A stretch of DNA of 64,000 nt from Gammaproteobacteria bacterium 45_16_T64. GTDB taxonomy: Bacteria; Pseudomonadota; Gammaproteobacteria; Pseudomonadales; Ketobacteraceae. The notes under the pieces were generated by a model, which made no database searches, was not told where the DNA came from, and saw nothing but the letters and a program-made list of their open reading frames with translations. The DNA is taken from positions 146,740 through 210,739 of the forward strand of contig MABD01000030.1 in the NCBI GenBank assembly GCA_002162955.1, read 5' to 3'. Below are positions 1 through 64,000 of this stretch, one piece after another; position 1 is the first letter of the stretch; every line of letters starts with the position of its first letter. Both the position numbers and the translations under genes were made by a program.

Positions 1-2
1 TT

Positions 3-368
3 GAGGCGCCACTGGAGCCTAACGTGAATACCCATGGTACTGCCTTCGCAGGAAGTTTATATTGCGTGGGGGCAATGACAGGGTGGAGTTTGACCCATCT
101 TTCGTTGATGGATGCTGGGTACAAACCCAGTGTAGTGCTGGCAAAGGCTGAGGTGGAGTATAAGAAGCCGGTTACCCATGATATCAGCGCGACTACCGGG
201 ATAAGTAAGCAAGAGTTTACGCGGTTTCTCGCTGATTTTGAGACAAAAGGGAAAGCCCGCTTGTCTGCTAATGTGATAATTCACTGTGATAACCAGGAGG
301 CGGTGATTATTACGGCGCAATATGTTGCGTTTAATAATGCGGTGCTTAATATCGATGCTGGAAAGTAA
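3..368 (+). CDS. YiiD C-terminal-type thioesterase, 5' end cut by the window
   Basis: The reading frame is open from the left edge. It encodes EAPLEP before the first in-frame start-like codon (GTG at 24) and runs straight into NTHGTAFAGSLY, which is the conserved beginning of the hotdog thioesterase domain found at the C-terminus of E. coli YiiD (FabP). The gene therefore starts outside the window and the GTG at 24 is not the true start. Only about 120 residues are visible. Substrate and partners cannot be judged from this fragment. Family assignment rests on the GTAFAGSLY motif and the following central helix. It converges with the peptidase gene on the other strand. Confidence 0.75.
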   Translation, partial: EAPLEPNVNTHGTAFAGSLYCVGAMTGWSLTHLSLMDAGYKPSVVLAKAEVEYKKPVTHDISATTGISKQEFTRFLADFETKGKARLSANVIIHCDNQEAVIITAQYVAFNNAVLNIDAGK

Positions 369-387
369 CGCTTCTTAGTCTTATAAG

Positions 388-409
388 GGGAGCGCTTTAG
401 GCGCTTTCA
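388..409. terminator. Weak hairpin between convergent genes
   Basis: AGCGC (391-395), loop TTTAG, GCGCT (401-405), followed by TTTC. It sits between the thioesterase and peptidase genes and overlaps the stop codon of the latter. The stem is short and the T run poor, so it is only a candidate. Confidence 0.3.
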
Positions 410-1356
410 CCCAAGGTCTTGGCTATTGAGTCAGTTGCTCTTACAAGGGCGTCAACAATGCCTGCTTCGCTGCTGGCATGTCCTGCGTCGCGAATAATCT
501 GCAACTCAGCGGCATCCCAGCGTTTGTGTAATTCTGTCGCATTTTCAAGAGGGCATACCATGTCATATCGGCCGTGCACAATAATGCCGGGAATGCTATT
601 GATGATATCCATATTGTTCAGAATCTGATTCTCATCGATAAAGACGTTGTTGGAGAAGTAGTGGACTTCCACTCTCGCCATGCTCAGAGCGGTATGTGGC
701 TCTGCAAAGTGATCCATGACGGTGATGTTGGGACGTAAAGTGGCGCAATGGCCTTCCCATGCGGACCAAGTTTTGGCTGCTGACATACGTGCAAGTTCAT
801 TATTGCCTGCGAGTAGGTCTTGGTATGCCTGCAGTAGGTTGTCATGGTCTTCGGCGGGTATGTTATGGGTGAATGCATCCCATGCATCGGGGAAAATCCG
901 GTTAGCGCCATCCTTGTAAAGCCAATCTAGGTCTCGTTGGCGGGCAAGAAAGATCCCTCGTAGGACCATTGCTTTTACCGTCTCTGGGTATCGTTGAGCG
1001 TACAGCAGTGCCAGTGTTGCGCCCCAGGATCCGCCAAAAAGCACCCAATGGTCTACTTCAAGTTCGACTCTAATTTGCTCCATATCCGCTATTAGGTCTT
1101 GTGTCGTGTTGCTTTCGACGTTGGCATGAGGCGTGGAGCGGCCACAGCCGCGTTGATCAAACAAAATGATTCGGTATTTCTCAGGGTCAAAAAAACGCCG
1201 ATGAAAAGGTTCGCAGGCGGAACCTGGCCCCCCATGGAGAAAGAGGATAGGAATACCGTCTTTGTTACCTGATTCCTCGACGTGCAATACATGATGGGTT
1301 CCAGTCTCAAAACGCTGTTCACGATAAGGCTTTATGTCGGGATATAGAATCATCAT
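397..1356 (-). CDS. pip: Proline iminopeptidase (peptidase family S33)
   Basis: Predicted cytoplasmic alpha/beta hydrolase of about 319 residues that removes N-terminal proline from peptides. The oxyanion motif LHGGPG and the nucleophile elbow GGSWGA are present, as are the catalytic Asp in HGRYDMVCP and the catalytic His in DAGHASSE near the C-terminus. The order and length fit the family (about 310-325 residues). An upstream TTG at 1368 is possible, but two consecutive ATGs at 1356 and 1353 lead directly into ILYPDIKPY, a usual N-terminus. It is divergent from dtd. As I recall, a dtd and proline iminopeptidase pair also occurs in Pseudomonas. Confidence 0.93.
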   Translation of the reverse strand: MMILYPDIKPYREQRFETGTHHVLHVEESGNKDGIPILFLHGGPGSACEPFHRRFFDPEKYRIILFDQRGCGRSTPHANVESNTTQDLIADMEQIRVELEVDHWVLFGGSWGATLALLYAQRYPETVKAMVLRGIFLARQRDLDWLYKDGANRIFPDAWDAFTHNIPAEDHDNLLQAYQDLLAGNNELARMSAAKTWSAWEGHCATLRPNITVMDHFAEPHTALSMARVEVHYFSNNVFIDENQILNNMDIINSIPGIIVHGRYDMVCPLENATELHKRWDAAELQIIRDAGHASSEAGIVDALVRATDSIAKTLGESA

Positions 1357-1437
1357 TGCAATATACAACCTGGCAGATTAAAAAACATGTAAGGCAGCTT
1401 TAAATTTAGCTTATTGTCAGCGGTTTAGCGATCCCTC

Positions 1438-1446
1438 TGTTATGAT
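1438..1446 (+). promoter_or_regulatory. Extended -10 promoter candidate for dtd
   Basis: TG-T-TATGAT matches an extended -10 element (TGnTATAAT) 40 bases before the dtd start. No good -35 lies at 17 bases. The nearest TTGTCA is 21 bases upstream, so this would rely on the extended -10. Confidence 0.35.
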
Positions 1447-1486
1447 TTCTGCCTTTCAAGGGTAAGTTTATTATGCAGGTGTACAC

Positions 1487-1924
1487 ATGAAGGCATTAAT
1501 TCAACGCGTGGCCGAAGCGTCGGTTGTTGTTGATCAAAAAATTGTGGGGCAGATTGGGCAAGGATTGCTCGTATTGTTGGGTGTGGAGCACAAGGATGAC
1601 GAGGCTATTGCAGATAAGTTATTGAAAAAAATAATAAATTATCGAGTATTTAGCGATGAGGAGGGAAAAATGAATAACTCTCTTGTGAATACTGGCGGGG
1701 GGCTCTTGTTAGTCTCCCAGTTCACATTGGCTGCAGACACAAATAAAGGTCTCAGACCTAGCTTTTCGAGTGCAGCTGAGCCTCAACAAGCAGAAGGGTT
1801 GTATGATTACATGTTGGGGCAAGCGAGAGAATGCTTGCCATTGGTCGGGGCTGGGGTTTTTGCTGCCGACATGAAGGTCCAGTTGTTAAATGATGGTCCT
1901 GTGACGTTTATGTTGGAAGTATAG
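1487..1924 (+). CDS. dtd: D-aminoacyl-tRNA deacylase
   Basis: Hydrolyses D-aminoacyl-tRNA, and glycyl-tRNA(Ala) mischarged by AlaRS, so that non-L residues are not used by the ribosome. The 145-residue length is standard. The two family signatures are visible: [17 protein letters not shown] in the middle (the SQFTL motif with the catalytic Thr) and [11 protein letters not shown] at the C-terminus (the GPVT motif with the cross-subunit Gly and Pro of the proofreading dimer). It is a single gene converging on tatC with a 9-base gap. Confidence 0.97.
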
Positions 1925-1933
1925 CGAGCTTTG

Positions 1934-2707
1934 CTATGTTGAAGTCTGGTCCTCTTCATCTCTTTCGGACTTTTCCTTTTTGCTCTTGTCTACTAGGCGG
2001 CCAAACAAAAGGCCAACTTCAAATAGCATCCACATTGGAATCGCAAGCATTGATTGTGAAAACGGGTCTGGTGGTGTTAGTAGCATGCCAAATATGAAGC
2101 AACCGACGACAATATAGGCGCGTTTTTCGCTTAAAGACTTTACGGTTGCAGCACCGGACCATACCACCAGCATGACCGCTATAGGTATTTCAAATGCGAG
2201 GCCAAATGCAAAAAAGAGCTTAAGGGCAATGGCTAAATATTGTGATATGTCGGGGGTTATTTCGACAGTTTGTGGGCCAATGTGGGTAAAGAACTCCATT
2301 ATTAAGGGGAATATCACGAAGTGTGCAAAAGCGATACCGCCATAAAAAAGCAGTATACTGCTCATTAGCATAGGGATGGCGAGACGTTTTTCATGGGCAT
2401 ACAACCCTGGGGAAATAAAGCGCCATACTTGGTGCAAAATGACTGGCATGGCCAGAAAAAGGGATACCATCAGCGTGAGCTTAAAAGGAGCAAAGAATGT
2501 TGCGGTGATATCTGTCGCAATCATACTGCTACCTTCAGGTAGCTGGTCTCGAATGGGCTTAGAAACGATTTCGTAGATGTCGTTGGCGAAATAGAAGAGG
2601 CCACAAAATATAACAAGGATCGATGCGATGCCTTTTAGAAGCCGGTCGCGTAATTCTATTAGGTGGCCTATGAGCGGTAGGTTGCCTTCCTGGTTTGGTT
2701 TGGTCAT
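1934..2707 (-). CDS. tatC: Twin-arginine translocase subunit TatC
   Basis: Polytopic inner-membrane receptor for twin-arginine signal peptides. The 257 residues show six hydrophobic segments, beginning at about residues 24-44. The cytoplasmic N-terminal motif LIELRDRLLKG and the loop FISPGLYAHEKR with the conserved Glu are present. A charged C-terminal tail (KSKKEKSERDEEDQ) follows the last helix. It is the last gene of the hisE-tatABC series. It lies 44 bases after tatB, a wider gap than usual. Confidence 0.97.
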   Translation of the reverse strand: MTKPNQEGNLPLIGHLIELRDRLLKGIASILVIFCGLFYFANDIYEIVSKPIRDQLPEGSSMIATDITATFFAPFKLTLMVSLFLAMPVILHQVWRFISPGLYAHEKRLAIPMLMSSILLFYGGIAFAHFVIFPLIMEFFTHIGPQTVEITPDISQYLAIALKLFFAFGLAFEIPIAVMLVVWSGAATVKSLSEKRAYIVVGCFIFGMLLTPPDPFSQSMLAIPMWMLFEVGLLFGRLVDKSKKEKSERDEEDQTST

Positions 2708-2751
2708 AACTAATATTGAATCCGACGCTGGTTTGTTCTGCTGGGGGCTTT

Positions 2752-3078
2752 TTATGGGGCTGACGCAGGTGGTTTGGATGGTGTTGCTGGTTTAGTTGGT
2801 TCTGTTACTGTTTCCTTAAGTGCTGTGTTCGCTGCAGATTCGACGGATTTCTTGGCGTCTTCTAAGCCTGCTTTTTCAATCTGTTGCTGGATGCGTTGTT
2901 GCATCTCATGAGCGTTAATTTCTCGCTCTAGCTCATCCTTAACTGCGACGCTGGCGCGGCGTATCTTTCCGACCCAGGCACTGGTCATTCTGATCGCGTG
3001 TGGAAGGCGCTCGGGCCCGAGCACAACCAAGCCGATAATGGCAATTAAAATGAGTTCAAAAAAACCAATGTCAAACAT
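2752..3078 (-). CDS. tatB: Sec-independent translocase protein TatB
   Basis: Single-helix partner of TatC in the twin-arginine receptor complex. The N-terminal hydrophobic helix (FDIGFFELILIAIIGLVVLGP) is followed by the PERLPHAIR hinge and an amphipathic helix. The remainder is a charged and then Pro/Thr/Ala-rich tail. The Glu in the first helix and the LGPERLP motif separate it from TatA. At 108 residues it is shorter than E. coli TatB (about 170) but within the range for the family. Confidence 0.95.
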   Translation of the reverse strand: MFDIGFFELILIAIIGLVVLGPERLPHAIRMTSAWVGKIRRASVAVKDELEREINAHEMQQRIQQQIEKAGLEDAKKSVESAANTALKETVTEPTKPATPSKPPASAP

Positions 3079-3144
3079 GCTGAACCTGCAACAGAAATGC
3101 TAGCAGGGATCCTGCTAGCGGTCTTGCTGATACGATAAAAGTGA

Positions 3145-3372
3145 TTACTTCACTTCTTCTTTTGATGGTTTAGATTCTTCTTCCGCTGCGGTATTTTCAG
3201 CCGATTGTTGATCTAATGCTTTGGCGTCTTCGTCACTAACGGCTTTCTTGAAGCCTTTGATAGCGCCACCAAGGTCTCCACCAAGGTTTTTGAGTCGCTT
3301 CGTACCGAAAAGTAACAATACAATTGCCAGAATTATGAGAAGTTGCCAAATGCTAATGCCGCCAATACCCAT
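3145..3372 (-). CDS. tatA: Sec-independent translocase protein TatA
   Basis: Pore-forming subunit of the twin-arginine system. The 75 residues consist of an N-terminal membrane helix ([17 protein letters not shown]), the [21 protein letters not shown] amphipathic region with the conserved FGTKRL hinge, and an acidic and lysine-rich tail. It begins 12 bases after hisE and is likely co-transcribed with hisE upstream and tatBC downstream. Confidence 0.96.
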
Positions 3373-3384
3373 GATGTTCTCCGC

Positions 3385-3714
3385 CTATTTGTTGCGGTTG
3401 GCTTTTTCTACCAACCCTGATAAGTCGAATCTTCGTGCTAATTCAGTCAGAATCGCTTGTGAATCTTCCCCGCGTTGATGAAGCATGACGAGTGTATGAA
3501 ACCAGAGGTCTGCCGTTTCGTAGATCAGGTCCCTATTATCGAGGCTCTGTTCTGCGTCTTTGGCGGCAATAATGGTTTCTGTTGCTTCTTCACCAATTTT
3601 TTCTAAAATCTTATTTAAGCCCTTGTTATATAGGCTGGATACATAGGACGAATCGGGTGCAGCCCCTTTTCGTTCCTCTAAGACTTTGTCTAATGCTGTT
3701 AACGTATCGCTCAT
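3385..3714 (-). CDS. hisE: Phosphoribosyl-ATP pyrophosphatase
   Basis: Second step of histidine synthesis: PR-ATP to PR-AMP plus pyrophosphate. The 109 residues form the all-alpha MazG-like fold. The metal-binding [11 protein letters not shown] and [13 protein letters not shown] motifs are visible. In Pseudomonas hisI (the PR-AMP cyclohydrolase) lies between ubiB and hisE. Here the 80 bases separating the two genes cannot hold it, so hisE stands alone in the ubi-tat series. Confidence 0.95.
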
Positions 3715-3794
3715 TATTTGCTCAGTATTCCAGTAACTCTTTGATCTTACCTTATTTTAGCTTTCTTTAGGCAAATATAGGTATTCTCATTTCA

Positions 3795-5447
3795 CTATTT
3801 GCGAGCCCTGAGTCCTTTGGCCCATAAAATAAACGCCCCACCTAGGCCAAAAGTCCAGGCTGGCCAAGGAATTGCCGATAGGTCTGGGACCAAATCCGGC
3901 CTGATAGACCACACGACGCCCAATAGTAATGCGCCGCTTCCTGCGAGTATAATAATCCTATCTTTTTTCATTTGTTGCAAATGACGCGTTTCCAATTGGG
4001 CAAGGAAGCGCTCCTGATTGTCGCCGAGTTGGCGTATTTCATCCAGGGCTTCCCAGGCCATTTTTGGGAGCTGGGGAAGTTGCTCTAATAATGCTGGGGT
4101 ATTGCGTTTTATCGCTGTGAGGATAGCGTCGGGGCCCATTTGGTCTCGGATCCAATTTTCAAGCAGTGGCCGACCGACGGTCCAAATATCTAGTTCTGGG
4201 TAAAGTTGTTGACCAAGACCCTCGACGTGGATCAGTGTTTTTTCCAGCAATAAGAACTGCGGTAATGCCTGCATTTCAAAGCGCCGCGCGGTTTGAAATA
4301 AGCTAATCAGAATAGGGCCAAACTCGATGTCAGAGAGAGGTCTTTCCAATATTGGTTCTAGTATTCCGCGCAGCGCGTTTTCAAGCTCCTTTACGCGAAT
4401 TGTTTTGGGTACCCAGCCAGCGTCAACCAGCAATAGCGCAATTTGTTCGTAATCTTTGTCAAGCAGGGCCATCAATTGACGTGCAAGCAGGTAGCGCTCG
4501 TCTCTGTTGAGTGAGCCCACAATAGCGTTGTCAATGGAGATATATTGGGGTTGTTCAGGGTTCTTTAGCGAGACCATGACGTTGCCAGGGTGCATATCAG
4601 CGTGGAAAAAGTTATCCCTAAATACTTGTGTGAAGAAGATCTCTACGCCAATCTCTGCCATTGTTTCAAGGTTGATACCGGCGGCCTTAATAGCCTCAAC
4701 ATCGGAAATTGGTACTCCGTATACGCGCTCCATAACCATGACATTGCTACTGCAATAGTCCCAGTGGACTTCTGGAACATAGAGTAATGGAGAGTCAGCA
4801 AAGTTGCGCCGAAATTGGTTTGTATTGGCAGCTTCGCGCATCATGTCGAGTTCGCCGAGAATAATATGCTCGTAATCTTTTACAATCTGTAGGAGGTGAA
4901 AGCGTTGAAGATCGGGCATTGCTCGTTCAATTCTTGCGGCGCCAGCCTGCATCAAAGACACGTCCAGTTTGACAGTGCGCTCGATATTGGGTCTGACTAC
5001 TTTAACAACAACTTCTTGTCCAGAATGAAGTTTTGCCGCGTGAACTTGGGCAATTGAGGCCGAGGCCATAGGTGTGATGTTGAATTCAGCAAAAAGAGTG
5101 GTGACCGATGCTTTTAGCTCCTTTTCGATGATTGAGAGCGAGGCCTGCTCATCGAAAGGGGGGACGTTGTCCTGCAGCTTGGAGAGCTCTTCTATTGCCT
5201 TTTCATCGAGTAGGTCTTTACGCGTGGATAGCAATTGGCCGAACTTGATATACACTGGCCCCAACTCTTCGAGTGCTAAGCGTAGCCGTACCCAAGGGTC
5301 TTCTTTGGTTGACGCAAACCATGAACTCGGTATTAAGCGAAGCAATATCCGAACGGGTAAAGCGGCAGCGTGAGCTGGCAGTAATTCATCAAGCCGGTAC
5401 TTAGCAAAAATGTGTAGGATGGCGAATAGGCGGCCTAGTTGCTTCAA
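3795..5447 (-). CDS. ubiB: UbiB, ubiquinone biosynthesis atypical kinase/ATPase
   Basis: Membrane-associated ABC1/ADCK-type protein needed for aerobic ubiquinone synthesis. The 550 residues include the KxGQ segment (YIKFGQLLSTRKDLL, about 68-82), the alanine-rich ASIAQVHAAKL loop, the lysine motif VVVKVVRPNIE, and FFHADMHPGNVMVS with the catalytic-loop residues, followed by SIDNAIVG. Usual members have a DFG-like D at the last of these. Two C-terminal hydrophobic segments anchor it to the membrane. The likely start is a TTG at 5447 preceded by AAGAGAG about 9 bases upstream. It follows ubiJ with a 30-base gap. Confidence 0.96.
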   Translation of the reverse strand: MKQLGRLFAILHIFAKYRLDELLPAHAAALPVRILLRLIPSSWFASTKEDPWVRLRLALEELGPVYIKFGQLLSTRKDLLDEKAIEELSKLQDNVPPFDEQASLSIIEKELKASVTTLFAEFNITPMASASIAQVHAAKLHSGQEVVVKVVRPNIERTVKLDVSLMQAGAARIERAMPDLQRFHLLQIVKDYEHIILGELDMMREAANTNQFRRNFADSPLLYVPEVHWDYCSSNVMVMERVYGVPISDVEAIKAAGINLETMAEIGVEIFFTQVFRDNFFHADMHPGNVMVSLKNPEQPQYISIDNAIVGSLNRDERYLLARQLMALLDKDYEQIALLLVDAGWVPKTIRVKELENALRGILEPILERPLSDIEFGPILISLFQTARRFEMQALPQFLLLEKTLIHVEGLGQQLYPELDIWTVGRPLLENWIRDQMGPDAILTAIKRNTPALLEQLPQLPKMAWEALDEIRQLGDNQERFLAQLETRHLQQMKKDRIIILAGSGALLLGVVWSIRPDLVPDLSAIPWPAWTFGLGGAFILWAKGLRARK

Positions 5448-5477
5448 GGTGTTGCTCTCTTGGGTTGGTGATTTGAA

Positions 5478-6167
5478 TTAGGGTTGTGGGTCAAAAGGGT
5501 TGTCGGAATTGTTGGGTTGGGCTGAAGGTTCGCGGTGTTGCCCTGCTTGAAGCAGTTTAACGCGGACCTCTAGGCGGTCAAAATCGTTTCGAGTCTGGTC
5601 TACTTGTTGGCAAAAAACATCGAGGTCTTTTTTCTCGACAACTTGTTGACTCTCTTCGCGTAGATAATGGCTGCCATCATCGAGTAATGAGGTGGCTGTT
5701 TTCTTCAGCCAGCCGAATGCTGAGCGTGCTGTTTGTCCAATTTGATGGGCAGTAACATCACCGACCCATTGAGAGAGTGGCTCTTCTAGGTCTATATCAT
5801 TATCGCGAAATATGCTGGATAACTCTTGAGCAAATGCTTGGTCGCCTTCAACTCTAACGCCACTTGCAATCAATTCTCCTGGGCTTTTATCTAAACCCAG
5901 TTGAAAAAGGATCGAAATCAAGGGTCCACTCACTTTCACTGTCGGGGTACCTTCCCAATAGTGATATACGTGAACTTCACCCGCGCCGATTTCAAGTGTG
6001 AGGGATACGTTAGGGCGATTTGCGCATAGGTTGATCGTTTTGCCATCGTGTATGGACAAGGCTTTGCGCGTGCCGGGGGCAAAGGCAAGGGCTTTATTGA
6101 TGGCTTTTTCTAGTTGTTGGGCGAAGAAGCTTGGGGCTAACGAGCGCTGCTGTGAATCCGTTACCAT
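5478..6167 (-). CDS. ubiJ: UbiJ, SCP2-domain accessory factor of ubiquinone synthesis
   Basis: Lipid-binding accessory protein that, with UbiK, helps organise the soluble Ubi complex in the cytoplasm. The 229 residues have an N-terminal SCP2-like sterol-carrier region (about 15-115). A helical C-terminal part follows, with the coiled-coil-like segment VEKKDLDVFCQQVDQTRNDF near 175-195. The family is poorly conserved in sequence, so the position between ubiE and ubiB is strong support. Its start lies 2 bases beyond the ubiE stop, indicating tight coupling. Confidence 0.9.
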   Translation of the reverse strand: MVTDSQQRSLAPSFFAQQLEKAINKALAFAPGTRKALSIHDGKTINLCANRPNVSLTLEIGAGEVHVYHYWEGTPTVKVSGPLISILFQLGLDKSPGELIASGVRVEGDQAFAQELSSIFRDNDIDLEEPLSQWVGDVTAHQIGQTARSAFGWLKKTATSLLDDGSHYLREESQQVVEKKDLDVFCQQVDQTRNDFDRLEVRVKLLQAGQHREPSAQPNNSDNPFDPQP

Positions 6168-6169
6168 GA

Positions 6170-6895
6170 TTAATACTTGAAACCTCGGTGGAGAGCGACA
6201 ATGCCTTGTGTCAGGTTATGATATTCAACTTGTTCTAAGCCGGCTTTTCTCATCATATGTTTTAAGGCTTTTTGGTCGGGATGGGTGAGTATTGATTCTG
6301 TTAATGACTGGAGAGGCTGAGAATCGTTAAGGAGTAACTTGCTGACGAACGGCACCACTGTTTGTGTATAGCGATCGATTAATTTTTTTACGAGAGGATG
6401 GGTGGGGGTGGAGTATTCAAGGACTAACAGACGTCCCCCCGGTTTGAGGACTCTGGTCATTGACGTCAGCGCTTGTTGTTTATCGGGTGTGTTGCGCAGG
6501 CCCATGGCGATTGTAATACAGTCAAATGTGTTGTCTTCAAAAGGTAGATTTTCGACATCGGTCTGTAGATATCTAATATTGCTTGCATGTTTATTGTTCG
6601 AGAAACGCTTGCGACCGATTTGCAGCATGGGACTGCTGATGTCGGCAAGAAAAACTTGACCTTCATTGCCCACTGCACGTGAAAGCTTGGCTGCGAGGTC
6701 GCCCGTTCCTCCCGCAATATCAAGAATGACCTGGCCTGGCCTGGGAGCACTCAACTCAATGGCGTAGCGTTTCCATAGGCGGTGGATGCCGATGGACATC
6801 ACATCATTGAGCAAATCGTAGCGATCAGCGACCTTGCTAAAAGAGGTGCTAATTTGCCTTCTATGATTCTTACGCTGGATGTTTTGATTGCTCAT
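6170..6895 (-). CDS. ubiE: Ubiquinone/menaquinone C-methyltransferase UbiE
   Basis: SAM-dependent methyltransferase acting on 2-polyprenyl-6-methoxy-1,4-benzoquinol (and demethylmenaquinol in organisms that make menaquinone). The 241 residues contain the UbiE family segment KVADRYDLLNDVMSIGIHRLWK and the SAM-binding DIAGGTGDLAA. Further motifs are AMGLRNTPDKQQAL and RPGGRLLVLEYSTP-like KPGGRLLVLE. It is first of the ubiE-ubiJ-ubiB set and lies 77 bases after the DUF971 gene. Confidence 0.97.
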   Translation of the reverse strand: MSNQNIQRKNHRRQISTSFSKVADRYDLLNDVMSIGIHRLWKRYAIELSAPRPGQVILDIAGGTGDLAAKLSRAVGNEGQVFLADISSPMLQIGRKRFSNNKHASNIRYLQTDVENLPFEDNTFDCITIAMGLRNTPDKQQALTSMTRVLKPGGRLLVLEYSTPTHPLVKKLIDRYTQTVVPFVSKLLLNDSQPLQSLTESILTHPDQKALKHMMRKAGLEQVEYHNLTQGIVALHRGFKY

Positions 6896-6972
6896 CGTAG
6901 AACAAGGCCCCGGATGGTTGGGCCCGTATCTTGGCGGATTGGTGGTTTTGAGTCAATGGTGGTGACGTTTTA

Positions 6973-7347
6973 TCAGTTGGTCCAGCGGCCAATTTCAGCG
7001 GGCTGTCGAGAGGCTCCTGCCTGCTGAAGTCGGTCGAGGTATTGATGCCATAACTGATCGTGGTTTTGTCCCAGTTCTAGGAGGTAATCCCAGCTATAAA
7101 TCCCCGTATCATGACCGTCATTAAAAAGTAATTTGATCGCGTAATTACCTACCGCTTCGATCCCTCTTATTTCCACCAGTTTCTTGCCAGTTTGTAGTAC
7201 CTCTTGCCCTTTGCCGTGACCACGTACTTCGGCTGATGGGGACCAGACGCGCAAGAACTCACTGGAAAGTGTATAGAGCTGATCGTCAAAGATCAGCTCT
7301 AGGGTTTGAGACTTTTTGTGAAGCTTAATATGCGAGGGAGCTTGCAT
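6973..7347 (-). CDS. DUF971 (GBBH-like N-terminal domain) protein
   Basis: Small protein of about 124 residues with the domain also found at the N-terminus of gamma-butyrobetaine hydroxylase. Visible are LELIFDDQLYTLSSEFLRVWSPSAEVRGHG and the later GNYAIKLLFNDGHDTGIYSWDYL, both typical of the family. The frame is open to 7383, inside hslU. The ATG at 7347 sits behind TAGGT and just after the hslU stop, so it is the better start. The biochemical role is unknown. A Zn- or Fe-S-related role has been suggested for relatives and is not shown here. Synteny hslU-DUF971-ubiE is common in gammaproteobacteria. Confidence 0.88.
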   Translation of the reverse strand: MQAPSHIKLHKKSQTLELIFDDQLYTLSSEFLRVWSPSAEVRGHGKGQEVLQTGKKLVEIRGIEAVGNYAIKLLFNDGHDTGIYSWDYLLELGQNHDQLWHQYLDRLQQAGASRQPAEIGRWTN

Positions 7348-7354
7348 GGTAAAC

Positions 7355-8704
7355 CTACAATATGTAGCGGCTAAGGTCTTCATCTTGAGACAGTTTACCG
7401 AGCCGTTCGTCTACATACTCTGCCGTGATCTCGAAAGTATCCCCTGATTGCTTGGTCGCGAGATCTGCTGCGTCGAAAGAAAGCTCATCAGTGAGTTTTT
7501 CCATTACCGTATGGAGGCGTCGAGCCCCAATATTTTCGGTGGTTTCATTCACATGCCAGGCGACTTCGGCAACGCGACGAATAGCTTCAGCGGTGAAGTC
7601 GATATCGAGGCCTTCAGTGTTGATCAGTGCTTTGTATTGCTCTGATAGTGACGCCTTTGGTTCGGTCAAAATACGTTCAAAGTCGTCAGCGGATAGGGCG
7701 TCAAGTTCCACTCGAATGGGTAAACGGCCCTGTAGTTCGGGAACCAAGTCTGATGGTTTAGCGAGGTGAAATGCACCTGATGCGATAAATAAAATATGAT
7801 CGGTCTTAACCATGCCGTACTTTGTGCTAACGGTGCAGCCTTCGATAAGGGGGAGTAGGTCTCGTTGTACGCCTTCTCGAGAAACATCCGTACCACCGCC
7901 TTCGGAGCGCTTAGCGACTTTGTCTATTTCATCAAGAAATACAATGCCATTTTGCTCTACCGCTTCTATGGCCTTTGCTTTTAGATCGTCTTCATTGACT
8001 AGCTTACCCGCTTCTTCTTCTTTGATTTGCTTGTAAGCGTCTTTGATCTTGAGTTTACGAGATTTCTTCTTGCCATTGCTCATGTTGGAAAACATGCTTT
8101 GCAATTGGTTGGTCATTTCTTCCATGCCAGGAGGGGCCATGATTTCGACGCCGACAGAAGGGGCAGCGAGGTCAATTTCGATTTCTTTGTCGTCAAGTTC
8201 GCCTTCTCTAAGGCGCTTACGGAAAAGCTGTCGAGCGGCGGAGTCTTCGGTGGGTTGCTGCTCTTCTTCCGAGGACCAGTCGTTACGAACTGGCGCGAGG
8301 AGGGCATCGAGAATACGGTCTTCGGCGGCGTCTTCCGCTTTGTGTTGTACTCGTTCGATTTCCTGTTCTCTTAGTAGTTTTACTGCCATATCGGCGAGGT
8401 CGCGAATGATGCTCTCAACATCCCGACCAACATAGCCTACTTCGGTAAACTTGGTCGCTTCAATTTTAATGAAAGGCGCCTTGGCGAGCTTTGCGAGGCG
8501 GCGTGCAATTTCTGTTTTACCGACGCCTGTGGGGCCAATCATTAGAATATTCTTTGGCGATATTTCATTACGCAACTGCTCGTCTAATTGCATACGGCGC
8601 CAGCGGCTTCTTAGGGCTAATGCAACAGCGCGTTTGGCACCCGTTTGACCAATAATGTGACGGTCAAGTTCATGGACGATTTCCCGAGGGGTCATATCTG
8701 ACAT
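7355..8704 (-). CDS. hslU: ATP-dependent protease ATPase subunit HslU
   Basis: AAA+ unfoldase ring that feeds substrates to HslV. From the ATG at 8704 the protein has 449 residues beginning [14 protein letters not shown], as in other HslU proteins. The frame upstream to 8785 has no family similarity. Walker A is GPTGVGKT at about 57-64, and the I-domain lies in the middle. Walker B is [10 protein letters not shown] and sensor residues follow. The C-terminal SRYIL ending, which docks into HslV pockets, is intact. It follows hslV by 91 bases on the same transcript. Confidence 0.97.
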
Positions 8705-8795
8705 AATAGATACTCTGTTCTGGTTTCGCTTTCGCGGAATATTGTTTCGCTGCAACGGTGTATTGGCTGCGGCGCTAGATAGCAAAGAAAGTTTG

Positions 8796-9335
8796 TTATC
8801 CGTCTAATTCTTCAATTACGTGGTTATGATTGGTGTAAATACAAATGTCACCCGCAATAGTCAGTCCCTTTTCGACAATTTCTCGCGCACTAAGATCAGT
8901 GTTGTCTAGTAATGCGCGAGCGGCTGATTGTGCGAAGGGACCGCCAGAACCTATAGCGATAAGATCGTCCTCAGGTTGGATGACATCACCATTACCGGTA
9001 ATAATAAGGGATGCCGTTTCGTCGGCAACGGCAAGTAGCGCTTCTAATTTACGTAATGCACGATCACTACGCCAATCTTTGGCGAGTTCAACGGCTGCTC
9101 GGGTCAAGTTGCCCTGGTGTTTTTCTAATTTAGCTTCAAAGCGCTCGAAGAGTGTAAAGGCGTCAGCAGTACCGCCGGCAAAGCCTGCGATCACTTTTCC
9201 ATCGTAGATACGTCGTACTTTTCTGGCGTTGCCTTTCATGATGGTGTTACCCAGGCTGACTTGTCCATCACCCCCAATAACAACTTTGCCATTTCTGCGT
9301 GCTGAAAGTATGGTCGTGCCTCGGTATTGTTCCAC
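8796..9335 (-). CDS. hslV: ATP-dependent protease peptidase subunit HslV
   Basis: Proteasome-like threonine peptidase that forms two stacked hexamers with HslU caps. The 179 residues start from a GTG at 9335 preceded by AGAGG. A short propeptide, MEQYRG, precedes [13 protein letters not shown]. The catalytic residue after processing is therefore Thr7. The conserved [22 protein letters not shown] and [13 protein letters not shown] segments are intact. A predicted heat-shock promoter lies about 70 bases upstream (9403-9430). Confidence 0.97.
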
Positions 9336-9402
9336 AATTAACCTCTAGTGCTTTCCTGATAATGACGTGCGCGATAAAAGATAATTCGCGCTGATCGAAG
9401 TT

Positions 9403-9430
9403 ATATGGGGAGATTTTTGGTTAATTCAAT
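9403..9430 (-). promoter_or_regulatory. Predicted RpoH (sigma-32) promoter of hslVU
   Basis: On the minus strand ATTGAAT, 13 bases, CCCCATAT. The -10 fits the sigma-32 consensus CCCCATnT exactly, the -35 keeps the TTGAA core of CTTGAAA, and the spacing is within the normal range. The expected start leaves an untranslated leader of about 60 bases before hslV, similar to the known leader of E. coli hslVU. Confidence 0.75.
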
Positions 9431-9439
9431 GGAAAGATA

Positions 9440-9961
9440 TTAATTCTTAAGCGGTAGCTTCCGCTCAAGATGCTCAATACCGTTCTGACTCAGAAGGTTT
9501 TTTGCATCATCGAGAGACTGCTTAGTACTGAACGGTCCGACTTGGACTCGGTGGTAGGTTTTGCCTTTGACGTGTACCGGTGCCACATTAACATTCAACC
9601 CCAATAACAAGAGCTCGGCTCTGCGCCGATCAGCATCGGTGGGTAGGGTAAAAGCACCGGTTTGTAGAAGAATGCTTGGTTTGGCTTGGCTTACAGCCGT
9701 TTTGGCGACCACTTCTTTTTGTTTCCGAGATGGAGGGGTGACCTTAACTTCAGGTAATAAATTGTAAAAATCATAAGCGGGGGCTTGCTGTCGCTCTGAA
9801 GGTTGGCTGGGGGCTGTTACCGCTTGGGGTTGCTTATCTTGTTGCTGTGTTGGGGTTTGAATCCCTGCTAGGTAATAGAGAAAAGCAAGGAATAGCCCCG
9901 TAGCAACGCCGGTAAACAACCAAATCCAGCTAGGTACAGAATGGGGGGATGATTCGCTCAC
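9440..9961 (-). CDS. SPOR-domain membrane protein (FtsN-like)
   Basis: Bitopic inner-membrane protein of 173 residues. It has a short cytoplasmic N-terminus, a membrane helix at about 12-30 (WIWLFTGVATGLFLAFLYYLAG), a Gln/Pro-rich periplasmic linker, and a C-terminal SPOR domain (about 92-172). The SPOR domain includes LLQTGAFTLPTDADRRRAELLLLG and YHRVQVGPF. SPOR domains bind denuded septal peptidoglycan, which suggests a cell-division role. In Pseudomonas the same gene sits between argS and hslV. Here argS is absent on its other side. It is not clearly the orthologue of E. coli FtsN. Confidence 0.85.
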   Translation of the reverse strand: MSESSPHSVPSWIWLFTGVATGLFLAFLYYLAGIQTPTQQQDKQPQAVTAPSQPSERQQAPAYDFYNLLPEVKVTPPSRKQKEVVAKTAVSQAKPSILLQTGAFTLPTDADRRRAELLLLGLNVNVAPVHVKGKTYHRVQVGPFSTKQSLDDAKNLLSQNGIEHLERKLPLKN

Positions 9962-10292
9962 TGCTCTTATTCTCTAATTCTTCCAATAGTGGGAGTAGGT
10001 TACATGCTTTGAAGTGGGATATATACCAAACATTAGTGAATGCAGGCGAATTCATGAGCCGGGGCTGGATAGGGCCGGTTAATAACGTCGTGATACGACT
10101 TTGCCTGCAAGAAGGCGGGGCGCCAGGTTTTGTGTATTAAGTCTCGTTTCTGCTTGACGACTAGCCGTTTGTCTTCTAAAAGCCGCCGCATGTCTTTCCA
10201 TTGTTGTTGCTATAAACGAACAGGCTACTATTACATCAAGGAATAAGTAACGGAACTATAGAACTATAACCGAACCAAAACGGACGGGCGTG
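9962..10292. other. 331-base gap between SPOR gene and minor-pilin operon
   Basis: Divergent upstream region. No gene is convincing and no argS remnant was seen in translation on the minus strand. A tandem octamer GAACTATA occurs at 10253-10268, just ahead of the pilin operon. Its meaning is unknown. No clear sigma-54 or sigma-70 promoter stands out. Confidence 0.5.
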
Positions 10293-10895
10293 ATGGAACA
10301 GAAACAACTCAATACTAAGCAGTGTGCGGGTTTTACGCTAATAGAATTGCTTACCGTTCTTGCCATTGGCGGCATACTTGTGGCGATGGCTTACCCAACC
10401 TTTCGAGAAACCTTAGAAAGGAACCGGGGGATCGCCGACGTTAACGAAATTAGCAGTCTTATTGCGTATATGAGAAGTGAAGCTTCAAAGAATCAAATAG
10501 GTACGGTGACATTTTGTGTTGCGACGGATATCACTGCGGATTCCGTTGAGTGCAGCACGAATTCAACGGCCTTAAATGGTGGCTGGGCAGTGTTCAGTGA
10601 TTTGGGAGGGGATGGCCTTGATGCTAAGGACCCTTTATTGAAAGTGGGTAAGTCTTCGTCATCCAACTTCACGTTGGCAGCATCTGGGTTTCAAAATAAC
10701 AATCTAATTACCTTTGATAGTACTGGGTCTCCTGGAAGTGCAGGAACGATTACGCTGTGCAATGGAAAGGGTGCGGTCGAAGCTAAAGCCATTATCGTGA
10801 GTGTTGCGGGTCTAAGTCGTCATGCTATAAGTGATTCGGTTGATGGTGTTGTTCTTGACCATAATGGAGATGAAGTTGTATGCCCCACAAGTTAA
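10293..10895 (+). CDS. fimU: Type IV pilus minor pilin, GspH/FimT family (FimU-like)
   Basis: First gene of the minor-pilin operon. The prepilin cleavage site is clear: a short charged leader ending CAG, then FTLIELLTVLAIGGILVAMAYP with Glu at +5. The rest is a GspH-type globular domain of about 160 residues with several Cys (CVATD, VECS, LCNGK, VVCPTS) that could form disulfides. Minor pilins prime pilus assembly and sit at the tip. The GRxR C-terminal motif described for DNA-binding FimT proteins is not seen, so a structural FimU-like role is more likely. The ATG at 10293 with GGACGGG upstream is preferred to the adjoining GTG. Confidence 0.88.
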   Translation: MEQKQLNTKQCAGFTLIELLTVLAIGGILVAMAYPTFRETLERNRGIADVNEISSLIAYMRSEASKNQIGTVTFCVATDITADSVECSTNSTALNGGWAVFSDLGGDGLDAKDPLLKVGKSSSSNFTLAASGFQNNNLITFDSTGSPGSAGTITLCNGKGAVEAKAIIVSVAGLSRHAISDSVDGVVLDHNGDEVVCPTS

Positions 10896-11422
10896 TTAAT
10901 AGGGCTCATGAAAAAGGGGTCACGCTGATTGAAGTGCTTGTAACGATGATCATTATTGCTATCGGTTTGATGGGGGCGGCGACCCTGCAGGTGACGAGCT
11001 TGGGGAGTAGCCAAAGCGCATATTTTCGATCGCAGGCCAGTATTCTTGCTTATGATATGGCCGATAGGTTGCGTGGTAATGCTGATAGAGTGGTCGCTAG
11101 TTCAGACTTTGATAACTTTTCTTATACTGGCGGCAGTGTTGGTGCTGTACCTGGGTGCATTAGTCAATCAGTGGGTTGTGGTGGGGCGGACTTAAGTGAT
11201 GTCGATAAATTAGAGTGGTCTCAAAGCTTGGCAGGATCAAGTTCTAAAGCCGGTGCTTTTCTTCTGCCGGGAGCAGAAGGCAGTGTGACGCGTAAAGCGG
11301 GTAGTAACGTGTTCACTGTTTCCGTTAATTGGGTCGAGAATGATTGGGATGAGAGTACAGGGAATAAGGCTATTGCGAGGAAGTCCTTTGATTTACAGTT
11401 TACCATTGAGCAGAGTAGTTAA
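10880..11422 (+). CDS. pilV: Type IV pilus minor pilin PilV
   Basis: Prepilin-like protein of 180 residues. The leader ends HEKG and is followed by VTLIEVLVTMIIIAIGLMGAATLQ, where the IGLxGxAxLQ pattern is typical of PilV. The segment SQSAYFRSQASILAYDMADRLRGN fits the family. The globular part has a CISQSVGCGG motif with a likely disulfide. It overlaps the preceding gene by 16 bases, showing tight coupling. It assembles with PilW, PilX and PilY1 into the tip complex. Confidence 0.93.
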   Translation: MPHKLINRAHEKGVTLIEVLVTMIIIAIGLMGAATLQVTSLGSSQSAYFRSQASILAYDMADRLRGNADRVVASSDFDNFSYTGGSVGAVPGCISQSVGCGGADLSDVDKLEWSQSLAGSSSKAGAFLLPGAEGSVTRKAGSNVFTVSVNWVENDWDESTGNKAIARKSFDLQFTIEQSS

Positions 11423-11425
11423 GTG

Positions 11426-12529
11426 ATGGAACGAAAAAGAAAGGCTGGTAGTGTAAGTAAGGGGTTAACTCTTGTTGAATTGATGGTCGCGTTGGCGATT
11501 AGTTCTTTTCTTATTTTGGGTATCTTTCAAATATACTCTAATGCTCGTGTAACAGATAAAGTCGGGCAAGCCGTAGGTCGGGTGCAGGAAACTGGCAGAG
11601 TTGTACTTGATATGTTATCTCGAGATCTACGCATGGTTGGGTATTATGGGTGTATTGACCCACGAACTATAACATCACAAAGTATCAATGTTGTTGCTCT
11701 GAATTCACCTATTACGGCAAACGATATTTTGGATTCAAGCCTACAGGGATTTGATGTTGCATCGGGGTGGGCGGTTGGTACTCAGTTTGATAATACTGAT
11801 ATTGCCGCAGACGCGATTATAGGAAGTGATGTAGTGGCGATTCAGCGTATGCGCTCTAGTGGCGTGAGCGTGGCGTCAGAAGACATAACGGCAACCACGA
11901 TTACCTTAGAGTCGAAAGCTCTCGGTGTACAAAAAGATAGCCTTGTATTGGTGGCCAATTGCAATGGAGGGCATGTCTTTAGAGTGACTAATGATGTCTC
12001 AGAGGATTTGATTCTAAGGCATGATGAGAGTGGAAATACTCAATCTGTATTTTCAGCCTGGTATGGTACAGATGCGTCAGTGATGGGATTTGTATCTAGC
12101 GCATATTTTGTTGCAGATACAGGGCGAAATGGAGCTGATGGTGCCGATATATTTGCGTTGTATCGCCAGTACGATACATCGACAAGTGGTGCTGCTGGAT
12201 TTGAAGTTGAAGAAATTGTGGAGGGGGTTGAGAGTCTTCAAATAGAGTATGGTGAACGCGTGGGGGATGGCAATATACGCTTTGTGCCAGCTAGTACTGA
12301 CGGTTTGGATATGCTTAATGTTGAGAGTATTAGAATTGCTGTGCTGGTCTCTAGTACTGACAACGTACTTCAAGCGGAAGATGAGCTTACTTACTCGTTG
12401 CTAAACGAGAGTGTTGTTGTATCCGATGACGCATCTACAGGATTGACGCACAGTAAAGACCGCAGAGTGCGTCAAGTTTTTCGGGGCACGATCAATTTGC
12501 GCAATCGGCCTATCAGTAAGGATTCTTAA
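11426..12529 (+). CDS. pilW: Type IV pilus minor pilin PilW
   Basis: Larger minor pilin (367 residues). The prepilin site is SKG followed by LTLVELMVALAISSFLILGIFQIY. The family segment RVQETGRVVLDMLSRDLRMVGYYGC follows, as expected for PilW. The C-terminal part contains a VESLQIEYGE and VESIRIAVLVSS strand pattern common in PilW and GspJ-like proteins. The stop of pilV (TAA) is followed directly by GTGATG, and ATG at 11426 is chosen. It forms part of the pilus priming and tip complex with PilV, PilX and PilE. Confidence 0.93.
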   Translation: MERKRKAGSVSKGLTLVELMVALAISSFLILGIFQIYSNARVTDKVGQAVGRVQETGRVVLDMLSRDLRMVGYYGCIDPRTITSQSINVVALNSPITANDILDSSLQGFDVASGWAVGTQFDNTDIAADAIIGSDVVAIQRMRSSGVSVASEDITATTITLESKALGVQKDSLVLVANCNGGHVFRVTNDVSEDLILRHDESGNTQSVFSAWYGTDASVMGFVSSAYFVADTGRNGADGADIFALYRQYDTSTSGAAGFEVEEIVEGVESLQIEYGERVGDGNIRFVPASTDGLDMLNVESIRIAVLVSSTDNVLQAEDELTYSLLNESVVVSDDASTGLTHSKDRRVRQVFRGTINLRNRPISKDS

Positions 12530-12532
12530 GTG

Positions 12533-13015
12533 ATGAAAGTGATGAAAGTGGTGAATGTTAGGCGGCAGCGAGGGGTTGTGTTGCTAATTGTGCTAGTTCT
12601 CTTATTTGTTGTGACGTTGATATCAATGTCCGGATTGCAGAATGCAACAACACAAGAACGTATGGCGGCAAATGCACAGAATATTAATCGTGTATTCCAG
12701 GGTGGGGAAAGCGCCATTGTGGGTGAACTGAGGGGAATTAACGATAACAATTTTACTAATATTAAGACGGCAATGACCGGTACCTCAACAAGCACTGTCT
12801 ACTCAGAATTAGATGTCGGTGATGTAGAAATGAATGCCAACGTTCAATTGGTTTATAAGGGGCTGGTCCAAAATGACGAGGGAATGACACTTGGAGGCCG
12901 AGCGGGGCCGTCGAGGGCGCGTTTTGAGATTATAGGGAGCGCCTCTATGGATGCTCTTCATACTGGAGCAGATATATCCCAAGGGATATTATTTCAAGGG
13001 CTGACAGAAGAATGA
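12533..13015 (+). CDS. pilX: Type IV pilus minor pilin PilX
   Basis: Protein of 160 residues with the PilX N-terminal signature: RQRG then VVLLIVLVLLFVVTLISMSGLQNATTQERMAANAQ. As in other PilX proteins the residue at +5 is not Glu. The conserved QERMAANAQ patch after the helix is present. AAGGA lies 10 bases before the ATG at 12533. A GTGATGAAA unit is repeated at 12530-12547, so the exact start is ambiguous by a few codons. The stop overlaps an ATG of the pilY1 frame. Confidence 0.92.
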   Translation: MKVMKVVNVRRQRGVVLLIVLVLLFVVTLISMSGLQNATTQERMAANAQNINRVFQGGESAIVGELRGINDNNFTNIKTAMTGTSTSTVYSELDVGDVEMNANVQLVYKGLVQNDEGMTLGGRAGPSRARFEIIGSASMDALHTGADISQGILFQGLTEE

Positions 13016-13053
13016 TATTCGCCACGAGAACAATAACAAAAGGATGTACTGTA

Positions 13054-16000
13054 ATGACTGATGTGATGGAAACTTCTGGGGGGGGGCGAGTGATTCGTAT
13101 AGTTCAAACCACCGTAATAAGTTTGCTTGTTTTTTTCTCTGCTCTTCAAACGGCCCATGCGGACGATACTGAAGTCTTTTTCAGTGCGCGTTCTGGCACC
13201 ATCAATCATTCGAAAGCGAATGTTATGTTGATCTTGGATACCTCAAGCTCCATGACGAATACCGACTCAGGTCAAAACGGTACTCGAATTGAGAGAATGA
13301 AGACTGCCCTTGATGAAATCCTCCGTAATGCAAGGGGCGTAAATATTGGATTGATGCGATTTAATGCTCCTGGTGGCCCAGTCTTATACCCCGTTTCTGA
13401 TATTGATGGTGTGGTTGAAGAAGGTAGTTCAGTCTTTGTGCGGGATGTGTTGCTTGATATTGTCGCAGAGGATATGGAAGCAGCAGGTGGTCAAAGTTGG
13501 GGTAGTACTCCAATTGTTGATGTGTTGTATGAGGCGGGTCAGTATTTTCGTGGAGGCCCTGTGCGTTATGGCAAAAATCGTGGTTATGATGGGGGTCCGT
13601 CCTCGGGTTATAAAACTGCTCAAAAAAGGCAGTTTAACCGCTTGTCTCATCCAAAATCTTATACCCATGGCACTGTAGTGAGAACAGGGGCGTGTAACGA
13701 TGGGGATCTGAATGCGCTGTCGTGTATTAGTGAAAAAATTATTGATGATGATCCTACGGATGGTGTCAGTGGTCCTGTTTATATATCGCCGATGACAGAT
13801 GAGTGCCAAGCTAATCATATCGTATTGTTGTCGGATGGAGAGGCAACAGTAAATGATTCTTCTCCTTATGTAATTGACCTTTTAGATATATCCGAAAGCG
13901 AATGTAACAGCAGAACTAGCGGTGAGAAGTGTGGGTTAAATTTGGCGGAGTTCTTATCCCATGAGGATCAAAGTGATTTGCCGGATGATCAAACAATTAC
14001 TGTTCGTACCATTGGTTTTAATCTTGATGGTGATGGGCAGGTTTTCTTAAATAAGATGGCGAGCAAAGGTGGTTCGGGGGCGGCTGAAGAGGCAAACTCA
14101 GCTGCTGATCTGCTGGCTGTGTTTGAGAAGGTACTTGATAACGTAGATGAAACTGAGTCTACATTTGCAACGCCGGGTGTTGCCGTAAGTAGCTATAATC
14201 GACTGAATCATGCTGATGATTTATATTTTTCTTTATTTAAACCGGAAAATACACCGCTCTGGGGTGGGAATCTAAAGAAATATAAGCTGAGCGATGGGAA
14301 GGTGATCAGCAAAGAAGGTGATACCGTTTCAGCAGTGGGTAGTGATGGTTACTTTACTGACAGCTCGCAAGACTATTGGTCAACTTTGAGTAGAAGTAGT
14401 GATGGCTATGATGGCTCGAAAGTAGGTGTCGGCGGAGTGTTAGAGTCTTTGAAGGAGGCTTCTAGCAGAAAGGTACTTACCTATCTAGGGAGTTACGCAA
14501 AGAATGGTTTTGCTCAATCGTTCATCGAGATAGAGGATAGCGATAAAGTAGAAGATAATTCTGGGCTGACTAAAGAAGTATTGAATGTCCTTGATGAGGG
14601 TGATAAAGGTGATAAGGCAAGAGGCGAGTTGATCCAGTGGATTGTTGATAAAACTCGTGTGGCCGATCCTTTGCATTCATCGCCGCATATCGTTTCTTAC
14701 ACCGATGAGTCGATAGTTTATTTTGGTGATAACCAGGGTTTCCTGCATGCAGTGGATAGTGAAAGCGGCGAGGAGGTGTTTGCATTTATGCCTCAGGAGC
14801 TGCTGGCTAATCAAACCATTCTAAAGAATGGGGTGCCAGGCGAAGAGCACCTTTACGGTCTAGACGGTGGAGTGACTACGTGGATTAATGATCTTGATGG
14901 TGATGGTTTGGTGTCTGCTGGCGAATCTGCTTACCTCTATATCGGCATGCGCCGAGGAGGCAAAAATTACTATGCTTTAGATGTGACGGATGCAGATAAT
15001 CCAAAGCTGCAGTGGGTGATTGAAGGTGGTAAAAGCGGTAGTGATTTCTCTGAGCTGGGTCAGTCGTGGTCTCAGCCAACAAAGGCTCGTGTGATTATTG
15101 GTTCAGAAGTGAAGGATGTCCTGATCTTTGCGGCGGGTTATGATGAAGACCAAGATGATGCGCTAGTGCGGACGGCAGATACAGAGGGGCGTGGAATTTT
15201 TATGGTAGACGCGCTAACCGGAGCAAAGCTCTGGTCGGGAGGAACGGGTTTAGGCATGGATGATAGCTTTGGTGACATGAAATACAGCATACCGTCTCGT
15301 GTTGTTGCATTGGACCTGAATGCTGATGGTTATACAGAGAAAATGTATGTGGGTGATATGGGGGGGCAGTTGTGGCGTTTTGATATTGCTAATGGTAAGA
15401 GTGGTGCAGGTTTAGTTGACGGTGGCGTGGTTTTTACTGCGTCTGTTGATGGTAATGCTGCTGAAAACAGGCGTTTTTATCATGAACCGGATCTTTCTTT
15501 GTACCGTAAAAATCGAGAGCAAATCTTAGCCATTAAAATTGGATCTGGTTTTCAAGCGCACCCGCTGCTCAAGAATGGTACAGAAGGATCTCCTCAGACC
15601 TCGACTGACCGTTTTTATATGATTAAGGATACGAATGTACGAAATGTGCCTGTTTCATATGTCAATTTGGTGGAATCGAATTTATATGATGCTACCGACA
15701 ATCTAATTGTTGAGGGAGATGCCACCAATGAGCAATTGAAGCTTGATGGCCAAAAAGGTTGGTATATCACCTTAAATAGGGATGGTGAGAAGGTGCTAGC
15801 GTCTTCGTTAACAGTTAATAATGAGGTGTATTTTACAACCTTTGAACCAAGTTTATCGGTGGAGCCTTGTGAGCCTGTGCCAGGCGTTGCGCGAGTGTAT
15901 CAAGTGAGCGTGGTAGATGCCTCGCCTGTGGGGGAATCCATGGATGAATTGACGGCCATCGATAGAGAGACGGTGCTGGACACAGGGTTTATCGCACCTA

Positions 16001-16116
16001 CGCCAATACGTATAGTTGTTGATGGTAAGGAGCTGATCTTGGCAGGGCCAGAGATTATTTCAGAGCCAGCAGTATTCGCGAAAAAGTACACAAAAACATT
16101 TTGGCAAGAGCAATAA
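13054..16116 (+). CDS. pilY1: Type IV pilus tip-associated adhesin/assembly factor PilY1
   Basis: Large secreted protein (1020 residues from this start). A signal peptide ending TAHA is followed by an N-terminal von Willebrand A-like region with a MIDAS motif DTSSS (about 62-66). The C-terminal half is the PilC/PilY1 beta-propeller (about 520-900). It contains an EF-hand-like calcium loop NDLDGDGLVSAGE at about 612-624 and a second Asp-rich turn, LNADGYTEKMYVGDMGG. PilY1 promotes pilus extrusion, adhesion and surface sensing. The frame is open from an ATG at 13012 overlapping the pilX stop, but the ATG at 13054 has AAAAGGA 9 bases upstream. Two slightly different starts therefore remain possible. 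Confidence 0.93.
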   Translation: MTDVMETSGGGRVIRIVQTTVISLLVFFSALQTAHADDTEVFFSARSGTINHSKANVMLILDTSSSMTNTDSGQNGTRIERMKTALDEILRNARGVNIGLMRFNAPGGPVLYPVSDIDGVVEEGSSVFVRDVLLDIVAEDMEAAGGQSWGSTPIVDVLYEAGQYFRGGPVRYGKNRGYDGGPSSGYKTAQKRQFNRLSHPKSYTHGTVVRTGACNDGDLNALSCISEKIIDDDPTDGVSGPVYISPMTDECQANHIVLLSDGEATVNDSSPYVIDLLDISESECNSRTSGEKCGLNLAEFLSHEDQSDLPDDQTITVRTIGFNLDGDGQVFLNKMASKGGSGAAEEANSAADLLAVFEKVLDNVDETESTFATPGVAVSSYNRLNHADDLYFSLFKPENTPLWGGNLKKYKLSDGKVISKEGDTVSAVGSDGYFTDSSQDYWSTLSRSSDGYDGSKVGVGGVLESLKEASSRKVLTYLGSYAKNGFAQSFIEIEDSDKVEDNSGLTKEVLNVLDEGDKGDKARGELIQWIVDKTRVADPLHSSPHIVSYTDESIVYFGDNQGFLHAVDSESGEEVFAFMPQELLANQTILKNGVPGEEHLYGLDGGVTTWINDLDGDGLVSAGESAYLYIGMRRGGKNYYALDVTDADNPKLQWVIEGGKSGSDFSELGQSWSQPTKARVIIGSEVKDVLIFAAGYDEDQDDALVRTADTEGRGIFMVDALTGAKLWSGGTGLGMDDSFGDMKYSIPSRVVALDLNADGYTEKMYVGDMGGQLWRFDIANGKSGAGLVDGGVVFTASVDGNAAENRRFYHEPDLSLYRKNREQILAIKIGSGFQAHPLLKNGTEGSPQTSTDRFYMIKDTNVRNVPVSYVNLVESNLYDATDNLIVEGDATNEQLKLDGQKGWYITLNRDGEKVLASSLTVNNEVYFTTFEPSLSVEPCEPVPGVARVYQVSVVDASPVGESMDELTAIDRETVLDTGFIAPTPIRIVVDGKELILAGPEIISEPAVFAKKYTKTFWQEQ

Positions 16117-16125
16117 GGGCGTCGT

Positions 16126-16569
16126 ATGTATCGTATTTCTACTCGTAGGGGTTTTACATTAATTGAGTTATTGGTTGTTGTCGCTATTGTGGCAGTAATT
16201 GGGGCGATTGCATATCCAAGCTATGCGGATTCGGTGAAGCACTCTCGTAGACTTGATGCGATGAGTGGATTGGAGGGTTTAGCGTTGGCGTTAGCACGTT
16301 ACCACACCGAAAACGGTACCTATGCCAATGCAGTTGATATTTATCCGATGCAGACGCCTATTGATAGTGGTACGAAGTATTATGATTTGGCAGTGGTCAC
16401 TGAGGACCTTACAGCAGCGACGGAATATATATTGCGCGCAAAACCCATAGATGGGACTAGTCAAGAAGGGGACGGAAGCATCGAGTTAAATTATGCTAAC
16501 CAGCGCTCTTGGGATGAAGATGGGAATGAGAATATTTCTGATACCGATAAAGACTGGGATCGCGGCTAA
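16126..16569 (+). CDS. pilE: Type IV pilus minor pilin PilE
   Basis: Last gene of the minor-pilin operon. The 147-residue prepilin has a short leader STRRG, then FTLIELLVVVAIVAVIGAIAYPSYADSV with Glu at +5, as in PilE/ComP-type pilins. The globular part has no Cys, so the D-loop disulfide of major pilins is missing, and its C-terminus is Asp-rich (DEDGNENISDTDKDWD). This supports a minor rather than major subunit. It starts 9 bases after pilY1. Its stop is 2 bases from the priA stop on the other strand. Confidence 0.9.
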   Translation: MYRISTRRGFTLIELLVVVAIVAVIGAIAYPSYADSVKHSRRLDAMSGLEGLALALARYHTENGTYANAVDIYPMQTPIDSGTKYYDLAVVTEDLTAATEYILRAKPIDGTSQEGDGSIELNYANQRSWDEDGNENISDTDKDWDRG

Positions 16570-16571
16570 GC

Positions 16572-18800
16572 TTAGTCGGTCTGCGATGGGTCAATGTCCA
16601 GGTGCCACCTGACTTTACGGATATGTGGGTTGTTATCGATAGAGGATAATATACCAGTCAGTGCTTGGTGCAGAGGCCCCCGCTCATCGCTACGTACCAT
16701 TAATTGGTAGCGATAATAACCTGCTCGCCTCGTCATTATTGCAGGAACTGGCCCCCAAGCATCGACTTTTGGTGTAGGGCGTTGTTGAAATGTTTCAAGT
16801 ATATCCTGCAAAAATTGAATAACGATACTCTCATTATTGGCCTCTGCTCTGAACATGGCAATATGACCATAGGGGGGGAGGCCAGTTAGTTTGCGCTCGG
16901 TCAGGGCGTGTTTAGCAAAGCTTCCATAATTTTGTTGCGTAAGAGAAAGTAAGACATGGTGCTCAGGGTTGTGGCTTTGGAGAACCACTCGGCCTTTTTT
17001 TTCTGCTCTGCCGGCTCTTCCTGCTACTTGCAATATAAGTTGAGCGGTATGCTCAGTTGCTCTGAAATCAGCGGCAAATAAGCCACTATCTATATCGGCT
17101 ATGGCTACTAGGGTTACGTGAGGGAAATGATGCCCTTTGGCCAGCATTTGTGTGCCGATTAGAATGCAAGGCTCACCGGAATTGATTTGCTTGAGGTGTG
17201 CTTCGAGAGATTGCTTCTTACGGGTGGTGTCGCGGTCTATTCGGATAATTCGTGCGTCGGGGAAAAGCGCTGATAAGTTTTCATCGATCCTTTCTGTGCC
17301 TTGTCCTATGGGGCGTAAATCTGCGCTGTGGCAGTCTGGACAATGTACCGGTATTCGGGTTTGGTAGTTGCAGTGATGGCAATGCAGATGTTTAGGGTGT
17401 TGATGAAAAGTCATGCGAGCATCGCATTTAATGCAGGATGAGTTCCAGCCGCAGTCGTGACACATAAGCAAAGGTGAGTAGCCGCGTCGGTTGAGGAAAT
17501 AAAGAACTTGATTGCCTTTATCTAGCTCGGTTCTAATGTTGCCAATTAGGCTTTTACAGAGCCCGTGTTTGAGTTCTGCTTGGCGCATGTCGGAAACTTT
17601 GAATTGCGGGAGTGTTGCATTGCCTGCGCGTTCTGTGAGCCTAAGGAGAGAGTAGCGTCCTTCTTTGACATTATGGAGGCTTTCAAAGCTGGGGGTTGCA
17701 CTGCCAAGGAGAGCGGGGATTTTTTCAAGCTTGGCTCGGACGACCGCCATATCTCGAGCGGAGTATCTAAAGCCATCCTGCTGCTTGTAGGATGGGTCAT
17801 GCTCCTCGTCGACAATGATGATGCCGGGGTTTAGTAATGGCGTGAACAGTGCCGAGCGGGTCCCAATAATAATTGCCGCTGTGCCATTCTTCGCTTTGCG
17901 CCAAACTGCAAGGCGTTGGTTGGCGGTTAAATTGGAGTGAATTGAAAAGATAGGCACCATAAACCGTTGCTCGAAACGTTTAATGGTTTGGGGGGTGAGG
18001 CCTATTTCTGGCACTAGGACTATGGCTTGCTTACCCGCGTGCAAGACATGGTCAAGGATGTGTAAGTAGACTTCAGTCTTGCCGCTACCGGTCACTCCAT
18101 CCAATAGGTAGGCCGAAAACGCGTCATTCGTTGGGGAGAGGACCTGCTCAACGGCTACCGTTTGTTCTTTGTTTAGCGGTAGTTGGGCCTCTTTTCTTAT
18201 GCTGTCAGTGTTCCATAATAGGGAGTCTTGGGTTTGTGACTGCTGCTGTGATTCACATAGCCCCTTGGTTTTCAAAGCATTGAGGATGGGTGTCTTAATA
18301 TCCAGCCCAGTTAAGAAAGCTTGGCTGAGTCCAGTTGGGTGCTCTCTTAATAGTGTTAGGGCTTCACTTTGCTTGGGCGATCGAGAAAGTTGAGAAAGAG
18401 GGATCAATCTTCCCTTGGTTGTCTGCTTCCAGATGGTCTCGGTGGTATCTTGGCTACCTTTTTCGCTTCTAAGGGCAAGTGGGAGTGCGTTTTGTAGCAC
18501 TTCTCCTGGGCTATGGTGGTAATATTTAATAGCCCATTTGCATAAGGCTAAGATGCTTGGGGATAGCGATGGCTCATTATCTAATAATCGATGAACGCGC
18601 TTCAATTTGGTTGTCAGTACATCTGAATGTTGCACGATATGGGTGATGACACCAACGACTTGGCGTCTCCCAAAGGGCACGAGGACTCGCATACCAGGGA
18701 GCTGCTGTTCAGGGGCAGGGTGACTCGCAGGAAGGTAATCGAAGTACTTTCTGAGCGGGCCTGGAATGGCAACTCTGAGAATATTATGTGAATCAGTCAC
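16572..18800 (-). CDS. priA: Primosomal replication restart helicase PriA
   Basis: 3'-to-5' helicase that binds stalled forks and loads the primosome. The 742 residues have an N-terminal DNA-binding domain. Walker A is DGVTGSGKTEVYL and the DExH motif is VDEEHDPSYKQQ. A cysteine-rich zinc region follows (CHDCGWNSSCIKCDARM then CHHCNYQTR and CPDC), and C-terminal helicase motifs include QVAGRAGRAEKKG. The start is a GTG at 18800. In Pseudomonas argS follows priA in the same direction, whereas here the pilin operon comes next on the opposite strand. Confidence 0.97.
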   Translation of the reverse strand: MTDSHNILRVAIPGPLRKYFDYLPASHPAPEQQLPGMRVLVPFGRRQVVGVITHIVQHSDVLTTKLKRVHRLLDNEPSLSPSILALCKWAIKYYHHSPGEVLQNALPLALRSEKGSQDTTETIWKQTTKGRLIPLSQLSRSPKQSEALTLLREHPTGLSQAFLTGLDIKTPILNALKTKGLCESQQQSQTQDSLLWNTDSIRKEAQLPLNKEQTVAVEQVLSPTNDAFSAYLLDGVTGSGKTEVYLHILDHVLHAGKQAIVLVPEIGLTPQTIKRFEQRFMVPIFSIHSNLTANQRLAVWRKAKNGTAAIIIGTRSALFTPLLNPGIIIVDEEHDPSYKQQDGFRYSARDMAVVRAKLEKIPALLGSATPSFESLHNVKEGRYSLLRLTERAGNATLPQFKVSDMRQAELKHGLCKSLIGNIRTELDKGNQVLYFLNRRGYSPLLMCHDCGWNSSCIKCDARMTFHQHPKHLHCHHCNYQTRIPVHCPDCHSADLRPIGQGTERIDENLSALFPDARIIRIDRDTTRKKQSLEAHLKQINSGEPCILIGTQMLAKGHHFPHVTLVAIADIDSGLFAADFRATEHTAQLILQVAGRAGRAEKKGRVVLQSHNPEHHVLLSLTQQNYGSFAKHALTERKLTGLPPYGHIAMFRAEANNESIVIQFLQDILETFQQRPTPKVDAWGPVPAIMTRRAGYYRYQLMVRSDERGPLHQALTGILSSIDNNPHIRKVRWHLDIDPSQTD

Positions 18801-18933
18801 TGGATAGGGGTCGCTGTCATTTGTCTTGCTTTCAAACTGAACGAGTATACATAAGGTTGTGTTGGGTGTGCATCAAAAGTCTTTCTTGATAAATAAGCTT
18901 GAGATTATGGTGTGCTCTGGTATCATCTTGCGC

Positions 18934-18960
18934 CCTGCTATTGAACATTTTTGTAGCAGG
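18934..18960. repeat. Inverted repeat upstream of rpmE
   Basis: CCTGCTA and TAGCAGG are perfect 7-base arms with a 13-base spacer, about 87 bases before the rpmE start in the priA-rpmE divergent region. It could be an operator or an mRNA stem. bL31 is known to control its own translation through its leader in E. coli, but nothing here proves that role. Confidence 0.3.
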
Positions 18961-19046
18961 TCCAAGACACGAATTCATCAGTGATAGTATCTGTACGGTG
19001 CCAGGCAATAGATCGGGTGGCGGTGCAGACGAAAAAAGGTAATCCC

Positions 19047-19262
19047 ATGAAGCAAGATATACACCCAAATTATAGCGAAATGACAGCAACCTGTAGCTGT
19101 GGTAATCAAGTTAAGACTCAGTCTACTCTATGTAAAGATATCCATCTTGACATATGTTCAGCTTGTCACCCATTTTACACTGGTACTCAGAAAGTTGTAG
19201 ATACTGGTGGTCGCATTGATAAGTTTAAGCAACGTTTTGGTGCTGTTGGTCGTTCCAAGTAA
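19047..19262 (+). CDS. rpmE: 50S ribosomal protein bL31 (zinc-binding form)
   Basis: 71-residue ribosomal protein starting [17 protein letters not shown] about 8 bases upstream fixes the ATG at 19047, although the frame is open further upstream. The Cys ribbon is complete (CSCGN and later [10 protein letters not shown]), so this is the zinc-containing C+ form rather than the zinc-free paralogue made under zinc starvation. It is followed 28 bases later by a strong intrinsic terminator that falls inside the next gene. Confidence 0.97.
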
Positions 19263-19269
19263 GTTCGTC

Positions 19270-20202
19270 ATGCATCAAATGTTTGCAAAAAAAGGCTCCC
19301 TTGGGAGCCTTTTTTTGTTTTTATTGTTTGCTAATGCAGCTGTTTTCGCGGGAGTGGATACACAAAAACAGTGTGATCTAAGTCCGTCTGTACTAGCTTC
19401 TAGCGCTCATGGTTCGGGAGAAATTGAACGCGTGGTAGTGCAGGCAGTGATTGATGGCGACACTTTACTGCTAAAGGGCGGCCGTAGAATAAGGGTGATT
19501 GGCATTAATACGCCGGAATTGGCTCACCACGAGCAGCGTTTACAGCCGTTAGCGACTCAAGCGCACCAGCGAATGTTGGCCCTTTTGTCTGGGGCTGGGA
19601 AGGCACCTAGAGCCTTGCCTTTTGCTGCAATATTGAAGGTGGGGCAGGATGGCAAGGATCATTACGGTCGAACCTTAGGTCATATTTTTACATCTAAAGG
19701 GGAGAATGTGACTACCCGTCTTTTGGCAGAGGGGTGGGGGTTCCATGTTGCAATACCGCCTAATGTTTGGGGGGCGGACTGTTATAGCTATGCTGAGAAA
19801 ATAGCGAAGGCTCAGGGTGTGGGTGTTTGGGGTGATAGCTACTATCGATTGAAAAGCAGCGAAGAGTCAATATTATCAGGTGGTTATAAGAGAATTGTAG
19901 GCACAATAGAAAAGCTATTTATCTCCAAGAAGGTTATTTGGGTTGCTTTAAAAGGAGGCGTCGTGTTGAAGTTGGATCGACGTGATAGTGCATTTCACAA
20001 GGGGGCTGTTTTAGAGTCCATTCTTCGATCTCATGGTGCAGGTACGTTGCATAATTTGCCAAAGATAGAGCTACAGGGCTGGTTAATTGATCGGTCTACC
20101 TGGGGCGCAGTTATGGCGAAAAAGATCAAACAGGGCAAGAGAAAGCGTTGGCAGTTGAACGTTCGCCACCATACTCAATGGCAGCTTAGGGCGGCCTTAT
20201 AG
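19270..20202 (+). CDS. Secreted thermonuclease (SNase) family protein
   Basis: Predicted exported nuclease of about 310 residues. The signal peptide (MFAKKGSLGSLFLFLLFANAAVFAG from a second ATG at 19279) is followed by an SNase domain at about 55-190. The catalytic pattern is present: VIDGDTLLLKGGRRIRVIGINTPEL (Asp, Arg, Glu) and YGRTLGHIF (second Arg). A further 110 residues of OB-fold-like sequence follow and are rich in Lys and Arg at the C-terminus. Neither ATG has a good ribosome-binding site. An equivalent gene follows rpmE in Pseudomonas (PA5048). The 5' coding region contains the rpmE terminator. Confidence 0.85.
   Translation: MHQMFAKKGSLGSLFLFLLFANAAVFAGVDTQKQCDLSPSVLASSAHGSGEIERVVVQAVIDGDTLLLKGGRRIRVIGINTPELAHHEQRLQPLATQAHQRMLALLSGAGKAPRALPFAAILKVGQDGKDHYGRTLGHIFTSKGENVTTRLLAEGWGFHVAIPPNVWGADCYSYAEKIAKAQGVGVWGDSYYRLKSSEESILSGGYKRIVGTIEKLFISKKVIWVALKGGVVLKLDRRDSAFHKGAVLESILRSHGAGTLHNLPKIELQGWLIDRSTWGAVMAKKIKQGKRKRWQLNVRHHTQWQLRAAL
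19291..19317 (+). terminator. Intrinsic terminator of rpmE inside the nuclease gene
   Basis: AAAGGCTCC, loop CTTG, GGAGCCTTT, then a run of T to 19316. It is a classic rho-independent terminator. It starts 28 bases after the rpmE stop and lies in the codons for KKGSLGSLFL in the nuclease signal peptide. Confidence 0.85.
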
Positions 20203-20213
20203 GCAGAAATGGG

Positions 20214-20257
20214 GGGAGCTGTGGTGTTTATGCCACATTTTGGTGCTCCCTTGTTGT
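20214..20257 (+). terminator. Possible terminator after nuclease gene
   Basis: GGGAGC (20214-20219) pairs with GCTCCC (20245-20250), with an inner GTGG/CCAC stem, followed by TTGTTGTC. It is 12 bases after the nuclease stop. The T run is interrupted, so support is moderate. Confidence 0.35.
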
Positions 20258-20441
20258 CAGTTTGCGGTTTTTTGGTGCTAATTAAGTCGCTAGGGTTATT
20301 GAGGTGGGTGTTGGTTTTGGTTATGCTACATCGCCTCACTTATCAGTGGTAAATATGTGCAACTGCTGGGAGCGAGACTAGATTTTATTAAAGGCTGTCA
20401 ATTGTCACAGTGAAAGACCCAATCAAGAGATAGAGCTCGTT

Positions 20442-21704
20442 ATGTCAGATTTAAAGCAAGCAGCATTAGATTACCATGAGTTTCCACGTCCAGGTAAAGT
20501 TAGCGTTGAACTTACCAAACCTACTGAAACCCCACGTGATTTGGCATTAGCGTATAGCCCCGGTGTGGCAGAGCCCGTCCGAGAGATCGCGAAGGATCCA
20601 GACAATGCCTACCGTTACACCAATAAGGGTAATTTGGTTGCGGTTATTAGTGACGGAAGTGCCATTCTAGGTTTAGGTGATCTGGGTGGGCTTGCAAGTA
20701 AGCCAGTAATGGAAGGCAAAGGCGTATTGTTTAAGCGCTTTGCTGGCGTTGATGTGTTTGATATCGAAGTTGATGCAGAGAACCCTCAGGCCTTTATTGA
20801 CACAGTTGCTCGTATCTCGCCTACATTTGGCGGAATCAACCTGGAAGATATTAAGGCGCCGGAGTGTTTTGAGATTGAACGTGTGTTAATAGAGCAGTGT
20901 GATTGCCCTGTGTTTCATGATGATCAGCACGGGACTGCAATCATAATTGCTGCTGGCCTAATGAATGCCATGGAGATTCAGAATAAGTCGCTGGAAGATG
21001 CAAAAATAGTCTGTGTCGGTGCCGGTGCAGCAGGTGTTGCTGCTCTTAAGCTTCTGATTGAAATGGGTGCTAAGAAAGAAAATTTCTATGTTCTCGATCG
21101 TAAGGGTGTTATTCATTCAGATCGAGATGATTTGAATCAATACAAGGCTGCATTTGCACACGATACGGATAAGCGAACGCTAGAAGATGCGCTTGACGGA
21201 GCTGACGTATTTATTGGTGTCTCAAGTGCGAATTTACTGAAGCCTGAGTTTCTGAAGCTGATGGCTTCAAATCCAGTGGTTTTCGCTTTAGCTAACCCGG
21301 ATCCAGAGATTGTACCTGAGACGGCCCATGCGACCCGAGACGATGTGATCGTGGCGACAGGTCGAAGTGATTATCCTAATCAGGTGAATAATGTGCTTGG
21401 GTTTCCCTTTATTTTCCGTGGCGCGCTAGATGTGCGTGCGACTCGAATTAATGAGGAAATGAAGATCGCTGCTGTTCATGCCATTCGCGAGCTAGCGAAA
21501 GAGCCTGTTCCAGCGGAGATACAAGAGCGCTGGGGTGAGGCAATAGAATACGGTAAGGAATACATTATTCCTAAGCCATTGGACCCTCGTTTGTTAGGTG
21601 TGGTATCTGCGGCGGTAGCAAAAGCTGCGGTGGATACGGGAGTTGCGCGATTGCCATACCCTGATAACTACCCTTTGAACAGCCTTGAAGATATTAAGTA
21701 TTAA
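20442..21704 (+). CDS. maeB: Malic enzyme, short form without phosphotransacetylase domain
   Basis: Oxidative decarboxylation of malate to pyruvate, probably NADP-linked by similarity. The 420 residues contain the family segments YSPGVAEPVREIA, GNLVAVISDGSAILGLGDLG, FGGINLEDIKAPECFEIE and the metal-binding VFHDDQHGTAII. The nucleotide-binding motif is VCVGAGAAGVAALK. E. coli MaeB carries an extra C-terminal PTA-like domain. This one lacks it, like the Pseudomonas enzyme (about 422 residues). The gene has its own 240-base upstream region and ends at a strong terminator shared with mrcA. Confidence 0.94.
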   Translation: MSDLKQAALDYHEFPRPGKVSVELTKPTETPRDLALAYSPGVAEPVREIAKDPDNAYRYTNKGNLVAVISDGSAILGLGDLGGLASKPVMEGKGVLFKRFAGVDVFDIEVDAENPQAFIDTVARISPTFGGINLEDIKAPECFEIERVLIEQCDCPVFHDDQHGTAIIIAAGLMNAMEIQNKSLEDAKIVCVGAGAAGVAALKLLIEMGAKKENFYVLDRKGVIHSDRDDLNQYKAAFAHDTDKRTLEDALDGADVFIGVSSANLLKPEFLKLMASNPVVFALANPDPEIVPETAHATRDDVIVATGRSDYPNQVNNVLGFPFIFRGALDVRATRINEEMKIAAVHAIRELAKEPVPAEIQERWGEAIEYGKEYIIPKPLDPRLLGVVSAAVAKAAVDTGVARLPYPDNYPLNSLEDIKY

Positions 21705-21720
21705 TCTTTAAGAGAAAAAA

Positions 21721-21745
21721 GCCCGGAATATCCGGGCTTTTTTTT
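21721..21745. terminator. Bidirectional terminator between maeB and mrcA
   Basis: GCCCGGA, loop ATA, TCCGGGC, flanked by A6 on the left and T8 on the right, so it can act on both convergent genes. Confidence 0.9.
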
Positions 21746-21746
21746 G

Positions 21747-24251
21747 CTAAAAAATTTGTTCTGTTGGTAGGTCGTCTTCATTTGAGCCGTTGGCGGTGGT
21801 TTCTGCGTCTATTTTCGGCGCGTATTCCTGTCGGAAAATTTCAAAAATACTGGTTGTTTGTGATGCTGTTGCACGTTCGCCTGTATCGGGTGCTATTTTG
21901 ACGGTTGTTATGCCTTCGGGTTGTGGGCTGTTGTTGACGGGGTAGTCTTTTAAGGCTTCTTTCATGTAGTCGATCCATATTGGGAGCGCTGCTGTGCCGC
22001 CATACTCCCTGCGGCCGAGGGTTTGTGGGCTGTCAAACCCTACCCATACTGTGGTTACGATGTCTGGGCTAAAACCTGAAAACCACGCATCTTTTTGGTC
22101 ATTTGTAGTACCGGTTTTTCCTCCAATGTCGCTGCGGCCAAGGCTTCTTGCTTTTCTACCAGTGCCTCGCGTGATGACGTCTTTGAGCATGCTATTGATG
22201 ATATAGATGATTCGGGGTTCAACCGTTCTTTCTGCGATAATCGGGGCTGGTACCTCGGGTAAATCTTCAGTTGGGGGGGATGATAGGTTTTCTAGAAAGG
22301 CGAATTCTTCTTGTTCGGGAGCAGCGGTGGTGGGCGCCTCCACTGGGAGCTCTGTTTGAGGCGTTTGTTGAAGGCATTCTTGGCATACAGTTATCGGATT
22401 TTCAGTAAACAGGGTGGTGCCATCATTGCTTTCAATGCGAAGGATAAACCAGGGCTCTACATGAAAGCCGCCATTGGCAAGCGTGGTGTAACCTGTGGCA
22501 AGTTCCAGGGGTGTAAGCTCTGCGACGCCTAGGGCGAGCGATAAGTTATCGGGTAATTTATCTGGATTAAAACCGAAATTCTTAGCGTGATTTATCGTTC
22601 TTCGGATCCCTGTTTGTTGTAATACTCGTATGGATACGAGATTTTTGGAGCGATAAAGTGCCTCTCTTAATCGGGTAAATCCACCGAATTTGTTGCCTGA
22701 ATTTTCTGGTCTCCAGGTGGTTTCTAGTTTTTGATCCTTAAAAATAAGCGGTGAGTCATTAATAATTGTTGCTGCGGTCATGCCGTTGCTGAGAGCGGCG
22801 GAATAGACGAATGGCTTGAAGTTAGAGCCGGCTTGCCGACCAGATTGTATTACTCGGTTGAATTTACTGGTTTGGAAGTCAAAGCCGCCCACTAAAGCTA
22901 AAATGCCTCCATTGGCAGGGTCAAGGGATACTAAAGCGGATTGCGCCTTAGGAAGTTGAGACAGTTGCCAAAGGCTCTCTTTATTATCTTGATTGATCAC
23001 CTCTTGAGTTCGAATGATATCGCCCACGTTGAGTATGTCTGCAAAGCTTTTGGGTTTCGGGCCTTTTTGGTTTACCGAGATGAACTTCCGGGCCCATAAA
23101 CTGCTTTCCCAGTCGAGTGCCTTTGTCTCGTTATTGGCCAGTAAGATTGATGCTGAAGTCTCTGATATTTCCATTACGACGGCGGGCAAAAGCGGCCCAA
23201 TGGTGTTGAGCCCGTTAAGGGCTGCTAACGCTGATTCAGGGGTGAGCGTTAGCTCTTGCTCATCTGGCTGAATCGTTGATTCAGGACCACGATAGCCGTG
23301 ACGCTTATCGTATGCAATTAAACCGTCATGTACTGCCTTATTTGCCGTTTCTTGATAGTGGCTGTTAATCGATGTGAAAACCCGAAAACCATCCGTGTAT
23401 GCTTTATTTCCGTACATGGACAGCATCTTTTTTCTAACCATTTCTGCCATGTAAGGTGCGTTAATTTCTGTTGATACGCCATGGAGTTTTGCGCTTACCG
23501 GTTGTTTGCTTGCAACAGCATGGGACTCTTCATCAAGGAAATCCAGTTCAAGCATGCGTTTGAGTATCCAGTTGCGTCGGGTTAGCGCACGTGAAGCGTT
23601 GGTTATTGGATTGAACGCTGAAGGAGCCTTGGGCAAGCCTGCTATCATCGCAAGTTGGGCCGTGTTGAGCTCCTCAATAGGCTTACCGTAATAGACCTTA
23701 CTTGCCGCGGCGATACCGTAGGAGCGATGCCCTAAATAGATCTTGTTAACATACAATTCAAGGATCTTATTTTTTGTCAGCTCTCTTTCAATTTGAAGGG
23801 CAAGTAGTATCTCATTGAATTTTCGGGAAAAAGTTCTCTCCCTGGTGAGAAAGTAATTTTTTGCTACTTGCATGGTAATTGTGCTGCCGCCAGTTTTGAT
23901 GGACCCTGTTGTTAGCAGCTCCAATGCTGCTCTTGTTAGTCCTTTAATATCTACACCGGGGTGAGAGTAAAACCGAGAGTCCTCTGCAGCAAGAATTGCA
24001 TGGATGAAGCTGGGTGGAATTTGATCAAATGTAATGGGTGTTCTTTTCTTTTCTCCAAATTCTGCGACCAATTTACCTTCTTTGGAGAAAATACGTAGTG
24101 GAGTTTGTAGAGGAATTTCTAGTATTTTCTCTACAGCTGGTAATTTCGGACTAAGGTATAGGAGTGCACCAATAAAAATTAATGCAGCACTACAGGTGCC
24201 AAAGAGTGTTGCCCAAAGGCTAAATCGAAGTATCGAACGGTTTTTTGACAT
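21747..24251 (-). CDS. mrcA: Penicillin-binding protein 1A (bifunctional)
   Basis: Class A PBP making and cross-linking peptidoglycan. It has 834 residues and an N-terminal membrane anchor (about 10-33). The GT51 glycosyltransferase contains EDSRFYSHPGVD with catalytic Glu90 and GGSTITMQVAKNYFL. The transpeptidase motifs are SNFK with Ser476, SKN at 535-537 and KTG at 712-714. A Pro/Glu-rich insertion at about 628-668 lies between SKN and KTG. It is divergent from pilM, the arrangement known in Pseudomonas and E. coli (mrcA next to pilM/hofM). The long first domain and the insert are typical of PBP1A rather than PBP1B. Confidence 0.96.
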   Translation of the reverse strand: MSKNRSILRFSLWATLFGTCSAALIFIGALLYLSPKLPAVEKILEIPLQTPLRIFSKEGKLVAEFGEKKRTPITFDQIPPSFIHAILAAEDSRFYSHPGVDIKGLTRAALELLTTGSIKTGGSTITMQVAKNYFLTRERTFSRKFNEILLALQIERELTKNKILELYVNKIYLGHRSYGIAAASKVYYGKPIEELNTAQLAMIAGLPKAPSAFNPITNASRALTRRNWILKRMLELDFLDEESHAVASKQPVSAKLHGVSTEINAPYMAEMVRKKMLSMYGNKAYTDGFRVFTSINSHYQETANKAVHDGLIAYDKRHGYRGPESTIQPDEQELTLTPESALAALNGLNTIGPLLPAVVMEISETSASILLANNETKALDWESSLWARKFISVNQKGPKPKSFADILNVGDIIRTQEVINQDNKESLWQLSQLPKAQSALVSLDPANGGILALVGGFDFQTSKFNRVIQSGRQAGSNFKPFVYSAALSNGMTAATIINDSPLIFKDQKLETTWRPENSGNKFGGFTRLREALYRSKNLVSIRVLQQTGIRRTINHAKNFGFNPDKLPDNLSLALGVAELTPLELATGYTTLANGGFHVEPWFILRIESNDGTTLFTENPITVCQECLQQTPQTELPVEAPTTAAPEQEEFAFLENLSSPPTEDLPEVPAPIIAERTVEPRIIYIINSMLKDVITRGTGRKARSLGRSDIGGKTGTTNDQKDAWFSGFSPDIVTTVWVGFDSPQTLGRREYGGTAALPIWIDYMKEALKDYPVNNSPQPEGITTVKIAPDTGERATASQTTSIFEIFRQEYAPKIDAETTANGSNEDDLPTEQIF

Positions 24252-24486
24252 AATTTGGATGGGATCTTAGGGTCTAAGGCAGAAAAAGTTACTAACTGTG
24301 AATCATACAACGATAATAACGGCCTTATCTAATTGCGTGAACTAATATTGTAGTATTTAATGTAAATAGGCATGAGTTTTTCCTAAGTTGCTAATGCAGC
24401 GGGTAAAACAATTGCAAATTTAGTGACTAATAAACGTGGTTCATCCAAAGATTAGATACTCTATATCAAATGGGTGCCCCCAATAG

Positions 24487-25568
<1,082 letters not shown>

Positions 25569-25569
<1 letters not shown>

Positions 25570-26135
25570 TGACTCGAATTAACTTACTGCCCTGGCGGGA
25601 AGAGCGTCGACTTGAGCTGAAGCGGCAGTTTTTTGTTATTTTGGTTGGAGTGGCATTTATTGGTGCGGGCAGCCTGTATCTAGTTGATATGTCGGTAAAT
25701 AACAATATTCAGCAGCAGAAAAGCCGTAATGGGTTTATTGCCGGTGAAACTAAAAAGCTTGAAAACCAAATAAAAGAAATAAAAGAGCTGCAGAGTAAAC
25801 GTGAAAGCTTGGTCGAGAGAATGAATGTCATTCAAAACTTACAGGGTAATCGGCCTGTGATTGTTCACGTGTTTGAGGATTTGGCACGGACAGTTCCAGA
25901 GGGTGTTTATTATAATGGCATCGAGGCAACAGAAACCACTCTCAGAGTGGAAGGTTTTGCTGAGGCAAATAACCGAGTGTCTAATCTGATGCGTAACCTA
26001 AGTAAATCCGAGATGTTTAGAGACCCCAGCTTGTCAAGCGTCAAAAATGCTAGTAAAGATGCTAAAGATGGGTGGAGCCAGTTTTCTCTCTCGGTGAAGC
26101 AGGGGTTGCCACCATCAGATGACGGGGAGGGGTGA
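25569..26135 (+). CDS. pilN: Type IV pilus inner-membrane protein PilN
   Basis: Bitopic inner-membrane protein of 188 residues. The cytoplasmic N-terminus begins TRINLLPWREERR, the conserved motif that docks into PilM. A membrane helix follows at about 20-42, then a coiled-coil region and a periplasmic ferredoxin-like domain. It dimerises with PilO and spans the periplasm towards PilP and PilQ. It overlaps pilM by one base. Confidence 0.96.
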
Positions 26136-26137
26136 TT

Positions 26138-26731
26138 ATGGATGTTAAGGAATTTATTGATTCATTAAACAACCTAGATCCAGAAAATATCGGAGGGTGG
26201 CCGCTGCCGATTAAAGCGCTTATGTGGGCGGTTGTGTTAATAGCTTCAGGTTTTGCGGTGTATTATTTTTTGCTTGCGGATTCTTTGATTATGCTAGATA
26301 AAGAGCAGCAAAAAGAGCAAGAGCTCATGAGTAGTTATGAAAGCAAAGCTCATAAAGCGGCTAATCTTGACCGTCTCAAGCAGCAAATGGTAGACATGGA
26401 AACCTCATTTGGTGCGCTGTTACGCCAGCTGCCTAGTGATACCGAGGTGCCCGGTTTGCTCGAAGATATTTCTCATACAGGGTTGTCGGCTGGATTAGAG
26501 TTTACCTCGATCAACCTTGGTGCTGAAACTGCCAGAGAGTTCTATGTGGAGCTGCCGATTGAGATCAAAGTGAAAGGTGGTTATCACTCTTTTGGTGCTT
26601 TTGTGAGTGGGGTGTCCGCGTTGCCTAGAATTGTTACCTTGCATAATTTTGCCATTGCAACGGGTGAAAGCCCTAACAATCTTGAAATGACAATTACCGC
26701 TCGAACATACCGATATAATGATCAAGAGTAG
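26138..26731 (+). CDS. pilO: Type IV pilus inner-membrane protein PilO
   Basis: Partner of PilN, 197 residues. It has a short cytoplasmic segment, a membrane helix (IKALMWAVVLIASGFAVYYFLL, about 23-44), a helical stalk and a periplasmic domain with the family segment QLPSDTEVPGLLEDISHTGLSAGLEF. A GTG at 26132 overlapping the pilN stop is in frame, but the ATG at 26138 stands 5 bases after a GGGGAGGGG ribosome-binding site and is preferred. Confidence 0.95.
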   Translation: MDVKEFIDSLNNLDPENIGGWPLPIKALMWAVVLIASGFAVYYFLLADSLIMLDKEQQKEQELMSSYESKAHKAANLDRLKQQMVDMETSFGALLRQLPSDTEVPGLLEDISHTGLSAGLEFTSINLGAETAREFYVELPIEIKVKGGYHSFGAFVSGVSALPRIVTLHNFAIATGESPNNLEMTITARTYRYNDQE

Positions 26732-26734
26732 CCT

Positions 26735-27262
26735 ATGAATATTATAAAAACGCTCATGATATTGTTGTCACTCGGGCTTACTGTTGCTTGTAGTCAGGAT
26801 GGTCAGTTCAATGATATTCGAAATAAAATGGAAGCTATAAAGCAGCGCCCTAAGGGGCATATTGAACCGCCTCCGGAGTTTAAAGCATATAAGAGCTTCA
26901 CATATTCTGCCGCGGCTAGTCGAAGTCCGTTTTCTCCTCCTATTGATATCGAGCTTACAGATCTTCCAAAGGGGCGAACTGGCGTTAAGCCTAATTTCGA
27001 TCGTACAAAAGAGGTGCTTGAGGGCTTTAGCCTCGATGCATTGCTAATGGTGGGAACTTTGATGAAGCCGGGGGGGCAGTTGTATGCGTTGATTAAAGCC
27101 CCCGATGGTGGGTTGCATCGAGTTGCACAGGGTAATCACATGGGTCGTAATTTCGGCACTGTACTAGCAGTAAATTCGTTAAAAGTCGATGTGATGGAAA
27201 TTGTTTCTGATGGTCAAGATGGTTGGATAGAACGGCCAAGAACCATTGTGATTACGGAATAA
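26735..27262 (+). CDS. pilP: Type IV pilus lipoprotein PilP
   Basis: Inner-membrane lipoprotein of 175 residues. It has a signal peptide with lipobox TVAC (Cys at about 19), an unstructured middle containing RSPFSPP, and a C-terminal beta-domain. The beta-domain shows the pattern LVGTL..GQLYALIKAPDGGLHRVAQGNHMGRNFG typical of PilP. The C-terminal domain contacts the N0 domain of the PilQ secretin. The gene begins 3 bases after pilO. Confidence 0.95.
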   Translation: MNIIKTLMILLSLGLTVACSQDGQFNDIRNKMEAIKQRPKGHIEPPPEFKAYKSFTYSAAASRSPFSPPIDIELTDLPKGRTGVKPNFDRTKEVLEGFSLDALLMVGTLMKPGGQLYALIKAPDGGLHRVAQGNHMGRNFGTVLAVNSLKVDVMEIVSDGQDGWIERPRTIVITE

Positions 27263-27283
27263 TAATAAGTCGGAGAAAGCAAG

Positions 27284-29446
27284 ATGAGACGTTTGTTGAG
27301 TAAAATGAAAAACCGGTATGCTAGTTTTCGGCTTCTGGCGGTGGTCATCGCTCTTATGGTGATGATGATAGAGTCCTCCTGGGCGGTAAAGCTTGTTGGT
27401 CTGGAGTCGTCAGCTTTGCCAGGCGATGCACTAGAGATAAAGTTTCAATTTGATGCAGCCCCTCCGGAACCGTCTGGTTATACGATTGAGTCACCGGCTC
27501 GAATCGCGTTGGACTTAAAGGGTGTGGAAACAGCCCTTGCTGAGAAATACCATGGTTTAGGTAATGGCAATGTACGTAGCGCTACTGTTATGGGAGCTGG
27601 AAGTCGTACGCGTGTTATTATTAATATGAGCTCTTTGGTGGCATATAATACTGAGGTGGTTGGGAATACTCTGCTGGTTCGTGTGGGGCAGTCAGTCGAG
27701 GCCAAATCTCGCAGTAACCCTATGTCGGAGAGTGTTGTGGCTGAGGTTTCATCCGACGAAGCGGGTATTACCGAACTAGATTTTCGGCGTGGAGAGCTGG
27801 GTGAGGGTATGGTCATGATTACCGTTTCAGACCCTAATGCAGCAATAGATTTGCGAGAGGAAGCCGGAAATATTGTTGTTGAGTTTGTTGGTGTTTCTTT
27901 ACCTGATGCGTTGCGTCGACGCTTGGATGTGGTGGATTTTGCTACGCCAGTCAGTACCGTAGACGCTGTTTCTGAATCGGGTAATGCTAAGATATCCATT
28001 GCAGCAAAGGGGGATTATGAATACCTTGCTTATCAGACAGACTCTCAATTTACTGTGAGTGTGAAGCCCGTCGCTGCTGAAGAGCTAGAGAGAAAAAGAA
28101 AAGAGCAATTCCAGTTTACCGGCGAGAAGTTGTCACTTAATTTCCAAGATATCGAAGTTCGATCGGTGCTTCAGCTGATCGCTGACTTTACCGAACTTAA
28201 TCTTGTGGCTAGTGATACCGTTGCTGGTCGGATTACTTTGCGGTTGCAAAATGTACCTTGGGACCAAGCACTTGATTTGATCTTGAAAACGAAAGGTTTG
28301 GATAAGCGGAAGGTTGGCAATGTTATGTTGGTTGCTCCCGCTGATGAAATAGCGGCGCGAGAAAAGTTAGAGCTAGAGGCGAATAAGCAGGTGGAGGAGC
28401 TCGCTCCTTTGCACACAGAGTATTTGATTGTCAATTATGCTAAAGCTTCAGATATTCAAGGGTTGCTTACTACAGAGGCTGGTTTTATTTCTTCACGAGG
28501 TAGTGTCTCTGTCGATGAGAGGACGAATACCCTTATTGTTCAAGATACATCCAATAAATTGTCCGAGATTCGCTTCATGCTTGAGCAATTGGATATCCCT
28601 GTTCGGCAGGTAATGATTGAGGCGCGAGTTGTAATTGCTTCTACGGATGCTGCAGAGGAACTAGGTGTTGAGTGGGGCATTTTAGGAGTTGATGAAAGTG
28701 TTGGCTCCGGCGTCAACTCTGATGGAGATACTGTATTTTTTACTGACACGATGACAATCATAGGAGGGTCTAGGACCGGGTTGGAGAGCAATGTAACCTC
28801 CATAAGCACCAAGGATGATGATGGTCGCGGCTCTTATTCTATCGGATCAAATAATTTGGCACTTGACCTTGGGGTCACCAGTGAGGCAGCTTCTAGAATA
28901 TCACTCGGCTTTTTCGATAACGCAACAGGCTTGATTGACTTGGAATTGTCTGCGCTTGAGTCCGAAGGTAAGGCAGAAATCGTGTCGACGCCTAAAGTTC
29001 TGACCGCAGATCAGCAAACTGCGAGAATAGCATCAGGTAAAGAAATACCTTATCAAGAGGCCTCTGCGAGCGGCGCTACAACCACTGCATTTAAGGAAGC
29101 TGTGCTGGCGTTAGAAGTTACACCGCAAATTACTCCGGAAGGTCGAATCATCATGGATTTGCAGATTAATCAAGATACTATTGGTGATATTGATGATGCG
29201 TCGAACATCCCAATTATTAGTACAAATGAAATTAAGACAGCAGTTATTGTCGACAACGGGCAAACAGTGGTGCTTGGTGGTGTTTTTCAGAGCGAAGAGC
29301 TAGAGAGTATTGCGAAAACCCCGTTTCTTGGTGATCTTCCCGTTATTGGGCGACTATTTAGGAAAAATATTAGTAAGCTTGAGAAGTCAGAGCTGTTAAT
29401 ATTTATCACACCTAAAATTATTCACAATGTCACGGACAGTCAATAA
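27284..29446 (+). CDS. pilQ: Type IV pilus secretin PilQ
   Basis: Outer-membrane channel through which the pilus emerges, 720 residues. A signal peptide ends near SSWA. Two AMIN-type peptidoglycan-binding regions follow (about 40-125 and 165-270). The N0/STN region is KLSLNFQDIEVRSVLQLIADFTELN. A secretin N1 domain then leads to the C-terminal secretin domain, which contains VEARVVIASTDAAEELGVEWG, IVSTPKVLTADQQTARIASG and VVLGGVF. The end, LLIFITPKII, is the conserved secretin C-terminus. It closes the pilMNOP operon and is followed 8 bases later by aroK. Confidence 0.96.
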   Translation: MRRLLSKMKNRYASFRLLAVVIALMVMMIESSWAVKLVGLESSALPGDALEIKFQFDAAPPEPSGYTIESPARIALDLKGVETALAEKYHGLGNGNVRSATVMGAGSRTRVIINMSSLVAYNTEVVGNTLLVRVGQSVEAKSRSNPMSESVVAEVSSDEAGITELDFRRGELGEGMVMITVSDPNAAIDLREEAGNIVVEFVGVSLPDALRRRLDVVDFATPVSTVDAVSESGNAKISIAAKGDYEYLAYQTDSQFTVSVKPVAAEELERKRKEQFQFTGEKLSLNFQDIEVRSVLQLIADFTELNLVASDTVAGRITLRLQNVPWDQALDLILKTKGLDKRKVGNVMLVAPADEIAAREKLELEANKQVEELAPLHTEYLIVNYAKASDIQGLLTTEAGFISSRGSVSVDERTNTLIVQDTSNKLSEIRFMLEQLDIPVRQVMIEARVVIASTDAAEELGVEWGILGVDESVGSGVNSDGDTVFFTDTMTIIGGSRTGLESNVTSISTKDDDGRGSYSIGSNNLALDLGVTSEAASRISLGFFDNATGLIDLELSALESEGKAEIVSTPKVLTADQQTARIASGKEIPYQEASASGATTTAFKEAVLALEVTPQITPEGRIIMDLQINQDTIGDIDDASNIPIISTNEIKTAVIVDNGQTVVLGGVFQSEELESIAKTPFLGDLPVIGRLFRKNISKLEKSELLIFITPKIIHNVTDSQ

Positions 29447-29454
29447 GAGAATAA

Positions 29455-29976
29455 ATGACACAACAGCGTAATTTGATTTTGATTGGGCCGATGGGAGCGG
29501 GTAAAAGCACCATCGGCCGTCAAGTTTCTAGCCTACTACACTATGAGTTTGTTGACTCTGATCATGAGATAGAAGATCGTTCAGGGGCCGATATACCCTG
29601 GATTTTTGATGTTGAGGGAGAAGAAGGCTTTCGTAAACGAGAAAGCGCAATGATTGATGAACTAACTCTACGTACACATATTGTACTTGCTACTGGAGGG
29701 GGGGCTGTCATGCGGGAAGATAACCGCAGGATTATTGAAGCCAGGGGTATCGTTGTGTATTTGAAGGCAACCGTTGAGCAACAGCTAGCGAGAACCGCGA
29801 GAGACCAAAATCGCCCATTATTACAGACAGATAACCCTAGGGAAGTACTTACCGAATTAATGGCTTTAAGAGACCCGCTATATAATGATATTGCGGACTA
29901 TGTCGTAGAAACGGACCAAGGCGGAGTGAAGGATGTCGCGTCCAGGATTGTGTCGTTGGTAAGTGATGATTTGTAA
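29455..29976 (+). CDS. aroK: Shikimate kinase
   Basis: Fifth step of the shikimate pathway: shikimate to shikimate 3-phosphate using ATP. The 173 residues contain Walker [10 protein letters not shown], the shikimate-binding [11 protein letters not shown] with its Asp, the GEEGFRKRE arginine, the GGGAV loop and the lid RDQNRPLL. The pilQ-aroK-aroB order is conserved in many gammaproteobacteria. Confidence 0.96.
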
Positions 29977-30055
29977 TTTACAGCACTTTTAGTCAAGCAG
30001 TCTTTCAATGTTATGGTTGTTTGTTTCTTATCCCTTATCGGTAATGAAAGAAATC

Positions 30056-30083
30056 TGATAAAATCGGCGGCATAATTGCCGCC
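30056..30083 (+). promoter_or_regulatory. Extended -10 and adjacent stem upstream of aroB
   Basis: TG-A-TAAAAT (30056-30064) matches an extended -10. It is followed at once by a perfect 7-base inverted repeat, GGCGGCA-TAAT-TGCCGCC (30066-30083), so the expected transcription start would fall in the stem. It could be a promoter with an operator or a 5' mRNA hairpin. Confidence 0.4.
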
Positions 30084-30099
30084 AGATTGAGAATTTCTT

Positions 30100-31176
30100 A
30101 TGGACACATTAACCGTTGATTTGGGTGAGCGTAGTTACCCTATTCATATAGCTTCAAATTTACTAGATCAACTCTCTTCGTTGATACCTTCTTTGAGTGG
30201 TGGACAGGTAATGATTGTCTCGAATGCCACTATTTCTCCCCTGTATCTCGAAGGTATTGTTGAGGCCTTCTCGAGCCATGCTGACGTGGATACTGTTGTA
30301 TTGCCTGATGGTGAAAAGTACAAAAACTTAGCAATTCTTGATCAAATATTCACTGCATTATTAGGAAAGACCCACAGCAGAAAGACAACCTTGGTTGCTT
30401 TGGGGGGAGGGGTGGTAGGCGATATGACTGGGTTTGCTGCCGCGAGTTATCAGCGTGGAGTCGACTTTATTCAAATACCAACGACGCTGTTGTCACAGGT
30501 GGATTCATCGGTCGGGGGGAAAACTGGGGTCAATCATGCTTTAGGCAAGAACATGATCGGGGCTTTTCATCAGCCCCAAGCAGTATTTATCGACAGCTCA
30601 ACGCTGAATACATTGCCTGATCGAGAGCTTTCTGCAGGATTTGCTGAAGTTGTTAAGTATGGTTTGATTCGTGATCCAGAATTTTTTGTTTGGCTCGAGC
30701 AAAATGTTGATGCTCTTTTAGCTCGGGATGCCGACACCTTGGCGTACGCAATCCGACGTTCGTGTGAAATTAAAGCAGAGATTGTCGCGAAAGATGAAAG
30801 AGAAGGCGGCATACGCGCAATACTAAATTTAGGTCATACCTTTGGTCATGCCATAGAGACAGCGATGGGTTATGGAGTTTGGCTTCACGGGGAAGCTGTT
30901 GCCGCTGGTATGGTCATGGCTGTTGACATGTCTGCGCGGCTAGGTTGGATAGACGGTAGTATTGTAGATAGGACAGTGGCGTTGCTACAGCGAGCTAGTT
31001 TGCCAGTGAGTCGGCCTAGTGAAATGAGTGCTGAGCAGTTTCTTACACTAATGGCTGTAGATAAAAAAGTTATCGACAAGAAGCTTCGCCTAGTACTTTT
31101 ACAAGGGTTGGGAGAAGCCATTACTACTAGTGACTTTGATGCTGATATATTAGAGCAGGTATTGAAGTCAAATTGA
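30100..31176 (+). CDS. aroB: 3-dehydroquinate synthase
   Basis: Converts DAHP to 3-dehydroquinate in the shikimate pathway, using NAD and a divalent metal. The 358 residues contain [47 protein letters not shown], the metal Glu in [11 protein letters not shown] and the metal His in [12 protein letters not shown] and [10 protein letters not shown]. It follows aroK with a 123-base gap that carries its own promoter candidate. Confidence 0.97.
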
Positions 31177-31225
31177 TTCTCGTATCGGGCTCTATTAAAG
31201 AGGTCGTTGTGAATGTGCAGGGGGG

Positions 31226-32776
31226 ATGTTGGTGGAGAGGAACGTAGATCTACTTAAGTCTCAATTTGATATTGATCGAGAGCCATTTTCAGATTCTGGT
31301 GTAATCGGGTTGTTTTATCCTGGCGCAGGGCGCCAGGAGTTGCTCGATCAATTACTGCATCTTGTTAGATATGGTCCGCCGATGTTGTTATTGCATGGTA
31401 AGGCTGGAGTAGGGAAAACCCTTCTTTCAAAGCAATTAGTGCGTCAGTTGGACCTTAGTATATTTACAGCAATCGTCGTAGAAGCTAGTGTTTTGATGGA
31501 CGAAAGGACACTAATGGCGAGTATTAGTGAAGGCTTTTCGTTAAAAATCGAACTGTTGGTAGACTCTTTTGTGGCAGCTTTGGCGAGGTATGCAGCTGAG
31601 GCTGAAAGCTATTCGCAAACCTCGCTCGTTGTGATTGATAATGTTCAGAATCTAAGTGCAGCAGCTATTGATGTATTGGTTCAAGCTGTCCAGTCGGCTC
31701 AAGATAAGGGGTTACGCTTCCTCTTGTTGGTTGATGATGATGACCGGCAGCAAGGCAGCGTTATTGCGCCTTTGCTTCTGCTCATAGAACCTTTAGGGCA
31801 AGAGTTTGAGATGGCTAATTTACGCGAGGTTGAAGTTGAACAGTATATTGCTTATCGGATGCGTACAGCCGGGTTAGACGCGGTTCGATTCAGTCCTCAG
31901 CAGATCAAAGGAATTGTCCGGGACTCATTGGGGAATATTGCACGCATAAATCAGGTGGCAAGGGAGACGCTTGTTCGTCAGGTACCGGTGGAGCCAAAGA
32001 AGGACGTAAATCAAAAGTTCTCCTTCTGGCATGGTTCGGCGATAGTTATTATCAGCTTGGTTATTGCTGCGTTGTCATATCGAAGTGATGTAATTCTCCC
32101 CCCTGAAGACGACGCATTGGAAGCGATGGTAGGCGAAAAGCCTGTAAGTGGTCCACCCAAGCATGTTGATTTTGTTGAAACGAGAGTGTCTAGTCCAGAC
32201 ATTGGGTTAAACAAACCCTCCATTTACGACCAAAGTTTGGTTGATGCTGAAGTTGATGTAGACCTCAACTACGTTGACCCTGAGGTTGTCTGGGTTAAGG
32301 AGGAGAGGGGGGAGGTTGAGTCAGCGGTTCATGATAAGGTTGAAGATGAGTTTGTATTTGATGACAAGCTCAAAAGTGCAGAAAAACAAGCAAATACGAC
32401 CGTGAAGGTATCAACGCAACAAAAAGTGCAAAAGATCGAAAAAAGCCCAGCTGTGTCGGCCTCAAAAATATACACCGCTCGGGAGCAATGGTTGTTGTCG
32501 TTAGATTCTAAGCGATTTACCATGCAAATGCTTGGTGCGAGGGACGAGCGAGCAGTACAGTCTTTTATTTCGAAATACCCTAGTTTGGAACGGGTAGCCT
32601 ATTACAAGACCTTGTATAAGGGGAAAGATTGGTACGTTGTGGTGCATGGAGAGTTTTTGACAAGAAATGAGGCGAGGGCCGCTGTAGCGATATTGCCTAA
32701 GGCTTTGATCAATTCGAAGCCCTGGATTCGACCTCTAGCTCAAATACAAAAAGACATTCGTAAACTACATTTATAA
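31226..32776 (+). CDS. damX: DamX-like AAA ATPase with C-terminal SPOR domain
   Basis: Inner-membrane cell-division protein, 516 residues. The cytoplasmic N-terminal ATPase-like domain has Walker A GKAGVGKT (58-65) and a Walker B-like SLVVIDNVQ (about 133-141). A membrane helix lies at about 268-286. An acidic periplasmic linker follows, and the C-terminal SPOR domain spans about 420-510. The arrangement and the aroB-damX-hemE position match DamX. E. coli DamX has lost the ATPase motifs, whereas this one keeps them, as in Pseudomonas. The ATG at 31226 abuts GGGGG with no spacing. A GTG at 31232, 6 bases after that G run, is an equally good start. Confidence 0.85.
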   Translation: MLVERNVDLLKSQFDIDREPFSDSGVIGLFYPGAGRQELLDQLLHLVRYGPPMLLLHGKAGVGKTLLSKQLVRQLDLSIFTAIVVEASVLMDERTLMASISEGFSLKIELLVDSFVAALARYAAEAESYSQTSLVVIDNVQNLSAAAIDVLVQAVQSAQDKGLRFLLLVDDDDRQQGSVIAPLLLLIEPLGQEFEMANLREVEVEQYIAYRMRTAGLDAVRFSPQQIKGIVRDSLGNIARINQVARETLVRQVPVEPKKDVNQKFSFWHGSAIVIISLVIAALSYRSDVILPPEDDALEAMVGEKPVSGPPKHVDFVETRVSSPDIGLNKPSIYDQSLVDAEVDVDLNYVDPEVVWVKEERGEVESAVHDKVEDEFVFDDKLKSAEKQANTTVKVSTQQKVQKIEKSPAVSASKIYTAREQWLLSLDSKRFTMQMLGARDERAVQSFISKYPSLERVAYYKTLYKGKDWYVVVHGEFLTRNEARAAVAILPKALINSKPWIRPLAQIQKDIRKLHL

Positions 32777-32809
32777 AAATCATCAATTAAGAATCAAGTG
32801 GAAGTAAAG

Positions 32810-33880
32810 ATGCCAGAAGATACGTTACCTGAATTAAAGAACGATCGCTTTTTACGCGCCTTACAACGTCAGCCTGTGGATATGACTCCCGTGTGGATGA
32901 TGCGCCAAGCAGGTCGATACCTGCCTGAATATCGAGAAACCCGTGCTAAAGCTGGTGACTTTATGTCTTTGTGCAAGAATGCTGAATTAGCTTGCGAGGT
33001 CACATTGCAACCGTTGGAGCGGTATGATTTGGACGCGGCTATTCTGTTTTCCGATATATTGACCATCCCCGATGCGATGGGCTTAGGGCTCTATTTTGAA
33101 ACAGGGGAAGGCCCCAAGTTCAAGAAGACTGTAAGAAGTGCAGCAGATGTTGAGGCTCTGATTCAGCCGGACGTGAGTGTCGACCTTGATTATGTCATGA
33201 ACGCAGTAAAAACCATTCGATCAGCCTTGGGCGGAAGAGTGCCACTTATTGGATTTTCAGGTAGCCCTTGGACTCTCGCTACCTATATGGTTGAAGGTGG
33301 TTCATCGAAAGACTTTAGAATACTTAAGCGGATGATGTATCAAGAGCCGGAAGTGCTGCATGCTCTGTTGGATAAATTGGCGGATTGCGTGATTAATTAT
33401 TTGAATGAACAGATCCGGTGTGGTGCTCAAGCGGTACAAATTTTTGATACTTGGGGTGGGGCATTGAGCACACCAAGCTACCAGGCATTCTCATTGCAAT
33501 ATATGGAAAAAATAGTGGCAGGCCTGATCAAAGAACATGAAGGTCGCGCCGTGCCTTCTATTGTGTTTACCAAAAATGGTGCGCAGTGGATCGAGAAAAT
33601 TGCCAATATCGGGGCTGACTGTGTTGGCCTTGATTGGACGGTCGAAATTGGTGATATTAGAGAGCGGGTAGGGGGAAAAGTGGCCTTGCAAGGTAATATG
33701 GATCCTTCAGCTTTGTATGGCTCAGAGAGTAGTATTCGGCAGGAAGTGAAGAGGGTCCTGGATAGCTATGGTGATGGCGATGGCCACGTATTTAACCTTG
33801 GGCATGGGATTCATTTGGATGTGCCACCTGAGAATGCAAAAATATTTGTAGACGCGGTTCATGAGTTGAGTGCGCGCTAA
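32810..33880 (+). CDS. hemE: Uroporphyrinogen decarboxylase
   Basis: Converts uroporphyrinogen III to coproporphyrinogen III in heme synthesis. Conserved motifs are [38 protein letters not shown] with the catalytic Asp, [22 protein letters not shown], and the C-terminal [10 protein letters not shown] and [16 protein letters not shown]. The ATG at 32810 is preceded by GGAAG and gives 356 residues, the usual length. A GTG four codons upstream is less likely. It ends at a hairpin terminator. Confidence 0.97.
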
Positions 33881-33901
33881 ATACCCTCTATGAAAATAAG
33901 G

Positions 33902-33947
33902 CGCTTTGCTTTGATTATATGTGTTAATGATCAATGCAAAGCGTTTT
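33902..33947. terminator. Terminator between hemE and the thioesterase gene
   Basis: CGCTTTGC (33902-33909) pairs with GCAAAGCG (33936-33943), extended inside by TTGAT/ATCAA after one mismatch, followed by TTTT. It lies in the 69 bases between two convergent genes. Confidence 0.65.
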
Positions 33948-33949
33948 GT

Positions 33950-34405
33950 CTACCTATGTGACCTGGCTTGGTAGGTAGCATTCGCTATTGCGACTACTAC
34001 ACCATTTTCATCTACTAACTCAGTTTCTAATATATACGTTGATTTTCCTGTCTCTGTTGCCTCCGCCGTAATCCTTTGTATCTCTTCTTCAGAAATACTT
34101 GCTTCAATGGTTATATCAGTTGTGGCAGCTTTGACGAATTTAATATTCAGGTCGGCAACGATTGGAAAAAATTTACTCATGTCAAAAGCACCAAGGAAAA
34201 GTGCTCCACCAGGGATTTCTGCCAATGTAAATAAGGCGCCTGCATACATGGTACCGATATGATTCTTGTTGGGTTCTAACGGCATTTTTAACTTAGCGCG
34301 ACCGCGCTCAAACTCTATTAGTTCTATGCCGGATCTTTCCGCAAAAGGGATAGATTTTGTTGTCATTTTTTTTATGCTTTCAAAGTCAAACGATTGTGCA
34401 GTCAT
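33950..34405 (-). CDS. Hotdog-fold thioesterase, DUF4442/PaaI-like
   Basis: 151-residue single-domain protein. The central helix region NHIGTMYAGALFTLAEIPGGALFLGAFD is the hotdog motif, followed by strands DLNIKFVKAATTDITIEASI and TYILETELVDENGVVVAIANATYQ. This fits the DUF4442 group of putative acyl-CoA thioesterases. The substrate is unknown. GAGGAGAGG just upstream fixes the start at 34405. It stands alone at the junction between the hemE block and the spoVR block. Confidence 0.8.
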   Translation of the reverse strand: MTAQSFDFESIKKMTTKSIPFAERSGIELIEFERGRAKLKMPLEPNKNHIGTMYAGALFTLAEIPGGALFLGAFDMSKFFPIVADLNIKFVKAATTDITIEASISEEEIQRITAEATETGKSTYILETELVDENGVVVAIANATYQARSHR

Positions 34406-34540
34406 GAACCTCTCCTCACTTTTTGTATTTGATTCATGATGATAGCGATCGTGGCGATGAGGGATATACTGATGCTGATGTTTGTGTCGAAGAGGGTATG
34501 AATTGTAGAAACTAGTTATAGCGTGCTGTGACAGTATTGG

Positions 34541-36076
34541 TTAATTGTCGTTTTCTGGTAGATCTAATTCTATCTTTTCTTTCATGCAGTGGTAGGTCTC
34601 GGTAACCTCCGATTGTTGGTGTGATTCTAAGTGCACATCAAATTTCCATAAATTTCGTAGATGCTTTAGTACATCCAGGGTGCTTTCTTTTTCTAAAGGC
34701 CTTCGGTTGTGTTGGATATGATGTAGCGTCAAAGAGCGATCGCCTCTGATGTCAACGTTATGGATTTGAATGTTCGGCTCATTCATTGATAAATTGTATT
34801 GTTGAGACAGTTTTTCACGAACAACTTGGTATCCGTGTTGATCGTGGATGGCTGTGACTTCAAGTTCCTTTTTGTGGTCGTTATCTAAAATAGAAAAAAG
34901 CTTAAAATCCCGAATCATTCGCGGTGAAAGAAACTGCTGAATGAAGCTCTCATCCTTAAAGTTGGCCATGGCAAAGTGTAATGTAGTTAACCAGTCGGAA
35001 CCCGCGATGTCAGGAAACCATTGCTTGTCTTCTTTAGTTGGCTGTTCGCAAATCCTGCGAATGTCTCGCATCATATTGAAGCCAAGGGCATAGGGGTTTA
35101 TCCCTGAATAAAATTGACTGTCGAAAGGGGGTTGGTAAACAACAGAGGTATGTGACTGTAAGAATTCAATCATGAATCCGTCGTGAGCTAGACCTTCATC
35201 ATAAAGCTGGTTTAATAGGGTGTAATGCCAAAAGGTAGCCCAGCCTTCATTCATGACTTGAGTTTGGCGTTGGGGGTAAAAATATTGAGCGATCTTGCGA
35301 ACGATTCGCACTATTTCTCGCTGCCAAGACTCCAGTAATGGTGCATTTTTTTCAATGAAATAGAGTATGTTTTCTTGAGGCTCCTGAGGGAAACACATTT
35401 CGGTTTCTGGTTTGTCTTTGTCTATCATCTTGGGGATAGTATGCCATAGCTCGTTGACCTGTTTTTGAAGGTACTCCTCTCTTTCTTTTTGTCGCTGTTT
35501 TTCTTCGGCAGCAGAGATAGGGTAGGGGCGCTTATACCTGTCGACACCATAATTCATAAGCGCGTGACAAGAGTCCAGCAGGTTTTCAACTTCATCGATA
35601 CCGTAGCGCTCTTCGCAGTGCGTAATGTAATTCTTTGCGAAGACGAGGTAGTCTATGATTGAGCTTGCATCTGTCCACGTCTTAAAAAGATAGTTGCCTT
35701 TGAAAAATGAGTTATGACCGTAACAAGCGTGAGCAATAACCAATGCTTGCATGGTCATTGTGTTTTCTTCCATCAAGTATGCAATGCAAGGGTCTGAGTT
35801 GATGACGATTTCATATGCCAACCCCATGTGACCACGTTTATATTGTTGCTCGTTTGAGACAAAATGCTTGCCGTAGGTCCAATGGTTGTAGCCTACGGGC
35901 ATACCTACAGAGGAGTAGGCGTCGAGCATTTGTTCTGCCGTGATGACTTCAATTTGATTGGGGTAGGTGTCCAATCGAAAGGAATCAGCTATGCGGCTAA
36001 TTTCGTGATCATATTCCTGTATGAGATCGAACGTCCATTCAGATTCTGTTGAAATAGGTTGGCGTTTCTTGGTCAT
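34541..36076 (-). CDS. SpoVR family protein (YcgB)
   Basis: Conserved 511-residue protein of the SpoVR/YcgB family. It begins with a family-typical segment about the conical WTYGKHF motif (VGYNHWTYGKHFVSNEQQYKRG). The INSDPCIAYLMEENTMTMQALVIAHACYGHNSFFKGN block with its His residues and the NEGWATFWHYTLLNQ motif are both present. Named for a spore-cortex defect in Bacillus, its role in Gram-negatives is not established, though it is regularly encoded with prkA and yeaH in a stress or stationary-phase operon. It is the last gene of that operon here, 3 bases after yeaH. Confidence 0.95.
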   Translation of the reverse strand: MTKKRQPISTESEWTFDLIQEYDHEISRIADSFRLDTYPNQIEVITAEQMLDAYSSVGMPVGYNHWTYGKHFVSNEQQYKRGHMGLAYEIVINSDPCIAYLMEENTMTMQALVIAHACYGHNSFFKGNYLFKTWTDASSIIDYLVFAKNYITHCEERYGIDEVENLLDSCHALMNYGVDRYKRPYPISAAEEKQRQKEREEYLQKQVNELWHTIPKMIDKDKPETEMCFPQEPQENILYFIEKNAPLLESWQREIVRIVRKIAQYFYPQRQTQVMNEGWATFWHYTLLNQLYDEGLAHDGFMIEFLQSHTSVVYQPPFDSQFYSGINPYALGFNMMRDIRRICEQPTKEDKQWFPDIAGSDWLTTLHFAMANFKDESFIQQFLSPRMIRDFKLFSILDNDHKKELEVTAIHDQHGYQVVREKLSQQYNLSMNEPNIQIHNVDIRGDRSLTLHHIQHNRRPLEKESTLDVLKHLRNLWKFDVHLESHQQSEVTETYHCMKEKIELDLPENDN

Positions 36077-36079
36077 AAG

Positions 36080-37354
36080 TTAAGCCGGCTTTTTTTGGAA
36101 GAGTTCACGGAATACGGGGTAAATATCTCCCGGGTCACTAATTTGTTGCATCGAGAAGAAGTCGCAAGACTCCATAATTGTTTCGTATTCTCTCCATAGG
36201 GCTTGGTGCCGCCTTGGTGTTATTTCAATGTACGAAAAATACTGACATTGAGGCAAGATGTCATCTTGAAGGATCTTTTTGCACGTGGGTGAGTCGTCGT
36301 TCCAGTTGTCACCATCTGATGCTTGGGCGCCGTAGATATTCCATTCATCAACTGGGTAGCGCTCAGACATGATTTCTTGCATCATTTTTAGTGCGCTAGA
36401 GACAATGGTTCCTCCGGTTTCTCGGGAATAAAAGAACTCTTCCTCATCAACCTCTTTTGCGCTGGTGTGATGACGAATAAATACAACCTCAATCTTTTCA
36501 TAATTTCGCTTTAGAAACATGTAAAGGAGTATGAAGAAGCGTTTTGCCATGTCTTTCATTGCTTGGTTCATCGAGCCAGATACGTCCATTAAGCAAAACA
36601 TCACAGCTTTGGATGTCGGTACTGGTTGCTTGACGTGATGGTTGTATCTTAGGTCAAAGTCATCAATAAAAGGTATACCCTTGATCTTTTTACGAAGCCT
36701 TTCAATTTCTTCTTGAAGCAGTCGTATTTTTTCATTGTCCCGAATGGCAGGTTCTTGTTGTTCTATCTTTTCAATTTCTTCTAAGCAATTCTTGATTTTT
36801 TTGCGTGTCGGGGCTGTGAGTGCAATTCTGCGGCTGGTGGCCTGACGCATGGATCGTACAATGTTTAGTTTTGTGGGGGTGCCATCATTCACTATGCCTG
36901 CTCTGACATATTTGAACGACTCTATACCTTGCAGCTGTCGTTTGATTAAATTCGGCAGTTCTAGTCCATCGAAAAGAAATTCAAGGAATTCATCTTGGCT
37001 TATCTGAAAGACGAATTCATCCATACCTTCGCCTGTATCACTCGCCTCACCTTCACCTCCTCCACTGCCAGAGCCACCTGGAGGGCGAGGGATTTTGTCG
37101 CCTTCAATGAATTCCTTGTTGCCGGGGTGAACCATATCTCGTATGCCACCTTTCCCGTGGTGAAATATGGGTTCCGATAGGTCTTTTTTAGGAATAGAAA
37201 CACTTTCACCACTTTCGATATCGGTGATGCTGCGTTTCGTTACCGCATCGTCAACTGCCTTTTTGATGTTCTTTCGATAGCGTCTCAAAAAGCGTTGGCG
37301 GTTGACGGTGCTTTTGTTCTTACCATTTAATCGTCGGTCAACAATATAGGACAC
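36080..37354 (-). CDS. yeaH: YeaH/YhbH family protein (DUF444)
   Basis: 424-residue protein with a von Willebrand A-like C-terminal half. The MIDAS-type motif is [19 protein letters not shown], followed by [34 protein letters not shown]. The N-terminal half is highly charged, with a Gly-rich stretch ([15 protein letters not shown], about 90-105) and the family start [25 protein letters not shown]. It is always seen with PrkA and SpoVR. In E. coli YeaG and YeaH act together in nitrogen-starvation and stationary-phase survival. The start codon is a GTG at 37354. Confidence 0.95.
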
Positions 37355-37382
37355 GATTGTTCACTCTCAATTGTACGAAAAT

Positions 37383-39305
37383 TTACTGCGCTTTTCGTAC
37401 CCGTAGGTACCATTCTGACAGCAGTCGAACCTGTTTCTCAGTGTACCCACGATCAACCATCCGATTAACGAAATCTTCGTGCTTTCGTTGGTCGTTCGTT
37501 GATGCTTTAGGGTTGAATGATATGACAGGGAGGAGGTCCTCAGTATTGGAGAACATCTTTTTCTCTATGACGGTTCTGAGTTTTTCATAGCTCAGCCAGG
37601 ATGGGTTTTTTCCTTGGTTGTTTGCTCTGGCTCTTAATACAAAATTAACCACTTCATTTCGGAAATCCTTTGGATTACTGATGCCAGCGGGCTTTTCGAT
37701 TTTTTCGAGTTCTTCGTTAAGCGATGCTCTATCGAATATCTCGCCAGTATCAGGGTCTCTGTACTCTTGATCCTGAATCCAAAAGTCAGCATAGATAACG
37801 AAGCGGTCAAAGATGTTTTGGCCGTATTCAGAATATGATTCAAGGTATGCCGTTTGTATTTCTTTTCCTATGAATTCAACATAACGAGGTGCTAGGAATT
37901 CTTTGATGAAACGTAGGTAGCGCTCTTGTATTTCTGGGGCATATTGTTCTTGTTCAATTGATTGTTCCAGTAAATGCAGCAAGTGGACGGGGTTAGCGGC
38001 TATTTCTGAATGATCATAGTTGAAAACCTTGGATAATATTTTGAATGCAAAGCGTGTAGAAAGGCCCACCATGCCTTCATCAACCCCAGCAACATCTCTG
38101 TATTCTTGGTGAGATTTCGCTTTTGGGTCGGTATCTTTGAGGTTTTCACCATCATAGATACGCATCTTGGAGTAGGAGGAGGAATTTTCCGGTTCTTTCA
38201 GACGAGATAATACGGAGAATTGAGCCAACATTTTGAACGTATCAGGAGCACAGTGAGCATTGGCTAATGAACTATTGGTGATTAATTTCTCGTATATCTT
38301 CGTTTCCTCTGATACACGTAGGCAATAGGGTACTTTGACGATGTAGACACGATCGATGAACGCTTCATTATTTTTATTGTTTCTAAATGTCTGCCATTCT
38401 GATTCATTTGAGTGGGCAAGAATAATGCCCTCAAAAGGAATTGCACCCATACCTTCAGTGCTGTTGTAATTCCCTTCTTGTGTAGCTGTTAATAATGGGT
38501 GTAGTACTTTGATAGGAGCTTTGAACATTTCTACAAATTCAAGTAGCCCTTGGTTCGATTTGCAGAGGCCACCAGAAAAGGCATAGCAATCAGGATCGTT
38601 TTGGGCAAATTCCTCAAGTTTTCTAATATCTACTTTACCGACAAGCGCTGATATATCTTGGTTGTTTTCGTCGCCGGGTTCAGTTTTTGAAACTGCAATT
38701 TGATCAAGTATTGAGGGGTAGCGTTTTACGACTTTAAATTTGCTGATGTCACCATTAAATTCGTGGAGTCGTTTAACCGCCCAAGGAGACATTATGCCTT
38801 TTACGTATCGTAGCGGAATACCATATTCTTCTTTTAATATTTGAGCGTCCTCTGCTGGGTCAAATAATGCGAGAGGAGATTCATTGACGGGAGAATCTTT
38901 GATTGCGTAAAAAGGAATTTTCTCCATCAATTCTTTAAGCTTTTCTGCGAGACTAGACTTTCCGCCGCCAACAGGCCCAAGTAGATAGAGTATTTGTTTT
39001 TTCTCCTCTAGGCCTTGTGAGGCGTGTCTGAAATAGGAAACGATCTGTTCAATCGCTTCTTCCATTCCATAAAATTCATCAAAGGCTGGATAACGCTTAA
39101 TGATCTTGTTGGAGAAGATTCGGCTAAGGCGTAGGTCGAGTGATGTGTCTACTAGTTCAGGTTCGCCGATCGCCATCAAGAGTCGTTCGGATGCGCTTGA
39201 ATAGGTGAGCGCGTCTTCTTTGCATAAATCTAGAAATTCTTGAAGCGTATACTCTTCTTCTTGAGTGGCTTCATAACGGTTTTGGTAATGACTAAAAATA
39301 CTCAT
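37383..39305 (-). CDS. yeaG: PrkA family serine protein kinase (YeaG)
   Basis: First gene of the prkA-yeaH-spoVR operon, 640 residues. The N-terminal AAA domain has P-loop GPVGGGKSS (110-118) and the preceding family segment FDEFYGMEEAIEQIVSYFRHA. The C-terminal half (from about 390) is the PrkA kinase-like domain with MRIYDGENL and AGVDEGMVGLSTRFAFKILS. Members have been described as Ser/Thr kinases and, in Bacillus, as an AAA protease; the true activity is debated. A predicted sigma-54 promoter lies 54 bases upstream. Confidence 0.95.
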   Translation of the reverse strand: MSIFSHYQNRYEATQEEEYTLQEFLDLCKEDALTYSSASERLLMAIGEPELVDTSLDLRLSRIFSNKIIKRYPAFDEFYGMEEAIEQIVSYFRHASQGLEEKKQILYLLGPVGGGKSSLAEKLKELMEKIPFYAIKDSPVNESPLALFDPAEDAQILKEEYGIPLRYVKGIMSPWAVKRLHEFNGDISKFKVVKRYPSILDQIAVSKTEPGDENNQDISALVGKVDIRKLEEFAQNDPDCYAFSGGLCKSNQGLLEFVEMFKAPIKVLHPLLTATQEGNYNSTEGMGAIPFEGIILAHSNESEWQTFRNNKNNEAFIDRVYIVKVPYCLRVSEETKIYEKLITNSSLANAHCAPDTFKMLAQFSVLSRLKEPENSSSYSKMRIYDGENLKDTDPKAKSHQEYRDVAGVDEGMVGLSTRFAFKILSKVFNYDHSEIAANPVHLLHLLEQSIEQEQYAPEIQERYLRFIKEFLAPRYVEFIGKEIQTAYLESYSEYGQNIFDRFVIYADFWIQDQEYRDPDTGEIFDRASLNEELEKIEKPAGISNPKDFRNEVVNFVLRARANNQGKNPSWLSYEKLRTVIEKKMFSNTEDLLPVISFNPKASTNDQRKHEDFVNRMVDRGYTEKQVRLLSEWYLRVRKAQ

Positions 39306-39358
39306 AAACGCTTCCCCTCAGCCCCGATGCGATTGTCGGCGAGTGTTCAAAAACAGCC

Positions 39359-39374
39359 AGCAATATTGTTGCCA
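39359..39374 (-). promoter_or_regulatory. Predicted sigma-54 (RpoN) promoter of prkA-yeaH-spoVR
   Basis: On the minus strand TGGCAACAATATTGCT. The invariant GG and GC are exactly 10 bases apart, and only one position of the TGGCAC box differs from consensus. The expected transcript start leaves a leader of about 40 bases before prkA. The E. coli yeaGH operon is also sigma-54 dependent. Confidence 0.78.
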
Positions 39375-39428
39375 TAGCGATGGTAACTTTTGCTCAAAGT
39401 ATTGCTGCTACCGTTGCAATAACCTTTC

Positions 39429-39441
39429 TATCAATAGATTA
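39429..39441. promoter_or_regulatory. IHF consensus site
   Basis: TATCAATAGATTA matches WATCAAnnnnTTR at every defined position. It is 55 bases upstream of the sigma-54 -24 element, where IHF commonly bends DNA to bring an activator to the polymerase. Confidence 0.5.
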
Positions 39442-39668
39442 TTATTACGTTAGAAGGTTCTGCTTTTGTAGTGTTTTTTTGCAAACTCTATTAAACATAT
39501 TAGCTTGGTTTTTCTGGGGTGGCGTAAAAAACAGCAAAAAAAATGAATATTTTTAAAGAGTTAGTGTGGTGCTAAAAGGGGGGAGAGGGCTTTACACGAT
39601 GACAAATATTCGTATAGATCGCTGGTTACAAGAAAAAATTATAAGGAGTCTAGGCACCTTCGTCTGTT

Positions 39669-40475
39669 TTATGCGTTTATCTGCGTCCAAATGCGGCTTT
39701 CTAAGCAAAGCGCGCTTAATTTATTACCCCACACACAGCCTGTATCCAGCGCCACAATATCGGGTTTCCCAGTGACGCCATTAAGTGCTGCCCAATGGCC
39801 AAAAAGAATTGTATCTTTGATGCGTTTTCTATGGGGAGTGTTATACCAAGGGAAGCGGTTTTTGGGTGCTTCCGCAAGGCCGCCTTTATAAGAAAGGTCG
39901 ATGCCGGAATCTGAGTCGCAAAGCCGCATTCGGGTGAAGCAGTTGGTGATGTAGCGCCACCGAGTGCTCCCTGCTAATTCGTCTGACCATTGAGCTGGTT
40001 GATTGCCATACATATTGGCGAGAAATTCAGGGAATTGTTCGCCCTGGATCACAGCCTCTACTTCTCTAGCGAGCTTCTTGGCTTTTTTTCTACTCCAGCG
40101 TGGGTGTATGCCGGCGTGAACCATTACATAACCGAGAGACTTATCCCTATGATACAAAGGGTTATGCCGGAGCCAGTGAAGTAGCTCATGACGGTCGGGG
40201 GCGGCTAATATATCTGCAAATGTGTCTTTATTTTTGTACTCACACGCTTCGTGTGCAACGGCAAGCAGATGTAGGTCATGATTACCCAGAACTGCCGTAA
40301 TGCTGTTGCGCTGCTGATAACAATAGCGAAGTGTTGCAAGTGAGTCTGGCCCCCGGTTGATTAAGTCTCCGGCTAGCCATAGACGATCTTTTTTTGGATC
40401 AAATTCAATGGCTGCTAGTAATCGCTCAAAAGCAGAAAAGCAGCCTTGAATGTCGCCAATAGCGTAGGTGCTCAC
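39669..40475 (-). CDS. apaH: Symmetrical bis(5'-nucleosyl)-tetraphosphatase
   Basis: Cleaves Ap4A to two ADP and can decap Np4-capped RNA. The 268-residue metallophosphatase has motifs GDIQGCFSAF, GDLINRGPDS, LGNHDLHLLA and a later VMVHAGIHP, all metal ligands. The start is a GTG at 40475, overlapping the rsmA stop by 3 bases. In most relatives apaG lies between rsmA and apaH, and it is missing here. Confidence 0.96.
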   Translation of the reverse strand: MSTYAIGDIQGCFSAFERLLAAIEFDPKKDRLWLAGDLINRGPDSLATLRYCYQQRNSITAVLGNHDLHLLAVAHEACEYKNKDTFADILAAPDRHELLHWLRHNPLYHRDKSLGYVMVHAGIHPRWSRKKAKKLAREVEAVIQGEQFPEFLANMYGNQPAQWSDELAGSTRWRYITNCFTRMRLCDSDSGIDLSYKGGLAEAPKNRFPWYNTPHRKRIKDTILFGHWAALNGVTGKPDIVALDTGCVWGNKLSALCLESRIWTQINA

Positions 40476-41287
40476 AGTTGGCTATCGACCAAGTTGGTTA
40501 TGGCGACCCAATGTTCCATTGGTATGGTTTCGGGCCGTTGGCCAGGATCAATTCCTGCAGCTTCCATTTGTTCTATCGTCGCTATATTCTTTAGGCCATT
40601 GCGAATTGTTTTGCGGCGCATGGTAAAGGCAGAAGTAACAATTTTACCCATGAGCTTAGGGTTCGTTGTTGTGAACGGTTTTTTCTTATGGGGTGATAGG
40701 CGGACGATGGCGGAATCTACTTTTGGTGGTGGGTTAAACGCTCCAGGGCCTACGATAAACAGCGCTTCAACTTGGCAATAGTACTGAACCATAATACCTA
40801 ATCGCCCGTATGCTTTATCTCCCACGGAGGCACTGAGCCGGTCAACTACCTCTTTTTGCAGCATAAAATGCATATCTTGTATGCACTGCTCATGCTCAAG
40901 CAATTTAAATATTAAGGGTGTTGATATATTATATGGCAGGTTACCAACAATTCGTAGTTGCTCCGAATCATCGCTGAGCAATTGGGTGTAATCGAAGGTT
41001 AGTGCATCAGCTTGATGAATGGTCAATTTGCCAGAGCCACCAAACTTTGCCATTAATCGCGGGATAAGGTCTCTATCCAGCTCGATGACTTGTAATTGAT
41101 TGGTATTGTTTAGGATTTGCCCGGTTAGAGCTCCTAACCCAGGACCTATTTCTACCATTCTATCATCGGCTTGCGGGGCAATAGAGCTAACGATATTGTC
41201 GATTACATGGGGGTCGTGTAGAAAGTTCTGACCAAATCGCTTGCGAGCTTGGTGTCCTTCCGTGGGCTTATTTCGTTTGGTGGACAT
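40472..41287 (-). CDS. rsmA: 16S rRNA dimethyladenosine transferase
   Basis: Dimethylates two adjacent adenines near the 3' end of 16S rRNA (A1518 and A1519). From the ATG at 41287 the protein has 271 residues starting [23 protein letters not shown], the usual N-terminus. The frame is open further upstream inside pdxA. Motifs present are [15 protein letters not shown] (SAM loop), [21 protein letters not shown] (catalytic NLPY) and the C-terminal helical domain. It overlaps pdxA by 20 bases and apaH by 4 bases. Confidence 0.97.
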
Positions 41288-42296
41288 TGTTAGGCTCTCT
41301 TTCGGGCGTGAGTGTCGATAGGCGTTTGTGGTTTGCCATGTCATAGGCATATTGTAAGGCGGTTGCTAAGCTTCCTGGGTCGGCTTTCCCGGTCCCTGCT
41401 AAGTCTAGAGCAGTGCCATGATCCACGGATGTTCTAATGATGGGTAATCCGAGGGTTACATTAACTGACCGTCCGAAGCCCTTATATTTGAGAACCGGCA
41501 ACCCCTGGTCGTGATACATTGCTAGGGTGGCATCGGCATGTTCAAGGTATTTGGGTGTATACAGCGTGTCTGCTGGCAATGGTCCAATCAGCGTCATTCC
41601 CGCTGCACGTAATTCATTGAGGGTTGGCTCGATCGTCTCGATCTCTTCTTTCCCTAAGTGCCCGCCTTCTCCGGCGTGTGGGTTGAGCCCACAGACTAAA
41701 ATTCTAGGGGATTCTATACCAAATACAGCCTGTAAATCGTGATGAACGATATGTAGCACTTCTTTGAGTAGGGTGGCCGTGATAGCGCCCGCTACGTCTT
41801 TGAGTGGTAAGTGGGTTGTTGCCAGGGTAACCCTGAGGCCTTCAGTGGCAAGCATCATCACTACACGCGACGTGTTGGTTTTGTCTGCAAGGTACTCAGT
41901 GTGTCCAGTAAATGGTATGCCGGCATCGTTGATTACGGATTTTTGCACTGGTCCGGTAATCATTCCATCAAGAGCGCCGGATGTGCATCCCGCAACGGCC
42001 AAATCGAGGGTATTTAATACGTAGCGAGCATTTTTGGGGTCAAGCTGCCCTGGATTAGCTTTGTATGGCAGCAGGCATTCCATAACCGTTATTTCTCCCG
42101 CTTTTGATGCGGATGGACTGCTCTCAGGGTTAAACGGATTGATGGTTAATGGTAAATTAAGCAGCTCCGCACGTTGGCGGAGCAGTGCTGGGTCACAGAT
42201 CGCGATTAACTCGTAGGGCTGTTCCTGCTGTGCCGTAATGACGGTGAGATCTGGGCCTATACCTGCGGGCTCACCGGGGGTAATTGCTAAACGCAC
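41268..42296 (-). CDS. pdxA: 4-hydroxythreonine-4-phosphate dehydrogenase
   Basis: NAD-dependent step of the DXP-dependent pyridoxal phosphate pathway, acting before PdxJ. The 342 residues contain [12 protein letters not shown] at the N-terminus, [36 protein letters not shown] with metal-binding His, and [15 protein letters not shown]. The start is a GTG at 42296 with AAGGAAG 9 bases upstream. It sits between surA and rsmA in the usual order. Confidence 0.97.
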
Positions 42297-42309
42297 GGAG
42301 AGCTTCCTT

Positions 42310-43635
42310 TTAGAGTCTAATTTCTACGTAGGCGTTTTGGCGTAGTTCTCTTAGCCAGGTCGTAAGCTCTTCATCAAATTTTCTGCGATGTAGCACCTGA
42401 CGAGCCCTGTTCTGTCTAAACTCTTCACTCATATCTTGGTTGCGGCGACCGAGAACTTCAAGAATGTGCCAGCCATATTGAGTTCTGAAGACTTCGCTTA
42501 CCGTGTTAGGTTCGATACTTGCCATTGTTTGTTCGAACTCTTTGACCATGGTGCCTGGGTTGAACCAGCCCAAGTCCCCGCCTTCTAAGGCGCTGCCGGT
42601 ATCATCAGAATATGTTTTAGCCATGCTGTCGAAGGTTTCAGTTTCTGAAATAATATTACTTCTTATTTCTTCGAGCTGCTTTTTGGCGTCATCTAGGCTG
42701 CGAATTTCATTGGGTTTTATCAGAATGTGGCGAGCGCTTGTTTGGGTGACAAGGTGTTCTGAGCCGCCGCGAACATCAATAATGGTAATGATGTGAAACC
42801 CGCTTGCACTTTGAATCGGCTCAGAGATGTCACCCTTTTCCATATCTAGTACGGTATCGGCAAACAATGTGGGTAGCTGAGCCGCTTTTCTCCACCCAAG
42901 GTCCCCCCCTTCTAATGCCTTTTGGCCAGAGGAGTGTGCGACGGCCATTTGCGCGAAATCGGTGCCATTTTTTAGCTGGCGATAGACAAGGTCTGTCTTC
43001 TCTTCAGCAAGAGTTTGAGCGGCTTTGTCGGCGTTTTGTCCAAGAGGAATAAGGATGTGCCCTAGATGGTAATCCGGAGCAAGATTGGTCTTACCTAGTT
43101 CCGAGGATAGGAAGTTTTCGACATCCTGCTCTGTAATTCTGATGCGATTGCCAACTCTACGCTGCCTGAGTTGGGTTAGTGTCATCTCGCGGCGAATTTG
43201 CTCTCGGAGAGCCTTGTAAGAGAGGCCTTCTTCCGACAACGCTGCGCGGAATTGCTCGGTGGTTAGATTGTTTTGGCGGGCAATGTTGCGAATAGTCTTG
43301 TTGATGGAGTTGTCATCAAGACGTATCCCTGCTCGGTCTGCCATTTGTAGTTGCAGGTTTTCGAGGATCATTCGATCGAGCACCTGAGATAGCATGGTTT
43401 CAAAAGGAGGGAGCGGGGTATTTTGCTTTTGTAGTTGAGACTTAACGGTTGCAACACGCTCAACAAGCTCCGACTCCATCACGATGTCATCGTCGACAAC
43501 TGCGACAATTCGATCAAGGGGAGTGGTTGTGGCGTAAGCATGGGTGGGAAGTAGAGCTACGCTAGTGAGCGTACCAATAAGAGCGATAGATGTGCTTATT
43601 TGAGACCAATATTTTTTTATAATCATACGAAACAT
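42310..43635 (-). CDS. surA: Periplasmic chaperone and peptidyl-prolyl isomerase SurA
   Basis: Assists folding of outer-membrane proteins, including LptD encoded next to it. The 441 residues have a signal peptide ending HAYA, an N-terminal chaperone domain starting [18 protein letters not shown], and two parvulin domains. The first contains [16 protein letters not shown] (about 235-250). The second contains [12 protein letters not shown] and [15 protein letters not shown] (about 345-360). A C-terminal helix completes the chaperone module. It lies 16 bases after lptD. Confidence 0.97.
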
Positions 43636-43651
43636 TAATTCTGGCTGATTG

Positions 43652-46189
43652 TTATTTAAATTGACTTTCTAGCGCTTTGCGGCGCCGCTCGTATCCTAGG
43701 ATGGCATCGTCCAAGATGGACTCTAGCGCGTTGCCTACGCCACCAAGGCCTTTAAATTGGAATTGCAGATAGGTACCTTTGCGCGTCGTCATCTCGAGAT
43801 CGCCATCCCTATCGGTGGTGTCGTCACCCCTTTCTTCCAGGTAGCGGCGATGTACCAATTGTACACTCCAGCAGCAGCTATCATACTCCACCCCAAACAA
43901 GCCCTCAAAGGTTCGTTCTTTCTTTATGTCATAGATCCAACGAGATGCAATGCTCCAGTGTTGATTCAATGTCCATGCAGTGGATAGATCCAATTGTTCT
44001 AGCTCGTTTTCGAAATCGGACCCTTCTGCGCCGTTACCTTGTTGTTGGTATCCCGCGTTGAAAATTTGATGGTTTTCATTGTGGTACGAAAGTTGGACAT
44101 CGGTTTGATCAATATGGTTTCGTTGATCGTCCCATTGTATTTCTGAATACAGGGTTAAGGCGTCATTAAGCGGCAGTGCTAGTTGGCCAATGATGGCTGA
44201 TTGGGAGTCAGTATCAGGTTCCGTTGCTGAGCTAGTTTGTATGTTGCGATCTTTAAAGTAATAAATTTGACCAATACTGGCGCGCAGTCGCTCACTTCCG
44301 TCTGAATTGTCCAAGAAGCGAGTAGTAAGCCCAAGAGAGAGCTGGCGTGCGTCGCCAACTCGGTCGGCACCAGAGAAGCGGTTATTTCTAAACATTTGGC
44401 TATAGCCAAAAGAGAGCTCGCTGGTATCAAAGGTAGGGATGTCATCTTGGTTGACCTCCGGACTATATAGGTAATATAACCGGGGTTCTAGAGTCTGTGT
44501 AAAGGATTGATTATTAAGCGTTATATCTCTATCAAAAAACAGCCCGGTATCGACGGATGCCGCATAGGTCTGACGTTCCTGTGATGTCTTATCAATGCTA
44601 CTGTCAAAGGTGTCGGAGTTGCCGTTGAGGTCGTAATAGGAATAGTAACCTTGCAGCGTCGGCTTAATATAGCCCCAGGTCGGTGTAAAGTGATAGTTGA
44701 TACTTGGACTCAAGTGAGTTCTTTGAGCATCCGTTATGCCTAAGCTACTTTCTTCTGGGTGTTCGAAGTGGGTAAATTCTGTGATCCAGTCAATACCGAT
44801 TTGATGCTCAGCTGAACCGAGTAGAGTGTCCTTGTTTCCCTCGACACGAATTTGAGGTAGCTTCCGATAAGGTAGGCTGGCATCGCTCAGTAAATCGTCC
44901 AATGTTTGATACTCTTGGACAAGGATGCTGCTTTTCCAATGGCGTTGCTGATAGAGAAGCTCAGCCTTTTGGTCTAAATGGGTTTGGGAGCTAGCATTGA
45001 GTGTGGTGTCCAAATCGCTAAAATAATCGATGTCGGAAACTCGGGTATAATCAACGTTTGCACTCCAGCCACGGTTATTGGTGCCGACGTGTTTAAACAA
45101 AGTGAGCTGTCGGTCGCTGTCGGTCTGGGTGTCGTCGGGTAAATAACTGGCGCCAAGTTGCCCTTCTCCCAACTGCGACAAATACCTAAATTCTCCATCA
45201 ATAAGGCTGCCGCGCTTCGAAAGGTTCCTAAAAGTAACGGTAGCATCCATATTGGCAGCCAGATTGAGGTACAGAGGTATCGCGATATCTGTGCCATTAT
45301 CTTCATCTTCGCCGATACTGGGAAAGAGTAACCCTGTTTGTCTGCGGTCATCGACGGGAAACATGACCCAAGGAAAATAGAATATTGGGACGTCTTGTAT
45401 TTCTAGCGTCGCATTCTTGGCGGTTCCCCAGCCGGATTGATTATCTAGGGTGATATCATCCGCTCTAAATAGCCAGGCGTCTGAATTTGGCTCGCATGTG
45501 GTATAGGTACCGGAATCAAGGGCCAGCGTATGTGGGTTCGGATTGTAGATTCGAGATGCTTGGCCATGAATATGTTGTTTATGGATAACGTATTCAGCTT
45601 TATGAATGTCTAGGCTCTTTGCATTCAGGTCAAAGGTGGCGGTTTCGCCAATGAGTAGCATGCCATCTTGCCGTATTTTTACATTGCCCTGGAGTGCGGT
45701 TGCTTTGGTGATTTGGTCGAGCTCTACATGATCACTTTCCAGTTGACGCCCTGCTTGTTGAATGACGACATTCCCATCGAAATTTACTTTCCCGTTAACA
45801 TCGGCTTCGTAGCGTTCTGCTGAGATCTGAATCGGTGCTAATTGAGGGTCAGTGATCGAACTTGGAATAATGGGAGGTAGATAAATACCTTCGCAGCACC
45901 TAGGAGCACTTAAATGTAGGGTGTTTGATTTAGTCGCCAGTTCCTCGGGCGAGACCCAGTCTAAATACCGATATTGAGGAACATGGTCAATAGTACTTAT
46001 TTCTGTGAACAAGGGAGAGGCTGCATTGATTTGGGGTGACGCGGCGCCAATGCATAGGGCCAGCAGTAGCGACAGGTGGTCTGCGATGCCTCTATGGTGT
46101 TGGCATAATGCTCTTGTCCCTAAAGGTTTAGTTAGATTCATTCGAAATTGCTTATTGGGGCCCATAAAATCCTGAAAATATTGTGTCAT
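43652..46189 (-). CDS. lptD: LPS-assembly outer-membrane protein LptD
   Basis: Outer-membrane barrel that, with LptE, inserts lipopolysaccharide in the outer leaflet. The 845 residues include a signal sequence and an N-terminal OstA jellyroll (about 110-230: AERYEADVNGKVNFDGNVVIQQ). A large C-terminal barrel follows. Cysteines for the inter-domain disulfides are visible: CC near 98, TTCEPN near 231, and the adjacent CC near 772 in EYDSCCWSVQLVHRRY. The first ATG (46189) gives a long n-region, and Met17 (46141) would give a more normal signal peptide. No sigma-E promoter was recognised upstream. Confidence 0.96.
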   Translation of the reverse strand: MTQYFQDFMGPNKQFRMNLTKPLGTRALCQHHRGIADHLSLLLALCIGAASPQINAASPLFTEISTIDHVPQYRYLDWVSPEELATKSNTLHLSAPRCCEGIYLPPIIPSSITDPQLAPIQISAERYEADVNGKVNFDGNVVIQQAGRQLESDHVELDQITKATALQGNVKIRQDGMLLIGETATFDLNAKSLDIHKAEYVIHKQHIHGQASRIYNPNPHTLALDSGTYTTCEPNSDAWLFRADDITLDNQSGWGTAKNATLEIQDVPIFYFPWVMFPVDDRRQTGLLFPSIGEDEDNGTDIAIPLYLNLAANMDATVTFRNLSKRGSLIDGEFRYLSQLGEGQLGASYLPDDTQTDSDRQLTLFKHVGTNNRGWSANVDYTRVSDIDYFSDLDTTLNASSQTHLDQKAELLYQQRHWKSSILVQEYQTLDDLLSDASLPYRKLPQIRVEGNKDTLLGSAEHQIGIDWITEFTHFEHPEESSLGITDAQRTHLSPSINYHFTPTWGYIKPTLQGYYSYYDLNGNSDTFDSSIDKTSQERQTYAASVDTGLFFDRDITLNNQSFTQTLEPRLYYLYSPEVNQDDIPTFDTSELSFGYSQMFRNNRFSGADRVGDARQLSLGLTTRFLDNSDGSERLRASIGQIYYFKDRNIQTSSATEPDTDSQSAIIGQLALPLNDALTLYSEIQWDDQRNHIDQTDVQLSYHNENHQIFNAGYQQQGNGAEGSDFENELEQLDLSTAWTLNQHWSIASRWIYDIKKERTFEGLFGVEYDSCCWSVQLVHRRYLEERGDDTTDRDGDLEMTTRKGTYLQFQFKGLGGVGNALESILDDAILGYERRRKALESQFK

Positions 46190-46305
46190 CTCGCTTTGGG
46201 AGCATGATACTGTATAACGCTTTTGTGCACCTCATAAAAATTACGGGTTTCATATTGATTCTGGGTAGTTGGTGCGAAATCACATAGGAATCATACTGTT
46301 TTACC

Positions 46306-47364
46306 ATGGATCATAGACGAGACGAATTAACCTTGTGGGTACAAGGTTGCCTGGGCAGGAAAGTTGCGAAGGAAAAACTACCTCAAACGTTGGATGTTGT
46401 ATCTGGTGATGCCAGTTTTCGACGCTATTTTAGGGCGAGGTTCGAGATAGCCGAAGGCTTATTTACCAGTCTTATTGCCGTTGATGCACCTCCAGAAAAA
46501 GAGAATAACCCCGCTTTCGTGGAAATCGCGAAAGTCATGGATGCCTTTGGAGTTAATGTCCCTGAGGTATTTGAAGTGGATTATGATCGAGGTTTTATGC
46601 TGCTCTCAGACCTCGGTGACCAGCTTATGCTACCGCTGCTAAAGGCTGACACCGTTGATAAATACTACCAGTTGGCGATGGATACTCTGTTGGCAGTGCA
46701 ACGGAGTAGTTTTGAGGAATCTCTGCCTGAGTATGATGAGGCACTGTTACAATCAGAAATGGCTCTATTCTCTGACTGGCTGCTCTTGCGTCATCTTGGA
46801 TTGGTGTTGACGGATGCAGACAGAGAAATGCTGAAGAAGGCGTTTGTTTTTCTCGCGGATCAGGCATTGTCACAACCACAGGTGACAGTGCATCGTGATT
46901 TTCATTCCCGAAATCTTATGTGTTTGCCAGGCGATGAAATCGGGGTTATTGATTTTCAGGACGCGGTTCATGGGCCGATAACGTATGACATTGTATCGTT
47001 ATTAAAAGACTGTTATTGCCAATGGCCTCAACAGCAAGTTGAAAAGTGGGCCTTGACCTTCCTCTCACTATTAAGGAATAGCCCAGAGCATGATCAGGCG
47101 CTTAAGTCAGTGGACGATAAGCAGTATTTGCAGTGGTTCTCTACCATGGCTGCTCAGAGACACCTGAAGGCCGCGGGAATTTTTGCGCGACTCTGTCACC
47201 GAGACGGCAAGGCCGGTTATCTGGCGGATATCCCGCGTACGGTGAGTTACTTGGTCGAAGAAACGCGATTGTCTCCCGAGCTGTTTGATCTTCATACTAT
47301 GTTAGTTGAAATCATTGTTCCTGCGATTAAACATAAGCATCCAGAGTCAGAGGCTTTCGCGTGA
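46306..47364 (+). CDS. amgK: N-acetylmuramate/N-acetylglucosamine kinase AmgK
   Basis: Anomeric sugar kinase of the peptidoglycan recycling shortcut that bypasses MurA and confers fosfomycin tolerance in pseudomonads. The 352-residue aminoglycoside-phosphotransferase fold has the GDASFRRYFR loop near 30, LLSDLGDQLML, the catalytic VTVHRDFHSRNLM (Asp of HRDFHxxN) and IGVIDFQDAVHGP. No ribosome-binding site is obvious before the ATG at 46306, and a weak -10-like CATACT ends 8 bases before it, so a leaderless transcript is possible. It overlaps murU by 4 bases. Confidence 0.93.
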   Translation: MDHRRDELTLWVQGCLGRKVAKEKLPQTLDVVSGDASFRRYFRARFEIAEGLFTSLIAVDAPPEKENNPAFVEIAKVMDAFGVNVPEVFEVDYDRGFMLLSDLGDQLMLPLLKADTVDKYYQLAMDTLLAVQRSSFEESLPEYDEALLQSEMALFSDWLLLRHLGLVLTDADREMLKKAFVFLADQALSQPQVTVHRDFHSRNLMCLPGDEIGVIDFQDAVHGPITYDIVSLLKDCYCQWPQQQVEKWALTFLSLLRNSPEHDQALKSVDDKQYLQWFSTMAAQRHLKAAGIFARLCHRDGKAGYLADIPRTVSYLVEETRLSPELFDLHTMLVEIIVPAIKHKHPESEAFA

Positions 47365-48062
47365 AGGTTATGATTTTAGCGGCGGGTAGGGGAGAGAGGA
47401 TGGGGCAGCTTACCGCTCATTGCCCGAAGCCGTTATTGAAAATAGATGAAAGACCATTGATTGAACATCACATACGGCGCCTAGTTGCTGCTGGCTGCCA
47501 AGAAATAGTGATTAATCTTTGTTACTTGGGTAAACAAATTGAGACCTATTTAGGTGATGGAAAGGCATTTGGCGTGTCTATTCAGTATTCTTGGGAAGAG
47601 CAGTGCTTAGAAACTGGCGGGGGCATTCAGCAGGCCCTAACATTGCTGGGTGAGGAGCCTTTTATGGTACTTAATGGCGATGTGTGGACGGATTATCCCT
47701 TACAGAAGCTATTATCCTATGATCTGTCCTCAAATCAATTGGCTCATTTGATTCTCGTGGACAACCCCACTCATAATACGATGGGGGATTTTAACGTTGA
47801 TAGCGCGAGCTCACTGGTAACAGAGTTGGGTCCCAGCGTCAGTGGTTATACGTTTGCGGGGATCTCTGTGTTGTCCCCTAAGTTATTTGCGGAAAAGCAG
47901 AACGGTTGCTACCCGTTGGCACCGTTACTTAGGAATGTGATGGTAGAAAGCAAGGTTTCAGGAGAGCACTATGGCGGGGTATGGGTGGATGTTGGCACAC
48001 CGGAACGCTTCGCATCGCTTAATGAGGGTGTAGTCACCGCAAGTAATGAGGGTAAGTATTGA
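47361..48062 (+). CDS. murU: N-acetylmuramate-1-phosphate uridylyltransferase MurU
   Basis: Converts MurNAc-1-phosphate and UTP to UDP-MurNAc, the next step after AmgK. The 233-residue nucleotidyltransferase has the signature MILAAGRGERMGQLTAHCPKPLL at the N-terminus, the metal site VLNGDVWTDYPL and a C-terminal VWVDVGTPERFASLN. The start is a GTG that overlaps the amgK stop. Its stop overlaps the djlA start (TGATG), so the three genes are translated together. Confidence 0.94.
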   Translation: MKVMILAAGRGERMGQLTAHCPKPLLKIDERPLIEHHIRRLVAAGCQEIVINLCYLGKQIETYLGDGKAFGVSIQYSWEEQCLETGGGIQQALTLLGEEPFMVLNGDVWTDYPLQKLLSYDLSSNQLAHLILVDNPTHNTMGDFNVDSASSLVTELGPSVSGYTFAGISVLSPKLFAEKQNGCYPLAPLLRNVMVESKVSGEHYGGVWVDVGTPERFASLNEGVVTASNEGKY

Positions 48063-48928
48063 TGCAGTTAATTTGGTTGGGGCCATTAATCGGACTAATT
48101 GTTGGGTATTTTTTAGCCGGGGGAGGGGTTGTTGGTGTCATTGGCGCGAGTGTTGGCGCGGTCCTTGGGCGGAAATTTGATACCGTGGTTCAATTGAGTA
48201 ACGGCTTATACCATGTGGCTCATCGTAAATCTGAGCAGCGCGAAGGAGATATACAGAAAGCATTTTTTGATGCTACGTTCATTTGTCTTGGGCGAGTTGC
48301 TAAGTGTGATGGCGTGGTATGCCAGGCTGAGATCAATTGGACGATGCAAGTAATGGAGCGGATGGGACTAACGGAAGAGAAGAGGCAGGATGCCATTGCA
48401 TTGTTCGATAAGGGTAAAAGTGCGAACTATGATATTACCTTTGACCTTATTCGGCTTCAAAAAGCTTGTGGACGAAGGTCGACATTGCCTCAATTATTTA
48501 TGGAAATGCTGGTGCAAGAAGCTCTAGCGGATGGCACTTTGGCCCAAAAAGAATGGGCAGCATTAACACACATAGCATCGACGATTCAATTCTCAGTATC
48601 AAAATTGGAGAGGTTGGTTAAGAGCGCTCAAGCGTATCAAGAATTCAAGGGTAAGAAGGCCGAAGGCAGGCAGGAATCGACATCAGAATTACTCATAAAA
48701 GCATACAGTGTGATGGGGGTGTTACCAACAGTCAGTCGTACTGACCTCAAAAAAGCCTATCGACGACAAATGAATCAACATCACCCTGATAAGATGATTG
48801 CTCGAGGGCTACCTGAAGAGATGGTGACAATGGCCACCGAAAAAACTCAGGCTATTCGGGCGGCCTATGAAATGATTCAGTTACATCAAGATAAAGAAAA
48901 GCGGACGATTACTGAAAAAGGGGGCTAA
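48062..48928 (+). CDS. djlA: Membrane-anchored DnaJ-like co-chaperone DjlA
   Basis: Inner-membrane J-domain protein that stimulates DnaK. The 288 residues comprise an N-terminal Gly-rich membrane helix (about 5-33), a TerB-like domain (about 60-185) and a C-terminal J domain containing HHPDK (HPD at 241-243). The TerB segment AFFDATFICLGRVAKCDGVV fits the family. A TTG at 48059 is in frame, but ATG 48062 overlapping the murU stop is preferred. The link to amgK-murU is also seen in other pseudomonad-like genomes. Confidence 0.92.
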   Translation: MQLIWLGPLIGLIVGYFLAGGGVVGVIGASVGAVLGRKFDTVVQLSNGLYHVAHRKSEQREGDIQKAFFDATFICLGRVAKCDGVVCQAEINWTMQVMERMGLTEEKRQDAIALFDKGKSANYDITFDLIRLQKACGRRSTLPQLFMEMLVQEALADGTLAQKEWAALTHIASTIQFSVSKLERLVKSAQAYQEFKGKKAEGRQESTSELLIKAYSVMGVLPTVSRTDLKKAYRRQMNQHHPDKMIARGLPEEMVTMATEKTQAIRAAYEMIQLHQDKEKRTITEKGG

Positions 48929-48971
48929 GTGTAACCCTCGCGATGTAGGTAAATATTGGCCAAGGCACCCC

Positions 48972-50096
48972 CTATTTTGGTAGGAAGTTCCTGTTGCCCC
49001 ATCCCCTGATGCTCATCACTACGTGGTGCTCGAACTGCGAAAGGTTCCCGCTAGCGCCTGTAATCACCCGCTGCTGGAACGATGGGTGGCGTGCTTGTTT
49101 TGCGATTCGGATACGCTTGTAAGCTAGTGTTCGTTGTTGTTTTGCGGGAGTGATGTCGAGAATCGGGATCTTGAGGTCGACAGTATCTAATCCGATGTTG
49201 TAGCCGTCGAGGTGGGGTGGTTTACTTGGGTCGATAATCACCAGTCCTCGTATGTTTTTTACTCTCATGGCTTTCGCTTTGTTGGCAGCCCAACTTGCGG
49301 ATAATCCAATCGCAATCACGATAACTGGCTGGGGGCTTCTTTGCTGTAGATCTGCTATACCTTCTCGTATCCGTTGGTCAACAATGTCAGGGATTTGCTC
49401 CCTTGAGTATTCAGCTGACTCGGTCATGTTGTCGGACGTATTGGCCTGAGCTGAAGTTGTGTCAATGGCATTGCTTGCACTTTCCATTAGGTTGGGGGCG
49501 CTATCCTCGACCGCTGCTGTTTGGTCATCCGTTTCTCCAGTAGCCTCTGTTGTCTCTGTTTTTTGGGGGGGCACCGTAGATTCGGTTGTTGTTTGTGCTG
49601 CTATCTCTCTTTCCGGTAGCGGTATGGAAATATCAAAATAAGGTATTGAAATAGACAATGTTGACCAGCCATTTGCGGGTAAAGTTGTACGCAGCGTATG
49701 GACCAAGCCAGGCCAATCTGGATGTTGTTGGTTATCGTGTAAAATGAGCGCACTGCCTATAGTATTTCCACTAAATTCCGCTAAGTATAAGCCTAGGTAT
49801 GCATTGCTATCTTGGCCTAGCCACACAATTTCTGAATCATTTTCATTATTAGTCGTGAGTTGTGCCGCTAGTGCTCGGTTTGCCAATAATTCTGCGCGAA
49901 CGGGAGGTTTTTTCGGCATCGGAGGTGATATTGTGCTGTCGTCAATCATCGGTGTGCTGGCGGCAGGGGCATCATTTTTTTCTACCTCCGCGAAGACGAA
50001 GCTAGGGATAAATGTCAGGATGGCTAACAGTGCAGCCCTTTGCGTGAGCCTAGCTGAACATACGCCAAAAATTGTGATAAGGGATCTGCAAATCAT
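48972..50096 (-). CDS. DUF3530 family exported protein
   Basis: 374-residue protein with an N-terminal signal peptide ending VFA. The body resembles the DUF3530 family of alpha/beta-hydrolase-like proteins. Visible are ALILHDNQQHPDWPGLVHTLRTTLPANGWSTLSISIP and a GLSASWAANKAK segment where a nucleophile elbow would lie. A Thr, Glu and Ala-rich low-complexity stretch (about 168-230) splits the two halves. The function is unknown. It faces rpe divergently and djlA convergently. Confidence 0.75.
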   Translation of the reverse strand: MICRSLITIFGVCSARLTQRAALLAILTFIPSFVFAEVEKNDAPAASTPMIDDSTISPPMPKKPPVRAELLANRALAAQLTTNNENDSEIVWLGQDSNAYLGLYLAEFSGNTIGSALILHDNQQHPDWPGLVHTLRTTLPANGWSTLSISIPYFDISIPLPEREIAAQTTTESTVPPQKTETTEATGETDDQTAAVEDSAPNLMESASNAIDTTSAQANTSDNMTESAEYSREQIPDIVDQRIREGIADLQQRSPQPVIVIAIGLSASWAANKAKAMRVKNIRGLVIIDPSKPPHLDGYNIGLDTVDLKIPILDITPAKQQRTLAYKRIRIAKQARHPSFQQRVITGASGNLSQFEHHVVMSIRGWGNRNFLPK

Positions 50097-50170
50097 CTAC
50101 AGAAGTATAGGATTTATCGTGTACAATGCTGACTTATTTGTGCAAAAGTGAACATTAAAGGCATTTCTTC

Positions 50171-50839
50171 ATGGTCGATTATAAAATAGCTCCATCCATA
50201 TTATCCGCTGATTTCGCTAACTTAGGGCGAGATGTTGACCAGGTCTTGTTAGATGGTGCTGATATTGTTCATTTTGATGTGATGGATAATCATTACGTAC
50301 CTAATCTCACTATTGGGCCCATGGTATGTAAAGCACTTCGAAATCACGGCGTTACGGCACCGATTGATGTACATTTGATGGTGACCCCCGTAGACAGAAT
50401 GATTGCCGAGTTTATTGACGCGGGAGCAACTTACATTACGTTTCACCCTGATGCGACTCATCACGTTGATAGAAGTTTGCAGATGATAAAAGATGCTGGC
50501 TGTAAAGCCGGCTTAGTGTTTAACCCTGCGACGCCATTGACACACCTTGAACACGTAATTGATAAGTTAGATATGATTCTTCTTATGTCAGTAAACCCTG
50601 GTTTTGGTGGGCAAAAATTTATTCCCAGCACACTCCCTAAATTGGCTCAGGCTCGTAAAATTATTGATGAAAGTGGTTTCGATATTCGGTTGGAAGTTGA
50701 CGGTGGTGTTGGCGTTCAGAATATTCGAGAAATTGCAGCGGCTGGAGCGGATACTTTTGTTGCTGGGTCGGCGATTTTTGGTGCTGATAGCTACAAGCAA
50801 GTGATTGATAGTATGCGGTCTGAGCTTGAGAAGGTCTAA
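50171..50839 (+). CDS. rpe: Ribulose-phosphate 3-epimerase
   Basis: Interconverts ribulose 5-phosphate and xylulose 5-phosphate. The 222-residue TIM barrel has [49 protein letters not shown] and the phosphate-binding [10 protein letters not shown] and [13 protein letters not shown] lies 8 bases before the ATG. It is followed by gph, the order found in many gammaproteobacteria ahead of trpE. Confidence 0.97.
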
Positions 50840-50874
50840 GAGATATACGTGGATATTGTTTGTCCAGATGAAGT

Positions 50875-50881
50875 AAAGGAG
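50875..50881 (+). promoter_or_regulatory. Ribosome-binding site that sets the gph start
   Basis: AAAGGAG lies 6 bases before a GTG at 50888. The longer frame from the GTG at 50849 lacks such a site. Confidence 0.6.
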
Positions 50882-50887
50882 TCTTCT

Positions 50888-51586
50888 GTGAGTGTGTTAT
50901 TCCAAGCCTTGTTTGCTGGAAAGCCTGAGTTAATTGCATTTGATCTTGATGGTACACTTGTAGATAGCGTTCCCGATTTGACACAGGCAGTGGATCAAAT
51001 GCGGGCTCAATTAGGTCGACCGCCAGCGGGAGAGGCGGCGGTCAGGACATGGGTGGGTAATGGCGCTGAAATGTTGGTGCGGCGTGCATTAGCAAAAGAT
51101 GGCTCGGATGAACAAGCTAACAATGTATCGCAAACATTGTTAGCCAATGCGATGACCTGTTTTTATCAAAACTACAAACAGTGTAATGGTGTTAATAGTC
51201 ACCTCTATCCTGATGTAAAAAAGACATTGTCGACGCTAAAGTCCATGTCGATACCGATGGTGTTGATCACAAATAAGCCGGATCAATTCACGCGTCCTTT
51301 GCTGAATAAGCTCGAATTGGAAGGGTATTTTGACATCGTGTTAAGCGGTGATAGCCTCGCCCATAAAAAACCGCATCCCGAGCCATTATTGTACGCAGCG
51401 ATACGTTCTCAAGTAAATCCGATGAATTGTCTTATGGTTGGGGACTCTCGTAGTGATGTGGAGGCAGCCCGGGCTTCCTTTTTCAAGGTTGCTTGTGTGA
51501 CGTATGGTTATAACCATGGTGAATCTATTAGCACGTCTAAACCGGATGGAATGCTTGAGTCCATAGCAGAGTTACTGCATTCATAA
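50888..51586 (+). CDS. gph: Phosphoglycolate phosphatase
   Basis: HAD-family hydrolase removing phosphate from 2-phosphoglycolate, a product of DNA 3'-end repair. From the GTG at 50888 it has 232 residues. Motif I is FDLDGTLVDSVPDL, motif II is VLITNKPDQFTRPLL, motif III the Lys in HKKPHPEPL and motif IV VGDSRSDVEAARAS. The alpha-helical cap fits the Gph subfamily. The frame extends 13 codons further upstream, but the ribosome-binding site favours the internal GTG. Confidence 0.94.
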   Translation: MSVLFQALFAGKPELIAFDLDGTLVDSVPDLTQAVDQMRAQLGRPPAGEAAVRTWVGNGAEMLVRRALAKDGSDEQANNVSQTLLANAMTCFYQNYKQCNGVNSHLYPDVKKTLSTLKSMSIPMVLITNKPDQFTRPLLNKLELEGYFDIVLSGDSLAHKKPHPEPLLYAAIRSQVNPMNCLMVGDSRSDVEAARASFFKVACVTYGYNHGESISTSKPDGMLESIAELLHS

Positions 51587-51697
51587 TCTCTTGGTGATGA
51601 CGGTTTGCGAGGAGATGGCGCGATCTCTGTTGTGATAATTCATATTCTCTTAATTTATTATTCTTTAACGTTCCCTGAAACATAACAGGAAAGAGCC

Positions 51698-53194
51698 ATG
51701 TCTCCAGAGCAGTTTGAATTGTTAGCCCAGCAAGGCTACAACAGAATACCTGTCATGCGCGAAGTGCTTGCGGATTTGGAAACGCCATTGAGTACTTATT
51801 TAAAGTTGGCTGATGGTTCTTATTCCTACTTGTTTGAGTCTGTGCAAGGAGGGGAGAAGTGGGGGCGCTATACCATCATAGGGTTGCCTTGCCGGCGAGT
51901 ATTAAAAGTATTTGATCGTCAGATTGTTATTGAAGATGCAGGGCAAACAATAGAAGAACACCATGCCGTAGATCCTCTTTCTTTTGTTGAGGAGTTCCAA
52001 GCGCGATATCGAGTGCCTGATATTGAGGGCTTGCCACGATTTAATGGCGGCTTAGTGGGCTTTTTTGGTTATGACATTGTTCGCTATATCGAAAAGAGAT
52101 TGGATAAAGCTTCGAAGCGTGATCCTATTGGAACGCCCGATATAATGTTGATGGTATCAGATGAAATTGTTGTGTTTGATAATTTGCAGGCTTCCCTCCA
52201 CATTATTGTGCATGGCGATCCTGCTCAATCTGATGCCTATGCCAAAGCCCAGGTGCGTTTAGATGAAATCATAGCGCAATTAAAGGCACCATTACCAATA
52301 CCCAGTATCGATGTTTGCTCTCCTATCAAAGAAGAGCACTTTGAATCGGGTTTTCCTCGGCAGGAATTCGAGGCAGCTGTCGATGGTATCAAAGAATTTG
52401 TGTTGGCGGGTGATGCGATGCAAGTGGTAATTTCTCAGCGATTGTCAGTTCCCTACGACTTGCCTCCATTGCAGCTATATCGCGCATTGCGGTGCTTAAA
52501 CCCATCGCCCTATATGTATTTTATGAATATGGGTGATTTCCATATCGTGGGGTCGTCGCCAGAAATTCTAGCTCGCGTTGAGCAGGGGGTCGTTACGGTG
52601 CGGCCAATCGCTGGCACGAGACGTAGGGGTAGAAATGCGGATGATGATCTAGTAATGGAGAAAGAGCTGTTAGCGGATCCAAAAGAAATTGCAGAGCATC
52701 TCATGTTAATTGATCTGGGTAGAAATGATGTGGGTCGTATTGCCAATATTGGGTCGGTGGAATTAACGGACAAAATGATTGTTGAGCGTTATTCTCACGT
52801 AATGCATATTGTATCCAATGTGGAAGGGCAGTTAATAGAAGGCAAAGGGCCTATTGACGTGTTGCGTGCGACATTTCCCGCGGGCACTCTTAGTGGTGCA
52901 CCCAAAATTAGAGCAATGGAAATAATTCAGGATATAGAGCCGGTAAAACGTGGTGTTTATGGCGGAGCTGTAGGGTACCTGTCATGGAATGGTGATATGG
53001 ATACCGCTATTGCGATACGAACGGCGGTTATTAAGGATGGTGTATTGCATATTCAGGCAGGTGCAGGAGTTGTTGCAGACTCGATTCCTAAATTGGAATG
53101 GAAAGAGACCAACAATAAAGCGCGAGCAATATTCTCGGCAGCAGAGTTAGCCGCAAGTGGTTTGCATCCTCAATCAACCGATGAATATTCTTAG
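51698..53194 (+). CDS. trpE: Anthranilate synthase component I
   Basis: Makes anthranilate from chorismate with ammonia supplied by TrpG. The 498 residues contain the family segments [21 protein letters not shown] with the tryptophan-binding region, [44 protein letters not shown] and the [19 protein letters not shown] chorismate motif. No leader peptide with consecutive Trp codons is seen upstream. trpG follows after 11 bases. Confidence 0.97.
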
Positions 53195-53205
53195 GAGGAA
53201 GTTTC

Positions 53206-53787
53206 ATGTTATTAATGATCGATAATTATGATTCGTTTACCTATAACGTAGTGCAGTATCTGGGGGAGCTCGGTGCAGATGTGCAAGTTTATCGTAATGA
53301 TGAAATCACCATAGAGCAAATTGAAGCGCTGAACCCAGATAAATTGGTTATATCGCCTGGGCCTTGTACGCCGAAAGAAGCGGGTATTTCGATGTCTGTA
53401 ATCAAGCATTTTGCGGGTCAGATACCGATCCTTGGTGTTTGTTTGGGGCATCAAAGTATTGCTGAGGTGTTTGGCGGAGAAGTCGTTAGGGCTGCGCAAG
53501 TAATGCATGGTAAGACATCTCCTGTGTACCATCGTGGGGAAGGGGTGTTTCGTGGTTTGAAAAAGCCTTTTGATGCGACGCGATACCATTCACTTGTGGT
53601 GAAAAGAGAGGCGCTACCTGATTGTTTGGAAGTAACTGCGTGGACTCAGCATCAGGACGGTAGTGTTGAAAATATTATGGGCTTACGTCACAGGGAGCTG
53701 CCGATAGAAGGCGTTCAATTCCACCCTGAATCAATATTGACTGAGCATGGTCACGATCTATTTAGGAACTTTTTAGAAGGACAATAG
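53206..53787 (+). CDS. trpG: Anthranilate synthase component II (glutamine amidotransferase)
   Basis: Glutaminase subunit of anthranilate synthase, in some bacteria shared with PabB. The 193 residues contain [28 protein letters not shown], the nucleophile motif [11 protein letters not shown] and the C-terminal [13 protein letters not shown] with the catalytic His and Glu. In close relatives trpD follows directly. Here a convergent gene begins 10 bases later, and trpD lies 3.4 kb away. Confidence 0.97.
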
Positions 53788-53797
53788 GTGTATTGTG

Positions 53798-55423
53798 CTA
53801 TCGAAGATAAAACAATACTTGTTTCGAATCAGCATTTGCCTGTGCTTGTACCGCCGTATCTATGCGTTGTTGCATGATGCTTCTGGATATTTCGGCTAGT
53901 TTAGACGCAGTGGCGGTGCTGGATATGCCAGTGTTATTCTCCCTTGGTTGTTGGTAGATGCTGCCAAAGGCTTGCAGTGTTGATTGAAATTCTGAACGTA
54001 ACGCCGAGAGTTTTTCTTTGTAGTCGTCCACCTGTTGGATGGCCTGGCTAATATTAAGGGCTGCACTTTTCGCATTAGTCTGAGTTTCTAGATTGGTATC
54101 TCGAACTGTATTGGTTGTTGAAACGTTCTCTTCTGTGCCATCAAGAGAGAACTCATCGAGCCCCGCGCGAGATTTGCTACTGCCGAAGAACGAGAGTTCA
54201 TCATTTGCCGATAGGGTGACTCGACCGCTGACTCGTAAATCGTTGAAGTTTTGAGTAAAGCGCGACTCACCTCCGCCAAAGAGTAAATTCGTAGTTTCTG
54301 TTGTTGACGTATTGATAACGATATCTCTACCGTCGCTGGCTTCTAAGTTGAGTTCCCCGGTGTTTATATCAGTTGATGCAACCACCCCCGTCATCGGGGT
54401 GAGTGCGTTGATCGCATATACCAACGTACCAGCGGCGTCATTTTCCAGAAACGTCACTTTATCGACATTGATACCATTAATCGATAGATCCCCTCGATCG
54501 AGAGAGCCGAGGCTCACGTTCTTATCGATTGAGGTATCAACTGTACCGGAAAAATCACTACTGCTAATATCACCACTGTTAAATAGGGTGTTGGCCGTTG
54601 CGTAAATATTTGTCAGGGTCGACTCTCCAAATTCGCGGATAGTATTAACCCGTGACGCTAGGTCTTTTGCTAAGCCCGACCCAAAATCGTCATGGGTTGG
54701 ATCGGTGATTGATGAGGTATTTGCTACGTTTTGTAATAAACCACCGAATTTCTGGTCGGTGATATTGATCGCCTCATTAATATTTTGATTTTTCACGTAT
54801 ATAGATATATCAGATAGTATATTTGTTCGAGCATTGCCTTCCTGAACACCTTGATTGCCGCTAACACTTTCTTGTAATTGGGTACGGTCACCGGTTGACT
54901 GCTTATCCCCCGGTTGTAACCCAAGAGCCTCGGTAGAGGCGTTGAATCCGCGAATGCTCTTCTGTGTAGGTTCTGACAAACTGACTTGAAAGGAAACCTC
55001 GCTAATGCTCCCGTCTAGTAACTGCTGGTTATCAAGGATGGCGTTTTCGGCGATGTTATCGAGTAAGTCGACGAGTTGTTCCGCATCATAGTTCAGCTCT
55101 TTTCTGCCTGGGCCGGTGGTCTTATCCGCGGCAGCCCGGATTGCAACAGCTTTGAGCTGCTCAAGGGCGTTACCCGTTTGGTTGAGGAATTGCTCGGTTG
55201 CATTGGCAAAAACAGTGGCAGGATGGGAGGGAAAAATACTTGTGCTTTTACTCGTATCGCCAAATGTAGGGAGTGCGTAATCAAAATGGACGCGCAACGC
55301 GTCGTCATCTTCCTCGGGAAGTTGGCGGGAGGTTAAGCTATTCGATGATGAGGTGTTACTGTCCTTAGATGAGACCCCACTGTATGCACGAACGCTTGAG
55401 CTGGTTGGCGTGATGAGTGGCAT
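53798..55423 (-). CDS. Divergent orphan flagellin-like protein
   Basis: 541-residue protein from the ATG at 55423. The C-terminal 92 residues (450-541) resemble the flagellin D1/D0 end: NAKSAALNISQAIQQVDDYKEKL, SEFQSTLQ, and RIDTAVQAQANADSKQVLFYLR. The region 84-139 resembles the flagellin N-terminal D1 helices (GNALEQLKAVAIRAAAD, LNYDAEQLVDLLDNI, NQQLLDGS). The middle contains a flagellin-IN-like INGINVDKVTF segment. The first 80 residues are Ser/Thr-rich and do not resemble the usual D0 helix. A frame extension to a GTG at 55447 would start inside the promoter. The gene splits the trp genes. Its function is unknown; it may be a filament-associated or secreted flagellin relative. Confidence 0.7.
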   Translation of the reverse strand: MPLITPTSSSVRAYSGVSSKDSNTSSSNSLTSRQLPEEDDDALRVHFDYALPTFGDTSKSTSIFPSHPATVFANATEQFLNQTGNALEQLKAVAIRAAADKTTGPGRKELNYDAEQLVDLLDNIAENAILDNQQLLDGSISEVSFQVSLSEPTQKSIRGFNASTEALGLQPGDKQSTGDRTQLQESVSGNQGVQEGNARTNILSDISIYVKNQNINEAINITDQKFGGLLQNVANTSSITDPTHDDFGSGLAKDLASRVNTIREFGESTLTNIYATANTLFNSGDISSSDFSGTVDTSIDKNVSLGSLDRGDLSINGINVDKVTFLENDAAGTLVYAINALTPMTGVVASTDINTGELNLEASDGRDIVINTSTTETTNLLFGGGESRFTQNFNDLRVSGRVTLSANDELSFFGSSKSRAGLDEFSLDGTEENVSTTNTVRDTNLETQTNAKSAALNISQAIQQVDDYKEKLSALRSEFQSTLQAFGSIYQQPRENNTGISSTATASKLAEISRSIMQQRIDTAVQAQANADSKQVLFYLR

Positions 55424-55437
55424 AAGTAAAGACCGTG

Positions 55438-55464
55438 TTATCGGCACATCTACCTATTAGTTTA
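55438..55464 (-). promoter_or_regulatory. Consensus sigma-28 (FliA) promoter of the flagellin-like gene
   Basis: On the minus strand TAAA, 15 bases, GCCGATAA, an exact match to the class III flagellar promoter consensus. The expected transcript start lies about 8 bases before the ATG at 55423, so the leader is very short. Confidence 0.85.
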
Positions 55465-55647
55465 GCTTATTTTTCGTGCTGTTTAAATACCGATCAAATT
55501 CAGTTGCATATTTGTACTTTTGTACCTATAAGTCTTGCGGGCTGCTGTTTTTGGTACTATCGTCTCTGTGTGGGTTGGTAAGGTTGGAAAATAAGGGGAT
55601 GTTGTCTACCAGCAGAATGCAGATTTAATCAACAATAAGAAGAAAAA

Positions 55648-57087
55648 ATGAATAGATTTGATATAAGTTGGGCAAAGAGTTGTGCGAAAGTGTTGGGTTT
55701 TTGTATTGTTTTCACATTGTCGGGGTGTTGGGAGAAACCTGATAATACACGCTATATAACGGATGCACAGGGAAGGTCACTAATACTTCATGGTATTAAT
55801 TCCAGCAGTAGCGCAAAGAACCCCGCAACGGGGCATATGCCTTGGGTCAGTGAAGCCGATGTTGAGCAAGAAGTTGTTGAATGGGGGTTTAACTTTGTTC
55901 GTTTCTTAATATTTTGGGATGGCGTAGAGCCAGAGAGAGGGCTATTCGATGAAGGCTATTTGGATGCCGTCGAAGAGCGGGTAAATTGGTATACGTCTCG
56001 CGGAGCCTACGTCATGTTGGATATGCATCAGGATATTTATGGCCACGCTGTGGGGGGGAATGGCGCCCCAGAGTGGGCGACTGAATTGAGCCTGATGGAT
56101 GATTTTAGCCTCACTTTTCCTGAGGGGCTGCCTTGGTGGATAGCCTATGTGGACCCGACCGTTATCGCAGCGTTTCTTAATTTTTGGGGGTACAACTCCC
56201 ATCAATACCTTCAAGATCACTATATTCAGTCTTGGCAAAAAGTTGCGGAACGGTTTCGAGATCATCCAGGAGTGATCGGTTATGACTTGATGAACGAGCC
56301 CTATCCTGGTGATTTGGTATCTGCTGTATCGTTAACGTTTGAGCCAACTCGACTAAAGGCATTTTATGACCGGCTGATACCTGCGCTGAGATCCGTTGAC
56401 AATGATAAATGGATTTTTTATGAGCCACAGTCTTTGGGAATCAACTTTGGCCTTCCTTCAATGTTGCCGCCGTTGAGTGATGGAAGGATTGGGGAAAAGC
56501 GATTAGTCTATGCGCCGCATGCTTATCCATTCACTCTTCATGAGGGTGTTGCCTATAACTTAACCGATAAGTTGAATATGGTGGAATGGAATAAAAACCG
56601 GGTGAATGAGCTTAATCAGCATCAAGTGCCTTTGTTAGTGGGGGAATTTGGTGGTAGCGATGAGACTCCCGGGTTTAGGGAGTACCTGGATGATACTTTA
56701 ACGATGTTCGATACGATGGGAGCTAGTTGGGCCTATTGGTCAAACGACCCTGGGGGATGGGGGCTGTTGGACGCGCAGGGGAACGAAACACCAAAAGTAG
56801 CGCATTTGGTTCGGCCGTATCCAAGAGCTATCGCCGGGGAGCCTGATTATTTCACCTTCGATGTGGTCACCAAAGTCTTCGAGTTACAGTTTTTTGAAAA
56901 GGTAGGTGTGGAGGGCGGGACAGACATTCATTTGCCTCAACGTCATTACCCAAATGGGTGGGAGATTGAGCATTCAGATGAGGATGGTCAGTGGCGATAT
57001 GAATGGGATGAGAGTCGGCAGATTGTTACCATATTCTCAGATCCCATGACTTCTGTTCATAAAATTCGCATTTATTCTCTTAAATAG
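55648..57087 (+). CDS. GH5 endoglycoceramidase-like lipoprotein
   Basis: Predicted outer-membrane or periplasmic lipoprotein of 479 residues with lipobox LSGC (Cys27). The GH5 domain (about 35-400) shows the endoglycoceramidase pattern: LILHGINSSS, NFVRFLIFWDGVEPERG, VMLDMHQDIYG. The acid/base Glu217 lies in GYDLMNEPYPGD, and the nucleophile Glu333 in PLLVGEFGGSDE. The remaining 80 residues form a beta-rich C-terminal domain as in EGCase I. These enzymes release the glycan from glycosphingolipids. The real substrate here is not proven and a related glucosylceramidase or glycolipidase is possible. It sits between the flagellin-like gene and trpD. Confidence 0.85.
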   Translation: MNRFDISWAKSCAKVLGFCIVFTLSGCWEKPDNTRYITDAQGRSLILHGINSSSSAKNPATGHMPWVSEADVEQEVVEWGFNFVRFLIFWDGVEPERGLFDEGYLDAVEERVNWYTSRGAYVMLDMHQDIYGHAVGGNGAPEWATELSLMDDFSLTFPEGLPWWIAYVDPTVIAAFLNFWGYNSHQYLQDHYIQSWQKVAERFRDHPGVIGYDLMNEPYPGDLVSAVSLTFEPTRLKAFYDRLIPALRSVDNDKWIFYEPQSLGINFGLPSMLPPLSDGRIGEKRLVYAPHAYPFTLHEGVAYNLTDKLNMVEWNKNRVNELNQHQVPLLVGEFGGSDETPGFREYLDDTLTMFDTMGASWAYWSNDPGGWGLLDAQGNETPKVAHLVRPYPRAIAGEPDYFTFDVVTKVFELQFFEKVGVEGGTDIHLPQRHYPNGWEIEHSDEDGQWRYEWDESRQIVTIFSDPMTSVHKIRIYSLK

Positions 57088-57097
57088 AATTTACTTT

Positions 57098-57132
57098 GGA
57101 AATGGCTGATTTCTTAGGAAAAAGCCATTTCC
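57098..57132. repeat. Long perfect inverted repeat after the GH5 gene
   Basis: GGAAATGGCT (57098-57107) and AGCCATTTCC (57123-57132) form a 10-base perfect stem with a 15-base loop, which contains an inner TTTC/GAAA pair. It lies 10 bases after the GH5 stop. There is no T run after it, so it may be a weak terminator or an mRNA-end stabiliser. Confidence 0.45.
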
Positions 57133-57220
57133 GTTCCTCTCCTCGGCAATGCTACAATCGCGCCTATTCGATGCCGATATCCATCTAGATTGTCGGCGTA
57201 ACCCACTACCGGAGAGATTG

Positions 57221-58252
57221 ATGAATATTCAGAGCGCTTTGCAAAAAGTCATAGACCGTGAGGATCTTTCAGAGGCCGAAATGGGCGAGGTTATGCAGCA
57301 GATCATGACTGGGCAAGCAACGGCCTCGCAAATTGGCGGTTTTCTGGTGGCTCTGCGTATGAAAGGTGAAACAGTTGATGAAATTACTGGTGCCGCCAGC
57401 GTGATGAGAGAGCTTGCCACTCCGGTAAATATTGACGCTGAGCATTTGGTCGATACCTGTGGAACAGGCGGAGATGGTGCAAATACATTCAATATATCAA
57501 CCACTTGTGCGTTTGTTGTTGCTGCTGTAGGTGGCAAGGTGGCAAAACACGGTAACCGCTCTGTATCGAGTAACAGTGGTAGCGCGGATGTGCTGGAAGC
57601 GGCTGGGGTGAAGTTGGATATTACCCCAGAGCAAGTTGCTCGATGCGTAGAAGCAATTGGCGTGGGTTTTATGTTTGCACCGATGCACCATAGTGCAATG
57701 AAACATGCGATTGGGCCGCGTAAAGAAATGGCGGTGCGGACGATTTTTAATATTCTTGGCCCTTTGACGAATCCAGCTGGCGCAGATAGCCAAGTGATGG
57801 GGGTATACAGTAAGCAATGGGTGCGCCCTGTCGCTGAAGTGTTACAGCGATTAGGTAGCCGTCATGTCATGGTGGTGCATGCAGCTGACGGGTTGGATGA
57901 AATTAGCATTGCAGCCGAGACTTTTGTTGCTGAAGTCAAAGACGGCGAGATTAAGGAATATACAATTACTCCAGAGCAGTTTAACCTGGCCCGTGCACCT
58001 TTATCAGCGATTGCCGCTGACGGGGTGGAGGATAGCCTTCGGGTTATTCGTTCTGTGTTGGCAAATGAGGAAGGGCCGGCGGCTGATATCGTCGCATTAA
58101 ATGCTGGGGCCGCGATTTACGTTGCAGGTTTGGCAGATACCTTGGCTCATGGTGTTGAGATGGCTCAAGATGCGATTGGCAGCGGCATAGCGAAAGACAA
58201 GTTGGCGGAGCTAGTGAATATGTCGGCAGTATACCGACAAGAAGAGGCATAG
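57221..58252 (+). CDS. trpD: Anthranilate phosphoribosyltransferase
   Basis: Transfers phosphoribose from PRPP to anthranilate. From the ATG at 57221 (GGAGAG 6 bases upstream) the protein has 343 residues. The frame is open 24 codons further upstream, but that segment has no family similarity. Motifs present are [17 protein letters not shown] (PRPP loop), [21 protein letters not shown] and [16 protein letters not shown]. The trpD-trpC pair is intact, 2 bases apart. Confidence 0.96.
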
Positions 58253-58254
58253 TT

Positions 58255-59055
58255 GTGAGTAATACCCCAACGGTACTAAAGAAAATAATCGCCCGAAAGT
58301 GGGAAGAGATTGAGGAGCGAAAGGTCGGCATATCGGAGCAGGCGTTGCTTACTCAATCTGCGCAAGCTGATGCTCCGCGTGGCTTTATCAACGCAATGTC
58401 CGCCAAATTGGCAGAGGGTCAATCAGCGGTAATCGCGGAAGTGAAAAAAGCATCGCCCAGCAAAGGTGTTATACGTGAACATTTTGTGCCGGAAGATATT
58501 GCGATAGCCTATGAAAAGGCTGGCGCTGCGTGTATGAGTGTTCTTACTGATCGTGATTATTTTCAAGGCCATGAGGATTATTTGGTGGCGGCAAGGGCGG
58601 CTTGTCAGTTACCGGTGATTCGTAAAGACTTTATTGTTGATACCTATCAAGTGGCAGAAGCTAGAGCGCTATCATCGGATTGCATACTACTTATCGTTGC
58701 GGCGTTAGAAGATTCGCAGATGGCTGAATTGGCAAATTGTGCTGAAGGGTTGGGAATGGACGTGCTGGTGGAAGTCCATGATGAAGCCGAGTTGGAGCGA
58801 GCATTGGCTTTGAAGACTCGTCTTGTTGGAGTCAATAACCGAAATTTGCATACGTTCGAAACCGATTTAGATACCACTATTCGTTTGCTCGATATGATGC
58901 CAAATGATCGAATTGTTGTAACGGAAAGTGGGATTCATACCCTGGATCATGTGGCAAAAATGCGCGAGAATGGGGTAAATAGTTTTCTAGTGGGGGAGGC
59001 GTTTATGCGTGCTTCCGACCCTGGGTTGGCATTGAGAGAATTGTTTGTCGGTTAA
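58255..59055 (+). CDS. trpC: Indole-3-glycerol phosphate synthase
   Basis: Closes the indole ring to give indole-3-glycerol phosphate. The 266-residue TIM barrel has [15 protein letters not shown] with the catalytic Lys, [57 protein letters not shown] and the phosphate site [12 protein letters not shown]. There is no TrpF fusion, unlike in E. coli. The start is a GTG at 58255. TrpF, TrpA and TrpB are not in the window. Confidence 0.96.
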
Positions 59056-59235
59056 CTTGTGTCTGGGTAGTCTAGACATCTTGTTTACTCTGTAGGCAAC
59101 GCAGGGTATCATGGCCGTCAATAGAGTTGATAAAACCCTGGTGAGTTTACACGTTAGTATTGCTCACGGGGGATATACCTGCCATCGCTGAATTGAGGTG
59201 GCTGAATATTGATATAGTCTAATAGGAGACTGAAA

Positions 59236-59421
59236 ATGGGACACGTTATCGTTGTTTTTGGAACTTTAATCGCCTTAAATTTTGGCGTTGGTTTTATGGT
59301 CTCGGATTATTTATACGAAGATGAAACCAAGCAAGGTGTTGTTGAAGTGCAAGAAGTTGCACCAGAGCAAGCTGAATCTGCGGTAGAGGTTGAAGTGCCG
59401 GTTGAGCCTACAGCACAGTAA
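59236..59421 (+). CDS. Small single-span membrane protein, unrecognised
   Basis: 61-residue protein with a clear AGGAG ribosome-binding site 8 bases before the ATG and a strong terminator 40 bases after the stop. The first half is a hydrophobic helix (about 2-24) containing VVFGTLIALNFGVGFMVSDYLY. The second half is strongly acidic and Glu, Val and Pro-rich. It is likely an inner-membrane peptide with a soluble acidic tail. No known family is recognised. It stands alone between trpC and vfr with 180 bases upstream. Confidence 0.65.
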   Translation: MGHVIVVFGTLIALNFGVGFMVSDYLYEDETKQGVVEVQEVAPEQAESAVEVEVPVEPTAQ

Positions 59422-59460
59422 GGTTCTAGAGACATTGGTTCAAACTTGTTTGAAGCCATA

Positions 59461-59490
59461 AAAAAAGGCCAGCTAAGCTGGCCTTTTTTT
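59461..59490. terminator. Bidirectional terminator between small gene and vfr
   Basis: AAAAAAGGCCAGC, loop TAA, GCTGGCC then seven T, a textbook intrinsic terminator for both convergent genes. Confidence 0.9.
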
Positions 59491-59505
59491 ATGGCTGGCA
59501 GCTCG

Positions 59506-60138
59506 TTAGCGAGTGCCGAATACCACCATGGTCTTGCCTTTTACCGAGACTAGACCTTGTACTTCAAGATTTTTTAACACTCGGCCTACCATCTCGCGAG
59601 AGCAGCCGACGATGCGTCCTATTTCTTGGCGTGTGATTTTAATCTGCATGCCGTCAGGATGAGTCATTGCCTCAGGCTGTTTGCATAGGTCGATGAGGGT
59701 GCGGGCGACGCGACCGGTGACATCTAGGAAGGCTAGGTCGCCGACTTTTCGGGTGGTTGCCCGTAAGCGCCCGGCTATTTGAGCGCTCACTGCATAAAGA
59801 ATGTCAGCGTCTTCTACAGAGAGCTCCTTAAACTTCGCGTAACTTATTTCGGCTACTTCACACTCTGTCTTTGCTTTAATCCAAGCGCTACGGCTGGCTT
59901 CGTTGTCGAACAAGCCCATTTCACCAAAGAAGTCGCCTTCATTGAGGTAGGCCATGATCATTTCACGTCCATCATCATCCTCGATGATAACCGTTACCGT
60001 GCCTTTTATGATGTAATAAAGGGCGTCAGACTCATCTCCTGCATAGATAAGAGTGCTTTTCGCAGGGTATTTTCGGCGATGGCACTGAGCTAAAAAGTTA
60101 TCGACATCCGGGATCAAACTATTATTGGTGATGGTCAT
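59506..60138 (-). CDS. vfr: cAMP-binding global regulator of the CRP/Vfr family
   Basis: 210-residue transcription regulator. The N-terminal cyclic-nucleotide domain has [11 protein letters not shown] and the phosphate-binding cassette [17 protein letters not shown] (Gly-Glu and Arg-Ser). The long C-helix leads to a DNA-binding [27 protein letters not shown], whose recognition helix has the Arg and Glu typical of CRP. The gene order trpC-vfr-OsmC-speD is that of Pseudomonas, where Vfr controls type IV pili, flagella and virulence. This supports the Vfr name and ties it to the pilus genes here. Confidence 0.92.
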
Positions 60139-60528
60139 TGTGTGGCCTTTATTATAGGGATGACAGCTGTCCTTATGCTCGTCAGTGTGAGAGCAAGCGC
60201 CATCCCATAATGATTGTAATCAATTGCGATAGGGATCCATGGTCATGCCAAAACAGACATCACCATTTTTAAATGGGGGATTACCGCTATGAGCTAATTA
60301 TGGATGCAAAAGTGCTACGCCGCTACCCTAATTAGTAAAACTATCCGACAAAGCGTAACTGTATGAGAATGAACGTATTTTTTCGTTGAACTGTTAGAGC
60401 TATTGAGACTTAATAAGTTCACAAAAACGACAAGTTAGATACAAAGTAATGCTGAATAGTGTTAATTCGAACACAATTGGAGTGGATTATGGTATCGTGC
60501 GGCCGTATAGACGAAGGAGAATGCTGCG
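60139..60528. other. 390-base divergent control region between vfr and osmC
   Basis: No gene is recognised. It holds a palindrome GACAGCTGTC (60162-60171) and, close by, TGCTC-N10-GAGCA (60176-60195), which includes the CRP half-site TGTGA (60186-60190). These lie 24 to 57 bases before the vfr start, so an autoregulatory operator is possible. The rest is AT-rich. Confidence 0.4.
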
Positions 60529-60945
60529 ATGAAAGCAACGATAGATTGGGCTGGTGAAGTAAGATTTGATGCGACGTCAGGTTCTGGCCATACCGTGACA
60601 ATGGATGGACCGCCGGATCATGGTGGAACTAATCAGGGTGTTCGTCCGATGGAAATGTTGTTGATGGGGGTGGGCGGATGCGCTTCATTTGATGTTGTAC
60701 ACATTTTAAAAAAATCCCGTCAGGATGTGACTGGCTGTGTTGCTGAATTGGAGGCTGAGCGGGTTGATGATGTACCTGCGGTGTTTTCTAAGATCCATTT
60801 ACACTTTATAGTCAGCGGCAATAATTTGAAAGATACTCTGGTCAAAAGAGCAGTGGAGCTTTCGGCAGAAAAATATTGTTCAGCCTCGATTATGCTTAGC
60901 AAGGGTGGCGTTGAAATTGGCCACAGTTATGAGATAACGTCGTAA
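60529..60945 (+). CDS. OsmC/Ohr family protein (YhfA-like)
   Basis: 138-residue peroxiredoxin-like protein with the two Cys expected for the family: Cys51 in MGVGGCASFDVV and Cys117 in EKYCSASIML. The family RPMEMLLMGVGGC motif is present. The Ohr and OsmC families reduce organic hydroperoxides. The YhfA branch next to crp is less well characterised and its physiological substrate is unknown. The ribosome-binding site GAAGGAG lies upstream of the ATG. Confidence 0.92.
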   Translation: MKATIDWAGEVRFDATSGSGHTVTMDGPPDHGGTNQGVRPMEMLLMGVGGCASFDVVHILKKSRQDVTGCVAELEAERVDDVPAVFSKIHLHFIVSGNNLKDTLVKRAVELSAEKYCSASIMLSKGGVEIGHSYEITS

Positions 60946-61011
60946 TTTAGTAAGTTTGCAAGGGTGGCTGGTGGCGGATGGAGCCGTGTTTGATGTGTAA
61001 AATGTGTAGCG

Positions 61012-61824
61012 ATGAATAGACGAAGTCCTTCTCCGAAGTTAAAGCTTCATGGGTTCAACAACCTAACTAAAACGTTAAGCTTCAACATATACGATATTTG
61101 TTATGCGACGACGCCCGCTCAGGTAATGGAATATCGCAAATATATCGATGAGCTTTATAGTGCGGATCGCTTAACGGAATTGCTAAATCAGGTGACCTCT
61201 ATTATTGGCGCTAGAGTCCTGAATATCGCTCGGCAAGATTATGATCCAGAAGGTGCTAGCGTTACCATGCTAATCGCTGAGCATCCAACGCCACCGGATG
61301 AAAGTCGAACACGAGAAGAGCCGGGCCCGTTACCGGAATCTGTTGTTGCACACCTCGACAAAAGTCATCTCGCGGTGCATACCTACCCTGAAAGTCACCC
61401 AAGTAATGACTCTGGGATTAGTACCTTTCGAGTGGATATTGATGTTGCAACGTGCGGGTTAATTTCACCGTTGAAGGCGCTCAATTATCTAATTCATAGC
61501 TTTGAATCCGATATTGTTACCGTGGATTATCGTGTGCGAGGGTTCACGCGGGATGTTGATGGGGTAAAGCACTATATCGATCACGAGATTAATTCGATTC
61601 AAAATTATCTTTCTGATGATACGCTTGAACAGTATGAAATGATTGACGTGAACGTTTACCAAGAGAATATTTTTCACACCAAGATGTTGTTAAAACAATT
61701 TAACCTGTCGGACTATTTTTTTGGTGGTGGAGAGGTGACGTTAACAGAGGCAGAAAAAACTGACATCAGCAAGAAACTACGTCGAGAAATGCTAGAAATA
61801 TTTTATGGGCGCAATGTGGAATAG
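61012..61824 (+). CDS. speD: S-adenosylmethionine decarboxylase proenzyme
   Basis: Makes decarboxylated SAM for spermidine synthesis. The 270-residue chain self-cleaves between Lys117 and Ser118 in [16 protein letters not shown], turning the Ser into the pyruvoyl group. The catalytic [17 protein letters not shown] segment with its Cys is intact, as in the E. coli-type (class 1A) enzyme. No speE is seen in the window. It converges on the phosphatase gene. Confidence 0.96.
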
Positions 61825-61832
61825 AGGGAAGG

Positions 61833-61860
61833 GTTGCGCGATTGAGGCCAATCACGCAAC
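61833..61860. terminator. Hairpin between convergent speD and phosphatase genes
   Basis: GTTGCG-C-GATT pairs with AATC-A-CGCAAC, loop GAGGCC. It forms a strong stem in the 41-base gap, although T runs are poor on both sides. Confidence 0.5.
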
Positions 61861-61865
61861 GCGCT

Positions 61866-62513
61866 CTATATTTGAAGGTCATCCAAGTGTGATGTGTCGT
61901 TGAAGTCGATGAGTGTTGTTTTGTCACCAACATGCAATTCAGTAATGCCGGTATTCTCAAAAAAGTAGCGTCCCCATTCATAGGGGTCTTGATGCAGTAA
62001 GTTGGCCAAAATGAGGGCCATTGCCGCGCCATGGCTAACCGCAACAATTGTTTCCCCGCGATGTTTTTTTGCCAGCGTTGTAACGCTATCCAATGCGCGT
62101 GAGCTCACATCGTTCATCGACTCTCCATCTTTTGGGGCAAAGTTAGGGTCTTGTTTTAACCGATCAAAAAACTTGTGTTGGTCCCTTAATTCTTCAAATC
62201 GAACGCCTTCCCATTCGCCAATGCCGTATTCCTTTAGGCCTTCCGCAATTTGTATGTCGAGGCTAAGGGCGTCACCAATGGCTTGAGCTGTGTGGCGTGT
62301 TCGCTCGAGCGGGCTTGCATAGATAGCAGCGATTTTCGGGTGGCGACGCTTAAGGTGCTTGCCTGCACGAGATGCTTGTTGTTGCCCTGTGCTTGTTAGG
62401 CTGCTGTCGGTCCAGCCATGCCATCGTTTATCGACATTGGCCTGAATCTGGCCGTGGCGAACAAACAAGATGCGGGTGCTTGCCGGGGAGAGCTCTGATA
62501 AGGATTGTGGCAT
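61866..62513 (-). CDS. Histidine phosphatase family protein (phosphoglycerate mutase-like)
   Basis: 215-residue branch-1 histidine phosphatase. The catalytic RHG motif (RHGQ, His20), the Arg in SPLERTRHTAQ, the acid Glu in KEYGIGEWEG and the second His161 in VSHGAAM are all present. Similar proteins act on small phosphate esters (for example cobalamin or glycolytic intermediates), and the substrate here cannot be assigned. It lies 14 bases after the secreted protein gene and may be co-transcribed with it. Confidence 0.85.
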   Translation of the reverse strand: MPQSLSELSPASTRILFVRHGQIQANVDKRWHGWTDSSLTSTGQQQASRAGKHLKRRHPKIAAIYASPLERTRHTAQAIGDALSLDIQIAEGLKEYGIGEWEGVRFEELRDQHKFFDRLKQDPNFAPKDGESMNDVSSRALDSVTTLAKKHRGETIVAVSHGAAMALILANLLHQDPYEWGRYFFENTGITELHVGDKTTLIDFNDTSHLDDLQI

Positions 62514-62527
62514 CGATTTTCCTATGG

Positions 62528-63856
62528 TTACTGGGGAGTGTTCTCCCCCTGAACGAGGGTGAATTCTTCATTAATCGTTTGACTTGCAACGGCGGGAATA
62601 TCTTTGATCCTGCTGGCGAACTCGTATGGATTGCCAATTTTATCTGCGAAGTATGCGTCAAACTGAAACTTGAACGTTTCATCCAATGGGATTTCTCTTA
62701 GGCTATAACCAATGTTAGGTCCTTGTCCAGTGAACCTCTCAGGTAGTTCGGCTAGTTCAAAGTTATCTACATAAAGAAGGCTTATCGGTGCGTCAAAATT
62801 ACTAGGGACATAAAGCTCTGTGTAAATGTCGAACCCTTCATTGGTGCTTAGCATGACCCAGGTCCTATCTTCTGAGATGACCTTATGTAACAAGGCGAGC
62901 TCTGAAGAGGACATCTTGCCATCGACTTTAGTGGGGAGTATGGGATTAAATGAGGAGAGAACTTCACTGTTGAGCAAGTTGTTACCGTCAATGGATAGCG
63001 TTGCCTTGGGGTTACTTAGCAGAGTGGCAATAATGGACGGTACGTGAATATCGACACTGATGTTGAATTGCTGAGGCAATACTTTGAAGCGGATATCCAA
63101 GTACACGACGGGTACAGATGCGAACGTAAACTGGCTCTTCGCAAGAATTGTTGTTCGTATGGGACCTTGTTTTACCGCTAGAACTTCAGTGTTGATATCG
63201 TTGTTATCGAGAGTGACTGAGGCGGTGTTAAATAGTATGCCTGCCGTTATACGTAGTTTTAGGGTGTCGAGCAAGCTGGACTGTTGTTTGCCTTCGTAGC
63301 TTGAGTAGGTGAAGTCGTTCCAAGAAAGGAAGTCTTTTGGATTGGTGCGTAGCGTAAAATAGTCAGATTTGATAATGCCAGCTTTCTGATCGTATTGGGT
63401 TAGTGGTTTGTAATGGAAGCCCTCGAGGTGCCTAGAAACGTAGAGGTAGCGTACTTCGTTGGTATGGCTACTTAGTACCTGTATTTCGGTGTAAAGCTTA
63501 GTGAATTCTGCATTATAGGCGTCGAGCCGTTGCCCCATATCAACATAACGAAATAGCAGTGAGTCGTGGGGGTCGATGATACCCTCTGTTCCGAGCAGCG
63601 GGGTCTTCGATTCTTTAAACCAACTTTCTCCTTGCTCGTCAAAATCTTCCAGCTGGTGAGGGACGGGAATGAGAATGCCGTCCTTTACGGCTAGTAACGT
63701 TATTTTAGCAAACGAATTCCCCACTAGGTTGGGCAGCTCTATGGCCTTAAGTTCTACCACCTGCTGGTCTTCGATCTGGGACTGAGCGGAGGCGTAGTTG
63801 CCAATCGACGCTAAAAGACTGATGCATATGGCGAGCGGATATAGTCGTTTGTTCAC
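62528..63856 (-). CDS. Secreted protein of unknown function
   Basis: 442-residue protein with a signal peptide ending NYASA. It has no membrane segment after that and no Cys in the mature part. Mixed alpha/beta composition is rich in short hydrophobic strands, for example ALLHKVISEDRTWVMLSTNEGFDIYTELYVP and YEFASRIKDIPAVASQTINEEF. I do not recognise the family. A periplasmic or outer-membrane-associated binding role is only a guess. It precedes the phosphatase gene. The 144 bases after it to the window end hold no gene. Confidence 0.6.
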   Translation of the reverse strand: MNKRLYPLAICISLLASIGNYASAQSQIEDQQVVELKAIELPNLVGNSFAKITLLAVKDGILIPVPHQLEDFDEQGESWFKESKTPLLGTEGIIDPHDSLLFRYVDMGQRLDAYNAEFTKLYTEIQVLSSHTNEVRYLYVSRHLEGFHYKPLTQYDQKAGIIKSDYFTLRTNPKDFLSWNDFTYSSYEGKQQSSLLDTLKLRITAGILFNTASVTLDNNDINTEVLAVKQGPIRTTILAKSQFTFASVPVVYLDIRFKVLPQQFNISVDIHVPSIIATLLSNPKATLSIDGNNLLNSEVLSSFNPILPTKVDGKMSSSELALLHKVISEDRTWVMLSTNEGFDIYTELYVPSNFDAPISLLYVDNFELAELPERFTGQGPNIGYSLREIPLDETFKFQFDAYFADKIGNPYEFASRIKDIPAVASQTINEEFTLVQGENTPQ

Positions 63857-64000
63857 AATGGTTCCCTTTGGGTATCTATCACGCCACCCCGGCGTGGGTT
63901 GTAACCTCGGTAGCTTGATGGTCGCTACGGGTTATCTTTGTCATTATACAGAATGTAGAGTATGTATCTCCCGGCGGGATTAGACCATAGGCCTATTGCA

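Follow-up and report, generated by a model that had tools for sequence, protein, structure and literature searches.

Within the window, which is the whole 64,000-nucleotide stretch of DNA that was analysed, a gene for a flagellin-like protein of 541 residues lies between trpG and trpD and is antisense to both, so that the earlier note on this DNA was right to place it inside the trp locus. The features of this part of the window are as follows.

53206..53787, + strand: trpG, convergent neighbour of the flagellin-like gene
53798..55423, − strand: flagellin-like gene, 541 aa, start ATG at 55423
53801..54088, − strand: residues 446-541, rebuilt CD1/CD0 coiled coil, with its end (QAQAN..L..LR) kept
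54089..54944, − strand: residues ~161-445, outer domain, with the Flagellin_IN motif at 312-364; the best-kept region
55007..55219, − strand: residues 69-139, flagellin ND1 core, matching Flagellin_N profile positions 67-137
55223..55423, − strand: residues 1-67, what is left of ND0 and the first ND1 helix after divergence; rich in Ser, Thr, Asn and Pro and under weaker constraint
55438..55464, − strand: sigma-28 (FliA)-type promoter, TAAA-N15-GCCGATAA, exact match
55648-57087, + strand: GH5 glycosidase gene, lipoprotein-like (Cellulase, 4.3e-40)
57149..58252, + strand: trpD, the other flank of the insertion

The stop codon of the flagellin-like gene is 10 nt from that of trpG, and on its other side the GH5 glycosidase gene separates it from trpD. 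A longer minus-strand reading frame (53798-55447, 549 aa) opens with GTG. The ATG at 55423 is almost certainly the true start, since all five orthologues align at it and the GTG falls within the −10 box of the promoter. The same glycosidase gene was also seen in one relative (G002) and as a short remnant in another (G003, L040:7106-7315); in G001 and G004 the interval that separates the flagellin-like gene from trpD lacks it.

No flagellin-like gene was present in the trp loci read from other genera of the family. There trpG and trpD were adjacent or split by unrelated genes in nine of ten genomes; the tenth, G014, showed no trpG in the 7 kb that were read. Different unrelated inserts occupy the trpG-trpD junction in different genera (L076, L078, L079 and L080), as though the trp operon tolerated insertions at this point.

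A sigma-28-type promoter directly upstream

The exact sigma-28 promoter that had been read just upstream of the gene was confirmed. Its full sequence, TAAACTAATAGGTAGATGTGCCGATAA, occupies 55464-55438, where all eight −10 bases match and the −35 element matches five of the eight bases of TAAAGTTT in the published consensus (PMC7286023). By searching both strands of the 6.49 Mb genome for exact sites with a spacing of 14-16 we found seven, compared to two for a reversed control pattern. The late flagellar gene cluster is on a different contig, C30, and one of the other six exact sites precedes a flagellin of the main flagellar cluster on that contig. In four species the observed promoter score was not equalled once when the 150-nt upstream region was shuffled 500 times at the mononucleotide level. 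The promoter is kept in four of the five orthologues, being exact in the source genome and G003 and carrying TAAG for TAAA in G001 and G002; upstream of the G004 orthologue it was not recognisable. The −10 box ends 14 nt upstream of the ATG, and a sigma-28 transcript would therefore have a leader of a few bases, without a clear ribosome-binding site. Another exact site was observed ~80 bases before a 474-aa frame (L084:1501-3027) with a very weak match to Maf-type glycosyltransferases (0.046, below cut-off).

An altered flagellin core and a retained outer domain

Profile searches against flagellin and FlgL, which the earlier note had proposed as a check, gave a divided answer. Pfam Flagellin_N matched above its cut-off (6.6e-07; 29.9 bits against 26.6), albeit over profile positions 67-137 of 139 only, Flagellin_IN was just below its cut-off at residues 312-364 (3.1e-04), and residues 1-67 had no Pfam match. 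Flagellin_C was below cut-off in four orthologues (0.71 here, 10.7 bits against 23; 0.68 in a second and unlisted at E up to 1 in a third), although C-terminal homology to flagellin is still visible in the alignment. The best NCBIfam flagellin model gave 4.4e-24, far below the curated cut-offs, and solved flagellin structures matched by sequence at up to 4.6e-15. With Flagellin_N above cut-off and a position inside the flagellins in the tree described below, the proposal of a flagellin relative is borne out. The accompanying suggestion that it might be cap-like is not: neither Pfam nor NCBIfam gave a FlgL or FliD family match at E up to 10, the Flagellin_IN motif is of the type typical of flagellins, and separate genes for a FlgL-type protein of 415 aa (beside flgK) and a FliD-like protein are present in the genome. 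The absence of a family match and the tree position led us to reject identity with either junction or cap protein; the likeness to the hook-filament junction protein FlgL is one of flagellin-like terminal helices in general. The genome further encodes three ordinary flagellins and one FliS.

Flagellins usually conserve their core and vary their surface. The nearest known protein is the full-length flagellin encoded on contig C38 of the same genome, a member of the FliC family. It is 39% identical over residues 77-547 in the numbering of the 549-aa frame, and the two are alike in domain order and in the Flagellin_IN motif. Identity to the C38 flagellin is 11-20% in the N-terminal region, 22-28% in ND1, 46-49% in the outer domain and 27-34% in the C-terminal region, whereas flagellins outside the C38 type show ~58-64%, 58-64%, 51-59% and 57-64% to it in the same regions. 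We also scored the columns that are invariant among 11 flagellins of the family. The trp-locus protein keeps 19% of these over residues 1-70, 42% over 71-160, 85% over 161-445 and 31% over 446-541, the outer-domain figure resting on columns that stay invariant within a region more variable to begin with. The outer domain is the best-kept part and the core is altered, which is the inverse of the pattern in FliC flagellins, where the core is best kept; ordinary flagellins show no such inversion.

At the N-terminus, the view that a Ser/Thr-rich segment has replaced the D0 helix is correct in that no ND0 helix is recognisable, but the segment has diverged rather than been swapped. It aligns nearly in register with flagellin (MPQIPPTN.. 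against MPQIINTN..; clade pattern MPxIxPT), with a gap of 8-10 residues and loss of LSSGLRINSAKDDAAG, and replacement by an unrelated sequence is thereby ruled out. The motif RINSAKDDAAG, near-universal in flagellins, is gone from the alignment. For the region 84-139 and the C-terminal 92 residues, both earlier described as flagellin-like, the description stands for the ND1 core and less well for the heavily altered CD0/D1, in which QQAG has become QRID and LSLL has become LFYL. New residues have become invariant within the clade, for example FGSIYQ.PRE. Judged from sequence, these losses at both ends support the expectation that normal polymerisation is unlikely.

Structure prediction, also proposed as a check, agrees in part. 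In AlphaFold2 models made at equal depth from the same five sequences as the alignment, residues 1-67 received no helix, compared to two (11-34 and 42-58) for a normal Ketobacter flagellin; both models are of low confidence (mean pLDDT 45 and 44), so the contrast is a controlled hint only. A fold search with the predicted model returned flagellins, which counts only as agreement with the sequence result because of the low-confidence model and a large rmsd.

Descent and constraint of the trp-locus genes

The gene is a real, vertically kept flagellin paralogue. An intact orthologue, with ~60% identity, lies at the same location in all five genus genomes searched (the G003 gene, split over two overlapping contigs, was joined for comparison); the relatives are the MAGs NORP69 and 42_54_T18 and two uncultured gammaproteobacteria, and Ketobacter belongs to the same family. 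In a tree of 26 rows, built on residues after 70, the five trp-locus genes form one clade (100/100), and the genus's normal flagellin on contig C38 is its sister (96/92). The stem of this clade measures 1.0 changes per column, against a median end branch of 0.23. Across the ND1, outer and C-terminal regions, dN/dS among the three closest species is 0.035-0.107 (0.035-0.051 in the C-terminal region), compared to 0.28-0.36 in the N-terminus; comparisons that involve the two remoter species mostly run into saturation at synonymous sites. The long stem and the low dN/dS afterwards suggest a burst of change followed by constraint. Between G001 and G002, synonymous divergence is 0.39 in the first 75 codons (55423-55199) compared to 0.68-1.3 in the rest, perhaps because the beginning of the mRNA is constrained.

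When 295 genomes of the order were searched with a profile of the N-terminus, convincing matches were confined to the genus. Three weak matches beyond it (E 2e-4 to 8e-4) are probably due to chance: two fall in 71-aa frames with internal stops, and the third in a 635-aa protein that bears little resemblance to a flagellin. Searching for related loci with the single protein as query found none, and with the orthologue alignment returned four genes of the genus and one Ketobacter flagellin. In G008 an 803-aa flagellin-like frame (L050:7080-9491) aligns in two places with the outer region of the query, perhaps through duplication of its outer domain.

Two systems described elsewhere invite comparison. 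Campylobacter jejuni FlaC is a secreted, non-structural flagellin (PMC5466977). Both proteins are flagellin paralogues that probably do not form the filament, and FliS would be the expected handler. However, FlaC keeps D0-D1 and is largely without D2-D3, whereas the trp-locus protein does the opposite, with an outer region of ~285 residues kept and the core altered, and no kinship other than flagellin homology was found. The Sphingomonas protein of PDB entries 2zbi, 3k8v and 3k8w, described there as a cell-surface flagellin, gave a sequence match (2zbi, 5.2e-09) and a weak fold match; its solved constructs were deliberately trimmed, and the likeness is one of sequence and weak fold. A literature search, with most subscription journals outside its reach and precedent therefore possible, found no flagellin lacking the N-terminal D0 or showing inverted conservation.

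Possible roles of the protein

Retention in five related species suggests a flagellum-linked job other than filament building. We give an even chance to the reading that this flagellin paralogue has been neofunctionalised: produced along with the late flagellar genes and exported, it would display a filament-like outer domain and not act as a normal subunit. An old duplicate of the genus's second flagellin, the C38 type, would have inserted at the trpG-trpD junction ahead of the diversification of the genus and acquired a new role. Sigma-28 would drive its expression alongside the late flagellar genes, FliS would bind the C-terminal D0 remnant and the protein would exit via the flagellar export channel. 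With the ND0/ND1 and CD0/CD1 interfaces rebuilt, it would not join the filament as a normal subunit, and may instead be a soluble, surface- or filament-associated protein whose flagellin-like outer domain could serve surface contact or act as a decoy for filament binders. FliS of C. jejuni binds CD0 and still binds N-terminally truncated FlaA without ND0 (PMC5466977); in the present case such binding is uncertain because the C-terminal D0 is altered. Export is the weakest step and may have been lost, since the signal of flagellin, placed in the first 47 residues or in residues 26-47 in some reports (PMC6337784), falls in the diverged stretch. The one orthologue in five lacking a recognisable promoter and the low confidence of the structure models also count against this reading.

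Loss of the export signal would lead to a different role, that of an unexported cytoplasmic regulator or chaperone sink, which binds FliS or a flagellin glycosyltransferase via its C-terminus or outer domain and so tunes flagellin supply. The strong constraint on the C-terminal D0 remnant in three species, while the export-signal stretch is unrecognisable, favours such a sink, and expression with the late genes would fit. We nevertheless consider it unlikely, as a factor confined to the cytoplasm would hardly be expected to keep 85% of invariant cells in an exported-type outer domain. Type III secretion signals frequently lack order and show little sequence conservation, so lost similarity need not mean lost export. 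The rebuilt yet constrained core, with its new clade-invariant residues, could also be that of a specialised minor subunit in the filament, junction or tip, packing against partner flagellins or FlgL/FliD and not against itself. Minor flagellins with special positions are known (PMC8306008), and the three ordinary flagellins of the genome are available as co-assembly partners. The same work describes the terminal regions as critical for polymerisation, and with no predicted ND0 helix and RINSAKDDAAG gone we regard this role, too, as rather improbable.

A degraded polymerisation core and a promoter lost in one species might also be expected of a decaying, functionless flagellin copy that has merely not been lost yet. 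This is very improbable indeed given five intact frames, low dN/dS outside the N-terminus and conservation of both the new residues and the position; a pseudogene is excluded by purifying selection and the five intact copies.

Returning to the exported, outer-domain-displaying paralogue, a bolder extension, which we think quite improbable, is that there is a class of flagellin paralogues under inverted selection, with the outer domain preserved and the core dismantled and rebuilt, which act as flagellum-co-expressed soluble or filament-bound mimics of the filament surface, for example as decoys for phages or other binders. As a vertically kept paralogue in which the usual pattern of conservation is reversed and which has a sigma-28-type promoter, the gene offers a natural test of what becomes of a flagellin freed from polymerising, and also of the N-terminal length that the flagellar export apparatus truly requires.
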